Of a stretch of DNA of 50,251 nt, positions 1 through 50,251 are shown one piece after another (the stretch's first letter is position 1; each line of letters starts with the position of its first letter). Below the pieces are notes generated by a model that worked only from the letters and a program-made list of their open reading frames with translations, was not told the origin of the DNA and searched no databases. The position numbers and the translations under genes are program-made. Source of the stretch: a virus; the IMG/VR virus record IMGVR_UViG_3300027777_000053, positions 1 to 50,251 of that record; one strand, 5' to 3'.

Positions 1-375
1 AACATCAGAAAAATCGCAGTCTGAAATGCTTACCGCACCGTTAATAGAAAAATCTATGGCAATACCAGTAGTATTACCACGAAAAACAATTCTATTATTC
101 CCAGCCGTTCCGGTTGTTGTTAGCGCGTTTGTTGTTAATTTTGCAATAAGCGCAATTGTAAGAACACCTGCACCGGAACTTGGTGTAATTGTTATTGAGT
201 TAACGGTTTGGGCGGTATCTACCGTAGCAGTAAACTTACCGCCGGAGTTTGCATCAAATATAACGTCGTCCACAGAAGTGGGTACGGATGCGCCAGACGC
301 CCCTCCAGAAGACGTAGACCATTTTGTGGTGTTAGACCAGCTGCCACCACCACCTACCCAATACCGATTTGCCAC
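1..375 (-). CDS. Fibre-like virion protein, N-terminal part (cut by left edge)
   Basis: 125 codons are visible, starting at a GTG (375) that follows GGAG with about six bases of spacing; the frame is still open at base 1. The N-terminus reads ANRYWVGGGGSWSNTTKWS and is followed by an SSGGASGASVPTSVDDVIFD-type stretch. This opening is common in phage fibre or adhesin-like proteins that go on into Thr/Ser/Gly-rich beta-structure, as here. Its place at the end of the minus-strand virion block fits a host-contact or appendage protein. The receptor-binding role is inference; the missing C-terminal part would decide it. Confidence 0.6.
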   Translation of the reverse strand, partial: MANRYWVGGGGSWSNTTKWSTSSGGASGASVPTSVDDVIFDANSGGKFTATVDTAQTVNSITITPSSGAGVLTIALIAKLTTNALTTTGTAGNNRIVFRGNTTGIAIDFSINGAVSISDCDFSDV

Positions 376-378
376 GCT

Positions 379-549
379 TTACTCCGGAGGAGTTTCTTGC
401 GGAGGAGGATTAACTATGGCAAGCCAGTTATTTAGACGCTGCTGTTTCATCGCCTCAATCTCAGCGTCTGATGGGATGGTGTCATCGTAAAAGTGAAGGG
501 CGTCTCGAAAGACGCCGTGAGGCGTGTCAAATTCAAAATCGATTTTCAT
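379..549 (-). CDS. Small hypothetical protein (56 aa)
   Basis: A short open frame from ATG (549) to TAA that fills the gap between two virion genes. It begins MKIDFEFDTPHGVFRDALHF, has a helical middle (DAEIEAMKQQRLNNWLAIV) and ends in a Pro-rich tail (NPPPQETPPE). The last codons (CCG GAG TAA) also supply the Shine-Dalgarno of the next gene at 375, a tight coupling that supports its being real. No Shine-Dalgarno stands out before its own start; it may depend on coupling to the gene ending at 554. No known domain is recognised. Confidence 0.6.
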   Translation of the reverse strand: MKIDFEFDTPHGVFRDALHFYDDTIPSDAEIEAMKQQRLNNWLAIVNPPPQETPPE

Positions 550-553
550 GGGA

Positions 554-1273
554 TTAGGTCGCAGTCAAGCTGAAGGTGTAGGTTACGTTAAGCGTATCGC
601 CGCTAACAACGGTACGGTCGCCGCCAGTGAAGTCAGAACCAGAAAACAAAGTCCCTGTCGTGCCAGATTTTGCGCTGCCGCTAGTTAAGAAAGCACCAGC
701 AATAACAGCCGAAGTAGAACTAATTGCCGTCGAAGCTACGGTTTGTGATGGAGAAACTGTCCAAGTAGAACCACTTCCCGAAACAATATAAGTACCAGCC
801 GTCACTCCAGTACCCGTAATAATCTGCCCCGGAGTTACTCCCCCAGTGACCAAAGTACCAATCGTCAACGTGGTTCCAGAAATAGAAGAACCCGTTGAGG
901 TAAACGCAGCCGCAGAGCTAATGCTGAACACAGCAGGGGATGCGTTGGTGACTACTGAAGGATTTGCGTTGGTGGCCGCAGTAAAAGAAGGAGAAACGCG
1001 AGTTGATTGACTGTAACCAATAAACTCATTCCATCCGGCGTGGCTTGACATTGTGTCAGCGGCGGCAAAAGTAGTTGTAGTACCCGCATTACCAACAAGC
1101 CCAAGATACCAGCCTGCGTTAAGAATTTGCGTTGTACCAGTTAAAGCCACGCCAGCCATATACTGGATACCCGTATTGACAACTAGGTTAGAGTTGCCCT
1201 CTTCCCACTTTAGATCGCCGTTCTCATCGTAACAAAGAACGTGAAAACGGCCAGAAGCAAACATCTTTTCCAT
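554..1273 (-). CDS. Virion or tail-associated beta-structure protein
   Basis: 239 residues. The N-terminus (MEKMFASGRFHVLCYDENG) and the segment NLVVNTGIQYMAGVALTG are of a type often seen in phage minor structural proteins. The Thr/Ser/Gly-rich C-terminal half has the alternating pattern of beta-sandwich or fibre proteins. Residues of about 118-188 (repeated GTTLTIG, PGQIITGTGV, GTYIVSG, WTVSPSQTV) look like an inserted beta module that splits an otherwise continuous domain. It lies 2 bp from the upstream gene. A structural role is inferred from composition and from its place among virion genes. Confidence 0.6.
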   Translation of the reverse strand: MEKMFASGRFHVLCYDENGDLKWEEGNSNLVVNTGIQYMAGVALTGTTQILNAGWYLGLVGNAGTTTTFAAADTMSSHAGWNEFIGYSQSTRVSPSFTAATNANPSVVTNASPAVFSISSAAAFTSTGSSISGTTLTIGTLVTGGVTPGQIITGTGVTAGTYIVSGSGSTWTVSPSQTVASTAISSTSAVIAGAFLTSGSAKSGTTGTLFSGSDFTGGDRTVVSGDTLNVTYTFSLTAT

Positions 1274-1275
1274 GA

Positions 1276-1713
1276 TTATGCGATCCTAATAATTGCAGTT
1301 GTGTTGGTGATAGCGGGAAACTGTACAGTAAACGTGTTAGTCGAAGTCTTATCAGAACCAAAATCTAGTACACAAATAGCAGGATTGGTAGCGCCGTTCG
1401 CTAGATAAATTAAAGCTCCGCGCGCAGTAACCGCAGTAGACCAGACGGCGTTATTGAATGACCAGTACGCCACCGTGCCGGTAGCACCAACAGTAGGGAC
1501 TTGGTTAACAACAAGGACTTGCCCCCCAGCGGTGTACCCCGAGGCAGAAACCTCGCCAACTGATGTATATCCGGTTGTGGTCGCATCTAGCGTAGCCGCG
1601 TTTGTATACAACGCAATCTTAAAAACCTGCGTCGTACCCGTATTGAAATTGAACGTCCCACTAGGAAGCCCAGTCTTAAACGTGTTAGTAGTCCAATTAC
1701 CCGTGAATGCCAT
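1276..1713 (-). CDS. Conserved-type virion protein (145 aa)
   Basis: Starts MAFTGNWTTNTFKTGLPSGTF and reads through a Gly/Thr/Ala-rich sequence with FKIALYTNAATLDA and ends in FTVQFPAITNTTAIIRIA. This gene type is frequent in uncultured phage contigs next to adaptor and fibre genes and is presumed structural. The start codon shares its first base with the last base of the adaptor stop codon (1713). No enzyme motif or membrane segment is seen. The exact role is unknown. Confidence 0.6.
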   Translation of the reverse strand: MAFTGNWTTNTFKTGLPSGTFNFNTGTTQVFKIALYTNAATLDATTTGYTSVGEVSASGYTAGGQVLVVNQVPTVGATGTVAYWSFNNAVWSTAVTARGALIYLANGATNPAICVLDFGSDKTSTNTFTVQFPAITNTTAIIRIA

Positions 1714-2363
1714 CAGGTCACCTTCTGACGATACTGACCAGAACGGTAAGCATCTTGACGCTCAAGTCCGTCACCCAACCGTTTAGCGAGAGCAAGCGCT
1801 TCTTTGTACTTGCCATCATACAAAGCCATCATGTCCTGCTCACCTTTCATGAAAGTGTAGGCTTCAACAAGCGTACCGTACAACAGCACCGTATCAAAGT
1901 TATCGCCCAACCAAGTATTAACCGCAGTAACAATCGACGTTGGGTAGTAGAAGTAATGCAGCTCTACGTTGTATATGGCGTCTGGAGTAGGCCCCAGAAT
2001 AAAAGTCAGCTCGGCTTCGTTTGTAGACTGTGGGCCAAATAGCGCGTAATACTTTGGCGTTGCCGTATCCGTTGGCTGTGGGTAGGCTTCGCGGATAAAG
2101 TTAACGTCTTTGTTCAACAAGTACGAATACTCACCACCTGTTGTGTACACCGCCATCGAGTACACAGACAAAAAGTCACCGGGGCAAGCAAGGTACTTAT
2201 TCCCCGTTGCCGTCACCCCAGTCACGTTTTTACGTAGCGAAGGAAACTGGATCGTGTTGTAAATGCGCTGTTCCGCCTGCTCAATGAACGTATTCATGTC
2301 CGCAGTCGGGAACGTGTTCTCCGTATAATCAGAGACCGCAGTTACAAGCTGAGTGTAGTTCAC
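1713..2363 (-). CDS. Head-tail adaptor-like protein
   Basis: 216 residues, largely helical at both ends: MNYTQLVTAVSDYTENTF, then FIEQAEQRIYNTIQFPSLRK, a beta-rich centre (KYLACPGDFLSVYSMAVY), and a C-terminal helix (DGKYKEALALAKRLGDGLER). This is the layout of phage adaptor or connector proteins that sit below the portal (T7 gp11 or P22 gp4 type role). The family match is by pattern, not by search. It overlaps the upstream small gene by 4 bp and would be translated with it. Confidence 0.6.
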   Translation of the reverse strand: MNYTQLVTAVSDYTENTFPTADMNTFIEQAEQRIYNTIQFPSLRKNVTGVTATGNKYLACPGDFLSVYSMAVYTTGGEYSYLLNKDVNFIREAYPQPTDTATPKYYALFGPQSTNEAELTFILGPTPDAIYNVELHYFYYPTSIVTAVNTWLGDNFDTVLLYGTLVEAYTFMKGEQDMMALYDGKYKEALALAKRLGDGLERQDAYRSGQYRQKVT

Positions 2364-2629
2364 GCCATCGGCCCCCGAGCCATCGTGCCTTTAGTAGCAC
2401 ATCCAGTACCACGGATTTTGATGCCGGTGGTTTTTACTTCCGGGTATGGCTTGGAGCGGAACTCGCCAGTACTCATGGCGACATCTTCTGGCTTGATGCG
2501 GTTGCCCGCGCCGTATCCGTCATTGCCCAGATCAACGCCGGCTTTGCCCGTCATATCGTGGGGTTCTGCGTAGACTTCGGCTGGGCCAACTTCTTTGCCG
2601 CCTTGTTTCATGCTGAACTTAGCCATCAT
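2360..2629 (-). CDS. Small conserved phage protein, RGTGxATKGTMARGP tail
   Basis: 89 residues starting MMAKFSMKQGGKEVG; the second Met (codon 2626-2624) is an equally good start. The C-terminus KTTGIKIRGTGCATKGTMAR followed by GPMA resembles a tail seen again and again in small basic phage proteins from aquatic viromes. Its start overlaps the stop of the upstream 58-residue gene (ATGA). The Gly/Lys-rich, low-hydrophobic sequence suggests a small virion or packaging-associated protein, but no function is known to me. Confidence 0.65.
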   Translation of the reverse strand: MMAKFSMKQGGKEVGPAEVYAEPHDMTGKAGVDLGNDGYGAGNRIKPEDVAMSTGEFRSKPYPEVKTTGIKIRGTGCATKGTMARGPMA

Positions 2630-2802
2630 TTGCTACCTTGGTTCATTGCACGCGACAGGTTCTTACCGTACTTCATGCGGTCTTCCGAGGTTGGGCCGCC
2701 AGCTTTCATCTTCTTAGCGCCCTTGTGCATACGGGCCTCATGGCCCCTAACTTCTTTCTTGGCTTCGACATCTGCGATAGCCTTTACCATCTTCCTATCC
2801 AT
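2626..2802 (-). CDS. Small basic phage protein (58 aa)
   Basis: Reads MDRKMVKAIADVEAKKEVRG, then HEARMHKGAKKMKAGGPTSE and DRMKYGKNLSRAMNQGSK to TGA. The GAKKMK-GGPTSEDRMKYGKNLSRA pattern is a recurrent one in small phage genes located between zinc-finger and adaptor genes. An AGGAG Shine-Dalgarno lies just upstream of the ATG (2802). The stop overlaps the next gene's start by 4 bp. It is strongly basic, which would suit nucleic-acid or capsid contact; the function is unknown. Confidence 0.65.
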   Translation of the reverse strand: MDRKMVKAIADVEAKKEVRGHEARMHKGAKKMKAGGPTSEDRMKYGKNLSRAMNQGSK

Positions 2803-2810
2803 GATGACTC

Positions 2811-3200
2811 CTATGTCGTCACAACCGTAACTGTACCCAATTCCACCCGCAAAACCAAGTTATTTGGAGTAAGCACCGTATCAAAACTACTAGCGCCGCC
2901 AACCGGATTCCAACCCCACTGAATAACTCTACTCCCTCCGCCCGCGTACCCGTCCGTCAATAGGCCGGCCACTTGGTAACTGTTGTCCTTACGAGGATCG
3001 CGCACCCCTTGCGGGTCGTCCACTGGGTACATGCCAAGCTGCAACTGCGGCTGATCTGGATCCCAACAACTAGGGCAAACCAACAGGTTGTACGTCTTAG
3101 TCTTGATTACTTCCTTCTTCAGCAAACTCAGCTTGTACTGAAATCCGCACCTGTCGCATATGGCAATCGAGTTCTTGCCAGACGAAAACCTGTTGCCCAT
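2811..3200 (-). CDS. Small zinc-finger protein in virion operon
   Basis: 129 residues. Cys15-x2-Cys18 (ICDRCGFQ) and Cys42-x2-Cys45 (VCPSCWDPDQPQ) form a likely treble-clef or ribbon zinc site in the first 50 residues. A Gly-rich segment and a beta-rich C-terminus (NNLVLRVELGTVTVVTT) follow. The start ATG (3200) directly abuts the stop of the 310-residue gene. It may be a minor virion or assembly protein; zinc binding is inferred from the Cys spacing only. Confidence 0.65.
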   Translation of the reverse strand: MGNRFSSGKNSIAICDRCGFQYKLSLLKKEVIKTKTYNLLVCPSCWDPDQPQLQLGMYPVDDPQGVRDPRKDNSYQVAGLLTDGYAGGGSRVIQWGWNPVGGASSFDTVLTPNNLVLRVELGTVTVVTT

Positions 3201-4133
3201 TTACGGACCATACCCAATAAACATCTGGCGCGGCACCAAGCGCAAAGAAGCTTTCTCATGGTCTTCTTGTGCAGCCAACTCCCAAGCCTCATCGTACTGC
3301 ATCTTCAACACTTCAAGCCGGTTCATACCATCCGGCACTTTCAAAGCGACGTAGTACGCCAGCCCAGCGGCCATGCAAGGAATAAACCGGAAAGGCACAT
3401 CCATGACGTTGACACCACCGCCCGCATCCTGCGTGCGACGCATACGCCAATAAACAAACTGATACGTTGTGGTGTTGTCTGGCGTAGGCCAGACCGTGAT
3501 TGCAGGAACCTGTTGCCAATAGACCGTAGCGCCCGCCGTGTGCGATGCCGCCGTTGTGTTTTGCTGTGCGCGGAAGCAGTTGTACAGCGTGTTGCCAGTG
3601 ATGTATCCGTAGTTGATGATCTCGGAGTCGATCTTCACAAACCCAGCAGCGGGTAGGTTGGCCGCTGAACTCACCGTAATTGTGGTGTCTGTGCTGCTGA
3701 TTGATGTGCTGAGCGTGGCGGATACTGGGGAAGTCTGTGCGTTATAGCGCTGCACCCAAACCTGAATGGGACGACCTTGAGATAGTTTGTTCGGCAGCGT
3801 GGCGTACGTTGACACGCTGATGCGGGTGATGGTCAGGTCAGATTGATTCGATGTGCTGTTTGCGTTTGTGCGGATTACGTGTTCGAGTAGGTCAACGGTG
3901 TCGTTGGGCAGCGGGTATGTATTCTGACCCTGCACGAGATTGATAGTGCCCTGCTCAATCGTCCACATGTTGATGCCGCGATTGGCCCAGTCTGCAAACA
4001 TAAGGTTGAGCGACCGCCTAGCCGTGCGCAAATCATAACCAGAGCGCAGCTCCGAGCCAGCACGCTCGAACGCCTCCTCGACCAGCTCAGAAAGGTCGAG
4101 ATTGAATGTGGTCTGGCCGGAAGTATTTGCCAT
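3201..4133 (-). CDS. Virion structural protein, tail-adaptor type
   Basis: 310 residues. The N-terminal helical part (FNLDLSELVEEAFERAGSEL, RTARRSLNLMFADWANRGIN) and the C-terminal part (PFRFIPCMAAGLAYYVALKV, LEVLKMQYDEAWELAAQEDH) match a protein type found next to phage adaptor genes and seen as a head-tail or tail component. Between them (about 130-210) is a beta module with SSTDTTITVSSAANLPAAGF, GNTLYNCFRAQQ and TAGATVYW, like an Ig-like insertion. The gene lies between low-complexity and zinc-finger virion genes. The exact position in the particle is unknown. Confidence 0.6.
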   Translation of the reverse strand: MANTSGQTTFNLDLSELVEEAFERAGSELRSGYDLRTARRSLNLMFADWANRGINMWTIEQGTINLVQGQNTYPLPNDTVDLLEHVIRTNANSTSNQSDLTITRISVSTYATLPNKLSQGRPIQVWVQRYNAQTSPVSATLSTSISSTDTTITVSSAANLPAAGFVKIDSEIINYGYITGNTLYNCFRAQQNTTAASHTAGATVYWQQVPAITVWPTPDNTTTYQFVYWRMRRTQDAGGGVNVMDVPFRFIPCMAAGLAYYVALKVPDGMNRLEVLKMQYDEAWELAAQEDHEKASLRLVPRQMFIGYGP

Positions 4134-4135
4134 GA

Positions 4136-5395
4136 TTAGCTACGATACATGCCGTAGTTAGTGGGGTTTTGCTGCGGCTGACCGATTGGCGTATACCCAT
4201 TTGGGTATTGATTCTGCGTGTTGTTAGATAGCAAACTTGGTAACCCGGGCTGCTGCGGCGTGCCGCCAACAGACACACTTTGTGGCTGCATACGAGGATC
4301 AAATGCGGGTTGCTGCATAGGCCCGGGGTTATTCATGCGCGGTCCGTTAGGGGTTTGTTGTGGGCCAAACGGATTTTGAAACTGCGGGGTAGAACTGGTC
4401 ATGCCGCCGTCGGCATACCCAAAAATATTAAATGTTTCACCCGGATTAAGCTTTGCTAGCTCAGAAGAAAGCTGGCTTGACGACATCCCCATTGGGTCAA
4501 TTCCGCGAGTACGCAAAAAGTTCTGCGCTATATCTAGGCCCACAGTGTTTGCGGGTTGTGTAGTAGTGGTTGGCGTGGTCGGAGCGGTCGGGGTAGTAGT
4601 AAACGGGTTTTGAAATGCTGGCACAGCCCCCATGCTTGGGGCGACGGGCTGAAACGGTGTGGGTGTGGTGGTGCGTGCCGCGTTTGCGTAAAAAACTGCC
4701 GGCGCTCCGTAAGTTGCCCCTTTTTGACTGAGATTTAACGGAGCTGATGCTTGTTGCCCAAACTGTGTGGGTTGATTAAACGACATCCCCGGAGTCATGA
4801 AGGACTTAGGAACAAATTTTGGTGTATTGGCTGCGACAGAACTTGGCTGCGACATGATTGGCCCAACAAACGATGGGCCGTAATTTGATGCCGTACTTGC
4901 TGGGGTTGAGGAAAGACTGCCCGTTACGTTAACTGATACTTGCGGCTGATAGTACTGAAGCATCTCAGCCATGGCCGCATTGTTTAGCCCGGTTGTAGAA
5001 ATGCCGTAGCTTTTAAGCAGTGCAGCCGCGTTATCAGCGGTTAAATTTTGTACGACTGGTTTTGCTGTTGTGCTACCAAGTGGGGGTGTTGTGCCGGTGG
5101 TTGCGCCGGTGGTTGCGCCAGTAGCTGGGCTGGTTGTTGCGCCAGTAGCTGGGCTGGTTGTTGCGCCGGGGGTTGCGCCGGGGGTTGGGCCTATTGTTGG
5201 GCCTATTGTTGAACCGGCGGGCGGGGCCGCAGTCAAACTTGGCGTAAACCCCACTATACTAAGATTTGCTGCGTCGTCTGGGTAAATCTTGGCTAACGCG
5301 CTAACCAAATCAGCCGCATTCATGCCGGTAGTGTTAACACCCGCATTTTTAAGCACGTTTAGTACAACATCCGCGCCAACTGCATTTGTTGCCAT
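4136..5395 (-). CDS. Low-complexity virion protein with three helical repeats
   Basis: 419 residues. Three copies of a motif of about 25 residues stand out: VLKNAGVNTTGMNAADLVSA, LLKSYGISTTGLNNAAMAEM and FLRTRGIDPMGMSSSQLSSE. The first two are split by a Pro/Thr/Gly linker of PTIGPTPGATPG and TSPATGAT units, the rest by Pro/Gln/Gly-rich sequence that runs to the end. The motif has the look of a small helix-turn-helix or SAP-like fold, but I cannot name it. The disordered, repeat-rich make-up suits a virion-linked linker or scaffold. Function unknown. Confidence 0.6.
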   Translation of the reverse strand: MATNAVGADVVLNVLKNAGVNTTGMNAADLVSALAKIYPDDAANLSIVGFTPSLTAAPPAGSTIGPTIGPTPGATPGATTSPATGATTSPATGATTGATTGTTPPLGSTTAKPVVQNLTADNAAALLKSYGISTTGLNNAAMAEMLQYYQPQVSVNVTGSLSSTPASTASNYGPSFVGPIMSQPSSVAANTPKFVPKSFMTPGMSFNQPTQFGQQASAPLNLSQKGATYGAPAVFYANAARTTTPTPFQPVAPSMGAVPAFQNPFTTTPTAPTTPTTTTQPANTVGLDIAQNFLRTRGIDPMGMSSSQLSSELAKLNPGETFNIFGYADGGMTSSTPQFQNPFGPQQTPNGPRMNNPGPMQQPAFDPRMQPQSVSVGGTPQQPGLPSLLSNNTQNQYPNGYTPIGQPQQNPTNYGMYRS

Positions 5396-5413
5396 TTGTT
5401 TAGCCCGTTTGGT

Positions 5414-5647
5414 TTATCTGAACTTAGCCGTTTTCTTAGCGATTGCTTTTGGCTGCGCTACGAATTGTTTACCTGCCGCTTTGCCTGCGCGCTTGGCTTT
5501 GGTCGTTGCGGCGTACTCAGCGGGGCTAATGCTGTTGATTGCTTTCTCGGGCAAATAACGCTCCCCCGTCTTGGATGACGGTTTACCAGACTTAGTGCGC
5601 CACTTCTGGTCGCCCCAGTCTTTAAGGGATTGCTGCGGAGGCTTCAA
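5414..5647 (-). CDS. Small basic conserved phage protein (77 aa)
   Basis: Contains QKWRTKSGKPSSKTGERYLP, then EKAINSISPAEYAATTKAKR and a Lys-rich end (GKQFVAQPKAIAKKTAKFR). This combination (TGERYLPEKAI ... AATTKAKR ... QP..IAKKTA) is a pattern I know from many phage and giant-virus small proteins of unknown function. It overlaps the upstream gene by 4 bp. High Lys/Arg content suggests binding to DNA or to other virion proteins. Confidence 0.7.
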   Translation of the reverse strand: MKPPQQSLKDWGDQKWRTKSGKPSSKTGERYLPEKAINSISPAEYAATTKAKRAGKAAGKQFVAQPKAIAKKTAKFR

Positions 5648-5919
5648 TCTCGATACCCGCCGCCTGCGGCTTTATATTTCTTAGCGACAAGCTGCGCTTT
5701 TCTCGCGGACCAAAGCCCTGCGCCCGTGCCTTGCGTTGCTGCTGCCTTTACCTGAGACACAATCCGTTTACGCAGACTTGGTTTGGTGTAGTTACCAGCT
5801 TCGTTCACGTGGCCGCCTTTGGCGTACTGCAAAAAATCAGTGTTGTCGCGGCGAGCCTTGACCTTTGGCTTGGGCATCTTGCTGGGGTTGATATCCCCCA
5901 TACCGCGACTAGCTCTCAT
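5644..5919 (-). CDS. Small basic conserved phage protein (91 aa)
   Basis: The core is AKGGHVNEAGNYTKPSLRKR followed by LWSARKAQLVAKKYKAAGGG and a YRD end. The YTKP-LRKR / W-SARKAQ-A-YKA-GGGY combination recurs in phage small proteins usually found beside the 77-residue type encoded next to it. It has 4-bp overlaps with both neighbours, so the set 5414-6107 is probably translated as a coupled unit. Its role is unknown; a small DNA-associated virion protein is a reasonable guess. Confidence 0.7.
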   Translation of the reverse strand: MRASRGMGDINPSKMPKPKVKARRDNTDFLQYAKGGHVNEAGNYTKPSLRKRIVSQVKAAATQGTGAGLWSARKAQLVAKKYKAAGGGYRD

Positions 5920-6107
5920 TTCTTACCCGACATCCCGCCGCCGCACAGCTTCTGCACTTTGTCTTTTTCCATCATGTGCCCAGCAGCATGTTGTTTGCAC
6001 AGATCCATGTGGTGGGTGTGCCCGCCAGCCGTGTACTGCTTAACATGATCGACAATGTGCGTGTGCGTAGCAGGGCCGGGTTCTTTTTTAAATTCAGGCT
6101 GTTTCAT
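5916..6107 (-). CDS. His-rich small protein (63 aa)
   Basis: A short protein with an unusual share of His, Cys and Met: THTHIVDHVKQYTAGGHTHH, MDLCKQHAAGHMMEKDKVQK, LCGGGM. Nine His and two Cys in 63 residues suggest metal binding. It overlaps both neighbours by 4 bp (ATGA). It has no signal peptide or membrane segment. The sequence does not show whether it is a virion protein or a metal-dependent regulator. Confidence 0.6.
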   Translation of the reverse strand: MKQPEFKKEPGPATHTHIVDHVKQYTAGGHTHHMDLCKQHAAGHMMEKDKVQKLCGGGMSGKK

Positions 6108-6613
6108 ACAAATCGTCCTTTAGTTTTGCCACGTTGTGCGCAGCCGTCTGCGCGGGAAGAAGCTGAAGATACTGAACCGCCCTTTTTAAACCCGAGTTTG
6201 TCTTTAATAAATTTGCGAACGCCTTCGCGGTTAGCGGCGCGTTCTTCTTTGTTTGGGCGGCCTAAATACTTTTCTGCAAAAGAGGGTTCTTCTGGGGTTT
6301 CTTCGCGAGCCGGCAAACTAGCGTACCCTTCACGCAAAGCTGCGGCCATATCTGGGGACTGCATTCCGGCAGAGGCGACCATCCCGGTGTCACGTGCGGC
6401 ACGTTTATTACCGAAGCGCTCGGCAGCGGCAGCGCTTTCTGCCGCAGTCATTTTTTCACCAAGCTCGGTGTCTTTACCTTCGCGCCCGGTCTTATATTCT
6501 GGAGCGCCGCCGCCTCGACGGGTCAGCCCGCGCTTAGCGTTAAGGTAGTCCCGAAGATTGGTGTAGTCCGAAGCTTCCAGTTCGGCTTTGCTGACGGTTG
6601 GTGCTTTAGCCAT
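6104..6613 (-). CDS. Small conserved protein with KKGG...ADGxAQRGKTKG tail
   Basis: 169 residues. An N-terminal helical part (SKAELEASDYTNLRDYLNAK) is followed by a charged, probably disordered middle and a C-terminal tail FKKGGSVSSASSRADGCAQR plus GKTKGRFV. The tail is nearly the same as that of the next upstream gene (6616-6963) and is a recurrent end-tag in aquatic phage proteins. The shared tag suggests a common binding partner, perhaps capsid or DNA. The rest of the protein is not recognised. Confidence 0.65.
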   Translation of the reverse strand: MAKAPTVSKAELEASDYTNLRDYLNAKRGLTRRGGGAPEYKTGREGKDTELGEKMTAAESAAAAERFGNKRAARDTGMVASAGMQSPDMAAALREGYASLPAREETPEEPSFAEKYLGRPNKEERAANREGVRKFIKDKLGFKKGGSVSSASSRADGCAQRGKTKGRFV

Positions 6614-6615
6614 GA

Positions 6616-6963
6616 TTACACCGTCCGTCCTTTCATTGTGGGCATCATCCCTTTGGTCTTACCTTTTTTAGCAACACCATCCGCACGGGCGGAAGCAGAA
6701 CCGCCCTTCTTCATACCCATCATCTCCGCTTTCTCGTGTTTCATCATGGCGGCAGGAGCCCCCTTCTTTTTCATGAAGGCTACTTCTTTGCCAACCATTG
6801 CTTTGGACTCAGCCATGTCACCACCTTTTGAAAATTTGCGGCCCTTATCTGCCGCTGAGAAGTCCTTGCCCACGGACTGGGGGACGCCAACTTTCTTGGC
6901 AAAGGCGGGGCTGTGGGCTACAGCCTCCATGAAATTATGCTGGGATTTTGAACGACTAGGCAT
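6616..6963 (-). CDS. Small basic conserved phage protein (115 aa)
   Basis: Begins MPSRSKSQHNFMEAVAHSPA, then FAKKVGVPQSVGKDFSAADK, a Met/Lys-rich centre and a tail KKGGSASARADGVAKKGKTK. I recognise the SKSQHNFMEAVAHSPAFAKK start as a recurrent family in podovirus- and myovirus-like metagenomic genomes, always of unknown function. It overlaps the upstream membrane/coiled-coil gene by 8 bp. It is very basic and probably partly disordered. Confidence 0.7.
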   Translation of the reverse strand: MPSRSKSQHNFMEAVAHSPAFAKKVGVPQSVGKDFSAADKGRKFSKGGDMAESKAMVGKEVAFMKKKGAPAAMMKHEKAEMMGMKKGGSASARADGVAKKGKTKGMMPTMKGRTV

Positions 6964-7192
6964 GTTTTTCCATCAACCTGTCAATCTTACCTTCAAGCCT
7001 ATCTAACCTGTCCATAACACGGTTGATGTCGGCGTGGACTTCGGCTTTGGTAACGTACTCTCGGGCGACTTCTTCGCGGGTTTTGTTAACCAACACTTGA
7101 AGGCGTTGTATCTCGTCGTAAACGCTCTTGAGAAAAAACCCAATCACGCTCACGCCAACCGAAAGAACAGCGTTCCAAATAGTGTGTTCCAT
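6956..7192 (-). CDS. Small membrane-anchored coiled-coil protein
   Basis: 78 residues. One hydrophobic N-terminal segment (WNAVLSVGVSVIGFFLKSVY, about residues 5-24) is followed by a long helix with heptad-like pattern (EIQRLQVLVNKTREEVAREY, then RVMDRLDRLEGKIDRLMEKH). This layout is common among phage small membrane proteins and could fit a holin- or spanin-associated role or a virion membrane anchor, but no lysis partner lies beside it. It starts 1 bp from the upstream gene's end. Confidence 0.6.
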   Translation of the reverse strand: MEHTIWNAVLSVGVSVIGFFLKSVYDEIQRLQVLVNKTREEVAREYVTKAEVHADINRVMDRLDRLEGKIDRLMEKHA

Positions 7193-7193
7193 C

Positions 7194-7454
7194 TCAGCAG
7201 TTCCACTTGCGCAAAGATTTGTTAATCCGGGAATCTGGGTCGTTGGCTGTTTTGGATGAGGTAAGCTTCGATTTCATGCCGCTCATTCGCGCACAAAAGC
7301 TCTTCCTTCTCCCGGCGTCTTCTTTCGTTTTTGGACTCGGGGCGGGGGGCTTTAGATTCATCCCCTGTGATTTCGCCGACGCTCGACCCTTCGCGTTCAG
7401 GCCCCCCTTGGGGTCTTTTCCTTCCGCTCTTTGCCATGCAGGTGACTTAGCCAT
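7194..7454 (-). CDS. Small conserved phage protein (86 aa)
   Basis: Starts MAKSPAWQRAEGKDPKGGLN and ends with KSFCARMSGMKSKLTSSKTA plus NDPDSRINKSLRKWNC. The SFCARM-GMK-KLT-KTANDPDSRIN-LRKW end is a strongly conserved block in marine and freshwater phage genomes that lacks a known function. It overlaps the upstream gene by 8 bp. It is Lys/Arg-rich with two Cys residues and no membrane segment. Confidence 0.75.
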   Translation of the reverse strand: MAKSPAWQRAEGKDPKGGLNAKGRASAKSQGMNLKPPAPSPKTKEDAGRRKSFCARMSGMKSKLTSSKTANDPDSRINKSLRKWNC

Positions 7455-7734
7455 AAAACACCGTCACACTAGCAAGGCCAGTGATTGAAGCGTAAATGTT
7501 AGTGGCACAAAGAACACCCTCACCCGGAATTAACAAGTAAAACGAGTTGGGGTTTGAGTTAGATGGGATGTCCAACTCAACCACGTTTGCACCACCAGAA
7601 CCGCCATCGCGCAAAACAAGGGTGCCAGCCGTGCTGGCTGTCGCACAAAGAGCAATCCCTTTAATACGCGCCCGTCCAGCAAACACCGAACCCGAAGAAT
7701 TCAGGTGGGTGCTTTTTACATCAGTTTGCTGCAT
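7447..7734 (-). CDS. Small virion protein (95 aa)
   Basis: MQQTDVKSTHLNSSGSVFAG, RARIKGIALCATASTAGTLV, LRDGGSGGANVVELDIPSNS and a beta-rich C-terminus ending in SITGLASVTVFYG. The sequence resembles small decoration or fibre-base proteins found near capsid genes; this is by pattern only. It lies 13 bp downstream of the 176-residue virion gene and is followed by a coupled small gene. Confidence 0.6.
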   Translation of the reverse strand: MQQTDVKSTHLNSSGSVFAGRARIKGIALCATASTAGTLVLRDGGSGGANVVELDIPSNSNPNSFYLLIPGEGVLCATNIYASITGLASVTVFYG

Positions 7735-7747
7735 CGCAGCCCCCTAC

Positions 7748-8278
7748 TTAGTTCTGGGACGGTGCTTGTACTTGCGAGCCGTCCGAGTTAGCCACCGAGT
7801 AAATGATGGTGTACTGAACCGTGCCGGCAGTTACCGCAGCCACTGTGGGGGTCATTGTAGCGATGATCTTCACATCCGTTGAACCAATCCCGATACCGTT
7901 AGGCGAGGCGGTTGAGGTCGCGCCACACCAGTTACCGAGTTTAGCCGAGGCGTTGGAAACAGCCGCACGGCCTTGCGAAGTGACATCCGTAGAGGCCCAA
8001 TACAAAGCTGCCGTGGTGCCATCGCCAATCGCGACGTTAGCTGCGGTCGAACCCGTAAAGGCAACCAGCGTATCAATGTGGATGAAGTGGATCTGAGCGC
8101 CAGCAGGCAATACGCAGATCGTGTCAGTGGTGGCCGAAGCCGCCTGACCTGTGTAGTCTTTCTTAAATGTTTGCGAAACTAGCGTTGCGCCAGTATTGCG
8201 GATGTTGCCTACGGTCGTGCCGGTAGTGTACTTGATGGTACCGAGCAGCCAAGGACCAAGGTGCGTAGCGAAACCCAT
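7748..8278 (-). CDS. Virion structural protein (176 aa)
   Basis: MGFATHLGPWLLGTIKYTTG then TTVGNIRNTGATLVSQTFKK, with a centre TDTICVLPAGAQIHFIHIDT and GDGTTAALYWASTDV. The 'MGFATHLGPWLLGT-K' opening is a type I know from phage structural gene blocks. A GAGGAAA Shine-Dalgarno is well placed before ATG 8278. Composition (Thr/Ala/Gly-rich, beta-prone) suits a capsid or tail-surface protein. It is separated from the capsid gene by the homing endonuclease unit. Confidence 0.6.
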   Translation of the reverse strand: MGFATHLGPWLLGTIKYTTGTTVGNIRNTGATLVSQTFKKDYTGQAASATTDTICVLPAGAQIHFIHIDTLVAFTGSTAANVAIGDGTTAALYWASTDVTSQGRAAVSNASAKLGNWCGATSTASPNGIGIGSTDVKIIATMTPTVAAVTAGTVQYTIIYSVANSDGSQVQAPSQN

Positions 8279-8350
8279 GATAATTTCCTCAAATCAAAAC
8301 TTGCTATCTCTTGAGGAGAGTCTGCCTAGTCAGTTAGCAAGTCGGGTGGT

Positions 8351-9115
8351 CTAGGTATGTGCCTTTATATCACGTGCGTTTGTGGAATGCAAGCGCTTCG
8401 CGGCCCGTGCTGCCAACATCTTTTCTTTCCATACCGGGTCCGCCCATAGCGCCTTTGCAGCGGCAGCTTTGGCGGCTTTGACTTCGGCGCGATTCGCAAT
8501 CTCTTGGTTATTTGCGGTCTGTTTGGCGGCGTAGTCAGGATCGCTCCACTGGGCTTTTGCTTGGGCGCGCGTCTTGGCTTTGGATGCGTCAGTATTACGC
8601 GCCCGCCTTATTCCCTCTTCCCGCTTTGCCCGTGTCTCCGGGTTAGTCCATGCTTCTGCGCTATTTGCCGATTTCATAGCGCGGGCTTCTGGCGTGGACT
8701 GCACGGCTTTTTGGGCGGCAACTACTTTGGCGCGGTACTCGGGATTTGCCCAGTTTTTAAGTGAGTTGTATTTATCAACTTCCTTGTTTTCGGGCGTTTT
8801 TACGGACCCGCTTACACCTTCGCCACCATCAGTGCGGTTAAATAGCGTACCTGTGCCGAGGTCTCTACGCCCGTACAGCGCTATCAGTTCTACTTCTTTT
8901 GCGAAGGCCGCATCTTCATCTTCCGTCTCAAACACACGGTCGCAAACCGCAACCAATTCCCGCCGTTTGAGGTGGGCAATAAAGTCTTGGAAGGGTTTGT
9001 TGTGTGACCCACGGGACCAATGGGAGATATCTCGGTCCCCTGTGCCTTTCCCAACATATACCGGCTGGTTGTTTTTTGAGGGTCGCGGGTCGCGGTAAAC
9101 GTATACGTAGAACAT
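8351..9115 (-). CDS. GIY-YIG homing endonuclease with NUMOD3-like repeats
   Basis: 254 residues. The N-terminal nuclease domain (1-100) shows the GIY-YIG signature as YVYVYRD (3-9) and YVGKG (20-24), the conserved R/H region (RDISHWSRGSHNK), an acidic catalytic candidate in AKEVELIALYGR (Glu74 or Glu76) and LFNRTDGG (Asn93). Four C-terminal repeats of about 25-30 residues carry W-(A/T/S)-(N/D)-P cores (NWANPEYRAK, AWTNPETRAK, QWSDPDYAAK, LWADPVWKEK), like NUMOD3 DNA-binding modules. It stands alone between the capsid gene and a virion gene and has its own promoter and a hairpin over its Shine-Dalgarno. A free-standing mobile gene is the clear reading. Confidence 0.9.
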   Translation of the reverse strand: MFYVYVYRDPRPSKNNQPVYVGKGTGDRDISHWSRGSHNKPFQDFIAHLKRRELVAVCDRVFETEDEDAAFAKEVELIALYGRRDLGTGTLFNRTDGGEGVSGSVKTPENKEVDKYNSLKNWANPEYRAKVVAAQKAVQSTPEARAMKSANSAEAWTNPETRAKREEGIRRARNTDASKAKTRAQAKAQWSDPDYAAKQTANNQEIANRAEVKAAKAAAAKALWADPVWKEKMLAARAAKRLHSTNARDIKAHT

Positions 9116-9119
9116 GGAG

Positions 9120-9138
9120 GGCTCCTGTAATTGGAGCC
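9120..9138 (-). promoter_or_regulatory. Hairpin sequestering the homing endonuclease RBS
   Basis: On the minus strand GGCTCC (9138-9133), a 7-base loop and GGAGCC (9125-9120) form a perfect 6-bp GC-rich stem. The 3' arm contains the Shine-Dalgarno GGAG (9125-9122), six bases before ATG 9115. Folding would hide the ribosome-binding site. Phage T4 homing endonuclease genes are known to be held back by RBS-blocking hairpins; applying that here is inference. Confidence 0.65.
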
Positions 9139-9141
9139 TTC

Positions 9142-9169
9142 AGTATACACGATGGATGGAGAAATGCAA
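9142..9169 (-). promoter_or_regulatory. Sigma-70-like promoter for GIY-YIG gene
   Basis: Minus strand: TTGCAT (9169-9164), 16 bases, TATACT (9147-9142). The -10 matches the consensus in five of six positions and the -35 in four. It lies downstream of the capsid terminator and 27 bp before the endonuclease start, so it can restart transcription for the endonuclease and the genes after it. Confidence 0.65.
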
Positions 9170-9230
9170 ATATTTTCGTACGTTTACGAAAACTGCCAGT
9201 GTTTGATACGAGTTTAGTTTTGACACAGGT

Positions 9231-9257
9231 AAAAGAAAAGGGCCGCTTTCGCGGCCC
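9231..9257 (-). terminator. Intrinsic terminator after major capsid gene
   Basis: On the minus strand a 7-bp stem GGGCCGC/GCGGCCC with a GAAA tetraloop (9257-9240) is followed by TTTTCTTTT (9239-9231). It lies 25 bp after the capsid stop codon. Strong GC stem, GNRA loop and T-tract give a classic Rho-independent terminator, or an attenuator that keeps capsid mRNA high relative to downstream genes. Confidence 0.88.
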
Positions 9258-9282
9258 CCAATCTAGCTAAGTGCTTGATTTA

Positions 9283-10194
9283 TCAGCTAGAACCGGGCGA
9301 ACCGAAGATCCCAAGTGGGTCGCTCCAACCGAACGAATAACGCTCACGCGCCTTGTAACGTACGTTACCGGTATCGAAATCACCGTCCATTGAGTTCGTC
9401 AACGGCGTACGCTCGAAGTGCTTCAGACCATTTGGAACGTCGGTGGTCAAATACCAGCCGTTTGCGTCGGTCAAGAAGTGGTTAACGGTGTAACCCTCGG
9501 GGATTGCGCCGTTGTTCTTCAGAGCGTTGATGTCGTTGTCGGTAGTACCAACACGGAGGCTGGTTTCCAACAGACGGGTAGCAACGAACATCAGAGCCGG
9601 TGGGATGATCAGCTTGCGTGGCTTTGCTGCAATCAGCAGGCCGCGCTCATCCGTCCATGCAGCGATTTGAATGACCGCGTTCTCCAACGAAGTCTCATTC
9701 AAGTCAGCAGCCGTGGAAGGCGTGTTGCTGTTCGTGCCACCAGAAACCAACGGGTGCGCCGTGTTAAACAACGAGACACCATCACCACCGGGGTAGGAAG
9801 CGTTGAAGCCATTGTTGATAACCGAAGCGGCTTTCACCTGTTTGGTGAAAGCCATGGCGCGAGCCAGAGCCTTGGTGTAACGAGCAGACAAGCTGTCGTA
9901 CAGGTTGTCCTCAATCGCCTCTTCGGTGATTGAGAAACCAAGCGCAATGGTTTCGTGGTTGTAGCGAGCGGTGAAGGCTTCCTGCGCATTGTCATACGCA
10001 ATTGCCTGACCTTCGTTCTTGACTGGAGCAGCGGAGAAACCAGACAGCTTGGTCTCTTCCTCAAAGCTACGCTCTGATTTCTCAGATTCGTAGATCTCTT
10101 TGTGCTCTTCGCCATAACGGGCGTACTCCAAACCAAACAGAGCGTTAAGCCCCGGCAGGAGTTCTTTTAGTAGTTGGGCGCGTGAAATAGCCAT
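9283..10194 (-). CDS. Major capsid protein
   Basis: 303 residues. The sequence resembles the HK97-fold capsid family of the Mu gpT type: an N-terminal helical part (LLKELLPGLNALFGLEYARY), SFEEETKLSGFSAAPVKNEG, a central ETIALGFSITEEAIEDNLYD, TKQVKAASVINNGFNASYPG then DGVSLFNTAHPL, and the P-domain-like PRKLIIPPALMFVATRLLET. The end (NVRYKARERYSFGWSDPLGI) is typical for this family. Position after scaffold and decoration genes and before a strong terminator supports it. The particle shell is built from many copies of this protein; no separate prohead protease is seen nearby. Confidence 0.88.
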   Translation of the reverse strand: MAISRAQLLKELLPGLNALFGLEYARYGEEHKEIYESEKSERSFEEETKLSGFSAAPVKNEGQAIAYDNAQEAFTARYNHETIALGFSITEEAIEDNLYDSLSARYTKALARAMAFTKQVKAASVINNGFNASYPGGDGVSLFNTAHPLVSGGTNSNTPSTAADLNETSLENAVIQIAAWTDERGLLIAAKPRKLIIPPALMFVATRLLETSLRVGTTDNDINALKNNGAIPEGYTVNHFLTDANGWYLTTDVPNGLKHFERTPLTNSMDGDFDTGNVRYKARERYSFGWSDPLGIFGSPGSS

Positions 10195-10204
10195 TATTTA
10201 CTCC

Positions 10205-11068
10205 TTAGACACCAGTGGTGTTGTTCATGGAATGGAAGTTTCCGTTCCACGTTACCAAGACTTCCGGGAACCCGATAAACGAGCAGGTCGTACCCGAAGC
10301 AACAGTGATAGCACTGCTGACCGTGAGAGTCGCGCCGTTTACGTTGGTAACCGTGATGTAGTTACCTTGGGCCGCACCAGTACCTGCGGCGACAACCTGC
10401 ATACCTGCAAGAATTGCCGAGTTAGAAGCAGCCAACGTGAGGGTGGTGGATGAACCCGAAGTCGATGCAACAGCCGAAACCACTACAGCGCTATCTGGAA
10501 CAACACCAACAACACGCCACGGAGCAGCGGTGGTAACACGTGTGTTACCCGTACCGTTGGAAACCACACCGCCGGTCAGTGCGAGGTACGAGTTACCGTT
10601 GACCGTGGAGCCGCTGTTACCCGTCAGGGTGTACATGTTAGTACCAACAAACGCAGGGTTAACATAACCAATGGTCGTGTTAGCTGTGTTTGCCAACGAA
10701 GTCCCCTGACCCGTTACAGCGGCTTTAAACACCGTGCGAGGATCATCAACAACGTAAGCAAGCGCGTTGTTAGAAACCGTGCTTGCAGGCCAGTACTGGC
10801 TCTGAATGGTTTGCGACAGGCTATTCACATACTGGCAACCCAAAAACACGCCAATCGTTCCAGCAATTGCTGACGTAGGACTGGATGCGGCGCTGTAGTT
10901 GTCAATAACAATAGTGCCATTGGAAAGCTTAACGGTGTCGCCGTTAAACAGGTTGGTTGAATATCCAGTGGCAATTGGGTACATACGGGTAGAACCCGCG
11001 TACACCAACCCACCGAACTCGTTTACGGGTTTTAACCCGTAGGGAGAACTAATAACAGGATAAGCCAT
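10205..11068 (-). CDS. Capsid decoration-like virion protein
   Basis: 287 residues, starting MAYPVISSPYGLKPVNEFGG and ending EVLVTWNGNFHSMNNTTGV. It is directly upstream of the major capsid gene (10 bp gap), where decoration or minor capsid genes often lie. Residues of about 195-270 hold a beta module (TSGSSTTLTLAASNSAILAG, NYITVTNVNGATLTVSSAIT) of the same style as those in the 239- and 310-residue virion proteins. The start and end blocks are of a recurrent phage type. The decoration role is inferred from position. Confidence 0.65.
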   Translation of the reverse strand: MAYPVISSPYGLKPVNEFGGLVYAGSTRMYPIATGYSTNLFNGDTVKLSNGTIVIDNYSAASSPTSAIAGTIGVFLGCQYVNSLSQTIQSQYWPASTVSNNALAYVVDDPRTVFKAAVTGQGTSLANTANTTIGYVNPAFVGTNMYTLTGNSGSTVNGNSYLALTGGVVSNGTGNTRVTTAAPWRVVGVVPDSAVVVSAVASTSGSSTTLTLAASNSAILAGMQVVAAGTGAAQGNYITVTNVNGATLTVSSAITVASGTTCSFIGFPEVLVTWNGNFHSMNNTTGV

Positions 11069-11079
11069 TTAAAACTCCA

Positions 11080-11532
11080 TTATTTAATACCAGAACCAAA
11101 TCCGCCGCGACTGACAGTTGATTTACGATCTGCAAACAGCGGCATACGGGGGTCATTGTTACGCATGAAGTTGTTGTCCACAGACTCCATTTGTTTTTGC
11201 GCCTGATCGTTGTAGTAATCCGCCATGGATTGCGCTTTTTCAATGGAGATCTTGCAAAGCAAAAGTCCACCAATTTCGACGTTGCCGTCGGCGTTTCCTT
11301 CAATCATCAGTTCGGGATGGTCTTTCGCTTTTACCGGAACCCAACCCATCCTAAATTTGCCCGACACGTTTGTTGGGGAAGATTGCCCCAGTACGTGCGT
11401 TGCAACCCACCGGAAGGCATAGCCTGCTTCGGGGGTAGGATCTGGCAAAGAACTCGGCGGTACGTAGACAGCCCGAGCGGTTTTTTCGCGTGACGCCAAG
11501 TCACGGGGGGTACGAGCGTTATTTTCAGCCAT
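11080..11532 (-). CDS. Minor virion protein near scaffold
   Basis: 150 residues from ATG 11532, which has GGAG seven bases upstream; an ATG two codons earlier (11538) is too close to that site. It includes TPEAGYAFRWVATHVLGQSS, KFRMGWVPVKAKDHPELMIE and MADYYNDQAQKQMESVDNNF, and ends in RKSTVSRGGFGSGIK. The pattern 'FRW-A-HVLGQ...GW-PVKA-DHPEL' recurs in phage head gene blocks. It overlaps the scaffold gene by 8 bp. A head-associated role is inferred from context. Confidence 0.65.
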   Translation of the reverse strand: MAENNARTPRDLASREKTARAVYVPPSSLPDPTPEAGYAFRWVATHVLGQSSPTNVSGKFRMGWVPVKAKDHPELMIEGNADGNVEIGGLLLCKISIEKAQSMADYYNDQAQKQMESVDNNFMRNNDPRMPLFADRKSTVSRGGFGSGIK

Positions 11533-12442
11533 TTGCATTCTCCAATTTAACCAGTTGATCAGCGTATTGTTTTGGGGTTAAGCCAAACTTCTTAGCCAAC
11601 GCAACTTGCGTGTTAGTTAGCTTGACTTGTCTTGTGCCTGACGAGCGTGTCGCAGGCGCAACAACTGCCGATTGTCTCTTGGAGGTAGACCCCCCAAACA
11701 AGTCAGGGAAAGTCTTGTGCAGGCGTGAATCTATTGCCTGAAAGTACTCGTCGCTTCGCGGGTCGGTGCCCGTACTGACTAGCTTTTGATGCAGCCCTAG
11801 TGCGTAGCTGGTAACTTCCTCGTACCCCGGTGCTCCGAACCACTGGTTTTTTGCCTGCCAGCGCAGTGTCTTTTCGTCCGGTTGAACCGCTTGGGGAACG
11901 GGTTGCTGTATTTGTACAGCATCTGAAGTTGTTTGTAAAGGGGTCGGGCGGAAATTCTTGATTGACTCCAGCTTTAGCTTAGCTTCGGTCAACGCTTCCT
12001 GCGCCGCGATTATAGCATCGGTATCAAACGCCTCTTGCGCTTCCTTGTATTGGCGACGCACAGCGGCCAGTTCTGCTTCAGCCGCAGCCTTGGCAGTCTC
12101 GACATATTGTACCGTACCGTTATCAACATACTGTTTAAGATTTTTGTTTTCTTCCAACAGTTGTTGCGCAAACCGCTCAAGCTCTTGCTTCTCCCGAAGC
12201 GTAGCCTCTTTGGCACGGCGCTCGTCATGGCGTGCGTGTGTCAGCTCTTTAATGCGGCCTTTAACCTTGTCCGAGTACGACTCGATCTCGTCGTCGGTTG
12301 GGTCTTCAACTTCCCGGTCTAGCGGCTTGCGCCCCCGGTCTTGTTCGGGCGTATCGTCAATGATTTCAACTTCGATGTCTTCGTCGTTTGGTTTGATGGC
12401 TTGGACGCCACCGACCTCATCGGGGAACTTGTAATCTTCCAT
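11525..12442 (-). CDS. Scaffolding protein
   Basis: 305 residues with the usual make-up of phage scaffolds: an acidic, disordered N-terminus (NDEDIEVEIIDDTPEQDRGR), a long coiled coil at about 60-160 (KVKGRIKELTHARHDERRAK, ELERFAQQLLEENKNLKQYV, AELAAVRRQYKEAQEAFDTD), a Pro/Gln linker and a basic, helical C-terminus (LTNTQVALAKKFGLTPKQYA) that could bind the coat. The position between portal and capsid genes is the standard one. It probably guides procapsid assembly and leaves before or during DNA packaging. Confidence 0.8.
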   Translation of the reverse strand: MEDYKFPDEVGGVQAIKPNDEDIEVEIIDDTPEQDRGRKPLDREVEDPTDDEIESYSDKVKGRIKELTHARHDERRAKEATLREKQELERFAQQLLEENKNLKQYVDNGTVQYVETAKAAAEAELAAVRRQYKEAQEAFDTDAIIAAQEALTEAKLKLESIKNFRPTPLQTTSDAVQIQQPVPQAVQPDEKTLRWQAKNQWFGAPGYEEVTSYALGLHQKLVSTGTDPRSDEYFQAIDSRLHKTFPDLFGGSTSKRQSAVVAPATRSSGTRQVKLTNTQVALAKKFGLTPKQYADQLVKLENANG

Positions 12443-12453
12443 ATATCACCTCA

Positions 12454-12819
12454 TTAAGCGCGGCTAATGCCACGGGGATCTTCAACAACGGCTTCAACCT
12501 GATCGTCATTGATCAAGCGGAATTCGCGGTCAAAGAGTTTCAATCGCGTGCCCGAGTAGGCACGTACCAGAACAAAGTCGCCCTCTTTACACCAAGCACC
12601 GTAAGGAAACTTTACCTTGTCCTTGTATGCGTCAGGGCCGATCTTCACTACAAAAAGCACCGTTGATGCGTGCTCTTCCTGTTTCATAAACGCACCGGGC
12701 TTAACAATGTCAGTCCCCTCAAACGTGTCGTCCATTTCAGGAATAGCGCAAAGAATCTTCCACCCAGTTGGCGTTGGAACTGTCTTTGCTTTTTGCTCAG
12801 GCGTAAGTTCTTCAGTCAT
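12454..12819 (-). CDS. GroES-like co-chaperonin
   Basis: 121 residues from ATG 12819; the frame stays open to a TTG at 12843, but that start would overlap the preceding gene more. The Cpn10 pattern is visible: PTGWKILCAIPEMDDTFEGT (first strands and roof region), a mobile-loop-like segment (DIVKPGAFMKQEEHA), VLFVVKIGPDAYKDKVKFPY, then GDFVLVRAYSGTRLKLFDRE and FRLINDDQVEAVVEDP. Phage co-chaperonins such as T4 gp31 replace host GroES so that GroEL can fold the coat protein. Its place between portal and scaffold/capsid genes fits that role. No GroEL gene is seen. Confidence 0.8.
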   Translation of the reverse strand: MTEELTPEQKAKTVPTPTGWKILCAIPEMDDTFEGTDIVKPGAFMKQEEHASTVLFVVKIGPDAYKDKVKFPYGAWCKEGDFVLVRAYSGTRLKLFDREFRLINDDQVEAVVEDPRGISRA

Positions 12820-13006
12820 TGGCTTCGTCCACACTTTTAGCAAGGTCGATAATGTAACGCTCTGCGATGGCTAGACCTTGAATAACACCACAGAGTTTTC
12901 GATACTCCTCAAACGACTGACACACGCCGTTAGCCAAATCATCAGCGTAGTTGTTCAAATCGTCGCGGATCTTTTCGCGCAATACGCGCGCAAATTCGTG
13001 AATCAT
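12812..13006 (-). CDS. Small helical hypothetical protein (64 aa)
   Basis: MIHEFARVLREKIRDDLNNY, ADDLANGVCQSFEEYRKLCG and VIQGLAIAERYIIDLAKSVD: an all-helical protein with one likely amphipathic pair. It overlaps the portal stop by 4 bp and the GroES-like start by 8 bp, so it is part of a coupled set. This resembles small helical proteins found between portal and scaffold genes in many phages; function unknown. Confidence 0.65.
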   Translation of the reverse strand: MIHEFARVLREKIRDDLNNYADDLANGVCQSFEEYRKLCGVIQGLAIAERYIIDLAKSVDEAND

Positions 13007-15630
13007 TCTTTAGCCTCCGGCTTTCGTTGAGTGGCTCGGGATTGCGCTTGGGCCTGCACTGCTTGCACCGTTGTCTGCGCTCTATGCTTGGCGATGTCTG
13101 CGCCGATACGTAGCCCCTCAATCTCGTGCTGAGCTTCCTGTTTGGTTTTGCTTTCTTGTATCTGCGCGCCAATCTTCATACCGGCAAGCTCTTTATCGCC
13201 CGCCATTTTCTCCCTATCCAGCTCAAGCCGAGCTTGGTCTAGCGCCGTTCTGCCTGCCTGTGCTTGGGCCTGAGCCTGCGCTGCTTGAGCCTGCGCTGCC
13301 GCCTGCTGCATTTTTAGCTGCATGTCTTGTTGTTTTATCTGTGCATCGAGCTGCACTTTCTGCGCGTCAAGCTGGATCCGCGCTTGGGACTCCTGCTGGC
13401 GCATCTGCAACTCTTGATGTTTAAGTTGGAGTTCTTGCTGCTGCATCTGTATTAGCGGATCTTGGGCTTGCTGCTGCGCTTGCTGCTGCGCCTGCTGAGT
13501 CTTGTTCTGCTGAACAACTTGATTCGATGCCTGCGCAATTAGTGTGGCTAGCGCGTACTCGGCTTCGGGCGGTAGATCTTCGTCGTATTTTGGCAACGCC
13601 GCGCCAAGCTGCTGCTCCACTTGATAGCGGTACAAGAACCCGGCATGCTCTGCAATATGCTCCATCAGCGCGGCGGAAATCTGCTGTGCTTTCGGGTTCT
13701 GTCCGAGCGCCTGCGCAATCGTGGGATCTTGAATCATCGCCATGTGAACCTGCATGTGCGACTTGTGGTCTTGGTAGAAGAACGCCTTGACCGGCTCACC
13801 CTTCATCAGGTTCATGTTCTCCGTTACCGGATCGCGCGGCTTCATGTCTTCTGGCAGCGGCACCAGCTTGTCTGCGTGCTTAACGCCCAAAATCTCCAGC
13901 ATCTGCCTGTGCAACTGCGGCAGGTCGTAAATGTCCGGTGCCATCTGCGCCATCTGAATGACGGCTTGATACTGGACGACACGCTGGCTTAACGTAGCCG
14001 CGTTAGGGTCGCTTACCGGGATAATATCTACATGGTTGTAGTCAGACTTCTTCGCCTTGCGCGGCCCCTCTTCTGGGTCGTAGTCGTATTCGGCGTCTGT
14101 TTCGTCCCTAACAATCTGCGCCAACAAGCGCAGTTCTTGCTTGAAGCTGTAGTGCAGGCGCGCCTGCACCGCCGTCATTACCTTGAGCTGGCGCTCCAAC
14201 AACGCGAGCGTGGTCCCTACTGGTGCTTGACTCGACATGTCACTAATCTGCATGTCAGCCGTGGCTGCGAACCTGCGCCCCTCTTCCACAATCGTGGACA
14301 GTAATTGGTAGAGCACGTTAGACGGCTCTTTATATGGAAGCGGGAGAATGTTGTCCCGCAAAGCGCCTGAACCAATATCTACATCGCGCCACTCGCCCGG
14401 AGCAATCGGGGTGTCGTCGCCCTTAATACGCAAGCCCCGGGACTTCAACCCACCGGGCAGATTAGATAGCGTCCCAGCGTCCACAAGCTGGCGCATGATG
14501 CTGGTGGCAGATTTGGCGAACCCACCGATCAGGTGGAACAGACCGAAGCCATACGCCCCAAACCCGGGGATGTAGTCGTACTTAACGAAGTGCTGGCGCT
14601 TTAAGCAGAACTCGTCGTCCTCTCTCCAGTTGCGCCGCACAGCCAACACATCGTTGGTGCCCTTAATAATAGTGATCACGTACGGGCGGGCGATGCCCGT
14701 ATCTTCCCCGTCTTCGTCCTTGTCCTCAAGTCCGGCGATATCAAGATCGGCGTGGATCTCGTAAATAATATAGCGGTCGTCGTTGATGTCGCTAAAGCCG
14801 GTTTCCTTGTCTTTAGCCTTCTGGATCTCGGTCTGCTCGCGGGTGGGGTCTGGCAGATCAATATCGCGGTAGAACCCGGCTTGTTGCAGGCGAATAATCT
14901 CCTGCTCCGTTTTGCGCATCACGTGCGTGACCCGATAGCACGTATCCAGATCTGTGGCACCGTACGGCAGGATGATGTCCTCTGCTGGCACAAACATAGA
15001 CACCGGGCGGTCTAGCGACGGGTCAAAGTACACCTTCTTGAATGCCGAGCCGGTTGCCGGTAAACTCCACAGCATGCGTTCGTGCTCGGGCCTAAACTCG
15101 CGCATAACTTCCGTAAGCTCGTAGTTCAGGTCATCCTCGACTCGCTTAGCGGCTTCTTTTTTCTCCGGCGTTTCTTTGCCCAAAATTTTGGTGCGCACCG
15201 GCCCTTGCGCTGGGAACGACTCGGTGATAGCCTCGGATTGGAACCGTACAACGGCTTCCGTAATCATGGGGTGGAACACGCCACAAGCGCCGTTCCACGG
15301 CTCCGTGCGCTCTTCATATTGAAGGCCGAGCAGCTTTAGCCCCTCTTTGTAGGACTTCTCCCAGTCCTTGCGCGAAGCGCGGTCATTATCCACAGCTTCA
15401 GCCAGCTCACCTGCCAGCATATCCAAGTCGCTTGGTTCAATATCATCCGCAAGATTGGCGTAAAAGTTGTCGGTCTCGTCATCTCGTATGAGGCTTATCT
15501 CTAACGGGCCGGCTTTGATGTTGACCGCTTCGGGGTCAATGATCTCAATCTCCAGCGGTTCTTCCTGCGCGGCCAGCGTGTCGATGCCTTGAGGAGCGCG
15601 ATAGAGCGACTTGTCGATATTTGTTGCCAT
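13003..15630 (-). CDS. Portal protein with long Gln-rich C-terminal coiled coil
   Basis: 875 residues. The order of genes (terminase, this, scaffold, capsid) and the sequence both point to portal. An acidic N-terminal part is followed by ASRKDWEKSYKEGLKLLGLQ, the clip/stem-like PWNGACGVFHPMITEAVVRF, and RMLWSLPATGSAFKKVYFDP. A central helical part holds HYSFKQELRLLAQIVRDETD. From about 670 to 860 it turns into Gln/Ala-rich helix (QQQAQDPLIQMQQQELQLKH, QLKMQQAAAQAQAAQAQAQA), comparable with the long barrel of P22-type portals that reaches into the head. It forms the DNA entry and exit ring at one capsid vertex. It overlaps the next gene by 4 bp. Confidence 0.85.
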   Translation of the reverse strand: MATNIDKSLYRAPQGIDTLAAQEEPLEIEIIDPEAVNIKAGPLEISLIRDDETDNFYANLADDIEPSDLDMLAGELAEAVDNDRASRKDWEKSYKEGLKLLGLQYEERTEPWNGACGVFHPMITEAVVRFQSEAITESFPAQGPVRTKILGKETPEKKEAAKRVEDDLNYELTEVMREFRPEHERMLWSLPATGSAFKKVYFDPSLDRPVSMFVPAEDIILPYGATDLDTCYRVTHVMRKTEQEIIRLQQAGFYRDIDLPDPTREQTEIQKAKDKETGFSDINDDRYIIYEIHADLDIAGLEDKDEDGEDTGIARPYVITIIKGTNDVLAVRRNWREDDEFCLKRQHFVKYDYIPGFGAYGFGLFHLIGGFAKSATSIMRQLVDAGTLSNLPGGLKSRGLRIKGDDTPIAPGEWRDVDIGSGALRDNILPLPYKEPSNVLYQLLSTIVEEGRRFAATADMQISDMSSQAPVGTTLALLERQLKVMTAVQARLHYSFKQELRLLAQIVRDETDAEYDYDPEEGPRKAKKSDYNHVDIIPVSDPNAATLSQRVVQYQAVIQMAQMAPDIYDLPQLHRQMLEILGVKHADKLVPLPEDMKPRDPVTENMNLMKGEPVKAFFYQDHKSHMQVHMAMIQDPTIAQALGQNPKAQQISAALMEHIAEHAGFLYRYQVEQQLGAALPKYDEDLPPEAEYALATLIAQASNQVVQQNKTQQAQQQAQQQAQDPLIQMQQQELQLKHQELQMRQQESQARIQLDAQKVQLDAQIKQQDMQLKMQQAAAQAQAAQAQAQAQAGRTALDQARLELDREKMAGDKELAGMKIGAQIQESKTKQEAQHEIEGLRIGADIAKHRAQTTVQAVQAQAQSRATQRKPEAKE

Positions 15631-15638
15631 TGTTTACC

Positions 15639-17180
15639 TTAATAGTATGCAGCCGTGCGGCGGCGAAAGATTGACGGCTCGTCCCGTTCATCTGAATCCA
15701 ACGCAATAAAACCGCCTTGGCGGTACCGTAACAGGGCTTGGGTGGTCGTGTCCACGTAATCGTCATTTTCCCCAACGGGAAATGCGGCAATCTCTTCAAT
15801 CACTTCGCGCGCCCAGCGCGTATCGGGTGCCCAAACTTTTCCTGAATGAAATAAGTCACTTACGGCGTTCATGCGAACCATTTTGTCATTACCGCGACTA
15901 GGCGAAAATTCCTGAACGGGAATGCCCATAGCCCGTAACTCTTGGATAAGCGGAGCGCCCGCTGCCTTTTTCTCCACAATGAACGCATCTGGACTCCACT
16001 CCTTCCAGTGTTTGAACGCCGTCGCCTTTAATTCTGGGAACGCCATCCTATCCTTGAACGCATCAAGCAGAATTAGCTGCGGCGAGTTGTTCTCTTCTTC
16101 GTTATAGAAGACGCCCCATGTGGTGCACGCGGAATAGTCGGAGTTGTTCTTGGTTTCAAACGCGGTATCCCACGACTGGATAATGTACTCACAAGTGGGT
16201 GGGTCGTCGTTAGGCCAAATGCGCCAATGCTTGCGCGAAACAACCGCCGAAGTGTCAGCCGTGGGCTGCTGCATGTACTGCGCGTTCCAGAAACGCGGGT
16301 CCATATTGGCTTTTTTGCTTTTTAGCTGGTCGAGCGGCCACTGCTCGGGCCAAAGCGACTTCTCGTTTGGCGTATCCTCGTTCAGGATCGCCGGCAGCTC
16401 AACAATTTCCCATTGATCGGCGTCTGGGTTCTTGGTTTGGTAGTCGATCAGGCGTCCCGTCAGGTCAATCAGCGACCAGCGAGTCATAATTACTATAATA
16501 GCGCCCCCCGGCATCAAGCGCTGTAGCGGCCCCTGCTGAAACCAGTTCCATGCCGTATCAAAAGCCAGCCTAGAGTTAGCGCGAACGTCCTGTTCTGAGT
16601 GTGGGTCGTCGATTACGAACAGATCCGCTCCGCGCCCCGCTAGCGCGCCTCCTACGCCTGCGGCGTAGTACTGGCCTCCCGCAGTAGTCGACCACTTCCC
16701 AGCGGCCTTCTGGTCCTCTGCCACGCCCGTTTGGGGGAAAACTTCCGCGTACTCCTCAGTGGAGATCAGATTTCGGATGCGGCGACCAAAATCTTCGGAC
16801 AAACTCGCTGTGTGCGTGCCCATGATGATCTTCTTCTCGGGGTACTTGCCCAAGAAATACGCTGGAAACAGGTAAGACGAGAACTCGGACTTACCCATAC
16901 GGGGCGCGATGTTGATAATCACGCGCTTTTTGTCCCCAGAAAGGACGGCCTCAAAGATTTTTGCTAGCTTTTTATGGTGGGCGCCCACCTTGAACCCCGG
17001 ATATACGGCGGTTGCAAACCCCAGCATGGATGTTTTTGCTGCGCCCAAGCGCGCGCGGTGCTCACGGATCTGCAAATCCTCAAATAGCTCCATCTTGTCC
17101 TTGGTGGACATGTGGGGCAGCGCCCGCTGGAGCGCATGCAGCTCCGCTTTACTAAGCGTCGTGAAGCTGTTGGGATTCAT
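15639..17180 (-). CDS. terL: Terminase large subunit
   Basis: 513 residues. ATPase domain: Walker A-like IAPRMGKSEFSS (about 91-102), Walker B LFVIDDPH (187-194) and a coupling-type segment IIVIMTRWSLIDLTG (228-242). Nuclease domain: SWDTAFETKNNSDYSACTTW with the first metal-binding Asp at about 338, and AFIVEKKAAGAPLIQELR further on. It powers DNA packaging into the procapsid and cuts the concatemer. The start ATG lies inside the end of the small-subunit gene (29-bp overlap). Length is normal for the family. Confidence 0.95.
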   Translation of the reverse strand: MNPNSFTTLSKAELHALQRALPHMSTKDKMELFEDLQIREHRARLGAAKTSMLGFATAVYPGFKVGAHHKKLAKIFEAVLSGDKKRVIINIAPRMGKSEFSSYLFPAYFLGKYPEKKIIMGTHTASLSEDFGRRIRNLISTEEYAEVFPQTGVAEDQKAAGKWSTTAGGQYYAAGVGGALAGRGADLFVIDDPHSEQDVRANSRLAFDTAWNWFQQGPLQRLMPGGAIIVIMTRWSLIDLTGRLIDYQTKNPDADQWEIVELPAILNEDTPNEKSLWPEQWPLDQLKSKKANMDPRFWNAQYMQQPTADTSAVVSRKHWRIWPNDDPPTCEYIIQSWDTAFETKNNSDYSACTTWGVFYNEEENNSPQLILLDAFKDRMAFPELKATAFKHWKEWSPDAFIVEKKAAGAPLIQELRAMGIPVQEFSPSRGNDKMVRMNAVSDLFHSGKVWAPDTRWAREVIEEIAAFPVGENDDYVDTTTQALLRYRQGGFIALDSDERDEPSIFRRRTAAYY

Positions 17181-17733
17181 TTATGTCAACAACATCGACA
17201 ACCTGCATAAACCGATTGAGTTTTTCTTTAATGCGCGTCTCCAACTCGGAGTCGGTCATCTCGGTTTTCTTGATTTCAATCTTCTCAGTAAACAATCCCA
17301 CCTCGGTTACCTTGCCGAGTAGCGCTAAAGCCTTTAGCCGAATGTTTGGGTTGTTGCTGGTCGTCTCTTCAAGGATCTTGGCCACCGTATAGCCGCGCAG
17401 CTCTTTAGCCTGCTGCACAAACTCCCAATCATAGGCCGTCAACATCCCAGTTAACTGGCGAACAGCTAACGGCGTCTTCAGTTCAACAAGCGCCTCCTTC
17501 TTTTTGTCGTCGTCAGTTACCGTAACCAGCGACTGGAACGCTTCGCGCGCACTGGAAGCCTCTAAGCCATCAACGATCTCTTCATCTGGCGTCACACCTA
17601 AGCGCTCCAACCAGTCTGCCGTGGCGTACTGCGCAGACAAAACTTGACTGGGTTCGGCCTTTTTGAGCGGCACGAAATCCCCCGGGTCGGTAACGTCGGG
17701 TTCAAAGTCAGCGATGTGATTGAGGATACCCAT
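17152..17733 (-). CDS. terS: Terminase small subunit-like protein
   Basis: 193 residues from ATG 17733; the frame remains open up to 18123, but that extension is G/C-repeat-driven Pro/Ala/Arg sequence and is not credible. The visible pattern includes QYATADWLERLGVTPDEEIV, LVELKTPLAVRQLTGMLTAY, IRLKALALLGKVTEVGLFTE and a C-terminal helix TDSELETRIKEKLNRFMQVV. The 'LKALALLGKVTEVGLFTE' part is typical for small terminase or packaging-recognition proteins, and it overlaps terL. It should bind the packaging start site on the phage DNA; that site was not identified. Confidence 0.75.
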   Translation of the reverse strand: MGILNHIADFEPDVTDPGDFVPLKKAEPSQVLSAQYATADWLERLGVTPDEEIVDGLEASSAREAFQSLVTVTDDDKKKEALVELKTPLAVRQLTGMLTAYDWEFVQQAKELRGYTVAKILEETTSNNPNIRLKALALLGKVTEVGLFTEKIEIKKTEMTDSELETRIKEKLNRFMQVVDVVDINESQQLHDA

Positions 17734-17901
17734 ACTCTGGAGTTTAGCGTTAGACAAAAAGTTTAGCAAATTTTTATAGTAGTGGGATGGGGGCGCGTTT
17801 TGCTTTGGTAGGGGGGTGTGTTGTGTATGAGGTTTTACAAAGTGGGTGGAGCGGGTGAAGAACAGTGTTCGTGGCGGCGCGACCCACGCCATCGCACAGA
17901 C

Positions 17902-17922
17902 GGGGGTGGGGGGTGGGTGGGG
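17902..17922 (+). repeat. G-quadruplex motif in control region
   Basis: Runs of 5, 6, 3 and 4 G separated by single T bases on the plus strand. Short loops of this kind give very stable parallel quadruplexes in vitro. It lies in the 503-bp intergenic region between divergent blocks, just before the first inverted repeat and the 9-bp tandem array. Confidence 0.75.
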
Positions 17923-17923
17923 T

Positions 17924-17938
17924 CGGCAGAATCTGCCG
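17924..17938. repeat. Inverted repeat IR1 (CGGCAG-AAT-CTGCCG)
   Basis: Perfect 6-bp arms around a 3-base centre. It is the first member of a family with the same layout (CGGCAR-N3-YTGCCG) found in the two intergenic regions around the 18.2-20.1 kb cassette. It could be an operator for a dimeric regulator or an RNA hairpin. Confidence 0.7.
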
Positions 17939-17954
17939 GGTGAACGGACGGCGA

Positions 17955-17997
17955 GGGCGGAGCGGGCGGAGCGGGCGGAGCGGGCGGAGCGGGCGGA
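17955..17997. repeat. Tandem 9-bp repeat (GGGCGGAGC)
   Basis: Four complete head-to-tail copies of GGGCGGAGC plus a seven-base partial copy. It is directly followed by the GCCGGC stem-loops. Such G-rich tandem units in a non-coding control region may bind a protein (iteron-like) or be slippage-grown. Nothing codes here on either strand that I would accept. Confidence 0.75.
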
Positions 17998-18003
17998 TTG
18001 ATG

Positions 18004-18045
18004 GCCGGCTGCGCCGGCATCGGGAACATGGCCGGCTGCGCCGGC
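18004..18045. repeat. Two copies of stem-loop GCCGGC-TGC-GCCGGC
   Basis: Two identical 15-base units (18004-18018 and 18031-18045), each with 6-bp arms and a TGC centre, both preceded by ATG. The half-site GCCGGC and 3-base spacing resemble the CGGCAA family, and they lie between IR1 and IR3. Probably part of the same set of sites. Confidence 0.65.
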
Positions 18046-18061
18046 GGATGGATTAGGTACA

Positions 18062-18076
18062 CGGCAAAGATTGCCG
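18062..18076. repeat. Inverted repeat IR3 (CGGCAA-AGA-TTGCCG)
   Basis: Perfect 6-bp arms with a 3-base centre; a canonical member of the CGGCAA-N3-TTGCCG family. It lies 108 bp before the sigma-54-type promoter, in the range where enhancer or operator sites may act. Confidence 0.7.
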
Positions 18077-18092
18077 CCCCATGAATTAATTG

Positions 18093-18109
18093 CCGGCAAG
18101 GTTTGCCGG
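18093..18109. repeat. Inverted repeat IR4 (CCGGCAA-GGT-TTGCCGG)
   Basis: Perfect 7-bp arms around GGT; same family as IR3 and about three helical turns downstream of it (centre-to-centre 32 bp). The similar phasing would place two protein dimers on the same DNA face. Confidence 0.7.
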
Positions 18110-18169
18110 TTGGTTGGTGTCAAACGCGGGTACTGACGTATTTATGCGGGTTTCCGGGTAGGTTCTGGC

Positions 18170-18185
18170 TGGCACGGCGATTGCA
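18170..18185 (+). promoter_or_regulatory. Sigma-54-type promoter
   Basis: TGGCACGGCGATTGCA matches the RpoN consensus TGGCACG-N4-TTGCW at every fixed position: -24 GG at 18171-18172 and -12 GC at 18183-18184. It is preceded by C (YTGGCAC) as in the consensus. Predicted start of transcription is near 18196, about 41 bp before the first gene of the plus-strand cassette. Such a promoter needs RNA polymerase with RpoN and an ATP-driven activator; candidate activator sites are the upstream inverted repeats. Confidence 0.65.
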
Positions 18186-18197
18186 TTAGATTGTGTG

Positions 18198-18212
18198 CGG
18201 CAAGTCTCGCCG
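18198..18212. repeat. Inverted repeat IR5 (CGGCAA-GTC-TCGCCG)
   Basis: Five of six arm positions pair; one base differs from the TTGCCG half-site. It begins about two bases after the predicted sigma-54 start point, so it would be a 5'-end RNA hairpin or an operator over the start site. Confidence 0.6.
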
Positions 18213-18236
18213 TTGTTTTAACCGGAGTCTAACGAA

Positions 18237-18422
18237 ATGAATAAGTCCGAATTGCGCGAAATTGTTTTCGTCATCCAGTACCACAAACTCGGCATGCGTG
18301 ACACGGCGGCGAGGGCATTGTCCGCGCTAATCCGCGCGGCACGCACTAAACGATCATCCGCCGCATTGTGGGAATACGCGACGCTGCTGGGACTGGACAA
18401 CCACCCGGACTTCATTGTCTGA
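18237..18422 (+). CDS. Small hypothetical protein (61 aa), first gene of cassette
   Basis: MNKSELREIVFVIQYHKLGM, RDTAARALSALIRAARTKRS, SAALWEYATLLGLDNHPDFI V. Mostly helical and basic. GGAG lies upstream of the ATG with rather long spacing. It is the first gene behind the sigma-54-type promoter. Its GC-rich codon choice (many GCG and CGC codons) matches the other genes of the cassette and differs from the polymerase region. No family is recognised. Confidence 0.65.
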   Translation: MNKSELREIVFVIQYHKLGMRDTAARALSALIRAARTKRSSAALWEYATLLGLDNHPDFIV

Positions 18423-18480
18423 AACGAACCCAAACGAACCCAAACGAACCTAAACGAACATCGGCGCGCTACGGCGCGCC
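18422..18480 (+). repeat. 10-bp tandem repeat plus stable stem-loop
   Basis: Four head-to-tail units of AAACGAACCC (the last two with one base changed), 18422-18461, are followed by a 7-bp stem GGCGCGC/GCGCGCC with a TACG loop (18463-18480). The stem-loop has no T-tract, so it is more likely an mRNA-processing or stability element between the first two genes than a full terminator. Confidence 0.7.
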
Positions 18481-18502
18481 ACACTAACCCGGAGAATCGA
18501 CC

Positions 18503-18709
18503 ATGAACGAAATCAAGTATGCAATCCGCCGCGCGATCCGTCGCGCAGTTTCGCCCTATCGGGTTGTAATCATAGACGCGGACGGAGACCGCTACGTGCA
18601 CCGTGCGCGGACGACGCGAGAGGCTCGCGGATGGCTAGGATGCTATCGGTCCGGCATCGGCATTATTTACACTCGGTCCGGCCGCATCGCCGCCGTTCGC
18701 ATCGCATAA
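18503..18709 (+). CDS. Small basic hypothetical protein (68 aa)
   Basis: MNEIKYAIRRAIRRAVSPYR, VVIIDADGDRYVHRARTTRE, ARGWLGCYRSGIGIIYTRSG, RIAAVRIA. A basic first helix is followed by a beta-rich part, with 16 Arg in 68 residues. GGAG with good spacing precedes the start. The layout suggests a small DNA- or RNA-binding protein, but no known domain is seen. Confidence 0.65.
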   Translation: MNEIKYAIRRAIRRAVSPYRVVIIDADGDRYVHRARTTREARGWLGCYRSGIGIIYTRSGRIAAVRIA

Positions 18710-18719
18710 GGGGCCGGCC

Positions 18720-18938
18720 ATGTCATCAATCAGTGACCCCAACAAAATCGCACTATTCAGATTGTGCACGCTGCGCACCGGATTAAGACTTGAAATCGCG
18801 GGCATGCGTCGCGCGGGTAAGTCGTCTTATTCCATCCTCAAAACCGAATATGGATATAGGGGAACCCGGGAAGCCGTCCTGGCCGCAGTGAAGGACGATA
18901 TCGCCCAGGCATTTACCGCAATGGAGGCCGCCGAATGA
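18720..18938 (+). CDS. Small helical hypothetical protein (72 aa)
   Basis: MSSISDPNKIALFRLCTLRT, GLRLEIAGMRRAGKSSYSIL, KTEYGYRGTREAVLAAVKDD, IAQAFTAMEAAE. The pattern 'LR-GL-LE-AGMR--GKSSYSILK-EYG--G-RE' recalls a small family common on plasmids and phages of Burkholderia-like hosts; function unknown. AAGGGG lies upstream, and its stop overlaps the next start by 4 bp. Confidence 0.7.
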   Translation: MSSISDPNKIALFRLCTLRTGLRLEIAGMRRAGKSSYSILKTEYGYRGTREAVLAAVKDDIAQAFTAMEAAE

Positions 18939-19408
18939 ATTACGAACCCCACACACTAGCGCGGTGGACACTGCCCGACAGCTACGGCGGCGAGCATTGG
19001 CCCGAATACTTTGTTTTTCTTGCGCAGAACCGCGACAGCGACGCGCTAGCGCGCTCTAACTTTATCTGCGGGTTAAAGGCCATTGGCGGCGAGTCTGAAA
19101 CGGTTCACATTGTCCGAGAGCGCCACTGGGCAGTTGGTTGGGTCGAATGGATCGCAATCCACCAAGACGACGCGGCGGCGCTTGAAGCGGCGGATAGCGT
19201 AGCGGCGGCGCTTACGGATTACCCTGTGGTTTCCGACGATCATTGGTCCGAATTGGAATATACGGAAGCGGCGGACTATTGGGAGCGGATGCGCATCCGC
19301 GACCGCATCGATTGTTGCGCTCGCGCGGGTATATCTATTTTCGCCGCTCGCCGCGACTACCTGCCCCCGGATGACACGGGCGCTTTATTGGAATTGCTGA
19401 GGGATTGA
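18935..19408 (+). CDS. Conserved phage/plasmid hypothetical protein (157 aa)
   Basis: The central blocks SDALARSNFICGLKAIGGES, RERHWAVGWVEWIAIHQDDA, ALTDYPVVSDDHWSELEYTE and RDRIDCCARAGISIFAARRD recall a protein type carried by phages and plasmids of beta- and gammaproteobacteria. The function is unknown; it is presumably an accessory protein. It is coupled to the upstream gene by ATGA, with GGAGG seven bases before the start. It has no enzyme motif I can name and no membrane segment. A long double stem-loop follows its stop. Confidence 0.75.
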   Translation: MNYEPHTLARWTLPDSYGGEHWPEYFVFLAQNRDSDALARSNFICGLKAIGGESETVHIVRERHWAVGWVEWIAIHQDDAAALEAADSVAAALTDYPVVSDDHWSELEYTEAADYWERMRIRDRIDCCARAGISIFAARRDYLPPDDTGALLELLRD

Positions 19409-19413
19409 TCGCC

Positions 19414-19472
19414 GCCGCCCACTAGTGGGCGGCACACCATAGCGTCGGATAGTCCGGGGCTATGGTGTGCCG
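19414..19472 (+). promoter_or_regulatory. Overlapping stem-loops between cassette genes
   Basis: A perfect 20-bp palindrome (10-bp half-sites, 19414-19433) overlaps by four bases a second stem of 14 bp (19430-19443 with 19459-19472) and a 15-base loop. In RNA the two can compete for 19430-19433. T6 occurs downstream after a gap of about 10 bases, so the second stem is only a weak terminator. It may be a processing site, an attenuator or a protein-binding site. Confidence 0.6.
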
Positions 19473-19500
19473 ATGTTGGCATTTTTTGGGAGCGTAGAGC

Positions 19501-19734
19501 ATGAGACTTAATTTTGAGCATACGGACACTTTCGGCGGAGAATCGAACTATTCGTGGGTCCGCCGCGATACTGTTGAAGCCCCCGACACCTTGTCGGATC
19601 GCGCCATTGTGCGCCGTGCGAAAGCTTGGGCCGGATTATCGGGCATCCGCTCGCGCGTTGAAAAATTTGGCGACATGATTGCCATTCATCCGCGCGGTAT
19701 TTGTCACGTCGTTTTCATCACATTCGGAGAGTAA
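19501..19734 (+). CDS. Small conserved hypothetical protein (77 aa)
   Basis: MRLNFEHTDTFGGESNYSWV, RRDTVEAPDTLSDRAIVRRA, KAWAGLSGIRSRVEKFGDMI, AIHPRGICHVVFITFGE. The motif order (FGGE-NY-WV-R, SDRA-VRRAKAW-GL-G-R, G-M-A--P-G--HVVFI) is one I have seen in small accessory genes of GC-rich phages and plasmids, next to GWTNYETW genes as here. It starts after the double stem-loop with GGGAG about seven bases upstream. Function unknown. Confidence 0.7.
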   Translation: MRLNFEHTDTFGGESNYSWVRRDTVEAPDTLSDRAIVRRAKAWAGLSGIRSRVEKFGDMIAIHPRGICHVVFITFGE

Positions 19735-19736
19735 GC

Positions 19737-19979
19737 ATGAGCAACTATAACGGCTGGACTAACTACGAAACGTGGCGCGTCAACTTAGAATTCTTCGATG
19801 GCTACCAAGGCGTCCTCGATCATGAGACCGCGCGCGAAATGGTCGAGGAGCACATCAACGAAACAACTAAAGAGGGCTTGTCGCGCGATTGGGCGCTCTC
19901 ATTTGTCTCTAATGTCAACTGGCACGAAATCGCCGAGCACTACCAAGACGAAGAAGATGCTGAGGATGACGCGCAATGA
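19737..19979 (+). CDS. GWTNYETW-family small protein (80 aa)
   Basis: Starts MSNYNGWTNYETWRVNLEFF; this opening defines a wide family of small phage and plasmid proteins of unknown function. The start at 19737 is chosen over the upstream-extended frame because of the family start and the GGAG eight bases upstream. The rest is acidic and helical (RDWALSFVSNVNWHEIAEHY, then an Asp/Glu tail). The very acidic end could mimic DNA, but that is speculation. It lies two bases after the previous stop and overlaps the next start (ATGA). Confidence 0.78.
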   Translation: MSNYNGWTNYETWRVNLEFFDGYQGVLDHETAREMVEEHINETTKEGLSRDWALSFVSNVNWHEIAEHYQDEEDAEDDAQ

Positions 19980-20137
19980 GACTCCACCCTACCCATGCTC
20001 AGGCCGCTACCCTAGCGGCACAATTGCAACGCGACGACACCGAGTGGAGTTACCGGGTAGTCCGCGCGCCTACGGCGCGCATCGCCTACGTTATTGAGGT
20101 CCGCGACGAGAGAGGGGTGCACCTCGGGTATCTGTAA
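19976..20137 (+). CDS. Small hypothetical protein (53 aa), last of cassette
   Basis: A short frame, coupled by ATGA to the GWTNYETW gene: MRLHPTHAQAATLAAQLQRD, DTEWSYRVVRAPTARIAYVI, EVRDERGVHLGYL. The 'WSYRVV-AP-ARIAYVIEV-DE-G-HLGYL' end is a plausible beta-hairpin fold. It ends 33 bp before the terminator. The GC-rich codon choice matches the cassette. A palindrome GCGCGCC-TAC-GGCGCGC is inside its coding sequence (20064-20080). Confidence 0.6.
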   Translation: MRLHPTHAQAATLAAQLQRDDTEWSYRVVRAPTARIAYVIEVRDERGVHLGYL

Positions 20138-20146
20138 CGCACCAGA

Positions 20147-20194
20147 GCCGGCCCCCGGGCCGGCGCATTCTCCGCCCCTTCGGGGGTTTTTTTT
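20147..20194 (+). terminator. Intrinsic terminator ending the 18.2-20.1 kb cassette
   Basis: An 8-bp all-GC stem (20147-20154 with 20157-20164) is followed by a second stem CCCC-TTCG-GGGG (20175-20186) that runs straight into eight T (20187-20194). TTCG tetraloop plus T-tract is a typical Rho-independent terminator; the first stem may strengthen it. It sits ten bases after the last cassette gene. Confidence 0.85.
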
Positions 20195-20207
20195 GTGCCC
20201 ATCGTAT

Positions 20208-20222
20208 CGGCAATACTTGCCG
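20208..20222. repeat. Inverted repeat IR6 (CGGCAA-TAC-TTGCCG)
   Basis: Perfect 6-bp arms with a 3-base centre, same family as IR3-IR5. It lies just after the cassette terminator. Confidence 0.7.
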
Positions 20223-20232
20223 CCCCATAGGG

Positions 20233-20316
20233 GCGACCGTGGGGGTTGCAGGCGCGTTAGGCTGACCGGCAATAATTGCCGGTGATATAGCGACCGTGGG
20301 GGTTGCAGGCGCGTTA
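20233..20316 (+). repeat. Two 27-bp direct repeats
   Basis: Identical 27-base copies at 20233-20259 and 20290-20316, spaced 57 bp start to start; each begins GCGACCGTGGGGGTTGCAGG. IR7 lies exactly between them. Perfect conservation in non-coding DNA suggests a functional site (replication or regulator binding) or a recent duplication. Confidence 0.8.
20265..20283. repeat. Inverted repeat IR7 (ACCGGCAA-TAA-TTGCCGGT)
   Basis: Perfect 8-bp arms around TAA, the longest member of the CGGCAA family (19 bp). It is flanked by the two 27-bp direct repeats, which makes it the best candidate for a high-affinity site. Confidence 0.75.
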
Positions 20317-20594
20317 AGTGTAAAAGACTAGACAAATGTTGTTTTTTTACAACAGTCTAAATTTATCCCGATTTGTCCGCACCCCCGGACGCTCTGTAAC
20401 CCGCGTCAATCCTAGCGCTCAATGTCAAAGTCCGGCGAATACCTACATATATATCTATATCTATATCTTATATATTAATACACATACGTGGACGCCCGGA
20501 CGCTGCCGCTCTTTCCCTTCCTCCCTTTTTCATCCGCGCGATTTTCGTAGGTATTGCCGGGCCTTAAACCCTGAAACATAAGCAGCACAAGGGG
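20317..20594. other. AT-rich non-coding segment, possible origin or promoter region
   Basis: No credible gene. It holds a TGTTGT/ACAACA stem with a T6 loop (20337-20354) and a stretch of nearly pure A/T with repeated TATATCTA units (20446-20482). A 14-base inverted repeat with a single-base bulge (20432-20446 against 20547-20560) encloses about 100 bp including the A/T tract. An easily melted tract beside direct repeats is what a replication origin would show; a promoter for the replication genes is also possible. Confidence 0.45.
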
Positions 20595-20606
20595 TTGACA
20601 GCGTCC

Positions 20607-21284
20607 ATGCCCAAAGACATAATAGGAAAATTCGAACAAGGCCGGACATTTATGGAAAAATCCCCCCTAAAACACGCTGTTCACTGCCCAAAATGCAACA
20701 GAATCCTCCCCCCGCACCTCTTCCACTACCTAATTTCGCGCAACCAAGCTATCGCCAGAGGCTACTCCGGCGCTCACCCCATCCGTTTCCACTCTAAGTA
20801 CTGCAAAGACTGTAGGCACCCAGCCGAGCGTAAACTGTCAAAGCAAACCACTGCCGAGCTAAACAACCTAGTCGAGACAGGGGACATCAGCAAGGGACAC
20901 GCTCAACGACTCATCGAACAGAAAGTCAAACGCAAGTCCAAGGCGTGCAGCGAAGCCTCAAAGAGAAGATGGGAGCGCCCAAGCACACAGGCATGGAATG
21001 ACTGGTTGTCTTATCTTAGACACGAGATAGACCTGACCAAGCGACAGCGGCGCTACGCACAAAAGATCGGAGACCCCAACACCATCGAGTTCTGCGACGC
21101 TGCTATCGTCTTGCTTCAAGTGATGGTAGACAGACTGAAGACCCGCGAGTTCCTCAAAGAGACGCTCGCACCCGGCGAGAACCCGCTCCAGTGGCCAGAA
21201 CCAGAGCGCTCAGACGTAGCGAAACTGTGGGCCAACATCGTGCCGTCCATCACAAAACCACCAAGATCACCAATATTTTTGTAA
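20607..21284 (+). CDS. Zinc-finger protein, possible DNA-binding
   Basis: 225 residues from ATG 20607. A TTG at 20595 would add four residues, but AAGGGG directly abuts it; ATG 20652 is another option. Two Cys pairs (Cys27-x2-Cys30 in HCPKCNRILPP; Cys66-x2-Cys69 in KYCKDCRHP) form a likely zinc site of the kind found in HNH-associated or phage regulatory proteins. Next come a basic helical part (ERKLSKQTTAELNNLVETGD, VKRKSKACSEASKRRWERPS) and a C-terminal helical domain. It is the first gene after the AT-rich region, suggesting an early regulator or replication role. No catalytic motif is seen. Confidence 0.6.
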   Translation: MPKDIIGKFEQGRTFMEKSPLKHAVHCPKCNRILPPHLFHYLISRNQAIARGYSGAHPIRFHSKYCKDCRHPAERKLSKQTTAELNNLVETGDISKGHAQRLIEQKVKRKSKACSEASKRRWERPSTQAWNDWLSYLRHEIDLTKRQRRYAQKIGDPNTIEFCDAAIVLLQVMVDRLKTREFLKETLAPGENPLQWPEPERSDVAKLWANIVPSITKPPRSPIFL

Positions 21285-21289
21285 AACGC

Positions 21290-21319
21290 TTGACACTCTT
21301 GAAAAAAGCGCAGTAACCT
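21290..21319 (+). promoter_or_regulatory. Sigma-70-like promoter for replication operon
   Basis: TTGACA (21290-21295, consensus -35), 18 bases, TAACCT (21314-21319, weak -10). It lies in the only gap before a long run of coupled genes (21351-26348), 32 bp before the first start codon. Confidence 0.5.
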
Positions 21320-21350
21320 ACAGTCTCAATCAACCAAACAGAGGTACCCG

Positions 21351-21725
21351 ATGGCACGCAAGACCTACAGAGAGCATGTGTTCGACTACATTCTAGCCAA
21401 CCAAGGGGCTACGCTTCGCTCAGTACAGGAAGCGTTTTACTATGATCGCCCCGGCGCAGATGCCAACAGTGTGTGTTTGGCTAAGGTAGAAGTAACAAAT
21501 TTTGTACGCGATCTGCGCGAAGCTCACCAAGTGAGCCTCTCAACGGACAATAGGTTGTACGCCGTAACTAAGGAGTACGCACCCCCAAGAAGACGCAACG
21601 CTGTTGACCTACCGCAACATACCCCACCGCAGACGCCCGAGCAGGCCGTCGACACGATCCTCTCAACGCTAAACATACAGACCGCCGCCATCCTGCGGCA
21701 CAAACTCAACGAGATGTTCAAATGA
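21351..21725 (+). CDS. Hypothetical protein, possible winged helix (124 aa)
   Basis: MARKTYREHVFDYILANQGA, TLRSVQEAFYYDRPGADANS, then VTNFVRDLREAHQVSLSTDN and RLYAVTKEYAPP. The helix-helix-strand order of the first 75 residues looks like a winged-helix fold (REHVFDYILAN / VQEAF / VTNFVRDLREA / RLYAV). A Pro-rich linker and a C-terminal helix follow. AGAGG precedes the start. It overlaps the next gene by 4 bp. A regulatory role for the operon is a guess. Confidence 0.6.
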   Translation: MARKTYREHVFDYILANQGATLRSVQEAFYYDRPGADANSVCLAKVEVTNFVRDLREAHQVSLSTDNRLYAVTKEYAPPRRRNAVDLPQHTPPQTPEQAVDTILSTLNIQTAAILRHKLNEMFK

Positions 21726-21994
21726 TCTACGCACACACAACGCCAGAAAAGCCCGCGCAAAAGCCACAGATGAACGACCCAGTCAACAAGCCCGCGCACT
21801 ACACATTCGGCTACTACGAAGTCATTGAGGTACTGCAAGACTGGTTCCCCAAGAACCCACTGCTGTGGCAGGTGGGTAAGTATATAGCTCGCGCTGATCA
21901 CAAGGGCAAGCCGTTGGAAGACCTACGCAAGGCACGCTACTACCTCCAGCGCGAGATCGACAGGCTCGAAGACCTGTCGGAGAATCAGAAATGA
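21722..21994 (+). CDS. DUF3310-type protein (phage nucleotide kinase-like)
   Basis: 90 residues. The family pattern is clear after about residue 18: DPVNKPAHYTFGYYEVIEVL, PKNPLLWQVGKYIARADHKG and KPLEDLRKARYYLQREIDRL. This is the DUF3310 (SaV-like) family, widespread in phages and annotated as nucleotide kinase-like; the activity is not proven. It overlaps both neighbours by 4 bp and lies in the replication operon, which fits a nucleotide-metabolism role. Confidence 0.85.
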   Translation: MIYAHTTPEKPAQKPQMNDPVNKPAHYTFGYYEVIEVLQDWFPKNPLLWQVGKYIARADHKGKPLEDLRKARYYLQREIDRLEDLSENQK

Positions 21995-22269
21995 AGCAAA
22001 CTCAAGCAACCCTAAACAGAATCCAAGACGCCTACGACAACCGCATGCCACCCAGCTATTGGATGGATGACCTAGAAGACACGCCGGACAGCCTAGTAGA
22101 GAACTTTGTAACACACGCACACGCTCAGCAGGCGTTCAGTAATGACGCAGACTTGCCGGCCATATACGCATACGTGGCGAAGCTGTTGGGCAAACCGAAC
22201 CCTGATTCATGGGCAGTTGAGTTCGTGGCCGAGGAACTGTCGTTGCTGTACTACGGTCAAGAGAGATAA
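21991..22269 (+). CDS. Hypothetical protein (92 aa)
   Basis: MKQTQATLNRIQDAYDNRMP, PSYWMDDLEDTPDSLVENFV, THAHAQQAFSNDADLPAIYA and YVAKLLGKPNPDSWAVEFVA. Acidic and helical with no known domain. The ATGA overlap with the DUF3310-type gene supports expression. Confidence 0.6.
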   Translation: MKQTQATLNRIQDAYDNRMPPSYWMDDLEDTPDSLVENFVTHAHAQQAFSNDADLPAIYAYVAKLLGKPNPDSWAVEFVAEELSLLYYGQER

Positions 22270-22282
22270 GGGCTATACCCAT

Positions 22283-22582
22283 ATGGGAATAAAACCTGAA
22301 GCGCTGGTCAAGAAAAAGATCCGCGCCATCCTCGACGAGTATGCAGCCTATTACGCGATGCCCATCGGAACCGGGTATGGGAACTCAGGGGTGCCGGACT
22401 TCCTTGTTTGCTGTAACGGGCGCTTCATCGGCATCGAGGCCAAGGCCGGAACGAACAAGCCAACAGCGTTGCAACAAAACAACATCGAGCGGATATTTGA
22501 CGCGGGCGGCTATGCGCTCGTGATCAACGAAGACAACCTACACATACTTACGGAGCTACTGGAATGGACGACAAAGAAGTAA
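22283..22582 (+). CDS. VRR-NUC domain nuclease
   Basis: 99 residues from ATG 22283. The frame is open further upstream, but the family start and an AAGGG upstream support this one. The VRR-NUC fold is well marked: GYGNSGVPDFLVCCNGRFIG then IEAKAG, with Asp39, Glu52-x-Lys54 and Gln64 (TALQQNNIERIFDAGGYALV). This PD-(D/E)XK subfamily includes free-standing phage nucleases that cut branched DNA such as Holliday junctions, needed for recombination or debranching before packaging. The length is normal for the small phage type. It overlaps the next gene by 19 bp. Confidence 0.9.
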   Translation: MGIKPEALVKKKIRAILDEYAAYYAMPIGTGYGNSGVPDFLVCCNGRFIGIEAKAGTNKPTALQQNNIERIFDAGGYALVINEDNLHILTELLEWTTKK

Positions 22583-22824
22583 AGCAACTCAAAGAGAAGC
22601 GGCTTATGGAGCTAAGTGCCTGCGTCGCTAAATGTATGGAGGAGGGCGCTAAGGGTCGCGGGCTGTTTCTTTACTCGCATGAGGACGAGAAGTATCTGAC
22701 GGTCTTAACATTTAACGCGGCACCAGACGTAGTTTGCAATCTAATACACAGCGCCAACGCTCTGATGCAAGACCTGATTGAGAAAGCCACGGCAGACGCC
22801 CCACCGAAAGAGATGTGGAACTAA
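22564..22824 (+). CDS. Hypothetical protein (86 aa)
   Basis: MDDKEVKQLKEKRLMELSAC, VAKCMEEGAKGRGLFLYSHE, DEKYLTVLTFNAAPDVVCNL and IHSANALMQDLIEKATADAP. Helix-beta-helix layout; the last half (LTVLTFNA-PDVV-NLIHSAN-LM) could be a small alpha-beta fold. It lies 6 bp before the DNA polymerase. No known family. Confidence 0.6.
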   Translation: MDDKEVKQLKEKRLMELSACVAKCMEEGAKGRGLFLYSHEDEKYLTVLTFNAAPDVVCNLIHSANALMQDLIEKATADAPPKEMWN

Positions 22825-22830
22825 CACCCA

Positions 22831-25680
22831 ATGACCAAACCCTTCAAACAAATAGTCACGATTGACTACGAGACGCGATGGTCCAAAACGGACTACACGC
22901 TATCTAAGATGACCACCGAGGAGTACATCCGCGACCCAAGGTTCAAAGCTTTCGGCGCTTGCCTGCATGAGTACGGATCGGACGAACCCCCACGCTGGTA
23001 CAACGGCGAAGATCTGCATGACGCGCTCATGCAGTACGACTGGACCCAGACAGCAATCCTTGCGCACAACGCGCAGTTCGACGTATCAATCCTTGAGTGG
23101 AAGTACGACTGTCATCCGTGTTTTATTCTGGACACGCTCAGCATGGCCCGCGCACTGCGCGGCACCGAGGCAGGAAATTCACTCGCAACACTAGCTCAGG
23201 AATTTGATCTGCCGCCCAAGGGCAACGCGGTACACAACACAGACGGACTAGAAGAACTAACGCCTGAGATCGAGGCAGAGCTAGCCGAGTACTGTGCGCA
23301 TGATGTGCTGCTGTGCGAAGAAATATTTCACCGGCTATCCCAAGGCTATCCCGCTAAAGAACTGCGCCTGATTGATCTGACGCTGAAGATGTACACACAG
23401 CCGCGCTTAATTCTCGACGGCACGATGCTGACCAAGGCTATCGAGGAGGAGCGCACACAGCGCGAAGCACTGCTAACCAATCTCGGTATCACAGACGCTG
23501 ATCTGGCATCGAACCCTAAGTTTGCCCAGCTACTCGAGGCTGTTGGCGTACCCGCGCCTAAAAAGATCAGCAAGACCACGGGTGAAGAGACGCTAGCACT
23601 GGCCAAGAACGACGCCATGTTCCAAGCGATCATGAACGGCGAGAACGAAGCAGCCGCGCTGCTCTGCGAAGCCCGACTGAAAGTGAAGAGTACGACCGAG
23701 CGCACCCGTGCGCAGCGGTTTCTAGACATTAGTAAGCGGGGTGCATTACCTGTACCGCTGAGCTATTACGGGGCCACTACGGGGCGGTGGACTGCAAGCA
23801 AGGGCAGTGCGATCAACATGCAGAACCTAAAGCGTGGGAGTTTCCTACGCAAGGCGATACTAGCGCCGATGGGCCACACGATAGTAGTAGGTGACCTCTC
23901 CCAGATCGAGCCGCGCGTGCTCGCTTGGCTCTCAGATTACGAAGACATGCTGGACATCTTTCGTTCAGGCGCAGACCCATACGCAGCGTTCGGTGCGCAG
24001 ATGTTCAACATCCCGGGAATGACTAAAGAAAGCCATCCAGAATTAAGGCAGTCAGCAAAGTCTGCTTTGTTGGGCTGTTTTGGTCCGGACACTTCGGTCT
24101 TGACGAATCGCGGGTGGGTGCCTATAGTAAGGGTACAGGCTACGGATACGGTCTGGGATGGAGAGGAGTGGGTATGTCATCAGGGAGTAGTACCGCAGGG
24201 CGAGAAGGAGGTGATAACGGCGCTGGGGATCAGCGCAACTTCGGACCACGGAATTCTGACGGAACATGGATGGGCGGAGTGGTGCGCGGTCCTAGCAAAC
24301 CCTTCCCTTTTGAAGTCGGCGCTGTCATTGGCGAACTCACCTGCATGGGGTGGGAACGCCGCCCCAAAGGACCGGAATGGCAAAACAAACATGCTTACCA
24401 ACCCCGAATGCGCTGTAGTTGTGGGTGGGAAGGGTTTGTTGATCGCACCAATCTTAGGGGCGGGAGAACTAGACGCTGCAACGATTGCGCTAAAAGAAAA
24501 TCAACGGCAACAAGAATGCTTGCTGCGGGGTATCAAGCCATTTGCCCAGACCGCGACCATCGCGAACGGCTCCTTGACAGGATTAGCGCAATCATTATCC
24601 GCTGTACCAACCCAAATAGCTCGGTCTATCCAGACTATGGTGGGCGCGGCATTACGGTATATGCGCCGTGGATTGCAGATCGTGTCGAGTTTCTTCGATA
24701 CCTTGTATCCCTTGATGGCTGGGATGTCCCCGAGTTACAGCTTGATCGGACAGACAACAGCAAAGGCTACGAACCCGGCAACCTTCGGTTTGTTACGCGC
24801 AGCGTCAACATGTCCAACAAGCGGCGCTTATCTGCGAGAGGGTTTGAAGAACTCAAGCGGCGCATCACTGCTCTTGAAGCAGAGAATGCAGACCTACGAC
24901 ATCGCCTTCGCAGGGCCGAGGAATCGCTACACAATCCTGACTGACGCAGGCCCGATCATCGTGCACAACTGTGGATACGGCCTCGGGTGGGCATCGTTCG
25001 CATCCCAGCTAATGGTGGGGTTCCTCGGAGCGCCGCCGATACGGTATCAAGCAAATTTTGCCAAGCAGCTAGGGGTCAACAAGGCGCTGGCTAGAAAATT
25101 CTTTGAGTGGCGCGAGACCGAGGCTCGCCTGCTGGACATTCCGCACACCTGCACGATTGAAGAGTTAGCTATTCATGCGGTTGCCGCCAAGCAGATCATT
25201 GACATCTACAGACAGACAGCCTACCCAGTGGTGGGCTTCTGGGCGCTGTGCACGAAGCTGTTGGTGGACTCGTTGGTGGAGGGCCGGGAGCATACGCACA
25301 AGTGCCTGACGTTTAGGTTCGAGGAGATCGAGCTGCCCAACGGCATGAAGATCCGCTACCCCAACCTGCGCAAAGACGAAGACGGCAACTGGGTGTACGG
25401 CAAGGATGCAACGAAGCTTTACGCAGGGAAAATCACCAACAACATCACCCAAGCTCTGGCGCGGATCGTGATGACAGACGGCATGCTGCGCGTATCTAAA
25501 AGATATCCAGTGGTGGGGACTGTGCATGATGAATTGATCGCGCTAGCGCCCGAGAATGAAGCGCAGGAAGCACTCGACTGGGTGCTGGAGCAGATGACCA
25601 TGGAGCCGTCCTACATGCCGGGGATACCTCTGGCTGCTGACGGCGGTACGAGTTTACGTTATGGGGATGCCAAGCAATGA
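22831..25680 (+). CDS. Family A DNA polymerase with intein
   Basis: The 949-residue precursor would give about 651 residues after removal of the intein (416-713). The 3'-5' exonuclease domain has ExoI IDYET (Asp12, Glu14), ExoII HNAQFD and ExoIII YCAHD. Polymerase motif A is GDLSQIEPR (354-362, Asp355); motif B is Arg406-x3-Lys410 ... Tyr716, split by the intein; motif C is VHDEL (His899, Asp900, Glu901). The residue equal to E. coli Phe762 is Leu414, a phage variant linked by others to slower, more accurate synthesis and temperate or less virulent life styles. It replicates the phage genome. It overlaps the following nuclease gene by 4 bp. Confidence 0.95.
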   Translation: MTKPFKQIVTIDYETRWSKTDYTLSKMTTEEYIRDPRFKAFGACLHEYGSDEPPRWYNGEDLHDALMQYDWTQTAILAHNAQFDVSILEWKYDCHPCFILDTLSMARALRGTEAGNSLATLAQEFDLPPKGNAVHNTDGLEELTPEIEAELAEYCAHDVLLCEEIFHRLSQGYPAKELRLIDLTLKMYTQPRLILDGTMLTKAIEEERTQREALLTNLGITDADLASNPKFAQLLEAVGVPAPKKISKTTGEETLALAKNDAMFQAIMNGENEAAALLCEARLKVKSTTERTRAQRFLDISKRGALPVPLSYYGATTGRWTASKGSAINMQNLKRGSFLRKAILAPMGHTIVVGDLSQIEPRVLAWLSDYEDMLDIFRSGADPYAAFGAQMFNIPGMTKESHPELRQSAKSALLGCFGPDTSVLTNRGWVPIVRVQATDTVWDGEEWVCHQGVVPQGEKEVITALGISATSDHGILTEHGWAEWCAVLANPSLLKSALSLANSPAWGGNAAPKDRNGKTNMLTNPECAVVVGGKGLLIAPILGAGELDAATIALKENQRQQECLLRGIKPFAQTATIANGSLTGLAQSLSAVPTQIARSIQTMVGAALRYMRRGLQIVSSFFDTLYPLMAGMSPSYSLIGQTTAKATNPATFGLLRAASTCPTSGAYLREGLKNSSGASLLLKQRMQTYDIAFAGPRNRYTILTDAGPIIVHNCGYGLGWASFASQLMVGFLGAPPIRYQANFAKQLGVNKALARKFFEWRETEARLLDIPHTCTIEELAIHAVAAKQIIDIYRQTAYPVVGFWALCTKLLVDSLVEGREHTHKCLTFRFEEIELPNGMKIRYPNLRKDEDGNWVYGKDATKLYAGKITNNITQALARIVMTDGMLRVSKRYPVVGTVHDELIALAPENEAQEALDWVLEQMTMEPSYMPGIPLAADGGTSLRYGDAKQ
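24076..24969 (+). other. Class 1 intein in DNA polymerase motif B
   Basis: 298 codons. Splicing residues are all present: Cys1 (CFGPDTSVL, block A), Thr470-x2-His473 (block B, SATSDHGILTEHGW), block F YDIAFAGPRNRYTILTDAG and the end IIVHN with penultimate His712 and Asn713, followed by Cys714 as +1 residue. Removal joins KSALLG to CGYGLG and restores the O-helix. Between blocks B and F the polymerase frame has no endonuclease motif; it is an open but featureless sequence because that DNA codes an HNH nuclease in another frame. Confidence 0.92.
24174..24944 (+). CDS. HNH homing endonuclease nested out of frame in the intein
   Basis: 256 residues in a frame different from the polymerase. ATG 24174 has AGAGGAG five bases upstream; a GTG at 24114 would extend it by 20 residues with no such site. 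A zinc ribbon (Cys81-x-Cys83 ... Cys102-x2-Cys105) precedes an HNH-type core: DRISAIIIRCTNPNSSVYPD, YGGRGITVYAPWI (155-167), LDRTDNSKGYEPGNLRFVTR (190-209) and SVNMSNKRR. The end is a coiled-coil-like helix (FEELKRRITALEAENADLRH). This is the usual core of free-standing phage HNH endonucleases. It overlaps intein block B at its start and block F at its end. The site cleaved would be the intein-free polymerase gene (inference). Confidence 0.88.
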   Translation: MSSGSSTAGREGGDNGAGDQRNFGPRNSDGTWMGGVVRGPSKPFPFEVGAVIGELTCMGWERRPKGPEWQNKHAYQPRMRCSCGWEGFVDRTNLRGGRTRRCNDCAKRKSTATRMLAAGYQAICPDRDHRERLLDRISAIIIRCTNPNSSVYPDYGGRGITVYAPWIADRVEFLRYLVSLDGWDVPELQLDRTDNSKGYEPGNLRFVTRSVNMSNKRRLSARGFEELKRRITALEAENADLRHRLRRAEESLHNPD

Positions 25681-26348
25681 TCGAGAAGAAAGTTACGTGG
25701 AGCCACTCAAGCCTCAAGGATTTTGAGGGTTGTGCGCGGCGCTACCACGAGGTCAAGGTACTCAAGCGGTTTCCGTTTATGGACACGACGGCCACGATCT
25801 ATGGCAAAGAGCTGCATTCGGCGGCGGAGCACTACGTTGCTCACGGCACGCCACTGCCTGCGCAGTTTGAGTTTGTTCAGCCGGTGCTCGATGCGTTGAT
25901 GAGTAAGCCCGGGCGCAAGCTGGCCGAGTACCAGATGGCGGTGACTAAAGACCTCAAACCCTGCGCTTGGGCGGCAGATAACATGTGGGCGCGGGGTATC
26001 GCGGACTTGCTGATCATTGACGACGATGACCTGACGGCGTGGGTGGCCGACTATAAAACAGGTAACAACCGCTACCCGGACACTGATCAGCTAAAGCTGA
26101 TGTCGCTCATGGTGTTCGTTCACTTCCCGCACATTCGCCAAGTGAAGTCGGCGCTGCTGTTTGTGGTCAAGAACGACATGGTCACGATGTCAATGACACG
26201 CGATGAGACGGACAAGGCGTGGTGGGAGTACCGCGAGCGCGTAGCGCGCCTCGAAGCAGCGTTTGAGAACGACGTATGGAACCCACGGCAGACGCCGCTC
26301 TGCCCGTGGTGCGTGGTCACATCTTGTGAGTTTAACCCTAAACATTAG
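25677..26348 (+). CDS. PD-(D/E)XK nuclease with Fe-S-type cysteines (RecB/Cas4-like)
   Basis: 223 residues. His47 (YGKELHSAAEHY), Asp110 (RGIADLLIID), Asp125-x-Lys127 (WVADYKTG) and Gln138 (DTDQLKLMSLM) form the active site of the PDDEXK_1 family. One Cys near the start (Cys19, KDFEGCARRYHE) and three at the end (Cys209-x2-Cys212-x4-Cys217, LCPWCVVTSCEF) match the four-Cys iron-sulphur staple of Cas4 and AddB-type nucleases. It likely trims DNA ends as a 5'-3' exonuclease in phage recombination. It is coupled to the polymerase gene by ATGA. Confidence 0.88.
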   Translation: MIEKKVTWSHSSLKDFEGCARRYHEVKVLKRFPFMDTTATIYGKELHSAAEHYVAHGTPLPAQFEFVQPVLDALMSKPGRKLAEYQMAVTKDLKPCAWAADNMWARGIADLLIIDDDDLTAWVADYKTGNNRYPDTDQLKLMSLMVFVHFPHIRQVKSALLFVVKNDMVTMSMTRDETDKAWWEYRERVARLEAAFENDVWNPRQTPLCPWCVVTSCEFNPKH

Positions 26349-26358
26349 GAGGTTGTAA

Positions 26359-26700
26359 ATGTCAGTAATTGAGGGCGATTTGACCTACAAAGGCAACGGT
26401 CGTTGCACACTGTGTGAAAAACCTTTTAGCCTAAACACAGTGGGAATAACGTACAACAATTTTTTAGCTTGCGGTTCTTGTTTACCTGCGTTTTTGCGTT
26501 CATTCGTAAAAGACTATAAAGCCTTGCGCGGCTGGGAGTTTTTATTTAATCCCGTAAAGCGAACGCTTGAAGTATCCAAAGATCTTGAAGAACTTTCCGA
26601 AATATGGCGTAAGTGGTATGAAATCTATGAATTTGCCTATCCGACCGAACTGTCAACAGTGCCGAGTGAATCGAGCGGAGTTCAAGGTGCCGACAGTTAA
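26359..26700 (+). CDS. Small zinc-finger hypothetical protein (113 aa)
   Basis: Cys16-x2-Cys19 (GRCTLCEKPF) and Cys38-x2-Cys41 (LACGSCLPAFL) make a likely zinc site. A helical part with LEVSKDLEELSEIWRKWYEI follows. GGAGG lies seven bases before the ATG. Its last 74 bases overlap another zinc-ribbon frame (26627-26791). Base composition here is more A/T-rich than in the polymerase gene. Function unknown. Confidence 0.65.
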   Translation: MSVIEGDLTYKGNGRCTLCEKPFSLNTVGITYNNFLACGSCLPAFLRSFVKDYKALRGWEFLFNPVKRTLEVSKDLEELSEIWRKWYEIYEFAYPTELSTVPSESSGVQGADS

Positions 26701-26791
26701 CGGGATTGGTTCCCGGTGGAAATGCAACACGTGCTTTAACAGAACACGCCCAAGTGGGTTTAAAAAGGAACGGAAACATGAGCAAAATTGA
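26627..26791 (+). CDS. Small zinc-ribbon protein overlapping its neighbour (54 aa)
   Basis: MNLPIRPNCQQCRVNRAEFK, VPTVNGIGSRWKCNTCFNRT, RPSGFKKERKHEQN. Cys9-x2-Cys12 and Cys33-x2-Cys36 are spaced like a zinc ribbon, and this is unlikely to arise by chance. It overlaps the upstream gene by 74 bp in another frame and the next one by 14 bp. Starts at 26618 or 26567 are also open; none has a strong Shine-Dalgarno. Confidence 0.5.
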   Translation: MNLPIRPNCQQCRVNRAEFKVPTVNGIGSRWKCNTCFNRTRPSGFKKERKHEQN

Positions 26792-27014
26792 GTCTTGGCT
26801 GGCACACAAAACCACCACGCTGCGCTTAGCTACGGGGGCATACGACCCCAAAGAGGCCGTTATGTACGACGCATTCTGCGCTGGCTGGGATGCGGCAAAC
26901 GCACACGCAAACAAAGAGATCGCTTACCTGAAGGCACAGCTTTTGCTGGTCGGCAACCAAGAGAAACTGGTCAAGGAAGCGTACTTGGCAGGGCAGGCGT
27001 CGCTAAACAAATGA
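26778..27014 (+). CDS. Hypothetical protein (78 aa)
   Basis: MSKIESWLAHKTTTLRLATG, AYDPKEAVMYDAFCAGWDAA, NAHANKEIAYLKAQLLLVGN, QEKLVKEAYLAGQASLNK. The start at 26778 is supported by AAGGA nine bases upstream; the frame is open further back. It is helical, and the 'AFCAGWDAANAHANKEIA-LKAQ' pattern is like other phage helical proteins. It overlaps the next start by 4 bp. Confidence 0.6.
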   Translation: MSKIESWLAHKTTTLRLATGAYDPKEAVMYDAFCAGWDAANAHANKEIAYLKAQLLLVGNQEKLVKEAYLAGQASLNK

Positions 27015-27205
27015 AGTGCCAGACCTGCCACCAACCCATGCGAACCAAGGACACCCGCCAGTGGCGGGACACCACGCTGAGTTACAACTGGACAGAGCGC
27101 CGAGTCCACTGCGCGGAGTGTGGCGTCACAAGTTACACGGTAGAGATACCCAAAGATATCTGGGCAAAGTTTCAATACGCACAAACCAACGAGGTCGAAC
27201 AGTGA
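27011..27205 (+). CDS. NrdR-like zinc-ribbon protein (64 aa)
   Basis: MKCQTCHQPMRTKDTRQWRD, TTLSYNWTERRVHCAECGVT, SYTVEIPKDIWAKFQYAQTN. Cys3-x2-Cys6, a D-T-R, an RR and Cys34-x2-Cys37 followed by S-Y-T-x-E echo the N-terminal zinc ribbon of NrdR repressors of ribonucleotide reductase. The ATP-cone domain of NrdR is missing. It may bind host nrd boxes or simply DNA; that is inference. It is coupled to both neighbours by 4-bp overlaps. Confidence 0.65.
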   Translation: MKCQTCHQPMRTKDTRQWRDTTLSYNWTERRVHCAECGVTSYTVEIPKDIWAKFQYAQTNEVEQ

Positions 27206-27504
27206 GCACAATTAGTATTTCGCACAAAGAACCGTTCATACGGGCAGACATCTTACGAATCCTTGAGGGTACTCCCGTCAAGGCGCACATCAAGGGCGTG
27301 CATGTAAACGAAATTCGGAAGATGAAGCTGGTGAATGTGCGCTTCAAAGGCGGCGTTATTCAAGCCTACGCAGATTGCGTAACCGGCAGCTTATATGACG
27401 TTGAAACCCGGGACTGCCTGTCGAGCGCTAACTTGTGGATACACGCAATCAAACGCCCGGAAAAGAAAAAACCAGCCGCGAAAGCAGAGGGGATAAAGCC
27501 TTGA
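27202..27504 (+). CDS. Hypothetical protein with GTG start (100 aa)
   Basis: The GTG overlaps the upstream stop (GTGA) with GAGG eight bases before it. Sequence: STISISHKEPFIRADILRIL, EGTPVKAHIKGVHVNEIRKM, KLVNVRFKGGVIQAYADCVT, then a Lys/Pro-rich tail. An alpha-beta domain of about 80 residues is likely. No known family. Confidence 0.6.
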   Translation: MSTISISHKEPFIRADILRILEGTPVKAHIKGVHVNEIRKMKLVNVRFKGGVIQAYADCVTGSLYDVETRDCLSSANLWIHAIKRPEKKKPAAKAEGIKP

Positions 27505-27872
27505 AGCACGCGATGGGTAAAAACCACCCAATCATTAAGTACGTGTGGGAGCACGGCGAGGTGGCCGGGTATGAGATAGATCTGCCGCAGTACACGCGGT
27601 ACACCATCGAGGATCAGCTTCGCAAAGGAGTTGAGCGCAGCCTGTTGACGCGCCGCAAAGCGCAAGCAAAAACGGGGCCAAAGAAAATCGTATGGTTCTA
27701 CCGCGTACGCAACGGCATACAGCCTGACGACTCAAAAGAAAAAGCGGAAATTACGTATATCGATAACGAACCTGATTACGCCTACTACTTACGCAACTTC
27801 TTCAGGGAGAAACAAGATGATACCGCCAGAGAAACAGCCACAGAACTATGTGGACCCGCAACAGATGATTAA
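27501..27872 (+). CDS. Hypothetical DNA-binding-like protein (123 aa)
   Basis: The TTG at 27501 (TTGA overlap, GAGGGG eight bases upstream) is preferred over ATG 27513. It reads GKNHPIIKYVWEHGEVAGYE, IDLPQYTRYTIEDQLRKGVE, RSLLTRRKAQAKTGPKKIVW. The helices around 'IEDQLRKGVERSLLTRRKAQ' and the strand after it resemble a winged-helix domain. An acidic C-terminal part with DNEPDYAYYLRNFFREKQDD follows. It overlaps the next gene by 56 bp. Confidence 0.55.
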   Translation: MKHAMGKNHPIIKYVWEHGEVAGYEIDLPQYTRYTIEDQLRKGVERSLLTRRKAQAKTGPKKIVWFYRVRNGIQPDDSKEKAEITYIDNEPDYAYYLRNFFREKQDDTARETATELCGPATDD

Positions 27873-28083
27873 AGACATGCTGATGGAGAAGCACGCCTAC
27901 CAACGCGGCTACGCAGATGCGGTTGACCAGATGGAGCGCGATAAAAAAGCGCAGCCAAAACGACAGTGGGTCGGGCTGACGGATGAGGAGATTGACCCCG
28001 CCGCAGAGCAGTCAGATAACTATGCGGCATTTCATAGTGGAGTTCGGTTTGCGGAAGCAAAAATCAAGGAGAAGAACACATGA
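27817..28083 (+). CDS. Small protein with QWVGLTDEE module (88 aa)
   Basis: MIPPEKQPQNYVDPQQMIKD, MLMEKHAYQRGYADAVDQME then KRQWVGLTDEEIDPAAEQSD and AKIKEKNT at the end. The block QWVGLTDEE and the end KEKNT return in the gene at 28534. GGGAG precedes the start. The last codons belong to the repeated stop-start cassette (CAAGGAGAAGAACACATGA) shared by three gene junctions. Function unknown. Confidence 0.65.
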   Translation: MIPPEKQPQNYVDPQQMIKDMLMEKHAYQRGYADAVDQMERDKKAQPKRQWVGLTDEEIDPAAEQSDNYAAFHSGVRFAEAKIKEKNT

Positions 28084-28307
28084 ACCGCGAAGACATCATC
28101 CGCATGGCAGAAGATTGCGGCATTCCTGAGTTTGAGAACAACGAGTCACAAGCAGAAAATATTCTTCGTTTCGCCGCCCTTGTCGCCGCGCATGAGCGGG
28201 AACGCATTATCGCAGCCAACGCCCCAGAGATTGAGAAGGTCAACGAATACATTAAGGCACTGGAGGATAGTGTCGCAACCGTTATCCGCTCAGGGGGAGA
28301 GAAATGA
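28080..28307 (+). CDS. Small paralogue, DIIRMA...FAALVAAHERE family (75 aa)
   Basis: MNREDIIRMAEDCGIPEFEN, ILRFAALVAAHERERIIAAN, VATVIRSGGEK. It is a clear paralogue of the next gene: both start M-R-DDIIRMA, hold FAALVAAHERE and end in IR-GEK. Such short helical proteins are widespread in phages of proteobacteria and have no known function. It is coupled to both neighbours by ATGA. Confidence 0.7.
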   Translation: MNREDIIRMAEDCGIPEFENNESQAENILRFAALVAAHERERIIAANAPEIEKVNEYIKALEDSVATVIRSGGEK

Positions 28308-28537
28308 CCCGCGATGACATCATCCGCATGGCGGTGGAGGTGGGCGCTAGATATTGTGCCAGCCCGGACAAATGGGGCGTCTTTGAGATTAGTTATGAAG
28401 GCTTGTTTAACTTTGCCGCCCTTGTTGCCGCGCATGAGCGGGAGGCGTGTGCCAGCGTAGCCGAATCGTATGAGCCAACCTGCGATACCTGCCCGAGCGG
28501 TGTTGCTAACGCTATCCGCGCAAGGGGAGAGAAATGA
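28304..28537 (+). CDS. Small paralogue, DIIRMA...FAALVAAHERE family (77 aa)
   Basis: MTRDDIIRMAVEVGARYCAS, LFNFAALVAAHEREACASVA, SYEPTCDTCPSGVANAIRAR and GEK at the end. It differs from the upstream paralogue in the middle and adds a Cys pair (CDTC). The two genes are probably a tandem duplication that has since diverged. The stop overlaps the next start by 4 bp. Confidence 0.7.
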   Translation: MTRDDIIRMAVEVGARYCASPDKWGVFEISYEGLFNFAALVAAHEREACASVAESYEPTCDTCPSGVANAIRARGEK

Positions 28538-28836
28538 CTGACCGCGAATTACTGAAACAATCTCTAGATGCGCTGGAATACGCAGCAGATCAAACAAAAC
28601 CAGAAAACTTGCACGGATGCGACTGTTTGATTTGCAAAACCATTGACGCCCTGCGCAATAGGCTGACACAACCAGAGCAGGAGTTAATGATTGACTGCCC
28701 CCGGTGCGGTCATTGCTGCCCATCGCGCCAGTGGGTCGGGCTGACGGATGAGGAAGCGCAGTACATTGCTGATAGCGAGTATGAAGAGACGTTTGTTCGT
28801 TTAATTGAAGCCAAACTCAAGGAGAAGAACACATGA
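28534..28836 (+). CDS. Cys-rich small protein with QWVGLTDEE module (100 aa)
   Basis: MTDRELLKQSLDALEYAADQ, HGCDCLICKTIDALRNRLTQ, MIDCPRCGHCCPSRQWVGLT, DEEAQYIADSEYEETFVRLI, EAKLKEKNT. Its N-terminus belongs to a common helical phage type (ELLKQSLDALE). Cys29/31/34 and Cys55/58/61/62 could bind one or two zinc ions. The C-terminal module is shared with the gene at 27817. It looks like a fusion of two shuffled modules. Confidence 0.65.
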   Translation: MTDRELLKQSLDALEYAADQTKPENLHGCDCLICKTIDALRNRLTQPEQELMIDCPRCGHCCPSRQWVGLTDEEAQYIADSEYEETFVRLIEAKLKEKNT

Positions 28837-29012
28837 AAACCAAAGAAGAAATTAAAAACGAAATCCTAGAACTGTACGGGGCAAACGAAGCCTTGCGTGC
28901 AATACAGAACATGATTCATGCACACAGCATGGAGAAAATGAAGCAGATGTTTGCGTTGAATCAAATGCTCAAAGACATGGATGACGAGGAGAAGAACAAT
29001 GGACAAACCTAA
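28833..29012 (+). CDS. Small helical hypothetical protein (59 aa)
   Basis: MKTKEEIKNEILELYGANEA, LRAIQNMIHAHSMEKMKQMF, ALNQMLKDMDDEEKNNGQT. All-helical, with seven Met. It starts inside the repeated AAGGAGAAGAACACATGA cassette, which gives it an ideal Shine-Dalgarno. It overlaps the next gene by 14 bp. Confidence 0.65.
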   Translation: MKTKEEIKNEILELYGANEALRAIQNMIHAHSMEKMKQMFALNQMLKDMDDEEKNNGQT

Positions 29013-29193
29013 ATTCACGGTGCCGTACGAGCGCCTGCCTGAGTGTATGACGCTGCGCGATTACTTTGCGGGACAGATAGCGCAAAGTTTTATTCAACAA
29101 GAATTTATTACGCCAACGTACAAACAAATTGCCGATGCTTGCTACGAGATGGCAGACGCAATGCTGGAAGCGAGGAAACAAGATGTTCAATGA
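28999..29193 (+). CDS. Small conserved-type phage protein (64 aa)
   Basis: MDKPKFTVPYERLPECMTLR, DYFAGQIAQSFIQQEFITPT, YKQIADACYEMADAMLEARK. The pattern 'MTLRDYFAGQ ... IADACYEMADAMLEAR' is frequent in small phage genes. GAGGAG lies eight bases before the start. The stop overlaps the ATG of a small membrane protein (ATGA). Confidence 0.7.
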   Translation: MDKPKFTVPYERLPECMTLRDYFAGQIAQSFIQQEFITPTYKQIADACYEMADAMLEARKQDVQ

Positions 29194-29300
29194 ATACCCC
29201 GGATTCCCCAGTGATGACTTTTTTGCTGTGCTTGTGGGTTGTATGGCGCGCAGCTCTGCTGACATGGTTGCTTTTTTACTTGGTGACGGGCAGTGATTAG
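29190..29300 (+). CDS. Single-pass membrane microprotein (36 aa)
   Basis: MNTPDSPVMTFLLCLWVVWR, AALLTWLLFYLVTGSD: almost the whole protein is one hydrophobic segment (about 9-33). It is coupled to the upstream gene by ATGA. A competing frame with a better Shine-Dalgarno starts at 29183 and encodes a 37-residue soluble peptide (MFNEYPGFPSDDFFAVLVGC...). Only one of them may be real. Confidence 0.45.
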   Translation: MNTPDSPVMTFLLCLWVVWRAALLTWLLFYLVTGSD

Positions 29301-29302
29301 GT

Positions 29303-29353
29303 ATGGCCTACCTCGCCGGTCAAATGGCTGCGGCTAAGGAGAAGAACACATGA
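29303..29353 (+). pseudogene. Gene remnant or leader peptide (16 codons)
   Basis: ATG 29303 reads MAYLAGQMAAAKEKNT and stops in the repeated stop-start cassette. The AKEKNT end is the same as in the genes at 27817 and 28534, so this is probably the last piece of a deleted paralogue that kept its cassette, or a leader peptide for coupling to the gene at 29350. Confidence 0.45.
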
Positions 29354-29568
29354 AGCGTGAACTATATGACTTCACAACCCCTCCCGATTCAAAGGGGGCA
29401 CACGCTAGTTTGTACTACTTCCCGCACAATAAGCAAAGCAGTATCGGCCTTCAGTCTCGCGCACCGGCATATAACGAACCGCCGTGCATGGTGGCTAACT
29501 ACGACAAAGATGGCAACCTGTTGTACACGCGGTTCATTTTTAAAGACGGGACATGGAGAGATGAATAA
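29350..29568 (+). CDS. Hypothetical protein (72 aa)
   Basis: MKRELYDFTTPPDSKGAHAS, LYYFPHNKQSSIGLQSRAPA, YNEPPCMVANYDKDGNLLYT, RFIFKDGTWRDE. Beta-rich. It starts in the third copy of the AAGGAGAAGAACACATGA cassette. No known family. Confidence 0.6.
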   Translation: MKRELYDFTTPPDSKGAHASLYYFPHNKQSSIGLQSRAPAYNEPPCMVANYDKDGNLLYTRFIFKDGTWRDE

Positions 29569-29707
29569 GTACGGAATCCTTGATGACGAAGGCAAGGTTG
29601 TCCGGTGGGTCTGGCATATGCCGCCATATCCCCACATTGTCAGTAAGCCTAAGCGCAAACGTAAACCAAAGCTGGACTTCTCCAAGTGCGAGCCAGCACC
29701 TTTTTAG
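29561..29707 (+). CDS. Small basic hypothetical protein (48 aa)
   Basis: MNKYGILDDEGKVVRWVWHM, PPYPHIVSKPKRKRKPKLDF, SKCEPAPF. The 'DDEGKVVRWVW' strand pair and basic tail are a recurrent theme in phage small genes. GGAGAG is close to the start. It overlaps the upstream gene by 8 bp. Confidence 0.6.
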   Translation: MNKYGILDDEGKVVRWVWHMPPYPHIVSKPKRKRKPKLDFSKCEPAPF

Positions 29708-29715
29708 GGAGTAAC

Positions 29716-29898
29716 ATGAAAATAAACGCAATACAGCTTAGGTGGGACAATCTGCGGGGTGAGGGCTGCGTAAAAACGCTTCCTTACTTTGAGTCTGCCC
29801 ACTGGGTAACCAAGCTCGATCTACTGCAAGACTGCATACACGACCTGCAAAATCTTTACGACAGCCTATTGGCAAAAGAACCAAATGCAGATCATTGA
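29716..29898 (+). CDS. Hypothetical protein (60 aa)
   Basis: MKINAIQLRWDNLRGEGCVK, TLPYFESAHWVTKLDLLQDC, IHDLQNLYDSLLAKEPNADH. The start at 29716 has GGGAG six bases upstream. A strand-rich half is followed by a helix. It overlaps the helicase gene by 14 bp. Confidence 0.6.
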   Translation: MKINAIQLRWDNLRGEGCVKTLPYFESAHWVTKLDLLQDCIHDLQNLYDSLLAKEPNADH

Positions 29899-31447
29899 TA
29901 ACAAGGCGCTGCTGTTTCGCACGCGCAACCCGAATAAGTACTCAATAATCCCCAAGCACAAGGTCTTGGAAGCGGATGAAGACGGCATCCACGAGGTGGC
30001 CGTCTACTGGGGACTAGACGAGGCGAGGGTGTTGCACAACCTCGGGGTAAGGAACGTACCCTCCCCTATCGTGGGGCGTTATCAATGGCCCGGACGCTAC
30101 AGGCCCATGCAGCATCAGATAGATACTGCCGCTTTTTTGACGATGCACCGCCGAGCGTTTTGTTTTAATGATCCGGGTACGGGCAAGACGATGTCGGCGC
30201 TCTGGGCGGCAGACTACTTGATGTCACTCGGCTATGTGCGCAGGGTGCTGGTGTTGTGCCCGCTCTCGATTATGCAGTCAGCGTGGATGCAGGATCTAAA
30301 CAACGCCATCATGCACCGCAGCGCCATCGTCGCGCACCACCAACAATCTTCTCGGCGTATTGAGATGATTCAGCAGGACTACGAGTTCGTGATCACCAAC
30401 TACGACGGGTTGGCGCTGGTTGCGCCAGAGATTGTCCGTGACGGGCGGTTTGACCTGATCATTGTTGACGAAGCCAACGCATACAAAAACGCAACGACCA
30501 ACCGCTGGAAGGCGCTTGCCTCTATCCTCAAACCCGAGACCTACTTGTGGATGATGACCGGCACACCTGCTTCGCAGTCGCCCGTGGACGCCTACGGTCT
30601 GGCCAAGCTTGTTAACCCGGCGGGCATACCGAAGTACATCTCGGCGTGGCGCGACCAGACGATGCTCAAGATCACACAGTTTAAGTGGGCACCCAAATCT
30701 AACGCCGCTGAACTGGTCTTCGAGGCGCTACAACCCGCGATTAGATTCACCAAGGCCCAGTGTTTGGATCTGCCACCCGTGATCACGGTCACCCGCGATG
30801 TGCCCATGACGCCACAGCAGAGCAAGTACTACCGGCTACTTAAAGAGCAGATGATGGTCAAGGCCGCAGGCGAGACGATCAGCGCAGTCAACGCGGGCGT
30901 AGCGGTGAGCAAGCTCTTGCAGATTAGCTGCGGCGCAGCCTACACGGACGACAAAGAAGTCGTTGAGTTCGACGCCAGCCCACGGCTGTCTGTGCTTGAA
31001 GAGGTGTTGGAAGAGACCGAGCGCAAAGTGTTGATCTTCGCAATGTTTCGCAGCAGCATCGACGCCGTAACGGCCCACCTAAACAAGAAGGGCTACCCTA
31101 CAGAGCAGATCCAAGGCGACGTTAGCCCAGCAAAGCGCAGCCGCATCATCCACGACTTCCAGACCACAAACAACATCAGGGCGCTGGTAATGCAGCCTGC
31201 GGCTGCGGCACACGGGTTGACGCTGACCGCCGCCGACACAGTGATCTTCTACGGACCGCTGATGTCTGTTGAGATGTATACACAGTGTATCGCCCGCGCG
31301 GATCGTAAGGGTCAGGACTCGGACAAGGTCACCGTTGTGCATCTTCAGAGCAGCCACATCGAGCGCGAGATGTTCAAGGCGATGACGAGCAAAGTCAGCG
31401 AGCACGCGCTGCTGGTCAATCTGTTCAACAAAGAAATCGAGTCCTGA
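29885..31447 (+). CDS. SNF2-like DEAD/DEAH-type helicase
   Basis: 520 residues with both RecA-like lobes. Walker A NDPGTGKT (95-102), Walker B IIVDEANAYKN (192-202, a DEAN version of DEAH), motif III MMTGTPASQSP and the C-terminal lobe with ALVMQPAAAAHGLTLTAADT and YTQCIARADRKGQDSDKVTV (motif VI, R-x2-R). This matches the short phage SNF2-like helicases that act in replication, recombination or transcription. It ends the coupled run; a new promoter follows. Confidence 0.92.
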   Translation: MQIIDNKALLFRTRNPNKYSIIPKHKVLEADEDGIHEVAVYWGLDEARVLHNLGVRNVPSPIVGRYQWPGRYRPMQHQIDTAAFLTMHRRAFCFNDPGTGKTMSALWAADYLMSLGYVRRVLVLCPLSIMQSAWMQDLNNAIMHRSAIVAHHQQSSRRIEMIQQDYEFVITNYDGLALVAPEIVRDGRFDLIIVDEANAYKNATTNRWKALASILKPETYLWMMTGTPASQSPVDAYGLAKLVNPAGIPKYISAWRDQTMLKITQFKWAPKSNAAELVFEALQPAIRFTKAQCLDLPPVITVTRDVPMTPQQSKYYRLLKEQMMVKAAGETISAVNAGVAVSKLLQISCGAAYTDDKEVVEFDASPRLSVLEEVLEETERKVLIFAMFRSSIDAVTAHLNKKGYPTEQIQGDVSPAKRSRIIHDFQTTNNIRALVMQPAAAAHGLTLTAADTVIFYGPLMSVEMYTQCIARADRKGQDSDKVTVVHLQSSHIEREMFKAMTSKVSEHALLVNLFNKEIES

Positions 31448-31456
31448 AAAAACCGC

Positions 31457-31484
31457 TTGCACTGTCAAACGGATCGTGTAGAAT
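31457..31484 (+). promoter_or_regulatory. Sigma-70-like promoter for SSB-like/primase operon
   Basis: TTGCAC (31457-31462), 16 bases, TAGAAT (31479-31484). Both boxes match the consensus at four or five of six positions. It lies ten bases after the helicase stop and 31 bp before the next start. TGTCAAAC occurs twice around the -10 and may be an operator. Confidence 0.6.
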
Positions 31485-31514
31485 GTCAAACACTAGACAA
31501 ACTTGGAGGTTGAA

Positions 31515-31922
31515 GTGAACGGAGAGACTATTCAGATGGATAAACTTGTCCGCGTGTACCGTAAGATGTCGGCTCGGATTCAGGAGCTGACGGCAGAGTA
31601 TGAGAACGCTGTTGAGCCGATCAAGGCGCAGCAGGAGCAGGTGAAACTGGCGATCAAGGATCAAATGCTGGCGCTTGGGCTGGCGTCCGTTCGCACGGTA
31701 GAAGGTACTGTAGTGATGTCACAAAAGACGCGCTACTCTACGCAGGACTGGGACTCGTTCAAGAAGTTCGTGCTTGAGCACGAGGCTGTGGACCTACTGG
31801 AGCGCCGTGTTGCGCAGAACAATATGGCCACTTTCTTGGAAGAGAACCCCGGTCTTGTTCCCCCCGGGCTGAACTCCATGTCGGAGTACAGCATTACTGT
31901 CAAAAAGCCAACCACTAAGTAA
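31515..31922 (+). CDS. Hypothetical protein, possible Gp157-like (135 aa)
   Basis: GTG 31515 with GGAGG six bases upstream is chosen as start. An N-terminal coiled coil (DKLVRVYRKMSARIQELTAE, YENAVEPIKAQQEQVKLAIK) is followed by a mixed domain: EGTVVMSQKTRYSTQDWDSF, VLEHEAVDLLERRVAQNNMA, TFLEENPGLVPPGLNSMSEY and SITVKKP. A coiled coil before an 'N-PG-VPPG----EYSITVKKP' end recalls phage Gp157-type proteins found near SSB genes. The match is weak; a replication-accessory role is inferred from the neighbours. Confidence 0.6.
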   Translation: MNGETIQMDKLVRVYRKMSARIQELTAEYENAVEPIKAQQEQVKLAIKDQMLALGLASVRTVEGTVVMSQKTRYSTQDWDSFKKFVLEHEAVDLLERRVAQNNMATFLEENPGLVPPGLNSMSEYSITVKKPTTK

Positions 31923-31930
31923 GGCGATTT

Positions 31931-32893
31931 ATGTCCAACGTAACCCTTTTTAATCCAGCGCAAGTTCCTGCCCATGTCCGTGCGCGTACCGAGCTGTCTG
32001 CTATGGCCAAAGCCCTTGGTGGCGGTGGTTCAAGCGGCGGTAAACGAATCAGTATCGCGGGCGGCGTGTTCCGTCTATACCACGGCAGTAAAGAGATTGC
32101 TGCAATCGAGGATCGTTTCCTCGATGTAGTGATCGTCAACGCTGCTCCGCACATTGGCCGGGTCTGGTACGCCAAGTCCTACGATGGTGAGGCAACCTCT
32201 CCTGACTGCTGGTCTGCGGATGGCATGACGCCAAGTAACGACTCGGCCAACAAGCAATCCGAAGCCTGCGCAACCTGCCCCAAGAACATTGCTGGGTCTG
32301 GCCAAGGTAACTCGCGTGCCTGCCGCTACCAGCAGCGCTTGGCTGTTGTGCTACCGAACGATATCGGCGGGGATGTTCTGGCGCTCCAAGTGCCGGCCAC
32401 CTCAATCTGGGACAAAGACGCCAAGGGCGACGACCGTCCGCTGCAAGCTTATGCCCGCTATCTGGGTGCGCAGAAGATTGAGCCTAGCGATGTTGTGACT
32501 CGCATCAAGTTCGACACGAAGAGCCAGTCGCCTAAGATGTTCTTCAAGGCAACGGCGTGGGTCGAGGGCGAGGATCTTCCGGTTATTGAGTCGCAAAGCA
32601 AATCGGACGACGCACTCAAAGCAATCACGATGTCTTTTTCTAAGAGTGAAGCTGCTGCGCCAGCCCCGCTGGCAATCGGCGCGCGCCCCGAGCGCAAGGT
32701 AGAAGCTAAGGTTGACGCCAAGGCAGAGGCTAAAGCTGCGAAGCTGGAGGCTCTCGTTGCGGATGATGCGGTGGATGAGGTTGCGGCTGAAGCCGCCGCC
32801 GAAGAGCCTGTTGTTCGCAAGGAAGAGAAGAAGACTACCGCAGTGCCGGCCAAAAAGAGTAGTCTTATGGCTATGGTCGATGACTGGGAATAA
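31931..32893 (+). CDS. ssDNA-binding-like protein
   Basis: 320 residues. The core (about 40-230) includes RISIAGGVFRLYHGSKEIAA, a Cys cluster (CWSADGM ... EACATCPKNIAGSGQGNSRA, CRYQQR) and RLAVVLPNDIGGDVLALQVP. The core is followed by a long, charged Ala/Lys/Glu linker and a very acidic end MVDDWE. An acidic, aromatic C-terminal tip is the usual protein-contact tail of SSB proteins such as T7 gp2.5. Position between a helicase and a primase-helicase supports ssDNA binding. No OB-fold could be checked. Confidence 0.55.
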   Translation: MSNVTLFNPAQVPAHVRARTELSAMAKALGGGGSSGGKRISIAGGVFRLYHGSKEIAAIEDRFLDVVIVNAAPHIGRVWYAKSYDGEATSPDCWSADGMTPSNDSANKQSEACATCPKNIAGSGQGNSRACRYQQRLAVVLPNDIGGDVLALQVPATSIWDKDAKGDDRPLQAYARYLGAQKIEPSDVVTRIKFDTKSQSPKMFFKATAWVEGEDLPVIESQSKSDDALKAITMSFSKSEAAAPAPLAIGARPERKVEAKVDAKAEAKAAKLEALVADDAVDEVAAEAAAEEPVVRKEEKKTTAVPAKKSSLMAMVDDWE

Positions 32894-32907
32894 ACCTTAA
32901 CGGGGTT

Positions 32908-32924
32908 GGGGGCTTCGTGCCCCC
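32908..32924 (+). promoter_or_regulatory. Stem-loop between SSB-like and HTH genes
   Basis: GGGGGC (32908-32913), loop TTCGT, GCCCCC (32919-32924): a strong 6-bp GC stem without a T-tract. A GTG in frame with the next gene lies in the loop and 3' arm. A similar sequence follows the primase gene at 36137. Confidence 0.6.
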
Positions 32925-32931
32925 GCTAATT

Positions 32932-33210
32932 ATGGCGTACACACAAAAAACAGTTGACATCGTAGCTGGGGCACCCAAGACATTGGGTAACCAGCTTGGG
33001 CGCTGGGCAGTCTATCGGGACTTCTCGGTCCTGCGCATATCTAAAATCACGGGCGCTACGCGCCAGTCCGTCTACAACTGGTTCTCCGGCAGGGAAATCT
33101 TTCCGGCTTATCGACCTATCATCGAGGCTTTAATTAAAATTCTTCGGGCCAACCCAGACCCCGAGAGCGCGTATCAAGAAGCGTGCAAGAAGTTCAATAT
33201 CAACCCGTAA
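32932..33210 (+). CDS. Helix-turn-helix DNA-binding protein (92 aa)
   Basis: MAYTQKTVDIVAGAPKTLGN, QLGRWAVYRDFSVLRISKIT, GATRQSVYNWFSGREIFPAY. The segment FSVLRISKITGATRQSVYNW (about 31-50) is a Cro/CI-type helix-turn-helix, followed by FPAYRPIIEALIKILRA as in lambda-repressor folds. A GTG at 32917 would add five residues and is in the loop of the upstream stem-loop. It is a candidate for the regulator that binds the inverted repeats of the control regions. Confidence 0.78.
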   Translation: MAYTQKTVDIVAGAPKTLGNQLGRWAVYRDFSVLRISKITGATRQSVYNWFSGREIFPAYRPIIEALIKILRANPDPESAYQEACKKFNINP

Positions 33211-33222
33211 CTTGGGGCGTTC

Positions 33223-36135
33223 ATGGTGCCGTTGCGTTTTTTGACGCAGGTTCTGCCGCCTCCCGGCAACGGGTATTACTGCGCTGCGGAACTATCGCGT
33301 AAGAAAGAGCATGTCTTTGGCGAAAGCATCGAAGACTTGCAAGCCAAAATTGATGAATGGAACGAAAGGAAGTATGACGTTTATTTTGCGCTAGCCACCT
33401 TCAAAGAAAACCGTAGCAGGGAGGCGGTAAATGCGCAGACCATCAAGTCGTTTTTCATCGACATGGATGGTTACGAGACCAAGAAAGCTGCGGCTATTGC
33501 GCTAAACGATTTTCTTGAGAAGACCGGCCTGTCTCGGTTTGGAATACCGTGGATCGTTAGTTCCGGCGGGGGCATTCACGCCTATTGGCCATTTACTGAG
33601 ACCGTAAACATCGGGATCTGGAAACCAGCGGCGGAGAACTTTAAACGCCTTTGCAAGCAAGAAGGTTTACACATCGACTGGACGGTCCCAGCCGACGCTG
33701 CCCGGGTGCTTCGCGTTCCCGGTACTTGGAACCACAAGAAGAAGTACGCAGAACCCCGCGAGGTCAAGATCCTTGCGGAAGGGGACATGTTTGTCTTTGA
33801 AGAGTTTGTCGGGCAGATACTCGCAAAGCTCGTTGCCCCCATGTTTGAACCTGTCGCCCCACTGAATCTACCGGGGAAGCGCCCGACCAAGTCCGCTACG
33901 CAGCTAAAGCTTGTGGCCAACACAGCGACTGTATTTCGTTTGGTTGAGGAAAAGTCAGGCTGCGCACAGATCAAGTACTACCGCGAACACGCAGCGCAGG
34001 ATGGGATGGAGCCGCTCTGGCGCGGGCTTTTATCTTGGGCCAAGGTCTGCACGGACGCAGAGGAAGCGGCAACCGACTTGGCTGCACTGCATCCGTACAC
34101 TAGCGAGCGAATGAGTGCGAAGCTCGCGGAGATCAAGGGTCCGTACCCGTGCGTCAAGATGGACAGCGAGAACCCGGGTGTGTGTACATCGTGTGTACAC
34201 TGGGGGCAGATCACCAACCCGCTCAAGTTTGGCCGCGAGTTACAGACCGACAACACTGAGAAAGAGATTGTCATCAATGCGGTTGACGCGGAGTCTGAAG
34301 AGGCGCTCTTCGGCACAGACGCGGAGGATGATGACGACGATCTTCCGAAACTTGCGCCTATCACGGTCACTCGCCCAGAGCCGCCGCGTGGGTTTAGCTA
34401 CGGGGCGAACGGTGGGATCTACGTAGAGAAGGAAGAGAAGGACGAGGAAGGCAAGAAGATGATGGTGCAGAAGCAGGTTCTGCCATACGACTTGTTTGTC
34501 ATCGACATCCTGAAGCACCAGAACGATCATCTAGTACACATGGTAGCGGTGCGCCCGGACGGGCCAGTGCTGATCAACATGCCACAGAAAGCGGCAGTAA
34601 GTAAAGATGAGACTGTTAAGTGGCTGGCGAACCAGAATATTATTTCTTCGTACGGCCAAGGCAGCGACATCAACCTGTTTAGCTACGTGCGGGCGTGCGT
34701 CGAGCAGGCGTCGCTCAATAAAAAGGTAATCACCGTACCGCTACAGGCTGGCTGGCAGGACAACGGGTCGTTCGTTTACAACGGGCGCATCTTCAACAAG
34801 GACGGCTCGGTGACCACCGTGCCTATGCCGAACCTAGAGAACATCACGCGGATCACCACATCTAAGGGTAACTTGGATGACTGGCGCAAGGTGTGGAACC
34901 TGTTCATCGAGCGCAAGATGTACACGCTCTTGGCTGTGGCACTCGACTCGTTCGGCTGTCCGCTGATGCACTTTACTGAGTATGAGGGGTTTGTCTGGCA
35001 CATCGGCGCTAACAAGTCGGGTACGGGCAAGTCGCTAACGCTGAGCGCCAAGGCTGGAGTCTGGGGGCACCCAGTGCACTACCGCACAGGAAAGGGCACA
35101 TCCCCCGTAGCAATGCAGAACCGGGCGGGGCTGCTAGGCAGCATGCCGCTGCTTGTTGATGAGATCACGGGCCAGCATCGCAAGGACATGGAGTGGGCAC
35201 CACTCTTTATCTTTGACATGTCCGAGGGCAAGGGCAAGGAGCGTATGGAGGCCGGAGCCAACAAAGAACGTGTTAACGATACTACGTGGGCTTTAACATG
35301 TACGCTAACTTCAAATGAAAACTTAACAGACTACATGGCCGGAGCGCGGAAGTTCAGCTCAAACGGCGAGCTGCTACGGATGCTTGAGTGGACGCCCAAC
35401 ATAAAGCTGCACTGGAATGCGGAGGAGCGCGCGATCCTGAAGTTACTCAAACGTAACTACGGCGTTGCCGGGGAAGCGTGGGTACGCTGGATGGTGCAGA
35501 ACCGCAGGGTCATTAAAGACCTCATGCCGCAGGTTCACGTGCAGTTAGAGAAGGAGTTTAACTTCACCGACGATGAGCGGTACTGGCACGTTGGATGCAC
35601 GGAAACCGTAGCTGCCGGCATTATGTTAGGCAAGCAGTATGCCAACATCATTGATGTTCCCGTCAAGTCGGTTATCGAGTCGCTCAAGGAGTTGGTGTTC
35701 AAAGCACGCGCCAGCATATCAAACAATGTGCGCAGCGCGGACGATGTTCTCAACGCCTACACCCGAGACAACTACGGCGGCTTCATCGTGCTCAAGAAAG
35801 CCGAGGGACGCCTGCTGGCGGCATGGGGCGACGGCGACACGGTAGAAAAGTCGATCACGCGATCTAAAGTTATGGGCCGCGTTGAGCACGGGTTGATTCG
35901 CCCGGGCTTTATTGACTACTTCATCGAGGAGAACCTGCTGCGGCAGCACTGCGTGAGCATGAGCTTTGCCTACCACGACTTTAAGACTGAGCTGGCGCAG
36001 ACGCACTCAATAACGTACGTCAAGAAAGACATGCTGGCTAAGACGGGCGGGCCGTCTATGCGGGTAAACGCGCTCCACATACGCCGCAAGAAAGCAGATG
36101 CAGAAGAAGATCCGATACCCGTGGAAGAAGACTAG
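33223..36135 (+). CDS. Primase-helicase (archaeo-eukaryotic-type primase fused to helicase)
   Basis: 970 residues. The N-terminal primase part has SFFIDMDGYE (Asp80, Asp82), SSGGGIHAYWPF (113-124, His119) and ARVLRVPGTWNHKKKY, the AEP/PrimPol-type active-site order. A CTSCVHWG segment may hold zinc. The C-terminal ATPase part has GANKSGTGKSLT (Walker A, about 595-606) and LLVDEIT (Walker B, about 643-649), then TCTLTSNENLTDYM as sensor-like region. Such proteins make primers and unwind DNA at the phage fork. It lies downstream of the SSB-like gene and ends the plus-strand replication block. Confidence 0.88.
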   Translation: MVPLRFLTQVLPPPGNGYYCAAELSRKKEHVFGESIEDLQAKIDEWNERKYDVYFALATFKENRSREAVNAQTIKSFFIDMDGYETKKAAAIALNDFLEKTGLSRFGIPWIVSSGGGIHAYWPFTETVNIGIWKPAAENFKRLCKQEGLHIDWTVPADAARVLRVPGTWNHKKKYAEPREVKILAEGDMFVFEEFVGQILAKLVAPMFEPVAPLNLPGKRPTKSATQLKLVANTATVFRLVEEKSGCAQIKYYREHAAQDGMEPLWRGLLSWAKVCTDAEEAATDLAALHPYTSERMSAKLAEIKGPYPCVKMDSENPGVCTSCVHWGQITNPLKFGRELQTDNTEKEIVINAVDAESEEALFGTDAEDDDDDLPKLAPITVTRPEPPRGFSYGANGGIYVEKEEKDEEGKKMMVQKQVLPYDLFVIDILKHQNDHLVHMVAVRPDGPVLINMPQKAAVSKDETVKWLANQNIISSYGQGSDINLFSYVRACVEQASLNKKVITVPLQAGWQDNGSFVYNGRIFNKDGSVTTVPMPNLENITRITTSKGNLDDWRKVWNLFIERKMYTLLAVALDSFGCPLMHFTEYEGFVWHIGANKSGTGKSLTLSAKAGVWGHPVHYRTGKGTSPVAMQNRAGLLGSMPLLVDEITGQHRKDMEWAPLFIFDMSEGKGKERMEAGANKERVNDTTWALTCTLTSNENLTDYMAGARKFSSNGELLRMLEWTPNIKLHWNAEERAILKLLKRNYGVAGEAWVRWMVQNRRVIKDLMPQVHVQLEKEFNFTDDERYWHVGCTETVAAGIMLGKQYANIIDVPVKSVIESLKELVFKARASISNNVRSADDVLNAYTRDNYGGFIVLKKAEGRLLAAWGDGDTVEKSITRSKVMGRVEHGLIRPGFIDYFIEENLLRQHCVSMSFAYHDFKTELAQTHSITYVKKDMLAKTGGPSMRVNALHIRRKKADAEEDPIPVEED

Positions 36136-36136
36136 C

Positions 36137-36169
36137 GTTGGGAGTGGGTTCTTTGTGCCCACGCTCAAC
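36137..36169 (+). promoter_or_regulatory. Stem-loop after primase-helicase gene
   Basis: Two stacked stems (36137-36142 with 36164-36169; 36144-36148 with 36158-36162) with a nine-base loop, directly after the stop codon. No T-tract follows. The GTG start of the small last gene is at the loop border and its GGAG in the 5' arm. The sequence resembles the stem-loop at 32908. Confidence 0.55.
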
Positions 36170-36286
36170 CCAGAAAAAACAACGGAGGAGGGGCTACGGG
36201 CTGCGGTGCGCTACCGCATAAAGCCCGTGGCTACCTACGGGATCAAGGACGGCCTTATCGGAGTGTGGTTCCTTCGGCGACTTTGA
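36155..36286 (+). CDS. Small hypothetical protein at convergent junction (43 aa)
   Basis: From GTG 36155: PTLNPEKTTEEGLRAAVRYR, IKPVATYGIKDGLIGVWFLR RL. The sequence after EEGLRAAVRYR has the pattern of a small alpha-beta phage protein. The ATG at 36098 would start inside the primase gene. It overlaps the 3' end of the opposite-strand polyvalent gene by 32 bp, so the two transcripts run tail to tail into each other. Confidence 0.5.
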   Translation: MPTLNPEKTTEEGLRAAVRYRIKPVATYGIKDGLIGVWFLRRL

Positions 36287-39200
36287 GGAAGTTGCGCGCT
36301 TGCGCAAGCTGGTTGATATACAAGTTCTCCAGCGCCGCGTCCTTTTGTTCGGTGGTCATTTCTGGCGAAGCTTTGATCATGCGCGACTGCTTAGCCATTT
36401 CCCCAAGCGTCTTCTTCATGTAGCCGGCCATGCTCGATGCGGCCAAGACCGAGGCATTTTCATTAGCGAACCGGGCGGCTTCTTCAGGCTTACCATCTTG
36501 CAGCAGTTTGTTGTACGCACCCTTGGTCTGCTGAATTTCCTCGATGAGCTTGTACGTAGCATCGAGCGCGCCGCGACCTTCAGTCGTTTGGAAGAGTGAA
36601 CCAAAGAGCGGGACTTCTGACAGTTTCATAGTGGGCTGCGCCACGTTCGCCGCCTCGGGCGCACGCAGAAAGACGTTGGCCATCTGGGTTATCGCCATGC
36701 CCACACCGCCGGTATAGCCACGGATCAGGTAGTCAATCTCAATCGGAGATAACCCACCCACACCGCCGAGCATTTTGGCAATCTCAGTACTGTTCGCACG
36801 ATAGCGGTACTGCGGCAGGATCTCTTTTTCGTGCGGCGATTCAATAGGCCCAGAATAGAACGAAGAACCAAGCGCCACCTCAACACCCGGTTTAAGCGCC
36901 TGCGGCATAGCGAACGGCTGCGACTGACTAAGCAGACGACCAATAGCCTCAAGTGCCGGTCCAGCCTTTTCATCACCCGCCGCCATATTAACAATCGCTT
37001 CAGGCAGCGCTTTGAAAAGGAACCCGACCTCGTATGGGATAGGGATTTTTATCCAGTTTTCTTTGGTCAGCCCCAGCGTTGGCAACCACCAGTTGCCGTA
37101 GCGCTCCTCGGGCTTGGCGCGCTTATAGTCCTCGTCATCCTGCATGATCGCGGCGTACGCAAGGGACGACACGGCGAGCATCGTAGCCCGAGCCGCGAAC
37201 CGTTGGGCAACCTGAAGTTTGTCTGCGCCGGGTAACTCCCCACGCATCGAGCGATACAAAACATCCAAGCTCTGCATCTGCGAGTGCATAAACGGTGTCA
37301 CGCTTGCCAGCAAATACATACTGGGGGACGTACCTCGGCGGCTAAAGTTCATCGACTCAAGCGTGCGCATCAGCGCCTGCTGGTGGGACATTCCCTTCTT
37401 GATCGAGTCTTCGTAGATTACCTGCCGAGTAGCCGCATCGGACTGCTGGGCAATCGTGTCGAGCTTAGAGAACGCCCGTTGCAGACTCCACTTGCCGGCG
37501 GTCAGGTCTTCCAAGAACTTAGTCATGTCGCGGGCGTCGCCCACTAAGACGTTGCTGCTGGTTGCGCCTGCACGCTGAAGCCGCTGCGCGGTGGTGTCTT
37601 TGCCTGTGGCCATCTTGGCCAGCGTTGAGAACGAATCAAGGATTGGGACCGTGCTAGTCCCGTTCTGTACCCACGCCGCCACAGGGTCACGCACAAGCTG
37701 ACGGAACATATAGAGCGGATTGCGAACCGTAAACTTGCGGAAGATATCCCCCGGCACACCAAGCATGCGCACAATCGCGGGCATCGCAAGCTTAATACCC
37801 TCCAGCCCCTCAACGATCATCTGCGCAGGGATGCCGTACATGTCGTTATCAATGATCGCGTGATGCTCAACGCCATGCACTCGGAAGTGAACGACGTTGT
37901 CTGCGTACGGACCCTTAGACGCTACGATTCTGCTGGCAATCCCTAGATCCTTGAGCACAAACGCCGTATCCTTGACGGTCTGGTTGCGCATCGCCATGTT
38001 AATCAGCATGTTGGTGTTCTGGATTGCGCTGGTAAACACGGGCAGAATCTGCTCACTATCGCCAAGCAGTTCCTTTAGGCGCGGCTCGTCTTTAATGTTG
38101 CCGATACGGATAGCGCGGCGCTCGTCTCCGGTCTCCATGCGGATGTTGCCATCCTTATCTACGCGGTAGAACGGCACGTAGGTGATCTGCTTGAGTTCCT
38201 CAGCCTTTTGTTTGGACATAGCGCCGGTCTGAACCAAGAAGTCCAGCAGCCCAGCGTTGTAGTTTTGATAAATCTTTTCGGCTTCTTTGAACGCGGCTTC
38301 GTCAGCCTTGTTCTGCTTCAGGTGCGCAAGCACAGCCTTGTATTCGTTCTCGGCCTCAACCGGATTATCAAAGCGTAATTTGTTCCAGCCAACTTGCTCC
38401 GCGCGTTTGCCTGCTAGGTAAACCGTGAATGCGTTCTCACGCTCTTGTTCCTTGTAGCCCTTGGCTTTCTCCAGCGCCTGCGCCATGCCGACCAGTGTCG
38501 GGCCACCGGCTTCGTTCTCGTAGAAGTACTCAACGCCGTTCTTTGTTTTTTCGCTACGGACGCGCGGTGGGCCGCTGGTAATTGTCTGTCCGGCGATATC
38601 GCTACGCTGCTGACCAAAGCGCAGGAAGTACATCAGGTTCTGAGCACGGAGCGCATCAATAACTTTAGCGTCAACGCCCTTAGTAACCGCCGCAACCAAC
38701 GGCGCGTACTGGTCAAACACACGCAGACGAAGCTTCAACGCGCGGGTATCGGTCTTGTCTTTGATCCCAGCAAGTGTAGCTTCCCGGCTACTAGCGCCGG
38801 TCAGTCCCGTTACGAGCGACATCAAATCATCGACAGCACTTGTGCGCTGAGCAACGACAGACTTGGTGGGCTTGCGTTCGCGGTAGAGGACATCGTTTGC
38901 CTTGGCTGCTGGCGTACCTGTTGGTGCAAAGGCTTCTGCCAGCGCTGGGTTGCGCATCTGCTCCCGCGTAGCTGCGTCTTTTTCTCCAGCATTGTTTAGG
39001 ATGTCCGCAATTTCTTTGTTTGAAAGAACGCGATTGACCTTGAGTGCGCCACCTATAATCCAAGCACCGCCCTGCATCTTGCTGGTCTTGAATCGGTAGT
39101 GCCCGCCAACCGGCACGCGGTCGCGAATGTCTCTAGTCTTTTGCGTGTCCGCCACATCTTGCCAGTTAACATCTGCGGGGATTTCCACTTCGGCCCACAC

Positions 39201-42200
39201 GCGGTCGTCCGCCATTTGGTTTTCTTTTGTGCGTAGGTGCGGAGCCATCGGCAGTATGCCGGCGTGCCAACCCGGACGTTCTGCAAACCCCTTAGTTGGA
39301 AGGTGCTCTGCCGGGACCCACTCGCCAATAGCCGTGGCTTCGTTTTTCCCAATAAACAGCGGGTAAATTTTGCCGGGTTCGTTTTTCTTAACGCGGAAAA
39401 TTTTGTACGCTTTTATGGTTTTTACGGGTTCTTTGAAGTTTTTTTGCCCGCGCCCAGAATAGAGCGCCTCTACGCGGTTGTGCCCCTTTATGTCTGCTTC
39501 GGTTGGTGCAATCTTTGCCAGCGTCCGCACCGTCTCGCTTGGCTTGGTGGTCACGCCGTGTACGTACTTGTGCGAGTCGCGGATCAGGCGAATGATCTCG
39601 GACTCCCCGATTGGTGCGTTCCTCCAGATGCCCCACTGCCGCAGCTTAGTGCGGATAAGATTCACCAAGCGGTGCATCCACGTTAGGGACACATCATTCT
39701 CGGCGCGCTCGGCGATGCTCTCCTCGGTCGCTACGTCCTGCGATAGGTTCGGGTTACGCTGCATCCGCGCGTTGGCCTCGGCACGGACCTGTTTACTATT
39801 CTGATAGATCGCCCGCATCACTGCCGGGTACTGCTTATCCAACACCCCACGCAGACCGAAGTGGCCTACCAACTCGTGAGCGATCGTCTTGCCAGCATCT
39901 CGCGCGTCAATCAGGTTGTCGCCAACCATGTAGATTGTTTTGGTAGGCGGGTGATACATACCCGGCGCGCCCTGCGTGCCATCGCGCTCCATCTGCGCCT
40001 GAATCTCGGGAGGCAGCTCAGTAACAGACTGCACCGTCTCGATCTTGGGCGCTACTGGCAACTCACGAAACGGCGCGATGTGGGTATCAACCTCTTCAAC
40101 GCGCATCCCAACCGCAGGCTTCTCGCCCTGCTCACGGAACAGAGACCCTTGAGCTTCTTGTGCCAAGCTACCTTGCGGTACAGGCGCAGCCTCGGCAGGC
40201 GCAGCCTCGGCAGGCGCAGCGGTTTCTGGTTTAGTTTGCGGTTGTTCAACAGCCTCGGCAGGCGCAGCGGTCTCTGGCTTAGTCGGTGTAGCCGGCGTCT
40301 CTATAGCAGGTGTGCCCCTTAATACTTCACGCTGGTTGCGTTTGTTTAGCGGGGAGACGACCTTTTCTTTTTCAAGTTGTTGGATTAACGCAGCGGCTTC
40401 TGGGCGTTTGATGCCTAGCCCTTCCGCAATATGGCTGACCGTGGCTTTGTTGGTCTCCAACACAAACTTTTTGGCCTGCTCAAGCGGCGTATTTTCAAAC
40501 AGTTCTGGCTGAGCTAACTGCGTCTCAGGCACTGCCGCTGGGATTATTTGCGGCGCGTACTTTTTCTGGAACTGCTCTTCTTCGTAGCGCTCAACGTCAT
40601 AGGGCGTAGTAGCAACCGTTCCATCAGGGAACACATACTTGGGCACTGAGAGTGGTTTGTTCTCAAGCAGGGGGACTTGCGGAGTTGTTGGTTCAGCCGG
40701 TTCTTCAGTCGTTGCTGGCGTTGTAGTTTCGGGCTGTTCAACAACCGCAGTACTGGGCGCTCGCCCCCCAACAAGTTTGCGTTTATCTTGAAGAGCGGCA
40801 AGTTTTTCTGCCTGCTTGCGCACGGCATCGAAGTCGCCCACTTCAGCGGCCTTGGCCATTTCCTTCTGGGCGGTGTCAAGTTTTTTATCTAGCGCAACGG
40901 CGGTCTCCGTCGTACCGCCGGCAGCCTCAACAGCCTTGCCTGTCTGGTCGATATACTTAGTCAGCGCTTGCCACTGATCGTGCAGCGTAATGATTGCCTG
41001 CGGATCGCCGCCGGCTGCGGCCTCCTGCATTTGAGCACCAATATCGTCGCGCTGTTGGTTTAGCGCGTCATACTGGTCCATCAAGTCTGTGACTGTCGGT
41101 GCCGTAAATACCGGCTCAGGTGCAGCCGCAGGCTGTGCTGCTGCCTGTTCTGCTTGGCGCTGGGCAACCAGCGGCTTAATTAGGTCTTCGCGTTGGGTGT
41201 AGTCTCTGCGTAGTGGGCTAAGAACGCTCTCCATAAAGTCTGACGCCGCTTCGCGTGCGCCAGCCGTGGACTCTTCCCACTGCTCATACTCTTTAGATTT
41301 TTTCTTTTTGTTTGGCGCTGCCGGTATGGCGTCCTTTAGCCGTATCGCTTCTTCCTTGGCAGCAGTGTACTCATCAAACAGTTTGAGCAGGTTCTCAGGG
41401 CGATTCTTTTCTGCTTCTTCTGCGGCGTAGCGGGCGTCGGCGGTTTCTTTTTGCTGTTTGTCATAGCGGGCCTGCATGCCCATGCGCTCAAACTTGCGCC
41501 CGGGTAGCGCGATTGTGCCACCAAGTACAGCGCCGCCAATAAAGTTATCAAAGTATTCTTTACGCGCTTCGGGGTCCGCAATGTTCAGCCCAGCCTGCGC
41601 ACGTTCAAGCACTTGCTGCGCAGATTCAGTCAATCCCTCAACACCCATAGCCTTGCCGGTGGCAAGCGAGTAATCAACCGCTGCTTTCTTTAAGCCCTGC
41701 TCGGCAATGTTTTTTGCTACGTTCTCGGATACGCCCAGCACTTTGCTGAGTCCCGGCATCATACGCAGCGACACCGTATCGAGCGCGGCCTGTGGAATTG
41801 CGGCCAGCGCTGCCGCACCCAGATCAGTTTCTTTAAGAGACTTGCCTTCTTCTACTTGGCGCGCAAGGTTCGACCCAACAAACTGCCCAGCAGACGTAAG
41901 CCCAGTAGCTCCAGCACCCGCCGCAAGCGCCGCCAACCCGGTAATAGGAGCAGCCTCAACCGCAGCACCAGCTAGGAATGGCGCGGCCATATACGGCAGT
42001 GCGCCGCCAATTAACTCCTTAGTCTTGAGCAGGGGCGCTTCTAGCCAGCCCTCTTCAGTCGGCTTGTAGGCTTTGGTTTTCTGTTGCTCGTAATACTTCT
42101 GCGCTTCCGCTTCATCCATCAAGCCGAGCTTGCCGGCTGTGAGCGCAGCCTCGCCCTTCATCGTCTGGAACGACCCCTTGAGCGCGGGTATCAGACCCTT

Positions 42201-42344
42201 TTCTTCTGGCGCTTTGGGCGTCTGCGGCTTAGTTCCGAACGCATCCGGGTACAACTGCGACGCGGCATAGAAGCCGTCCATCGCGTCCTGTCCGGGCTTT
42301 AGTTGAAAGTACGACCCGTCAGGCAGTTGAATGTAGCCGGCCAT
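36255..42344 (-). CDS. Giant polyvalent internal virion protein (2029 aa)
   Basis: The longest gene of the window. Parts in order: N-terminal MAGYIQLPDGSYFQLKPGQD; Gly/Ala-rich hydrophobic segments at about 110-165 (LIGGALPYMAAPFLAGAAVE); coiled coils (300-560); Pro/Ala/Thr-rich linkers (540-760); a metallopeptidase-like segment TIAHELVGHFGLRGVL (about 819-834, spacing HExxxH, not HExxH); a domain of unknown type with KTIKAYKIFRVKKNEPGKIY and RPGWHAG (950-1115); and a large C-terminal helical region with RNPLYMFRQLVRDPVAAWVQ and MLYLLASV-like repeats, similar to 'large polyvalent protein' domains (LPD38-like). Such proteins are packed in the head and sent into the cell with the DNA. The start has family-like sequence; function of each domain is inferred. 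Confidence 0.75.
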   Translation of the reverse strand: MAGYIQLPDGSYFQLKPGQDAMDGFYAASQLYPDAFGTKPQTPKAPEEKGLIPALKGSFQTMKGEAALTAGKLGLMDEAEAQKYYEQQKTKAYKPTEEGWLEAPLLKTKELIGGALPYMAAPFLAGAAVEAAPITGLAALAAGAGATGLTSAGQFVGSNLARQVEEGKSLKETDLGAAALAAIPQAALDTVSLRMMPGLSKVLGVSENVAKNIAEQGLKKAAVDYSLATGKAMGVEGLTESAQQVLERAQAGLNIADPEARKEYFDNFIGGAVLGGTIALPGRKFERMGMQARYDKQQKETADARYAAEEAEKNRPENLLKLFDEYTAAKEEAIRLKDAIPAAPNKKKKSKEYEQWEESTAGAREAASDFMESVLSPLRRDYTQREDLIKPLVAQRQAEQAAAQPAAAPEPVFTAPTVTDLMDQYDALNQQRDDIGAQMQEAAAGGDPQAIITLHDQWQALTKYIDQTGKAVEAAGGTTETAVALDKKLDTAQKEMAKAAEVGDFDAVRKQAEKLAALQDKRKLVGGRAPSTAVVEQPETTTPATTEEPAEPTTPQVPLLENKPLSVPKYVFPDGTVATTPYDVERYEEEQFQKKYAPQIIPAAVPETQLAQPELFENTPLEQAKKFVLETNKATVSHIAEGLGIKRPEAAALIQQLEKEKVVSPLNKRNQREVLRGTPAIETPATPTKPETAAPAEAVEQPQTKPETAAPAEAAPAEAAPVPQGSLAQEAQGSLFREQGEKPAVGMRVEEVDTHIAPFRELPVAPKIETVQSVTELPPEIQAQMERDGTQGAPGMYHPPTKTIYMVGDNLIDARDAGKTIAHELVGHFGLRGVLDKQYPAVMRAIYQNSKQVRAEANARMQRNPNLSQDVATEESIAERAENDVSLTWMHRLVNLIRTKLRQWGIWRNAPIGESEIIRLIRDSHKYVHGVTTKPSETVRTLAKIAPTEADIKGHNRVEALYSGRGQKNFKEPVKTIKAYKIFRVKKNEPGKIYPLFIGKNEATAIGEWVPAEHLPTKGFAERPGWHAGILPMAPHLRTKENQMADDRVWAEVEIPADVNWQDVADTQKTRDIRDRVPVGGHYRFKTSKMQGGAWIIGGALKVNRVLSNKEIADILNNAGEKDAATREQMRNPALAEAFAPTGTPAAKANDVLYRERKPTKSVVAQRTSAVDDLMSLVTGLTGASSREATLAGIKDKTDTRALKLRLRVFDQYAPLVAAVTKGVDAKVIDALRAQNLMYFLRFGQQRSDIAGQTITSGPPRVRSEKTKNGVEYFYENEAGGPTLVGMAQALEKAKGYKEQERENAFTVYLAGKRAEQVGWNKLRFDNPVEAENEYKAVLAHLKQNKADEAAFKEAEKIYQNYNAGLLDFLVQTGAMSKQKAEELKQITYVPFYRVDKDGNIRMETGDERRAIRIGNIKDEPRLKELLGDSEQILPVFTSAIQNTNMLINMAMRNQTVKDTAFVLKDLGIASRIVASKGPYADNVVHFRVHGVEHHAIIDNDMYGIPAQMIVEGLEGIKLAMPAIVRMLGVPGDIFRKFTVRNPLYMFRQLVRDPVAAWVQNGTSTVPILDSFSTLAKMATGKDTTAQRLQRAGATSSNVLVGDARDMTKFLEDLTAGKWSLQRAFSKLDTIAQQSDAATRQVIYEDSIKKGMSHQQALMRTLESMNFSRRGTSPSMYLLASVTPFMHSQMQSLDVLYRSMRGELPGADKLQVAQRFAARATMLAVSSLAYAAIMQDDEDYKRAKPEERYGNWWLPTLGLTKENWIKIPIPYEVGFLFKALPEAIVNMAAGDEKAGPALEAIGRLLSQSQPFAMPQALKPGVEVALGSSFYSGPIESPHEKEILPQYRYRANSTEIAKMLGGVGGLSPIEIDYLIRGYTGGVGMAITQMANVFLRAPEAANVAQPTMKLSEVPLFGSLFQTTEGRGALDATYKLIEEIQQTKGAYNKLLQDGKPEEAARFANENASVLAASSMAGYMKKTLGEMAKQSRMIKASPEMTTEQKDAALENLYINQLAQARNFLKVAEGTTLR

Positions 42345-42346
42345 AG

Positions 42347-44503
42347 TTATTGCGGGTTGCGGACAAGAGCGTTTGCGGGGAGTTTATCTACCACTTTACC
42401 TGCACCAAACATCGCCAAGTACTCGGGATACGTGAGCATCCTCTCTTCTGGCTTCATTGGATTGGATTTCCATTCCGTCAAATACTTAGAGTAAGCAGCT
42501 TGCGGATTGAATTTTTCGCTATTAATCAGCGTAAGCCCCGCTTTTATTTGTTCTGGCGTACCCGTTTCTCCGGGCTTAGCGCCGCCCAAAATAGCCGCAG
42601 CCCGTAGTGACTCTGGTGGTAGCGACGCTTTAAACAAATCGGACTGCCTTTGTGCGGCAATCTGCGCATTAGACCTTGTGGTTGCTCCCGCTTCACGAAG
42701 CTGCGTATTGTACGCCTCGTTTTTCGCGTTAAAGTCTGCAATCTTGAACTGGTTATACACGTTTTCCGAGTGTTGGAATGCGGACAGAGCGCCTTGAGCC
42801 TTATTGCCCCAAGCCGTTTGTGCAATCTGCGCCTTAAGGTCTTCTGCCCTATCCGAAATTTGGTCGGCTCGCGTGCGCAATGCAATCTCTCGATCAAAAT
42901 CTCCGCGCTTGGCGGCATCCTGCGCTGCTTCAATGGTGACCCGCATCTGCATACGCTTCTGCGCAAGCTCTTTAAACTCTTTGTTAGCCTGTTGAAGTTC
43001 TTTAGCCCCAACGGTAGCGCCTGCCCCCATATTGCGTAAGAACGCGCCTAGTCCCTTGCCGCCGTAAGGCGACTCCATCATCTTGAAACCGGCCATCATC
43101 AACGCCATGCCTCGGGCTTTTTCTTTTTCCCCAATCTCGTTGAACTCTTCAGTATCAAGCTTTTTAGCCAACTCTTGGAAAGGTAGCCCGGGCTTATTAA
43201 ATTTTACAAACTGCGCCGTTTCTTCCGCCCGCCCAAGCGCTTCTGCTCTGGCTTTGTCTGCCTGTGCGTAAAGATCTTTAGTGTCAAAAAACTGACCCAC
43301 GTTTTCCATTGCTTTCGCTGCTGTGAGCTTATCGGGCATAGCTAATGTCGGCGGTCCTTTCATGCCTGCACCAATCCCAGCTCCTGCGCCAACACTCAAA
43401 CTTGGGCGCCCACCACCACGACTAACTAAATCATAAATACCTGCATATGTTTGTGTAGGCGCAGCCGCAGCTTCTTCTCCAGCAGGTTTTACAAACGGCT
43501 GCGCATATTCGCCTACACCCAAACCGCGCCCTTGCGCTGGTTTAACGCCGGCCGGCAGAGGCAACTGCCCAGAAGCCGCCGCTTTTTGTTCTTGCTGCCT
43601 AATGGCGTCCATGTATGGTGTTGCGCTGGATCGGTCGCCGCCATAAAAAGATTCTGGCAAATACGGCATGGGAACACCGGCAGCGCGTAAAGGGCGAGTA
43701 ACCGCCGTCTCAAACGCTCCTGCAACCCCCCGCCCGGGCAAGGTCAGCACATCTTTGGCGGCAGCATACGCTTTCCCCAGCCCACTCCCCATTGCCAAAC
43801 GATCTTTTGCACGCTGCGCTTTTTCTTGCGCGTCCGCTGAATCATCCCCCATCAAGTAGTCATACATTGGTGGTTGATTTGCCCACAATTCTTGTCCAGT
43901 AAGCGCACGTTCAGAAGTCGGCGTCATAGAAATATTAGGCGCGCGCACAACGCTAGTCTCAGCACCATCGTACCGGGGCACACCACCCTCGGCATAGCCA
44001 ACAGCCTCGTCGCCATCCGCGTACCCAGCGATCCCGCCGTCGGCCATACCCTGCATATTTGGAGCAGGCAAAGCGGCGATACCCGGCTGGGCCGCGCTAG
44101 GACCGGAAGGTGGAGCCTGTGGAACAGGCGGAGCGGCAGGGGGCATCTGCATTCCCGGCCCCCCTTGTGGGGGCATACCCTGCGGTGGCATCGGACCTTG
44201 TGGTCCTCCGGGTGGCGGCATGGGCGCCCCACCTTGTCCTCCCATCCCGGGAGGAATCATGCTTTGAGGACTAAGCGCGGCTACGGCTTGCGAAATAACT
44301 TTCGGTTGCTCGCGCCCAGTCATCAGCGCTTGCAGACGCTGCATCTCTTCTTTGCGATCCTTGTCCACCTGCATGGCGAGGCTGACGTAGATGGCGTTAT
44401 CTTGATGCGCAGCAGCGAACTGTTGAAGCTGGGGGCCGTCCATCTTGGACAGCATGGAGTGAACTTTGGCGATGTCTGGGTGGGCGACGCTTTGCAAAGA
44501 CAT
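42347..44503 (-). CDS. Internal virion protein (718 aa)
   Basis: N-terminal helical part (SLQSVAHPDIAKVHSMLSKM, DGPQLQQFAAAHQDNAIYVS), a long Pro/Gly/Met-rich stretch (90-140), the phage-typical MADGGIAGYADGD segment with a second copy YAEGGV (155-180), then a helical C-terminal half with coiled coils (LAQKRMQMRVTIEAAQDAAK, LKAQIAQTAWGNKAQGALSA). It has the composition and position of a podovirus-type ejection protein, between two other large internal proteins. No enzyme motif was seen. It starts 9 bp after the Gln-rich gene. Confidence 0.65.
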   Translation of the reverse strand: MSLQSVAHPDIAKVHSMLSKMDGPQLQQFAAAHQDNAIYVSLAMQVDKDRKEEMQRLQALMTGREQPKVISQAVAALSPQSMIPPGMGGQGGAPMPPPGGPQGPMPPQGMPPQGGPGMQMPPAAPPVPQAPPSGPSAAQPGIAALPAPNMQGMADGGIAGYADGDEAVGYAEGGVPRYDGAETSVVRAPNISMTPTSERALTGQELWANQPPMYDYLMGDDSADAQEKAQRAKDRLAMGSGLGKAYAAAKDVLTLPGRGVAGAFETAVTRPLRAAGVPMPYLPESFYGGDRSSATPYMDAIRQQEQKAAASGQLPLPAGVKPAQGRGLGVGEYAQPFVKPAGEEAAAAPTQTYAGIYDLVSRGGGRPSLSVGAGAGIGAGMKGPPTLAMPDKLTAAKAMENVGQFFDTKDLYAQADKARAEALGRAEETAQFVKFNKPGLPFQELAKKLDTEEFNEIGEKEKARGMALMMAGFKMMESPYGGKGLGAFLRNMGAGATVGAKELQQANKEFKELAQKRMQMRVTIEAAQDAAKRGDFDREIALRTRADQISDRAEDLKAQIAQTAWGNKAQGALSAFQHSENVYNQFKIADFNAKNEAYNTQLREAGATTRSNAQIAAQRQSDLFKASLPPESLRAAAILGGAKPGETGTPEQIKAGLTLINSEKFNPQAAYSKYLTEWKSNPMKPEERMLTYPEYLAMFGAGKVVDKLPANALVRNPQ

Positions 44504-44512
44504 GGTTCTACC

Positions 44513-47191
44513 TTATCCCATCTGAGCGATTGCGAGTGCAGGCAACCCGCGTGGCTGACGAATCATACCGCCTTTAGCCTTAAACAGATTGGCCGCACCA
44601 ATCGCAGCCGTACCAAAACCCGCAGCCTGCGAAGCCAAACTTGGCGGCTGTTGATATATAGCCTGCGTCTGCTGAGATAGCGGCACTCCGCGCAACACGT
44701 TTGATAGCTGCCCAATCTGTTGGAATGGGAAGTTTTGCTGGTTGAGGAAGTCGTTGTAGTTCTGCGTGAGCTGTTGCTGTACGTAGTTTTGAGCCTGCAC
44801 GCCCATTTGGTTCTGCGCGTTGGCAATGTTTGTGGCCTGCTGGTTGTACAGCCCGCTCAGGTTGCCGTAGTTCTGCATTCCCTGCATCCCAGCCTGAAGC
44901 GCTTGCAGCCCAAAGCCTGCGCCGTATTGGTTTGCTTGCTCTTGTAGCTGATTAGCTGCCTGACCATATTGCGCCTGATTAGCGAGCGCGGCCATCTGTT
45001 GCCCGTAACCGTATTGGTTTGCTGCCTCTTGTTGCTGCTGCGTAGTCATCCCGGCCTGCTGATTAGCAAGCGCCGCCTGCAAAGCCTGTTGGTTGTACAA
45101 CTGTTGTACGCCCAAACTAGCCGCAAGATTTTGTTGCCCCGTCGTAAGCCCAGCCTGCTGGTTTGCAAGGTTTGCTTGTTGTAGCATCTGAGCGTTTTGT
45201 AGCGCAGCCGCCTGCCCAAACTGCCCCTGTGTTAGCCCGTACTGTCCAGCCAGCGCTTGATTAGCGAGCGCAACTTGGTTAGCCGCTTGTTGGTTGGCGG
45301 CGTTTGCTGCCTGATTAAATTGCCCTTGCTGTAGACCGTACTGCGCGCCGTACTGCTGGTTAGCCAGCGCCGCCTGTTGCAAATTAGCAAGGTTAGCCAT
45401 TGCCATCTGCTGGTTCATCTGCCCCTGTTGCAGACCGTACTGCGCACCGTACTGCTGATTATTAGCCGCCGCCTGTTGCGCGAGCTGAGCGTTCTGTAGA
45501 GCAGTCGCCTGATTCATTTGGCCTTGTTGTAGGCCGTACTGTCCTTGCAGTCCTTGGTTAGCAAGCTGCTGCTGTTGCGCTAGCTGGGCGTTTTGTAGCG
45601 CGGTGTTATAGGCTTGCTGTGCGTTGAATTGTCCCGTCTGCATGCCCGCCTGCTGGTTAGCAAGCAAAGCCTGAAGTCCGGTCTGTTGATTTAGTTGCTG
45701 CGCCTGCAAGCCTGTTTGTGCGCCGAGACCCTGCGTCTGGAGCAGAGCGCTAAGATTCTGCACTCCGGTCTGTTGTTGCACGCCTTGATTAGCCAACGCC
45801 ACCTGCAAAGCTTGTTGGGCGTTCATCCCCTGCGCTTGCAGATTGTTGGCCTCGTTTTGGACTGCGGCCTGTTGTTGGTTGTTAAGATTTGCAAGCGCTA
45901 GCTGCGTGCCAGTTTGTGTGCCAAGCTGCTGTGTGCCTAATTGCGCAGCTAAGTTTTGCTGTCCTACTGTAAGTCCGGCTTGTTGGTTTGCTTGTTGCGC
46001 AGATAGTCGTGCCTGCTGTTCAACATTGAATTGTTGTTGCGCTTGCTGGTATGCCGACTGTAAACCTTGAGCTTGGATGTCGCCTTTCTGTGTAGCCAGA
46101 TTGCGAGCAGCCTCGGCATTCTCAATAGCTTGACGCGACCCACCAAAAGCTCCGGCTTGAGCAAACTGAGCACCGCGCTTGGTCGATTGGATGTCTGCTT
46201 GGCGTTGCGCTTCGCGCTGCTGGATGTCCACCACGCTTTGCATGTATGGAGACATGTACGCCGCAGCCGCGCTGGGGGTCGCAAAAGACTGCGTGCTTAC
46301 TTGCTGCGCCGGTCCCATTGCATACTGTTGCAAGTTCGGGGCGTAGTTAGTAGTGGCAGCAGCTATTTGGTTGGCAGATACAGAAGGTAGCCCCGAGACA
46401 TCCCGCGCGGCTTGCATTTGCAGATCGCGCAGAGGCAGAGCATTCACACGCTCCGCGCCAACCGCCTGATAACCAAGGCTTTGTGGGGAATAGTTAAGCT
46501 GCTGCCCGGTGTATGTAGGCGCTGCGTTTAGTTGCGTAAGATTGGCTTGCGCCGCCTGCATCTGGGGGGAAGCAGCAAGAAGCGAAGCCAGCCCTGTCTG
46601 CCCACTAACAGTGGGCGCTGCCCCCATCTGCGCGGCCTGCATTGCTTGAGCTGTGGCTGTTGGGGAGCCACCCAGTTGTGCTGCGTTTGCGGCTGCGCCT
46701 GCGACGTTCTGCGGCTGCTGCATTTGAAAATACTGCGCAGCCGGCGTGCTTACATTTTGGTAACCAAACTGCCCCGGTCTATACGCACTTGGGGTTGCGT
46801 ACTGGTTGCCATAAAAGCTGGGGGCGTACGCGGACGTACCTGCCTGCGCCGCCATGTTGTACATGTTCTGGAGTGTGTTACCTGCCTGAGCGCCAAGCCC
46901 CATGTTCTGGAGCGTGTTATATGCTTGCTGGCTAAGTACGTCCGGGCCGGCAATTCGCTCGCCGCCGGTATATGTTTGGTAGGGTTTAAGCCCGGTAATA
47001 ACGGGCTGCGCGTCTGGAGTACCCGCAGGTACTATTTTGCCAGTGGCGTCTTTATATATCGGTTGATTGTCTGGACCGAGCTGATAATTATAAATCGACC
47101 CCTCAGTGACGCCAAGCAAGCGCTCGACCTGAGCGCGTGCGTAGTCCGGGATCGTTGTCTGCGACTGGATAATCTGCTGTGGATCGGCCAT
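44513..47191 (-). CDS. Gln/Ala/Asn-rich internal virion protein with 33-residue repeats
   Basis: 892 residues. An N-terminal part (IPDYARAQVERLLGVTEGSI YNYQLGPDNQPIY) is followed by Gln/Ala/Asn-rich helical sequence. From about residue 530 four 33-residue units line up (GQMNQATALQ..., GQMNQQMAMA..., GQFNQAANAA..., GQFGQAAALQ...), with looser 11-residue periodicity before and after. 33 is three times 11, as in hendecad coiled coils. The end is Gly-rich with KAKGGMIRQPRGLPALAIAQ. It probably forms long fibres or a trans-envelope channel after ejection; this is inference. Confidence 0.7.
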   Translation of the reverse strand: MADPQQIIQSQTTIPDYARAQVERLLGVTEGSIYNYQLGPDNQPIYKDATGKIVPAGTPDAQPVITGLKPYQTYTGGERIAGPDVLSQQAYNTLQNMGLGAQAGNTLQNMYNMAAQAGTSAYAPSFYGNQYATPSAYRPGQFGYQNVSTPAAQYFQMQQPQNVAGAAANAAQLGGSPTATAQAMQAAQMGAAPTVSGQTGLASLLAASPQMQAAQANLTQLNAAPTYTGQQLNYSPQSLGYQAVGAERVNALPLRDLQMQAARDVSGLPSVSANQIAAATTNYAPNLQQYAMGPAQQVSTQSFATPSAAAAYMSPYMQSVVDIQQREAQRQADIQSTKRGAQFAQAGAFGGSRQAIENAEAARNLATQKGDIQAQGLQSAYQQAQQQFNVEQQARLSAQQANQQAGLTVGQQNLAAQLGTQQLGTQTGTQLALANLNNQQQAAVQNEANNLQAQGMNAQQALQVALANQGVQQQTGVQNLSALLQTQGLGAQTGLQAQQLNQQTGLQALLANQQAGMQTGQFNAQQAYNTALQNAQLAQQQQLANQGLQGQYGLQQGQMNQATALQNAQLAQQAAANNQQYGAQYGLQQGQMNQQMAMANLANLQQAALANQQYGAQYGLQQGQFNQAANAANQQAANQVALANQALAGQYGLTQGQFGQAAALQNAQMLQQANLANQQAGLTTGQQNLAASLGVQQLYNQQALQAALANQQAGMTTQQQQEAANQYGYGQQMAALANQAQYGQAANQLQEQANQYGAGFGLQALQAGMQGMQNYGNLSGLYNQQATNIANAQNQMGVQAQNYVQQQLTQNYNDFLNQQNFPFQQIGQLSNVLRGVPLSQQTQAIYQQPPSLASQAAGFGTAAIGAANLFKAKGGMIRQPRGLPALAIAQMG

Positions 47192-47200
47192 GACTATTCC

Positions 47201-48400
47201 TTATGCGGGCAGCAGGCGTTCTGCGTTTGTGTCGGCGGCTACTTGATGTTTGCCTACCGTCTTTCTTCGTGCTCGTTGAACGCGGTCCATCATGGCGTAC
47301 AGTTTACGCGCTCCTGCCTCGGTTGAGCCGTTGCCAATCTCAGACACGATGCGCGCCGGCACAACAAACTCCCCATCGGCTAGCCGCGCTGGTTGACGAT
47401 CCCCAATAGTTGCCGGGATGTTGTCTGACACGCCATCACCGGGGCCGCGAAGCAAGCGCCCGCCATCAGAGTAGCCGCCCAACGAACCCAAACCGCCCTG
47501 ATTAAACGCAACTACGCCACCCGTAGCAGCCTTGTACGGCGGAGCCACAGTGTATTCATCGTTAAAGAATCGGCGCTCACCAACATCGCTGTATGGGTCT
47601 GTGTTTTGCCGGCGATTAAGAATGATTGGCCGCACGTAACTTGTGGGAGTTACCGACGACAGCGAAGGCATGTTTGTTTTTTGATTAGCTTGAATACTAG
47701 ATATGACCGGCAACGTCGTGGCTGCTAGAACTCCTGCGCCTAAATACGGGTTGCCACCGCCCAAAGTACTAAGCGGAGCCTTCATAAAATCCTTTGCGCC
47801 AGCCACTAGTCTGTCCGTAATACTTGGCGTGACTGCGTTTGCTCCAGCGCCAGCTCCAGCGTTGCCTATAGAGTGCCATTGCGACGCACCCGACACTTGA
47901 TTGGCGGCCCCACTTGCGGCATCCGTAGCAGCTTGCGTAGGAATCCCCGGCGCTGCTTCTACAATTGGTGCCGCTGCACCTGCACCTGCACCTGCACCAG
48001 CCGCACCGAGCGATCCTGCAAGACTTGCCCCACCATAAGCGCCTAACCCCGCCATGAGACCTTTTTGCAAACTGCCCGTAGCCAGAGCGCCAACGCCGCC
48101 AGTAAGCAAACCTGCCGCAGCCGCGTTGGATATGCCACCCATCATAGTGCCAAGTCCGGGCACAAAGTAGTTAAGCGCAGCGCCAGCCAACGGAGCAGCA
48201 ACAGGTTTAATTGCTTTCCACGCCTGACTGAATATGTTTGCTTCCGGCAGCCCCGTGTGTGGGTTAATAGTCAACGAACCGCCGTGCGCCATAGCCAAGC
48301 GTTGGAGTCCGTGAACCTCGTCGGGCGTTACGTGCATAAGCATCGAGTCGCCGTTGCGTCCATAGGACGCCATATGCTGGGCAAGATTATGTAGGCTCAT
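47201..48400 (-). CDS. Internal virion protein with DGVSDNIPATI motif (399 aa)
   Basis: ATG 48400 is chosen over an upstream ATG that would run into the preceding gene. Parts: helical start (SLHNLAQHMASYGRNGDSML, MHVTPDEVHGLQRLAMAHGG), a Gly/Ala-rich, membrane-active-like segment (65-160, with several hydrophobic glycine-zipper stretches), and the C-terminal block GPGDGVSDNIPATIGDRQPA, RLADGEFVVPARIVSEIGNG, STEAGARKLYAMMDRVQRAR. That last block recurs in phage internal or tail proteins. A pore-forming role in DNA ejection is a reasonable guess from the Gly/Ala segment. Confidence 0.65.
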   Translation of the reverse strand: MSLHNLAQHMASYGRNGDSMLMHVTPDEVHGLQRLAMAHGGSLTINPHTGLPEANIFSQAWKAIKPVAAPLAGAALNYFVPGLGTMMGGISNAAAAGLLTGGVGALATGSLQKGLMAGLGAYGGASLAGSLGAAGAGAGAGAAAPIVEAAPGIPTQAATDAASGAANQVSGASQWHSIGNAGAGAGANAVTPSITDRLVAGAKDFMKAPLSTLGGGNPYLGAGVLAATTLPVISSIQANQKTNMPSLSSVTPTSYVRPIILNRRQNTDPYSDVGERRFFNDEYTVAPPYKAATGGVVAFNQGGLGSLGGYSDGGRLLRGPGDGVSDNIPATIGDRQPARLADGEFVVPARIVSEIGNGSTEAGARKLYAMMDRVQRARRKTVGKHQVAADTNAERLLPA

Positions 48401-48402
48401 GA

Positions 48403-48696
48403 TTATCCAACTTTCCAATTTGTGCCATCTGAATATACAGGCACTTTAGTTGACCCGCCACCGGCTACAGTGGAGCCAAACGTAGACACAGAAGAGTCAA
48501 CAACAAATCCCCTAGCACCTACACCCGACACAACCGCGCTTGATAACTGGGCTACCGTTAAGGGAGTACTTGGTCGATTAACCGCGCTATCAACTTGATT
48601 GAAGTACAACCGTAAAATGTTGGTAAGCTCGTTAATGTAGTTTTGATCGTACGCAACCGTTGAGTTGGGTAGGCGCGGGGCTACGATATTACTCAT
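48403..48696 (-). CDS. Small virion protein (97 aa)
   Basis: MSNIVAPRLPNSTVAYDQNY, INELTNILRLYFNQVDSAVN, then a beta-rich half GVGARGFVVDSSVSTFGSTV and KVPVYSDGTNWKVG at the end. A helical start plus a 'VPVYSDGTNWKVG' end is a recurrent phage type near tail-hub genes. It overlaps the hub gene by 4 bp (ATGA). Confidence 0.7.
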   Translation of the reverse strand: MSNIVAPRLPNSTVAYDQNYINELTNILRLYFNQVDSAVNRPSTPLTVAQLSSAVVSGVGARGFVVDSSVSTFGSTVAGGGSTKVPVYSDGTNWKVG

Positions 48697-50251
48697 CTGC
48701 GACCATCATTGCGAATGTCGAGTCTGGGAGCGCCGAGCTGCCACTGCAACCCAAGCTGGTTACCTTCAATCTTAAACGCTAACTGGCGTCCGCGCACCCG
48801 GGTGTAGATCTGCCCCGTGTACTGTTCAATTGGATATGTAGCTGTGCGAGTAGATGTGGCGTAGGCCGTGCCGCCTTCTGATAGTGGGTTATTGTACCCT
48901 GAACCGGAGTTCTGCATGGGGTACAGTGTCATGGTTACTTGAGGCGAAGCTGCGGTAGATCCGTCAAATTTAAGGTCTGGCAACATGCGCCACACAAACC
49001 CAAAGTTGTGCCCGTCGTCAATATCAAACTCAGACGACAGAATATACGAGTCAATAGGAGCGCCCGTGATTGAGTCGGCGCAATCATCTACACCGTTTTC
49101 GTGCCACACAAGATTGTTGGAATAAGTCGCCGCAATCGGGTAGTCATTCAGCCCGCTATCAATCCAAGCGGTGCGCCCCATCGTGCCGTAGTACCAGACG
49201 TTTTCTAGGTAGTTGTAGATAACGTACCTGTCAACCACATTGCTGCTGGCCGAGCAGTAGAACCACCAGACCTCGTTAAAGCCTTCGTTGGTGCTACAAA
49301 AAACTTGGTCAAATTGGCTCTTATTTATGTTCTCAAATACATATTGCCGCAAGTCGCAGCTAAGCGTCTGAACCCGACCGTCGTATTTGTAGAACTTATC
49401 TATGCCCATCCAGTACGTAATACCAGAAGCAAGCGCCGTAGCATTTGGTCCGGCGATAGAAATGTTGTCACCAAGGAGCTGCGAACTCCAGACGTAGGGC
49501 GGCCCAAGATACTGCAACGAATATACGGAACTGTCGGTAAGCACAACTATTTCTTGACGGCTTTGTACGGTCGTAACTATTTTTGAGCCGTGCGACAACC
49601 GCACACTACCTGCCTGATTAGTGATTGCCGGATACCATGTGGTCAATGAGTCTTGGTCTGACCAACGAATTAACATCGGGTCAAGAATTGTGCTGCCGTA
49701 ATCATTTGTCCCAAACATCAAGACAAACCGGCTGGCGTCTGAAACGGTAAATGTGTTTTGATAGAGCGGGGTGTAGCCGTCAGACCCCCCTACGCTTGCA
49801 AGAGGGTACCCGCGAGCGGCGATATAATGCGTACCGGACTGAGATCCAGAAGTGTTAATTGCGGCTCCGCCGTAGGTGGCAGACAGGTTGCATGTAGCGC
49901 CGCTAGCATTAGTTATATAGTAAACAGTGCCCGGGACTAAGCCAGTAGGCAAATACCCAGTTGTAGTCAGAGTCACGGCGGTGCCATTATCCAGCGCGTA
50001 CCCTAAACTTAACACCGCAGGACTAGCAATCGTTACGGTAAATGCCGTGTTTTGGTATCCCGTGTTAGCGTCCCAGTAATACAGCGGCGACCCTCGTGGG
50101 CCATAGAGCAGATTCTGCCCATAATTCATCTGGTTCCAGAGCTGGATTGCGTTGACGGATGTGCCGCCATTTCCCCACGTGCCAGAACCCCAAGCCCCTG
50201 CGCCCCAACCAGTAAGCGGCACAACATATTCTGGCCCGGTGTTCACTTGGT
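48693..50251 (-). CDS. P22 gp10-like tail hub / DNA-stabilisation protein (N-terminus cut)
   Basis: The frame is open to the right edge (518 codons seen). The GTG at 50246 is probably not the start, because the context Q-V-N-T-G-P-E-Y is followed by the usual inner repeat GWGAGAWGSGTWGNGG. Beta-propeller-like signs: PRGSPLYYWDANTGYQ, RWSDQDSLTTWYPAITNQAG, VVLTDSSVYSLQYLGPPYVW, ITYWMGIDKFYKYDGRVQTL, NEVWWFYCSASSNVVDRYVI. These match phage stabilisation proteins that close the portal channel and hold the tail. It supports a short-tailed particle. An N-terminal part of unknown length lies outside the window. Confidence 0.65.
   Translation of the reverse strand, partial: QVNTGPEYVVPLTGWGAGAWGSGTWGNGGTSVNAIQLWNQMNYGQNLLYGPRGSPLYYWDANTGYQNTAFTVTIASPAVLSLGYALDNGTAVTLTTTGYLPTGLVPGTVYYITNASGATCNLSATYGGAAINTSGSQSGTHYIAARGYPLASVGGSDGYTPLYQNTFTVSDASRFVLMFGTNDYGSTILDPMLIRWSDQDSLTTWYPAITNQAGSVRLSHGSKIVTTVQSRQEIVVLTDSSVYSLQYLGPPYVWSSQLLGDNISIAGPNATALASGITYWMGIDKFYKYDGRVQTLSCDLRQYVFENINKSQFDQVFCSTNEGFNEVWWFYCSASSNVVDRYVIYNYLENVWYYGTMGRTAWIDSGLNDYPIAATYSNNLVWHENGVDDCADSITGAPIDSYILSSEFDIDDGHNFGFVWRMLPDLKFDGSTAASPQVTMTLYPMQNSGSGYNNPLSEGGTAYATSTRTATYPIEQYTGQIYTRVRGRQLAFKIEGNQLGLQWQLGAPRLDIRNDGRR

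Follow-up and report, generated by a model that had tools for sequence, protein, structure and literature searches.

The family-A DNA polymerase gene of the phage studied here most probably (at a rough probability of 0.86) harbors a mobile intein in motif B, the homing endonuclease of which represents a nested, separate gene and not a domain of the intein. The window, i.e., the whole stretch of 50,251 nucleotides analyzed (IMG/VR record IMGVR_UViG_3300027777_000053, positions 1 to 50,251), also contains the tailed-phage genes for terminase, portal, helicase, and primase. Its polymerase ORF (22831–25680) encodes 949 amino acids, is uninterrupted by stops, and specifies a family-A DNA polymerase. 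The intein (24076–24969, 298 amino acids) separates RQSAKSALLG from CGYG within motif B; its parts are compiled in Table 1.

Table 1. Features of the polymerase gene, the intein, and the nested HNH gene (positions in the window)
Feature	Position	Strand	Characteristics
N-extein, family-A DNA polymerase	22831..24075	+	ends ...RQSAKSALLG (motif B / O-helix); empty-site relatives gapless there
Intein N-terminal splicing domain, residues 1-90, blocks A and B	24076..24345	+	Cys1, TSDH; pLDDT about 95 for residues 1-80, intein-frame dN/dS 0.29 in block N
HNH Shine-Dalgarno AGAGGAG	24162..24168	+	within intein codons for D-G-E-E-W
HNH endonuclease gene	24174..24944	+	-1 frame relative to polymerase; 256 amino acids plus stop; phrog_374 match
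Intein middle, residues 91-263, polymerase frame	24346..24864	+	HNH gene read out of frame
HNH zinc ribbon, residues 81-105	24414..24488	+	CxC ... CxxC, Cys invariant
HNH catalytic core, residues 152-217	24627..24824	+	YGGRGI ... LDRxDN..GYEPGNLRF...N..NKR
Intein C-terminal splicing domain, blocks F and G	24865..24969	+	YDIAFAGPRNRYTILT..GPIIVHN
Polymerase C-extein	24970..25680	+	first residue is the +1 nucleophile Cys (CGYGLGW)

Intein and Polymerase Reading Frame

A preceding sequence-only reading had proposed that the gene holds a complete class 1 intein, that the polymerase frame stays open across the HNH gene, and that this frame encodes no nuclease. These proposals were confirmed. The class 1 signatures, i.e., Cys1, TSDH as the TxxH of block B, the HN of block G, and Cys+1, are all present in the polymerase frame, and residues C1, T55, H58, H297, and N298 were found to be invariant in 28 aligned alleles. 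The ORF passes through the HNH region without interruption, and the intein middle features no detectable domain, low model confidence, and weak constraint; the window intein thus differs from inteins whose polypeptide itself includes an in-frame endonuclease domain.

In the AlphaFold model of the intein, residues 1–90 and 264–298 were predicted confidently (pLDDT about 95 for residues 1–80), and residues 91–263 obtained pLDDT values below 50 and are predicted to be disordered. The modeled splicing halves adopt the Hint fold, matching the Npu DnaE intein over 116 residues (Z 15.1, rmsd 2.4). As the middle, when translated in the polymerase frame, shows weak constraint and predicted disorder, it is regarded as a tolerated linker and not as a second designed protein. 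On the sequence level, the intein matched the PHROG model phrog_93 (E 4e-15). This model is labeled as an endonuclease and matched the intein in its splicing frame; the label may stem from this family.

Nested HNH Gene

As was also proposed, an HNH protein with a zinc ribbon is encoded in another frame, and its own Shine-Dalgarno sequence and start codon fall within the N-terminal splicing half (ATG at 24174, AGAGGAG 5 nt upstream). Separate searches with the intein and the HNH protein, recommended earlier as a check, yielded PHROG matches for both as well as relatives among viral contigs, the HNH protein matching phrog_374 (E 1e-30) and phrog_3377 (E 1e-19). Because neither the intein nor the HNH protein was recognized in the Pfam search, a nuclease gene appears to have been overlooked in many phage polymerase genes, including those of common Salmonella phages.

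The zinc-ribbon cysteines and the core residues are invariant across alleles of 36–89% identity. The core carries Asp-Arg in place of the canonical Asp-His, as is also the case in free-standing relatives. The HNH model reached a pLDDT of 82 and is confident from about residue 41 onwards; the structure search returned PacI (Z 5.2), a weak match amid unrelated entries with similar scores, and searching the PDB with either the sequence or the profile of the HNH protein yielded chance matches only. The enzyme is presumed to be catalytically competent because its core is conserved, while its activity and target are assumed, given the Asp-Arg in the core and the weak structural match to PacI.

Distribution among Phages and Prophages

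Searches of viral contigs identified 58 loci with the intein query and 27 with the HNH query, from which 56 distinct alleles were delimited. After further searches, the pooled set comprised 112 alleles, 78 of them belonging to the class with the HNH gene in the -1 frame, as in the window, and 17 to each of two classes (P1 and P2) with the HNH gene in the +1 frame. Based on these sequences, about a hundred distinct polymerase inteins of phages and prophages, those of well-studied Salmonella phages included, contain a predicted out-of-frame HNH gene, with selection acting on both frames.

Matches covering 80% or more of the intein frame were obtained in 161 phage records, mostly Jerseyvirus-type Salmonella phages (e.g., SETP3 and vB_SenS-Ent1). 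A nested HNH gene in the -1 frame was confirmed in vB_SenS-Ent1, EBPR siphovirus 2, the Pseudomonas phages MR14 and vB_PsS_LDT325, Vibrio phage 97.13, and the Dhillonviruses SO-1 and Pubbukkers. P1 was found in Streptococcus and Gardnerella phages and in Allobaculum (site AELA|CGYGG), and P2 in APSE-1, Caulobacter phage GB2A, and contigs, where it occupies other polymerase sites, e.g., GGKL|CENxxQ, and encodes an HNH protein of another subfamily.

The -1 class and P1 each formed a clade (support 98/97 and 100/98, respectively), and a single clade of all nested HNH proteins was not rejected by the AU test (p 0.67). Multiple origins may apply, because the three clades use two alternate frames at several polymerase sites and because each clade has a start signal of its own, either within the N-terminal splicing domain or adjacent to it. 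On balance, we lean slightly towards regarding the arrangement as an undescribed, widespread mobile-intein architecture, in which an autonomous homing endonuclease gene overprints the loop of a mini-intein and which may have arisen more than once.

Several individual loci deviated from the general scheme. Two inteins (L011:2388-3479 and L012:2888-3979) are 364 residues long, with about 70 extra residues, and feature a second partial match to the N-terminal part of the HNH protein, as if it had been partly duplicated. The HNH protein of a Taishania pollutisoli scaffold (L173, Bacteroidota assembly) hardly differs from the one encoded by Jerseyvirus Ent1, the scaffold probably being a contaminating phage contig. 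In Salmonella phage SS3e (L086, NC_006940), the polymerase is annotated as two genes around the intein and the HNH gene as a separate ORF; the break in the polymerase is probably due to a sequencing frameshift. Two further loci (L052:701-4425 and L055:725-4437) contain a second, upstream polymerase intein (RWGG|C ... HN|S) distributed over two ORFs in different frames. Its halves are bridged by another HNH ORF, an arrangement reminiscent of fractured genes that contain split inteins, and a contiguous mini-intein resides at the same site in L172.

Start Signal of the HNH Gene

The start signal of the HNH gene is embedded in the conserved intein peptide WDGEEWVC, in which GAG GAG provides the Shine-Dalgarno sequence and GTATGY, encoding Val-Cys, the start codon. 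This valine is encoded by GTA in 40 of the 40 full-length alleles possessing it, as compared to 22% GTA among the valine codons of the exteins. The sole GTC allele is L077, a mini-intein of 137 residues lacking the HNH gene. In alleles without the cysteine, the start is mostly located two codons upstream, in the context xxATGG. Altogether, an ATG was found at one of the two conserved places in 70 of the 78 alleles of the -1 class; the other eight have none at either position and must start elsewhere. In P1, an ATG is located at intein nt 146 in 15 of 17 alleles, mostly after GAGGT or GGAGGT.

Two Open Frames in the Same DNA

Within the set of 56 alleles, the polymerase frame is open in every full-length allele, as was demanded by the delimiting procedure. 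The HNH (-1) frame is open for at least 723 nt in all full-length alleles except L052, and the remaining third frame is never open past about 90 codons. In the pooled set, both frames are open in 111 of the 112 alleles, a count that is partly built in, since the later HNH-query sets were chosen partly for nesting, and that refers to related alleles. For this reason, the argument from the open HNH frame leans mainly on the alleles recovered with the intein query.

Recoding experiments in silico were in line with these counts. When the middle of the window allele was recoded synonymously for the HNH protein, the intein frame was open in 0 of 2000 trials, and when it was recoded for the intein protein, the HNH frame was open in about 1% of trials. 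Across the alleles tested, synonymous HNH recoding closed the intein frame in 97–100% of trials, and the reverse recoding closed the HNH frame in 93–100%. The double open frame exceeds chance.

A sequencing or assembly frameshift was ruled out as the cause of the frame relation. The window allele is independently present, with 100% identity, in IMGVR_UViG_3300009154_002760, and the same relation recurs in 78 distinct alleles of the -1 class from independent assemblies and isolates, which argues against an assembly error. Two observations had been named beforehand as speaking against the nested gene, namely, relatives with the HNH domain in frame with the intein and relatives with a broken HNH frame beside an intact intein. 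The former was not seen among the relatives examined, and the latter was restricted to L052 and three deletion-type mini-inteins.

Selection in the Two Frames

The comparison of substitution rates in both frames among relatives, which had also been recommended, was carried out with an overlap-aware count of changes, each classified as synonymous or not per frame, on independent allele pairs (n=33 pairs for the -1 class). Both frames turned out to be constrained, in complementary regions. In the splicing blocks of the -1 class, dN/dS amounted to 0.23–0.30 for the intein frame (0.29 for block N) and to 0.58–0.91 for the HNH frame. In the middle, comprising about 170 residues, the values were 0.21–0.28 for the HNH frame and 0.56–0.75 for the intein frame. 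For the middle of the P1 and P2 inteins, the main measure indicated neutrality of the intein frame (1.2–1.4) and conservation of the HNH frame (0.18–0.33). Constraint is thus complementary, acting on the intein frame in the splicing blocks and on the HNH frame in the middle.

In alleles of the -1 class, the fastest-evolving base occupies position 2 of the intein codon, whereas it occupies position 1 in those of the +1 classes, corresponding in each case to the wobble position of the HNH codon. Since the fast position shifts with the class, providing an internal control, the substitution pattern tracks the HNH frame and not the intein frame.

Proposed Mobility and Mechanism

Four empty alleles (L090–L093) were found, in which the junction SALLG^CGYG is gapless and which share 86–91% nucleotide identity over the polymerase. 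Because relatives this close (up to 91% identity) possess an empty site, the intein is considered to be mobile. Mini-inteins with HNH remnants or none (L077, L078, L080, and L361 from a Ruminococcus phage) look like a decay stage of the homing cycle.

A plausible course of events can be outlined from these data. Translation in the polymerase frame would yield a precursor, whose splicing halves would fold as a mini-intein around an unstructured, out-of-frame loop; the intein would then excise itself and restore the polymerase. Other ribosomes would initiate at the internal Shine-Dalgarno sequence and ATG and produce the free HNH protein with its zinc ribbon, which could cut intein-less polymerase alleles of co-infecting phages, with the intein subsequently being copied in. 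Most likely, the HNH gene was a free-standing homing gene that invaded a mini-intein at its loop, and the intein frame across it would be preserved mainly because any stop codon there would abolish the polymerase. Protein splicing, translation of the HNH gene, DNA cleavage, and homing are all predicted here from sequence features. The earlier proposal that two products, one presumably spliced and one free, originate from the same DNA agrees with the sequence, the substitutions, the start codon, and the structure models, and splicing and homing would accordingly be uncoupled at the protein level.

Alternative Explanations

The free state of the nuclease would be called into question by programmed -1 ribosomal frameshifting in the N-terminal half of the intein, which would generate a fusion of the N-extein and the intein start with the HNH protein. 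The -1 frame of the HNH gene in the window class and a slippery-like C CCA AAG at intein nt 288 fit this idea, but the slippery site lies within a stretch missing from close relatives, and the +1 classes would require the opposite shift. Moreover, several alleles have an HNH-frame stop immediately before the ATG (the frame opening at nt 90 and the ATG lying at nt 93), and the ATG itself is maintained through the choice among synonymous codons, its loss being confined to the HNH-less allele. Frameshifting is, therefore, regarded as quite unlikely. Even less credence is given to the possibility that the intein alone matters, with the HNH frame being either a remnant in decay or an ORF open by chance: the stop in L052 and the loss of most of the HNH gene from L077, L078, and L080 with intact inteins would suit it, but the HNH frame is open in nearly all alleles, evolves in the middle with dN/dS values of 0.2–0.3, and retains an invariant zinc ribbon and core, making this explanation highly improbable.

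A nested HNH gene is common in phage introns, and the corresponding insert in SO-1 (gp38/gp39) carries the annotation 'type I self-splicing intron', so that the insert could be taken for a group I intron that contains an HNH gene. However, all alleles keep the reading frame through the insert, whose ends are C1 and HN|C, selection on the splicing blocks acts at the protein level, and the modeled structure shows an intein fold. No match to a group I intron model of Rfam was obtained for the inserts of the window, L359, L358, L085, L353, and L360. An intron can practically be dismissed, and the insert is best described as an intein carrying a separate endonuclease gene.

Comparison with Known Systems

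With full-length inteins such as PI-SceI, the window element shares splicing halves of the same fold, a conserved essential motif as the insertion site, and the existence of empty alleles; in those inteins, however, the endonuclease is an in-frame domain, whereas here it is a separate out-of-frame gene. The position of the endonuclease is the usual distinction between inteins and group I introns. Introns encoding I-HmuI or I-TevI likewise are splicing elements that hold an independently translated homing endonuclease gene, but the window element would be removed at the protein level, and no intron RNA was found. An intein adopting the intron solution offers a direct view of the endonuclease invasion of mini-inteins, and splicing and homing could be mutated independently. 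In addition, an overlap of 500 nt, with one frame being little more than stop-free, represents a natural calibration case for overlapping-gene tests. Fractured genes in which a free-standing endonuclease ORF lies between the halves of a split intein were reportedly described by Dassa and others in 2009. They likewise combine an intein with a separate endonuclease gene, but in that arrangement, the host gene is in two pieces, whereas the host gene in the window is one continuous ORF.

Among annotated phages, APSE-1 (P45/P46) and SO-1 (gp38/gp39) possess a polymerase intein with an out-of-frame nested HNH ORF, annotated as two genes. APSE-1 differs from the window in the +1 frame, the site, and the HNH subfamily; SO-1 belongs to the same -1 class but is labeled as a type I intron. 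Both records list the nested ORF without recognizing the arrangement. The insert of Sodalis phage SO-1 (L359, GQ502199) is an intein, with no intron RNA detected.

The sequence-only reading knew of no described example. With regard to inteins this still holds, as no description of an intein with an out-of-frame endonuclease was found in the literature searched, although coverage was partial and priority is uncertain. As a broader statement it needs qualification, given that the arrangement is widespread, occurs in both alternate frames, and has a counterpart published in 2025, the closest case described so far among those found. The ShiLan domain of mycobacteriophage DNA methylases is a stop-free insertion in the host frame with an HNH gene in another frame, which shows a disjunct distribution, starts with GTG without a detectable Shine-Dalgarno sequence, and is thought to remain in the methylase (Arsenault, Gosselin, Gogarten 2025, PMC11855218). 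The window element resembles ShiLan in the out-of-frame HNH gene within a stop-free insertion and in its disjunct distribution. ShiLan, however, has no intein splicing domains, whereas the window element is a complete class 1 intein around the HNH gene, and in place of the GTG without a detectable Shine-Dalgarno sequence, the window class features a conserved Shine-Dalgarno sequence plus ATG.
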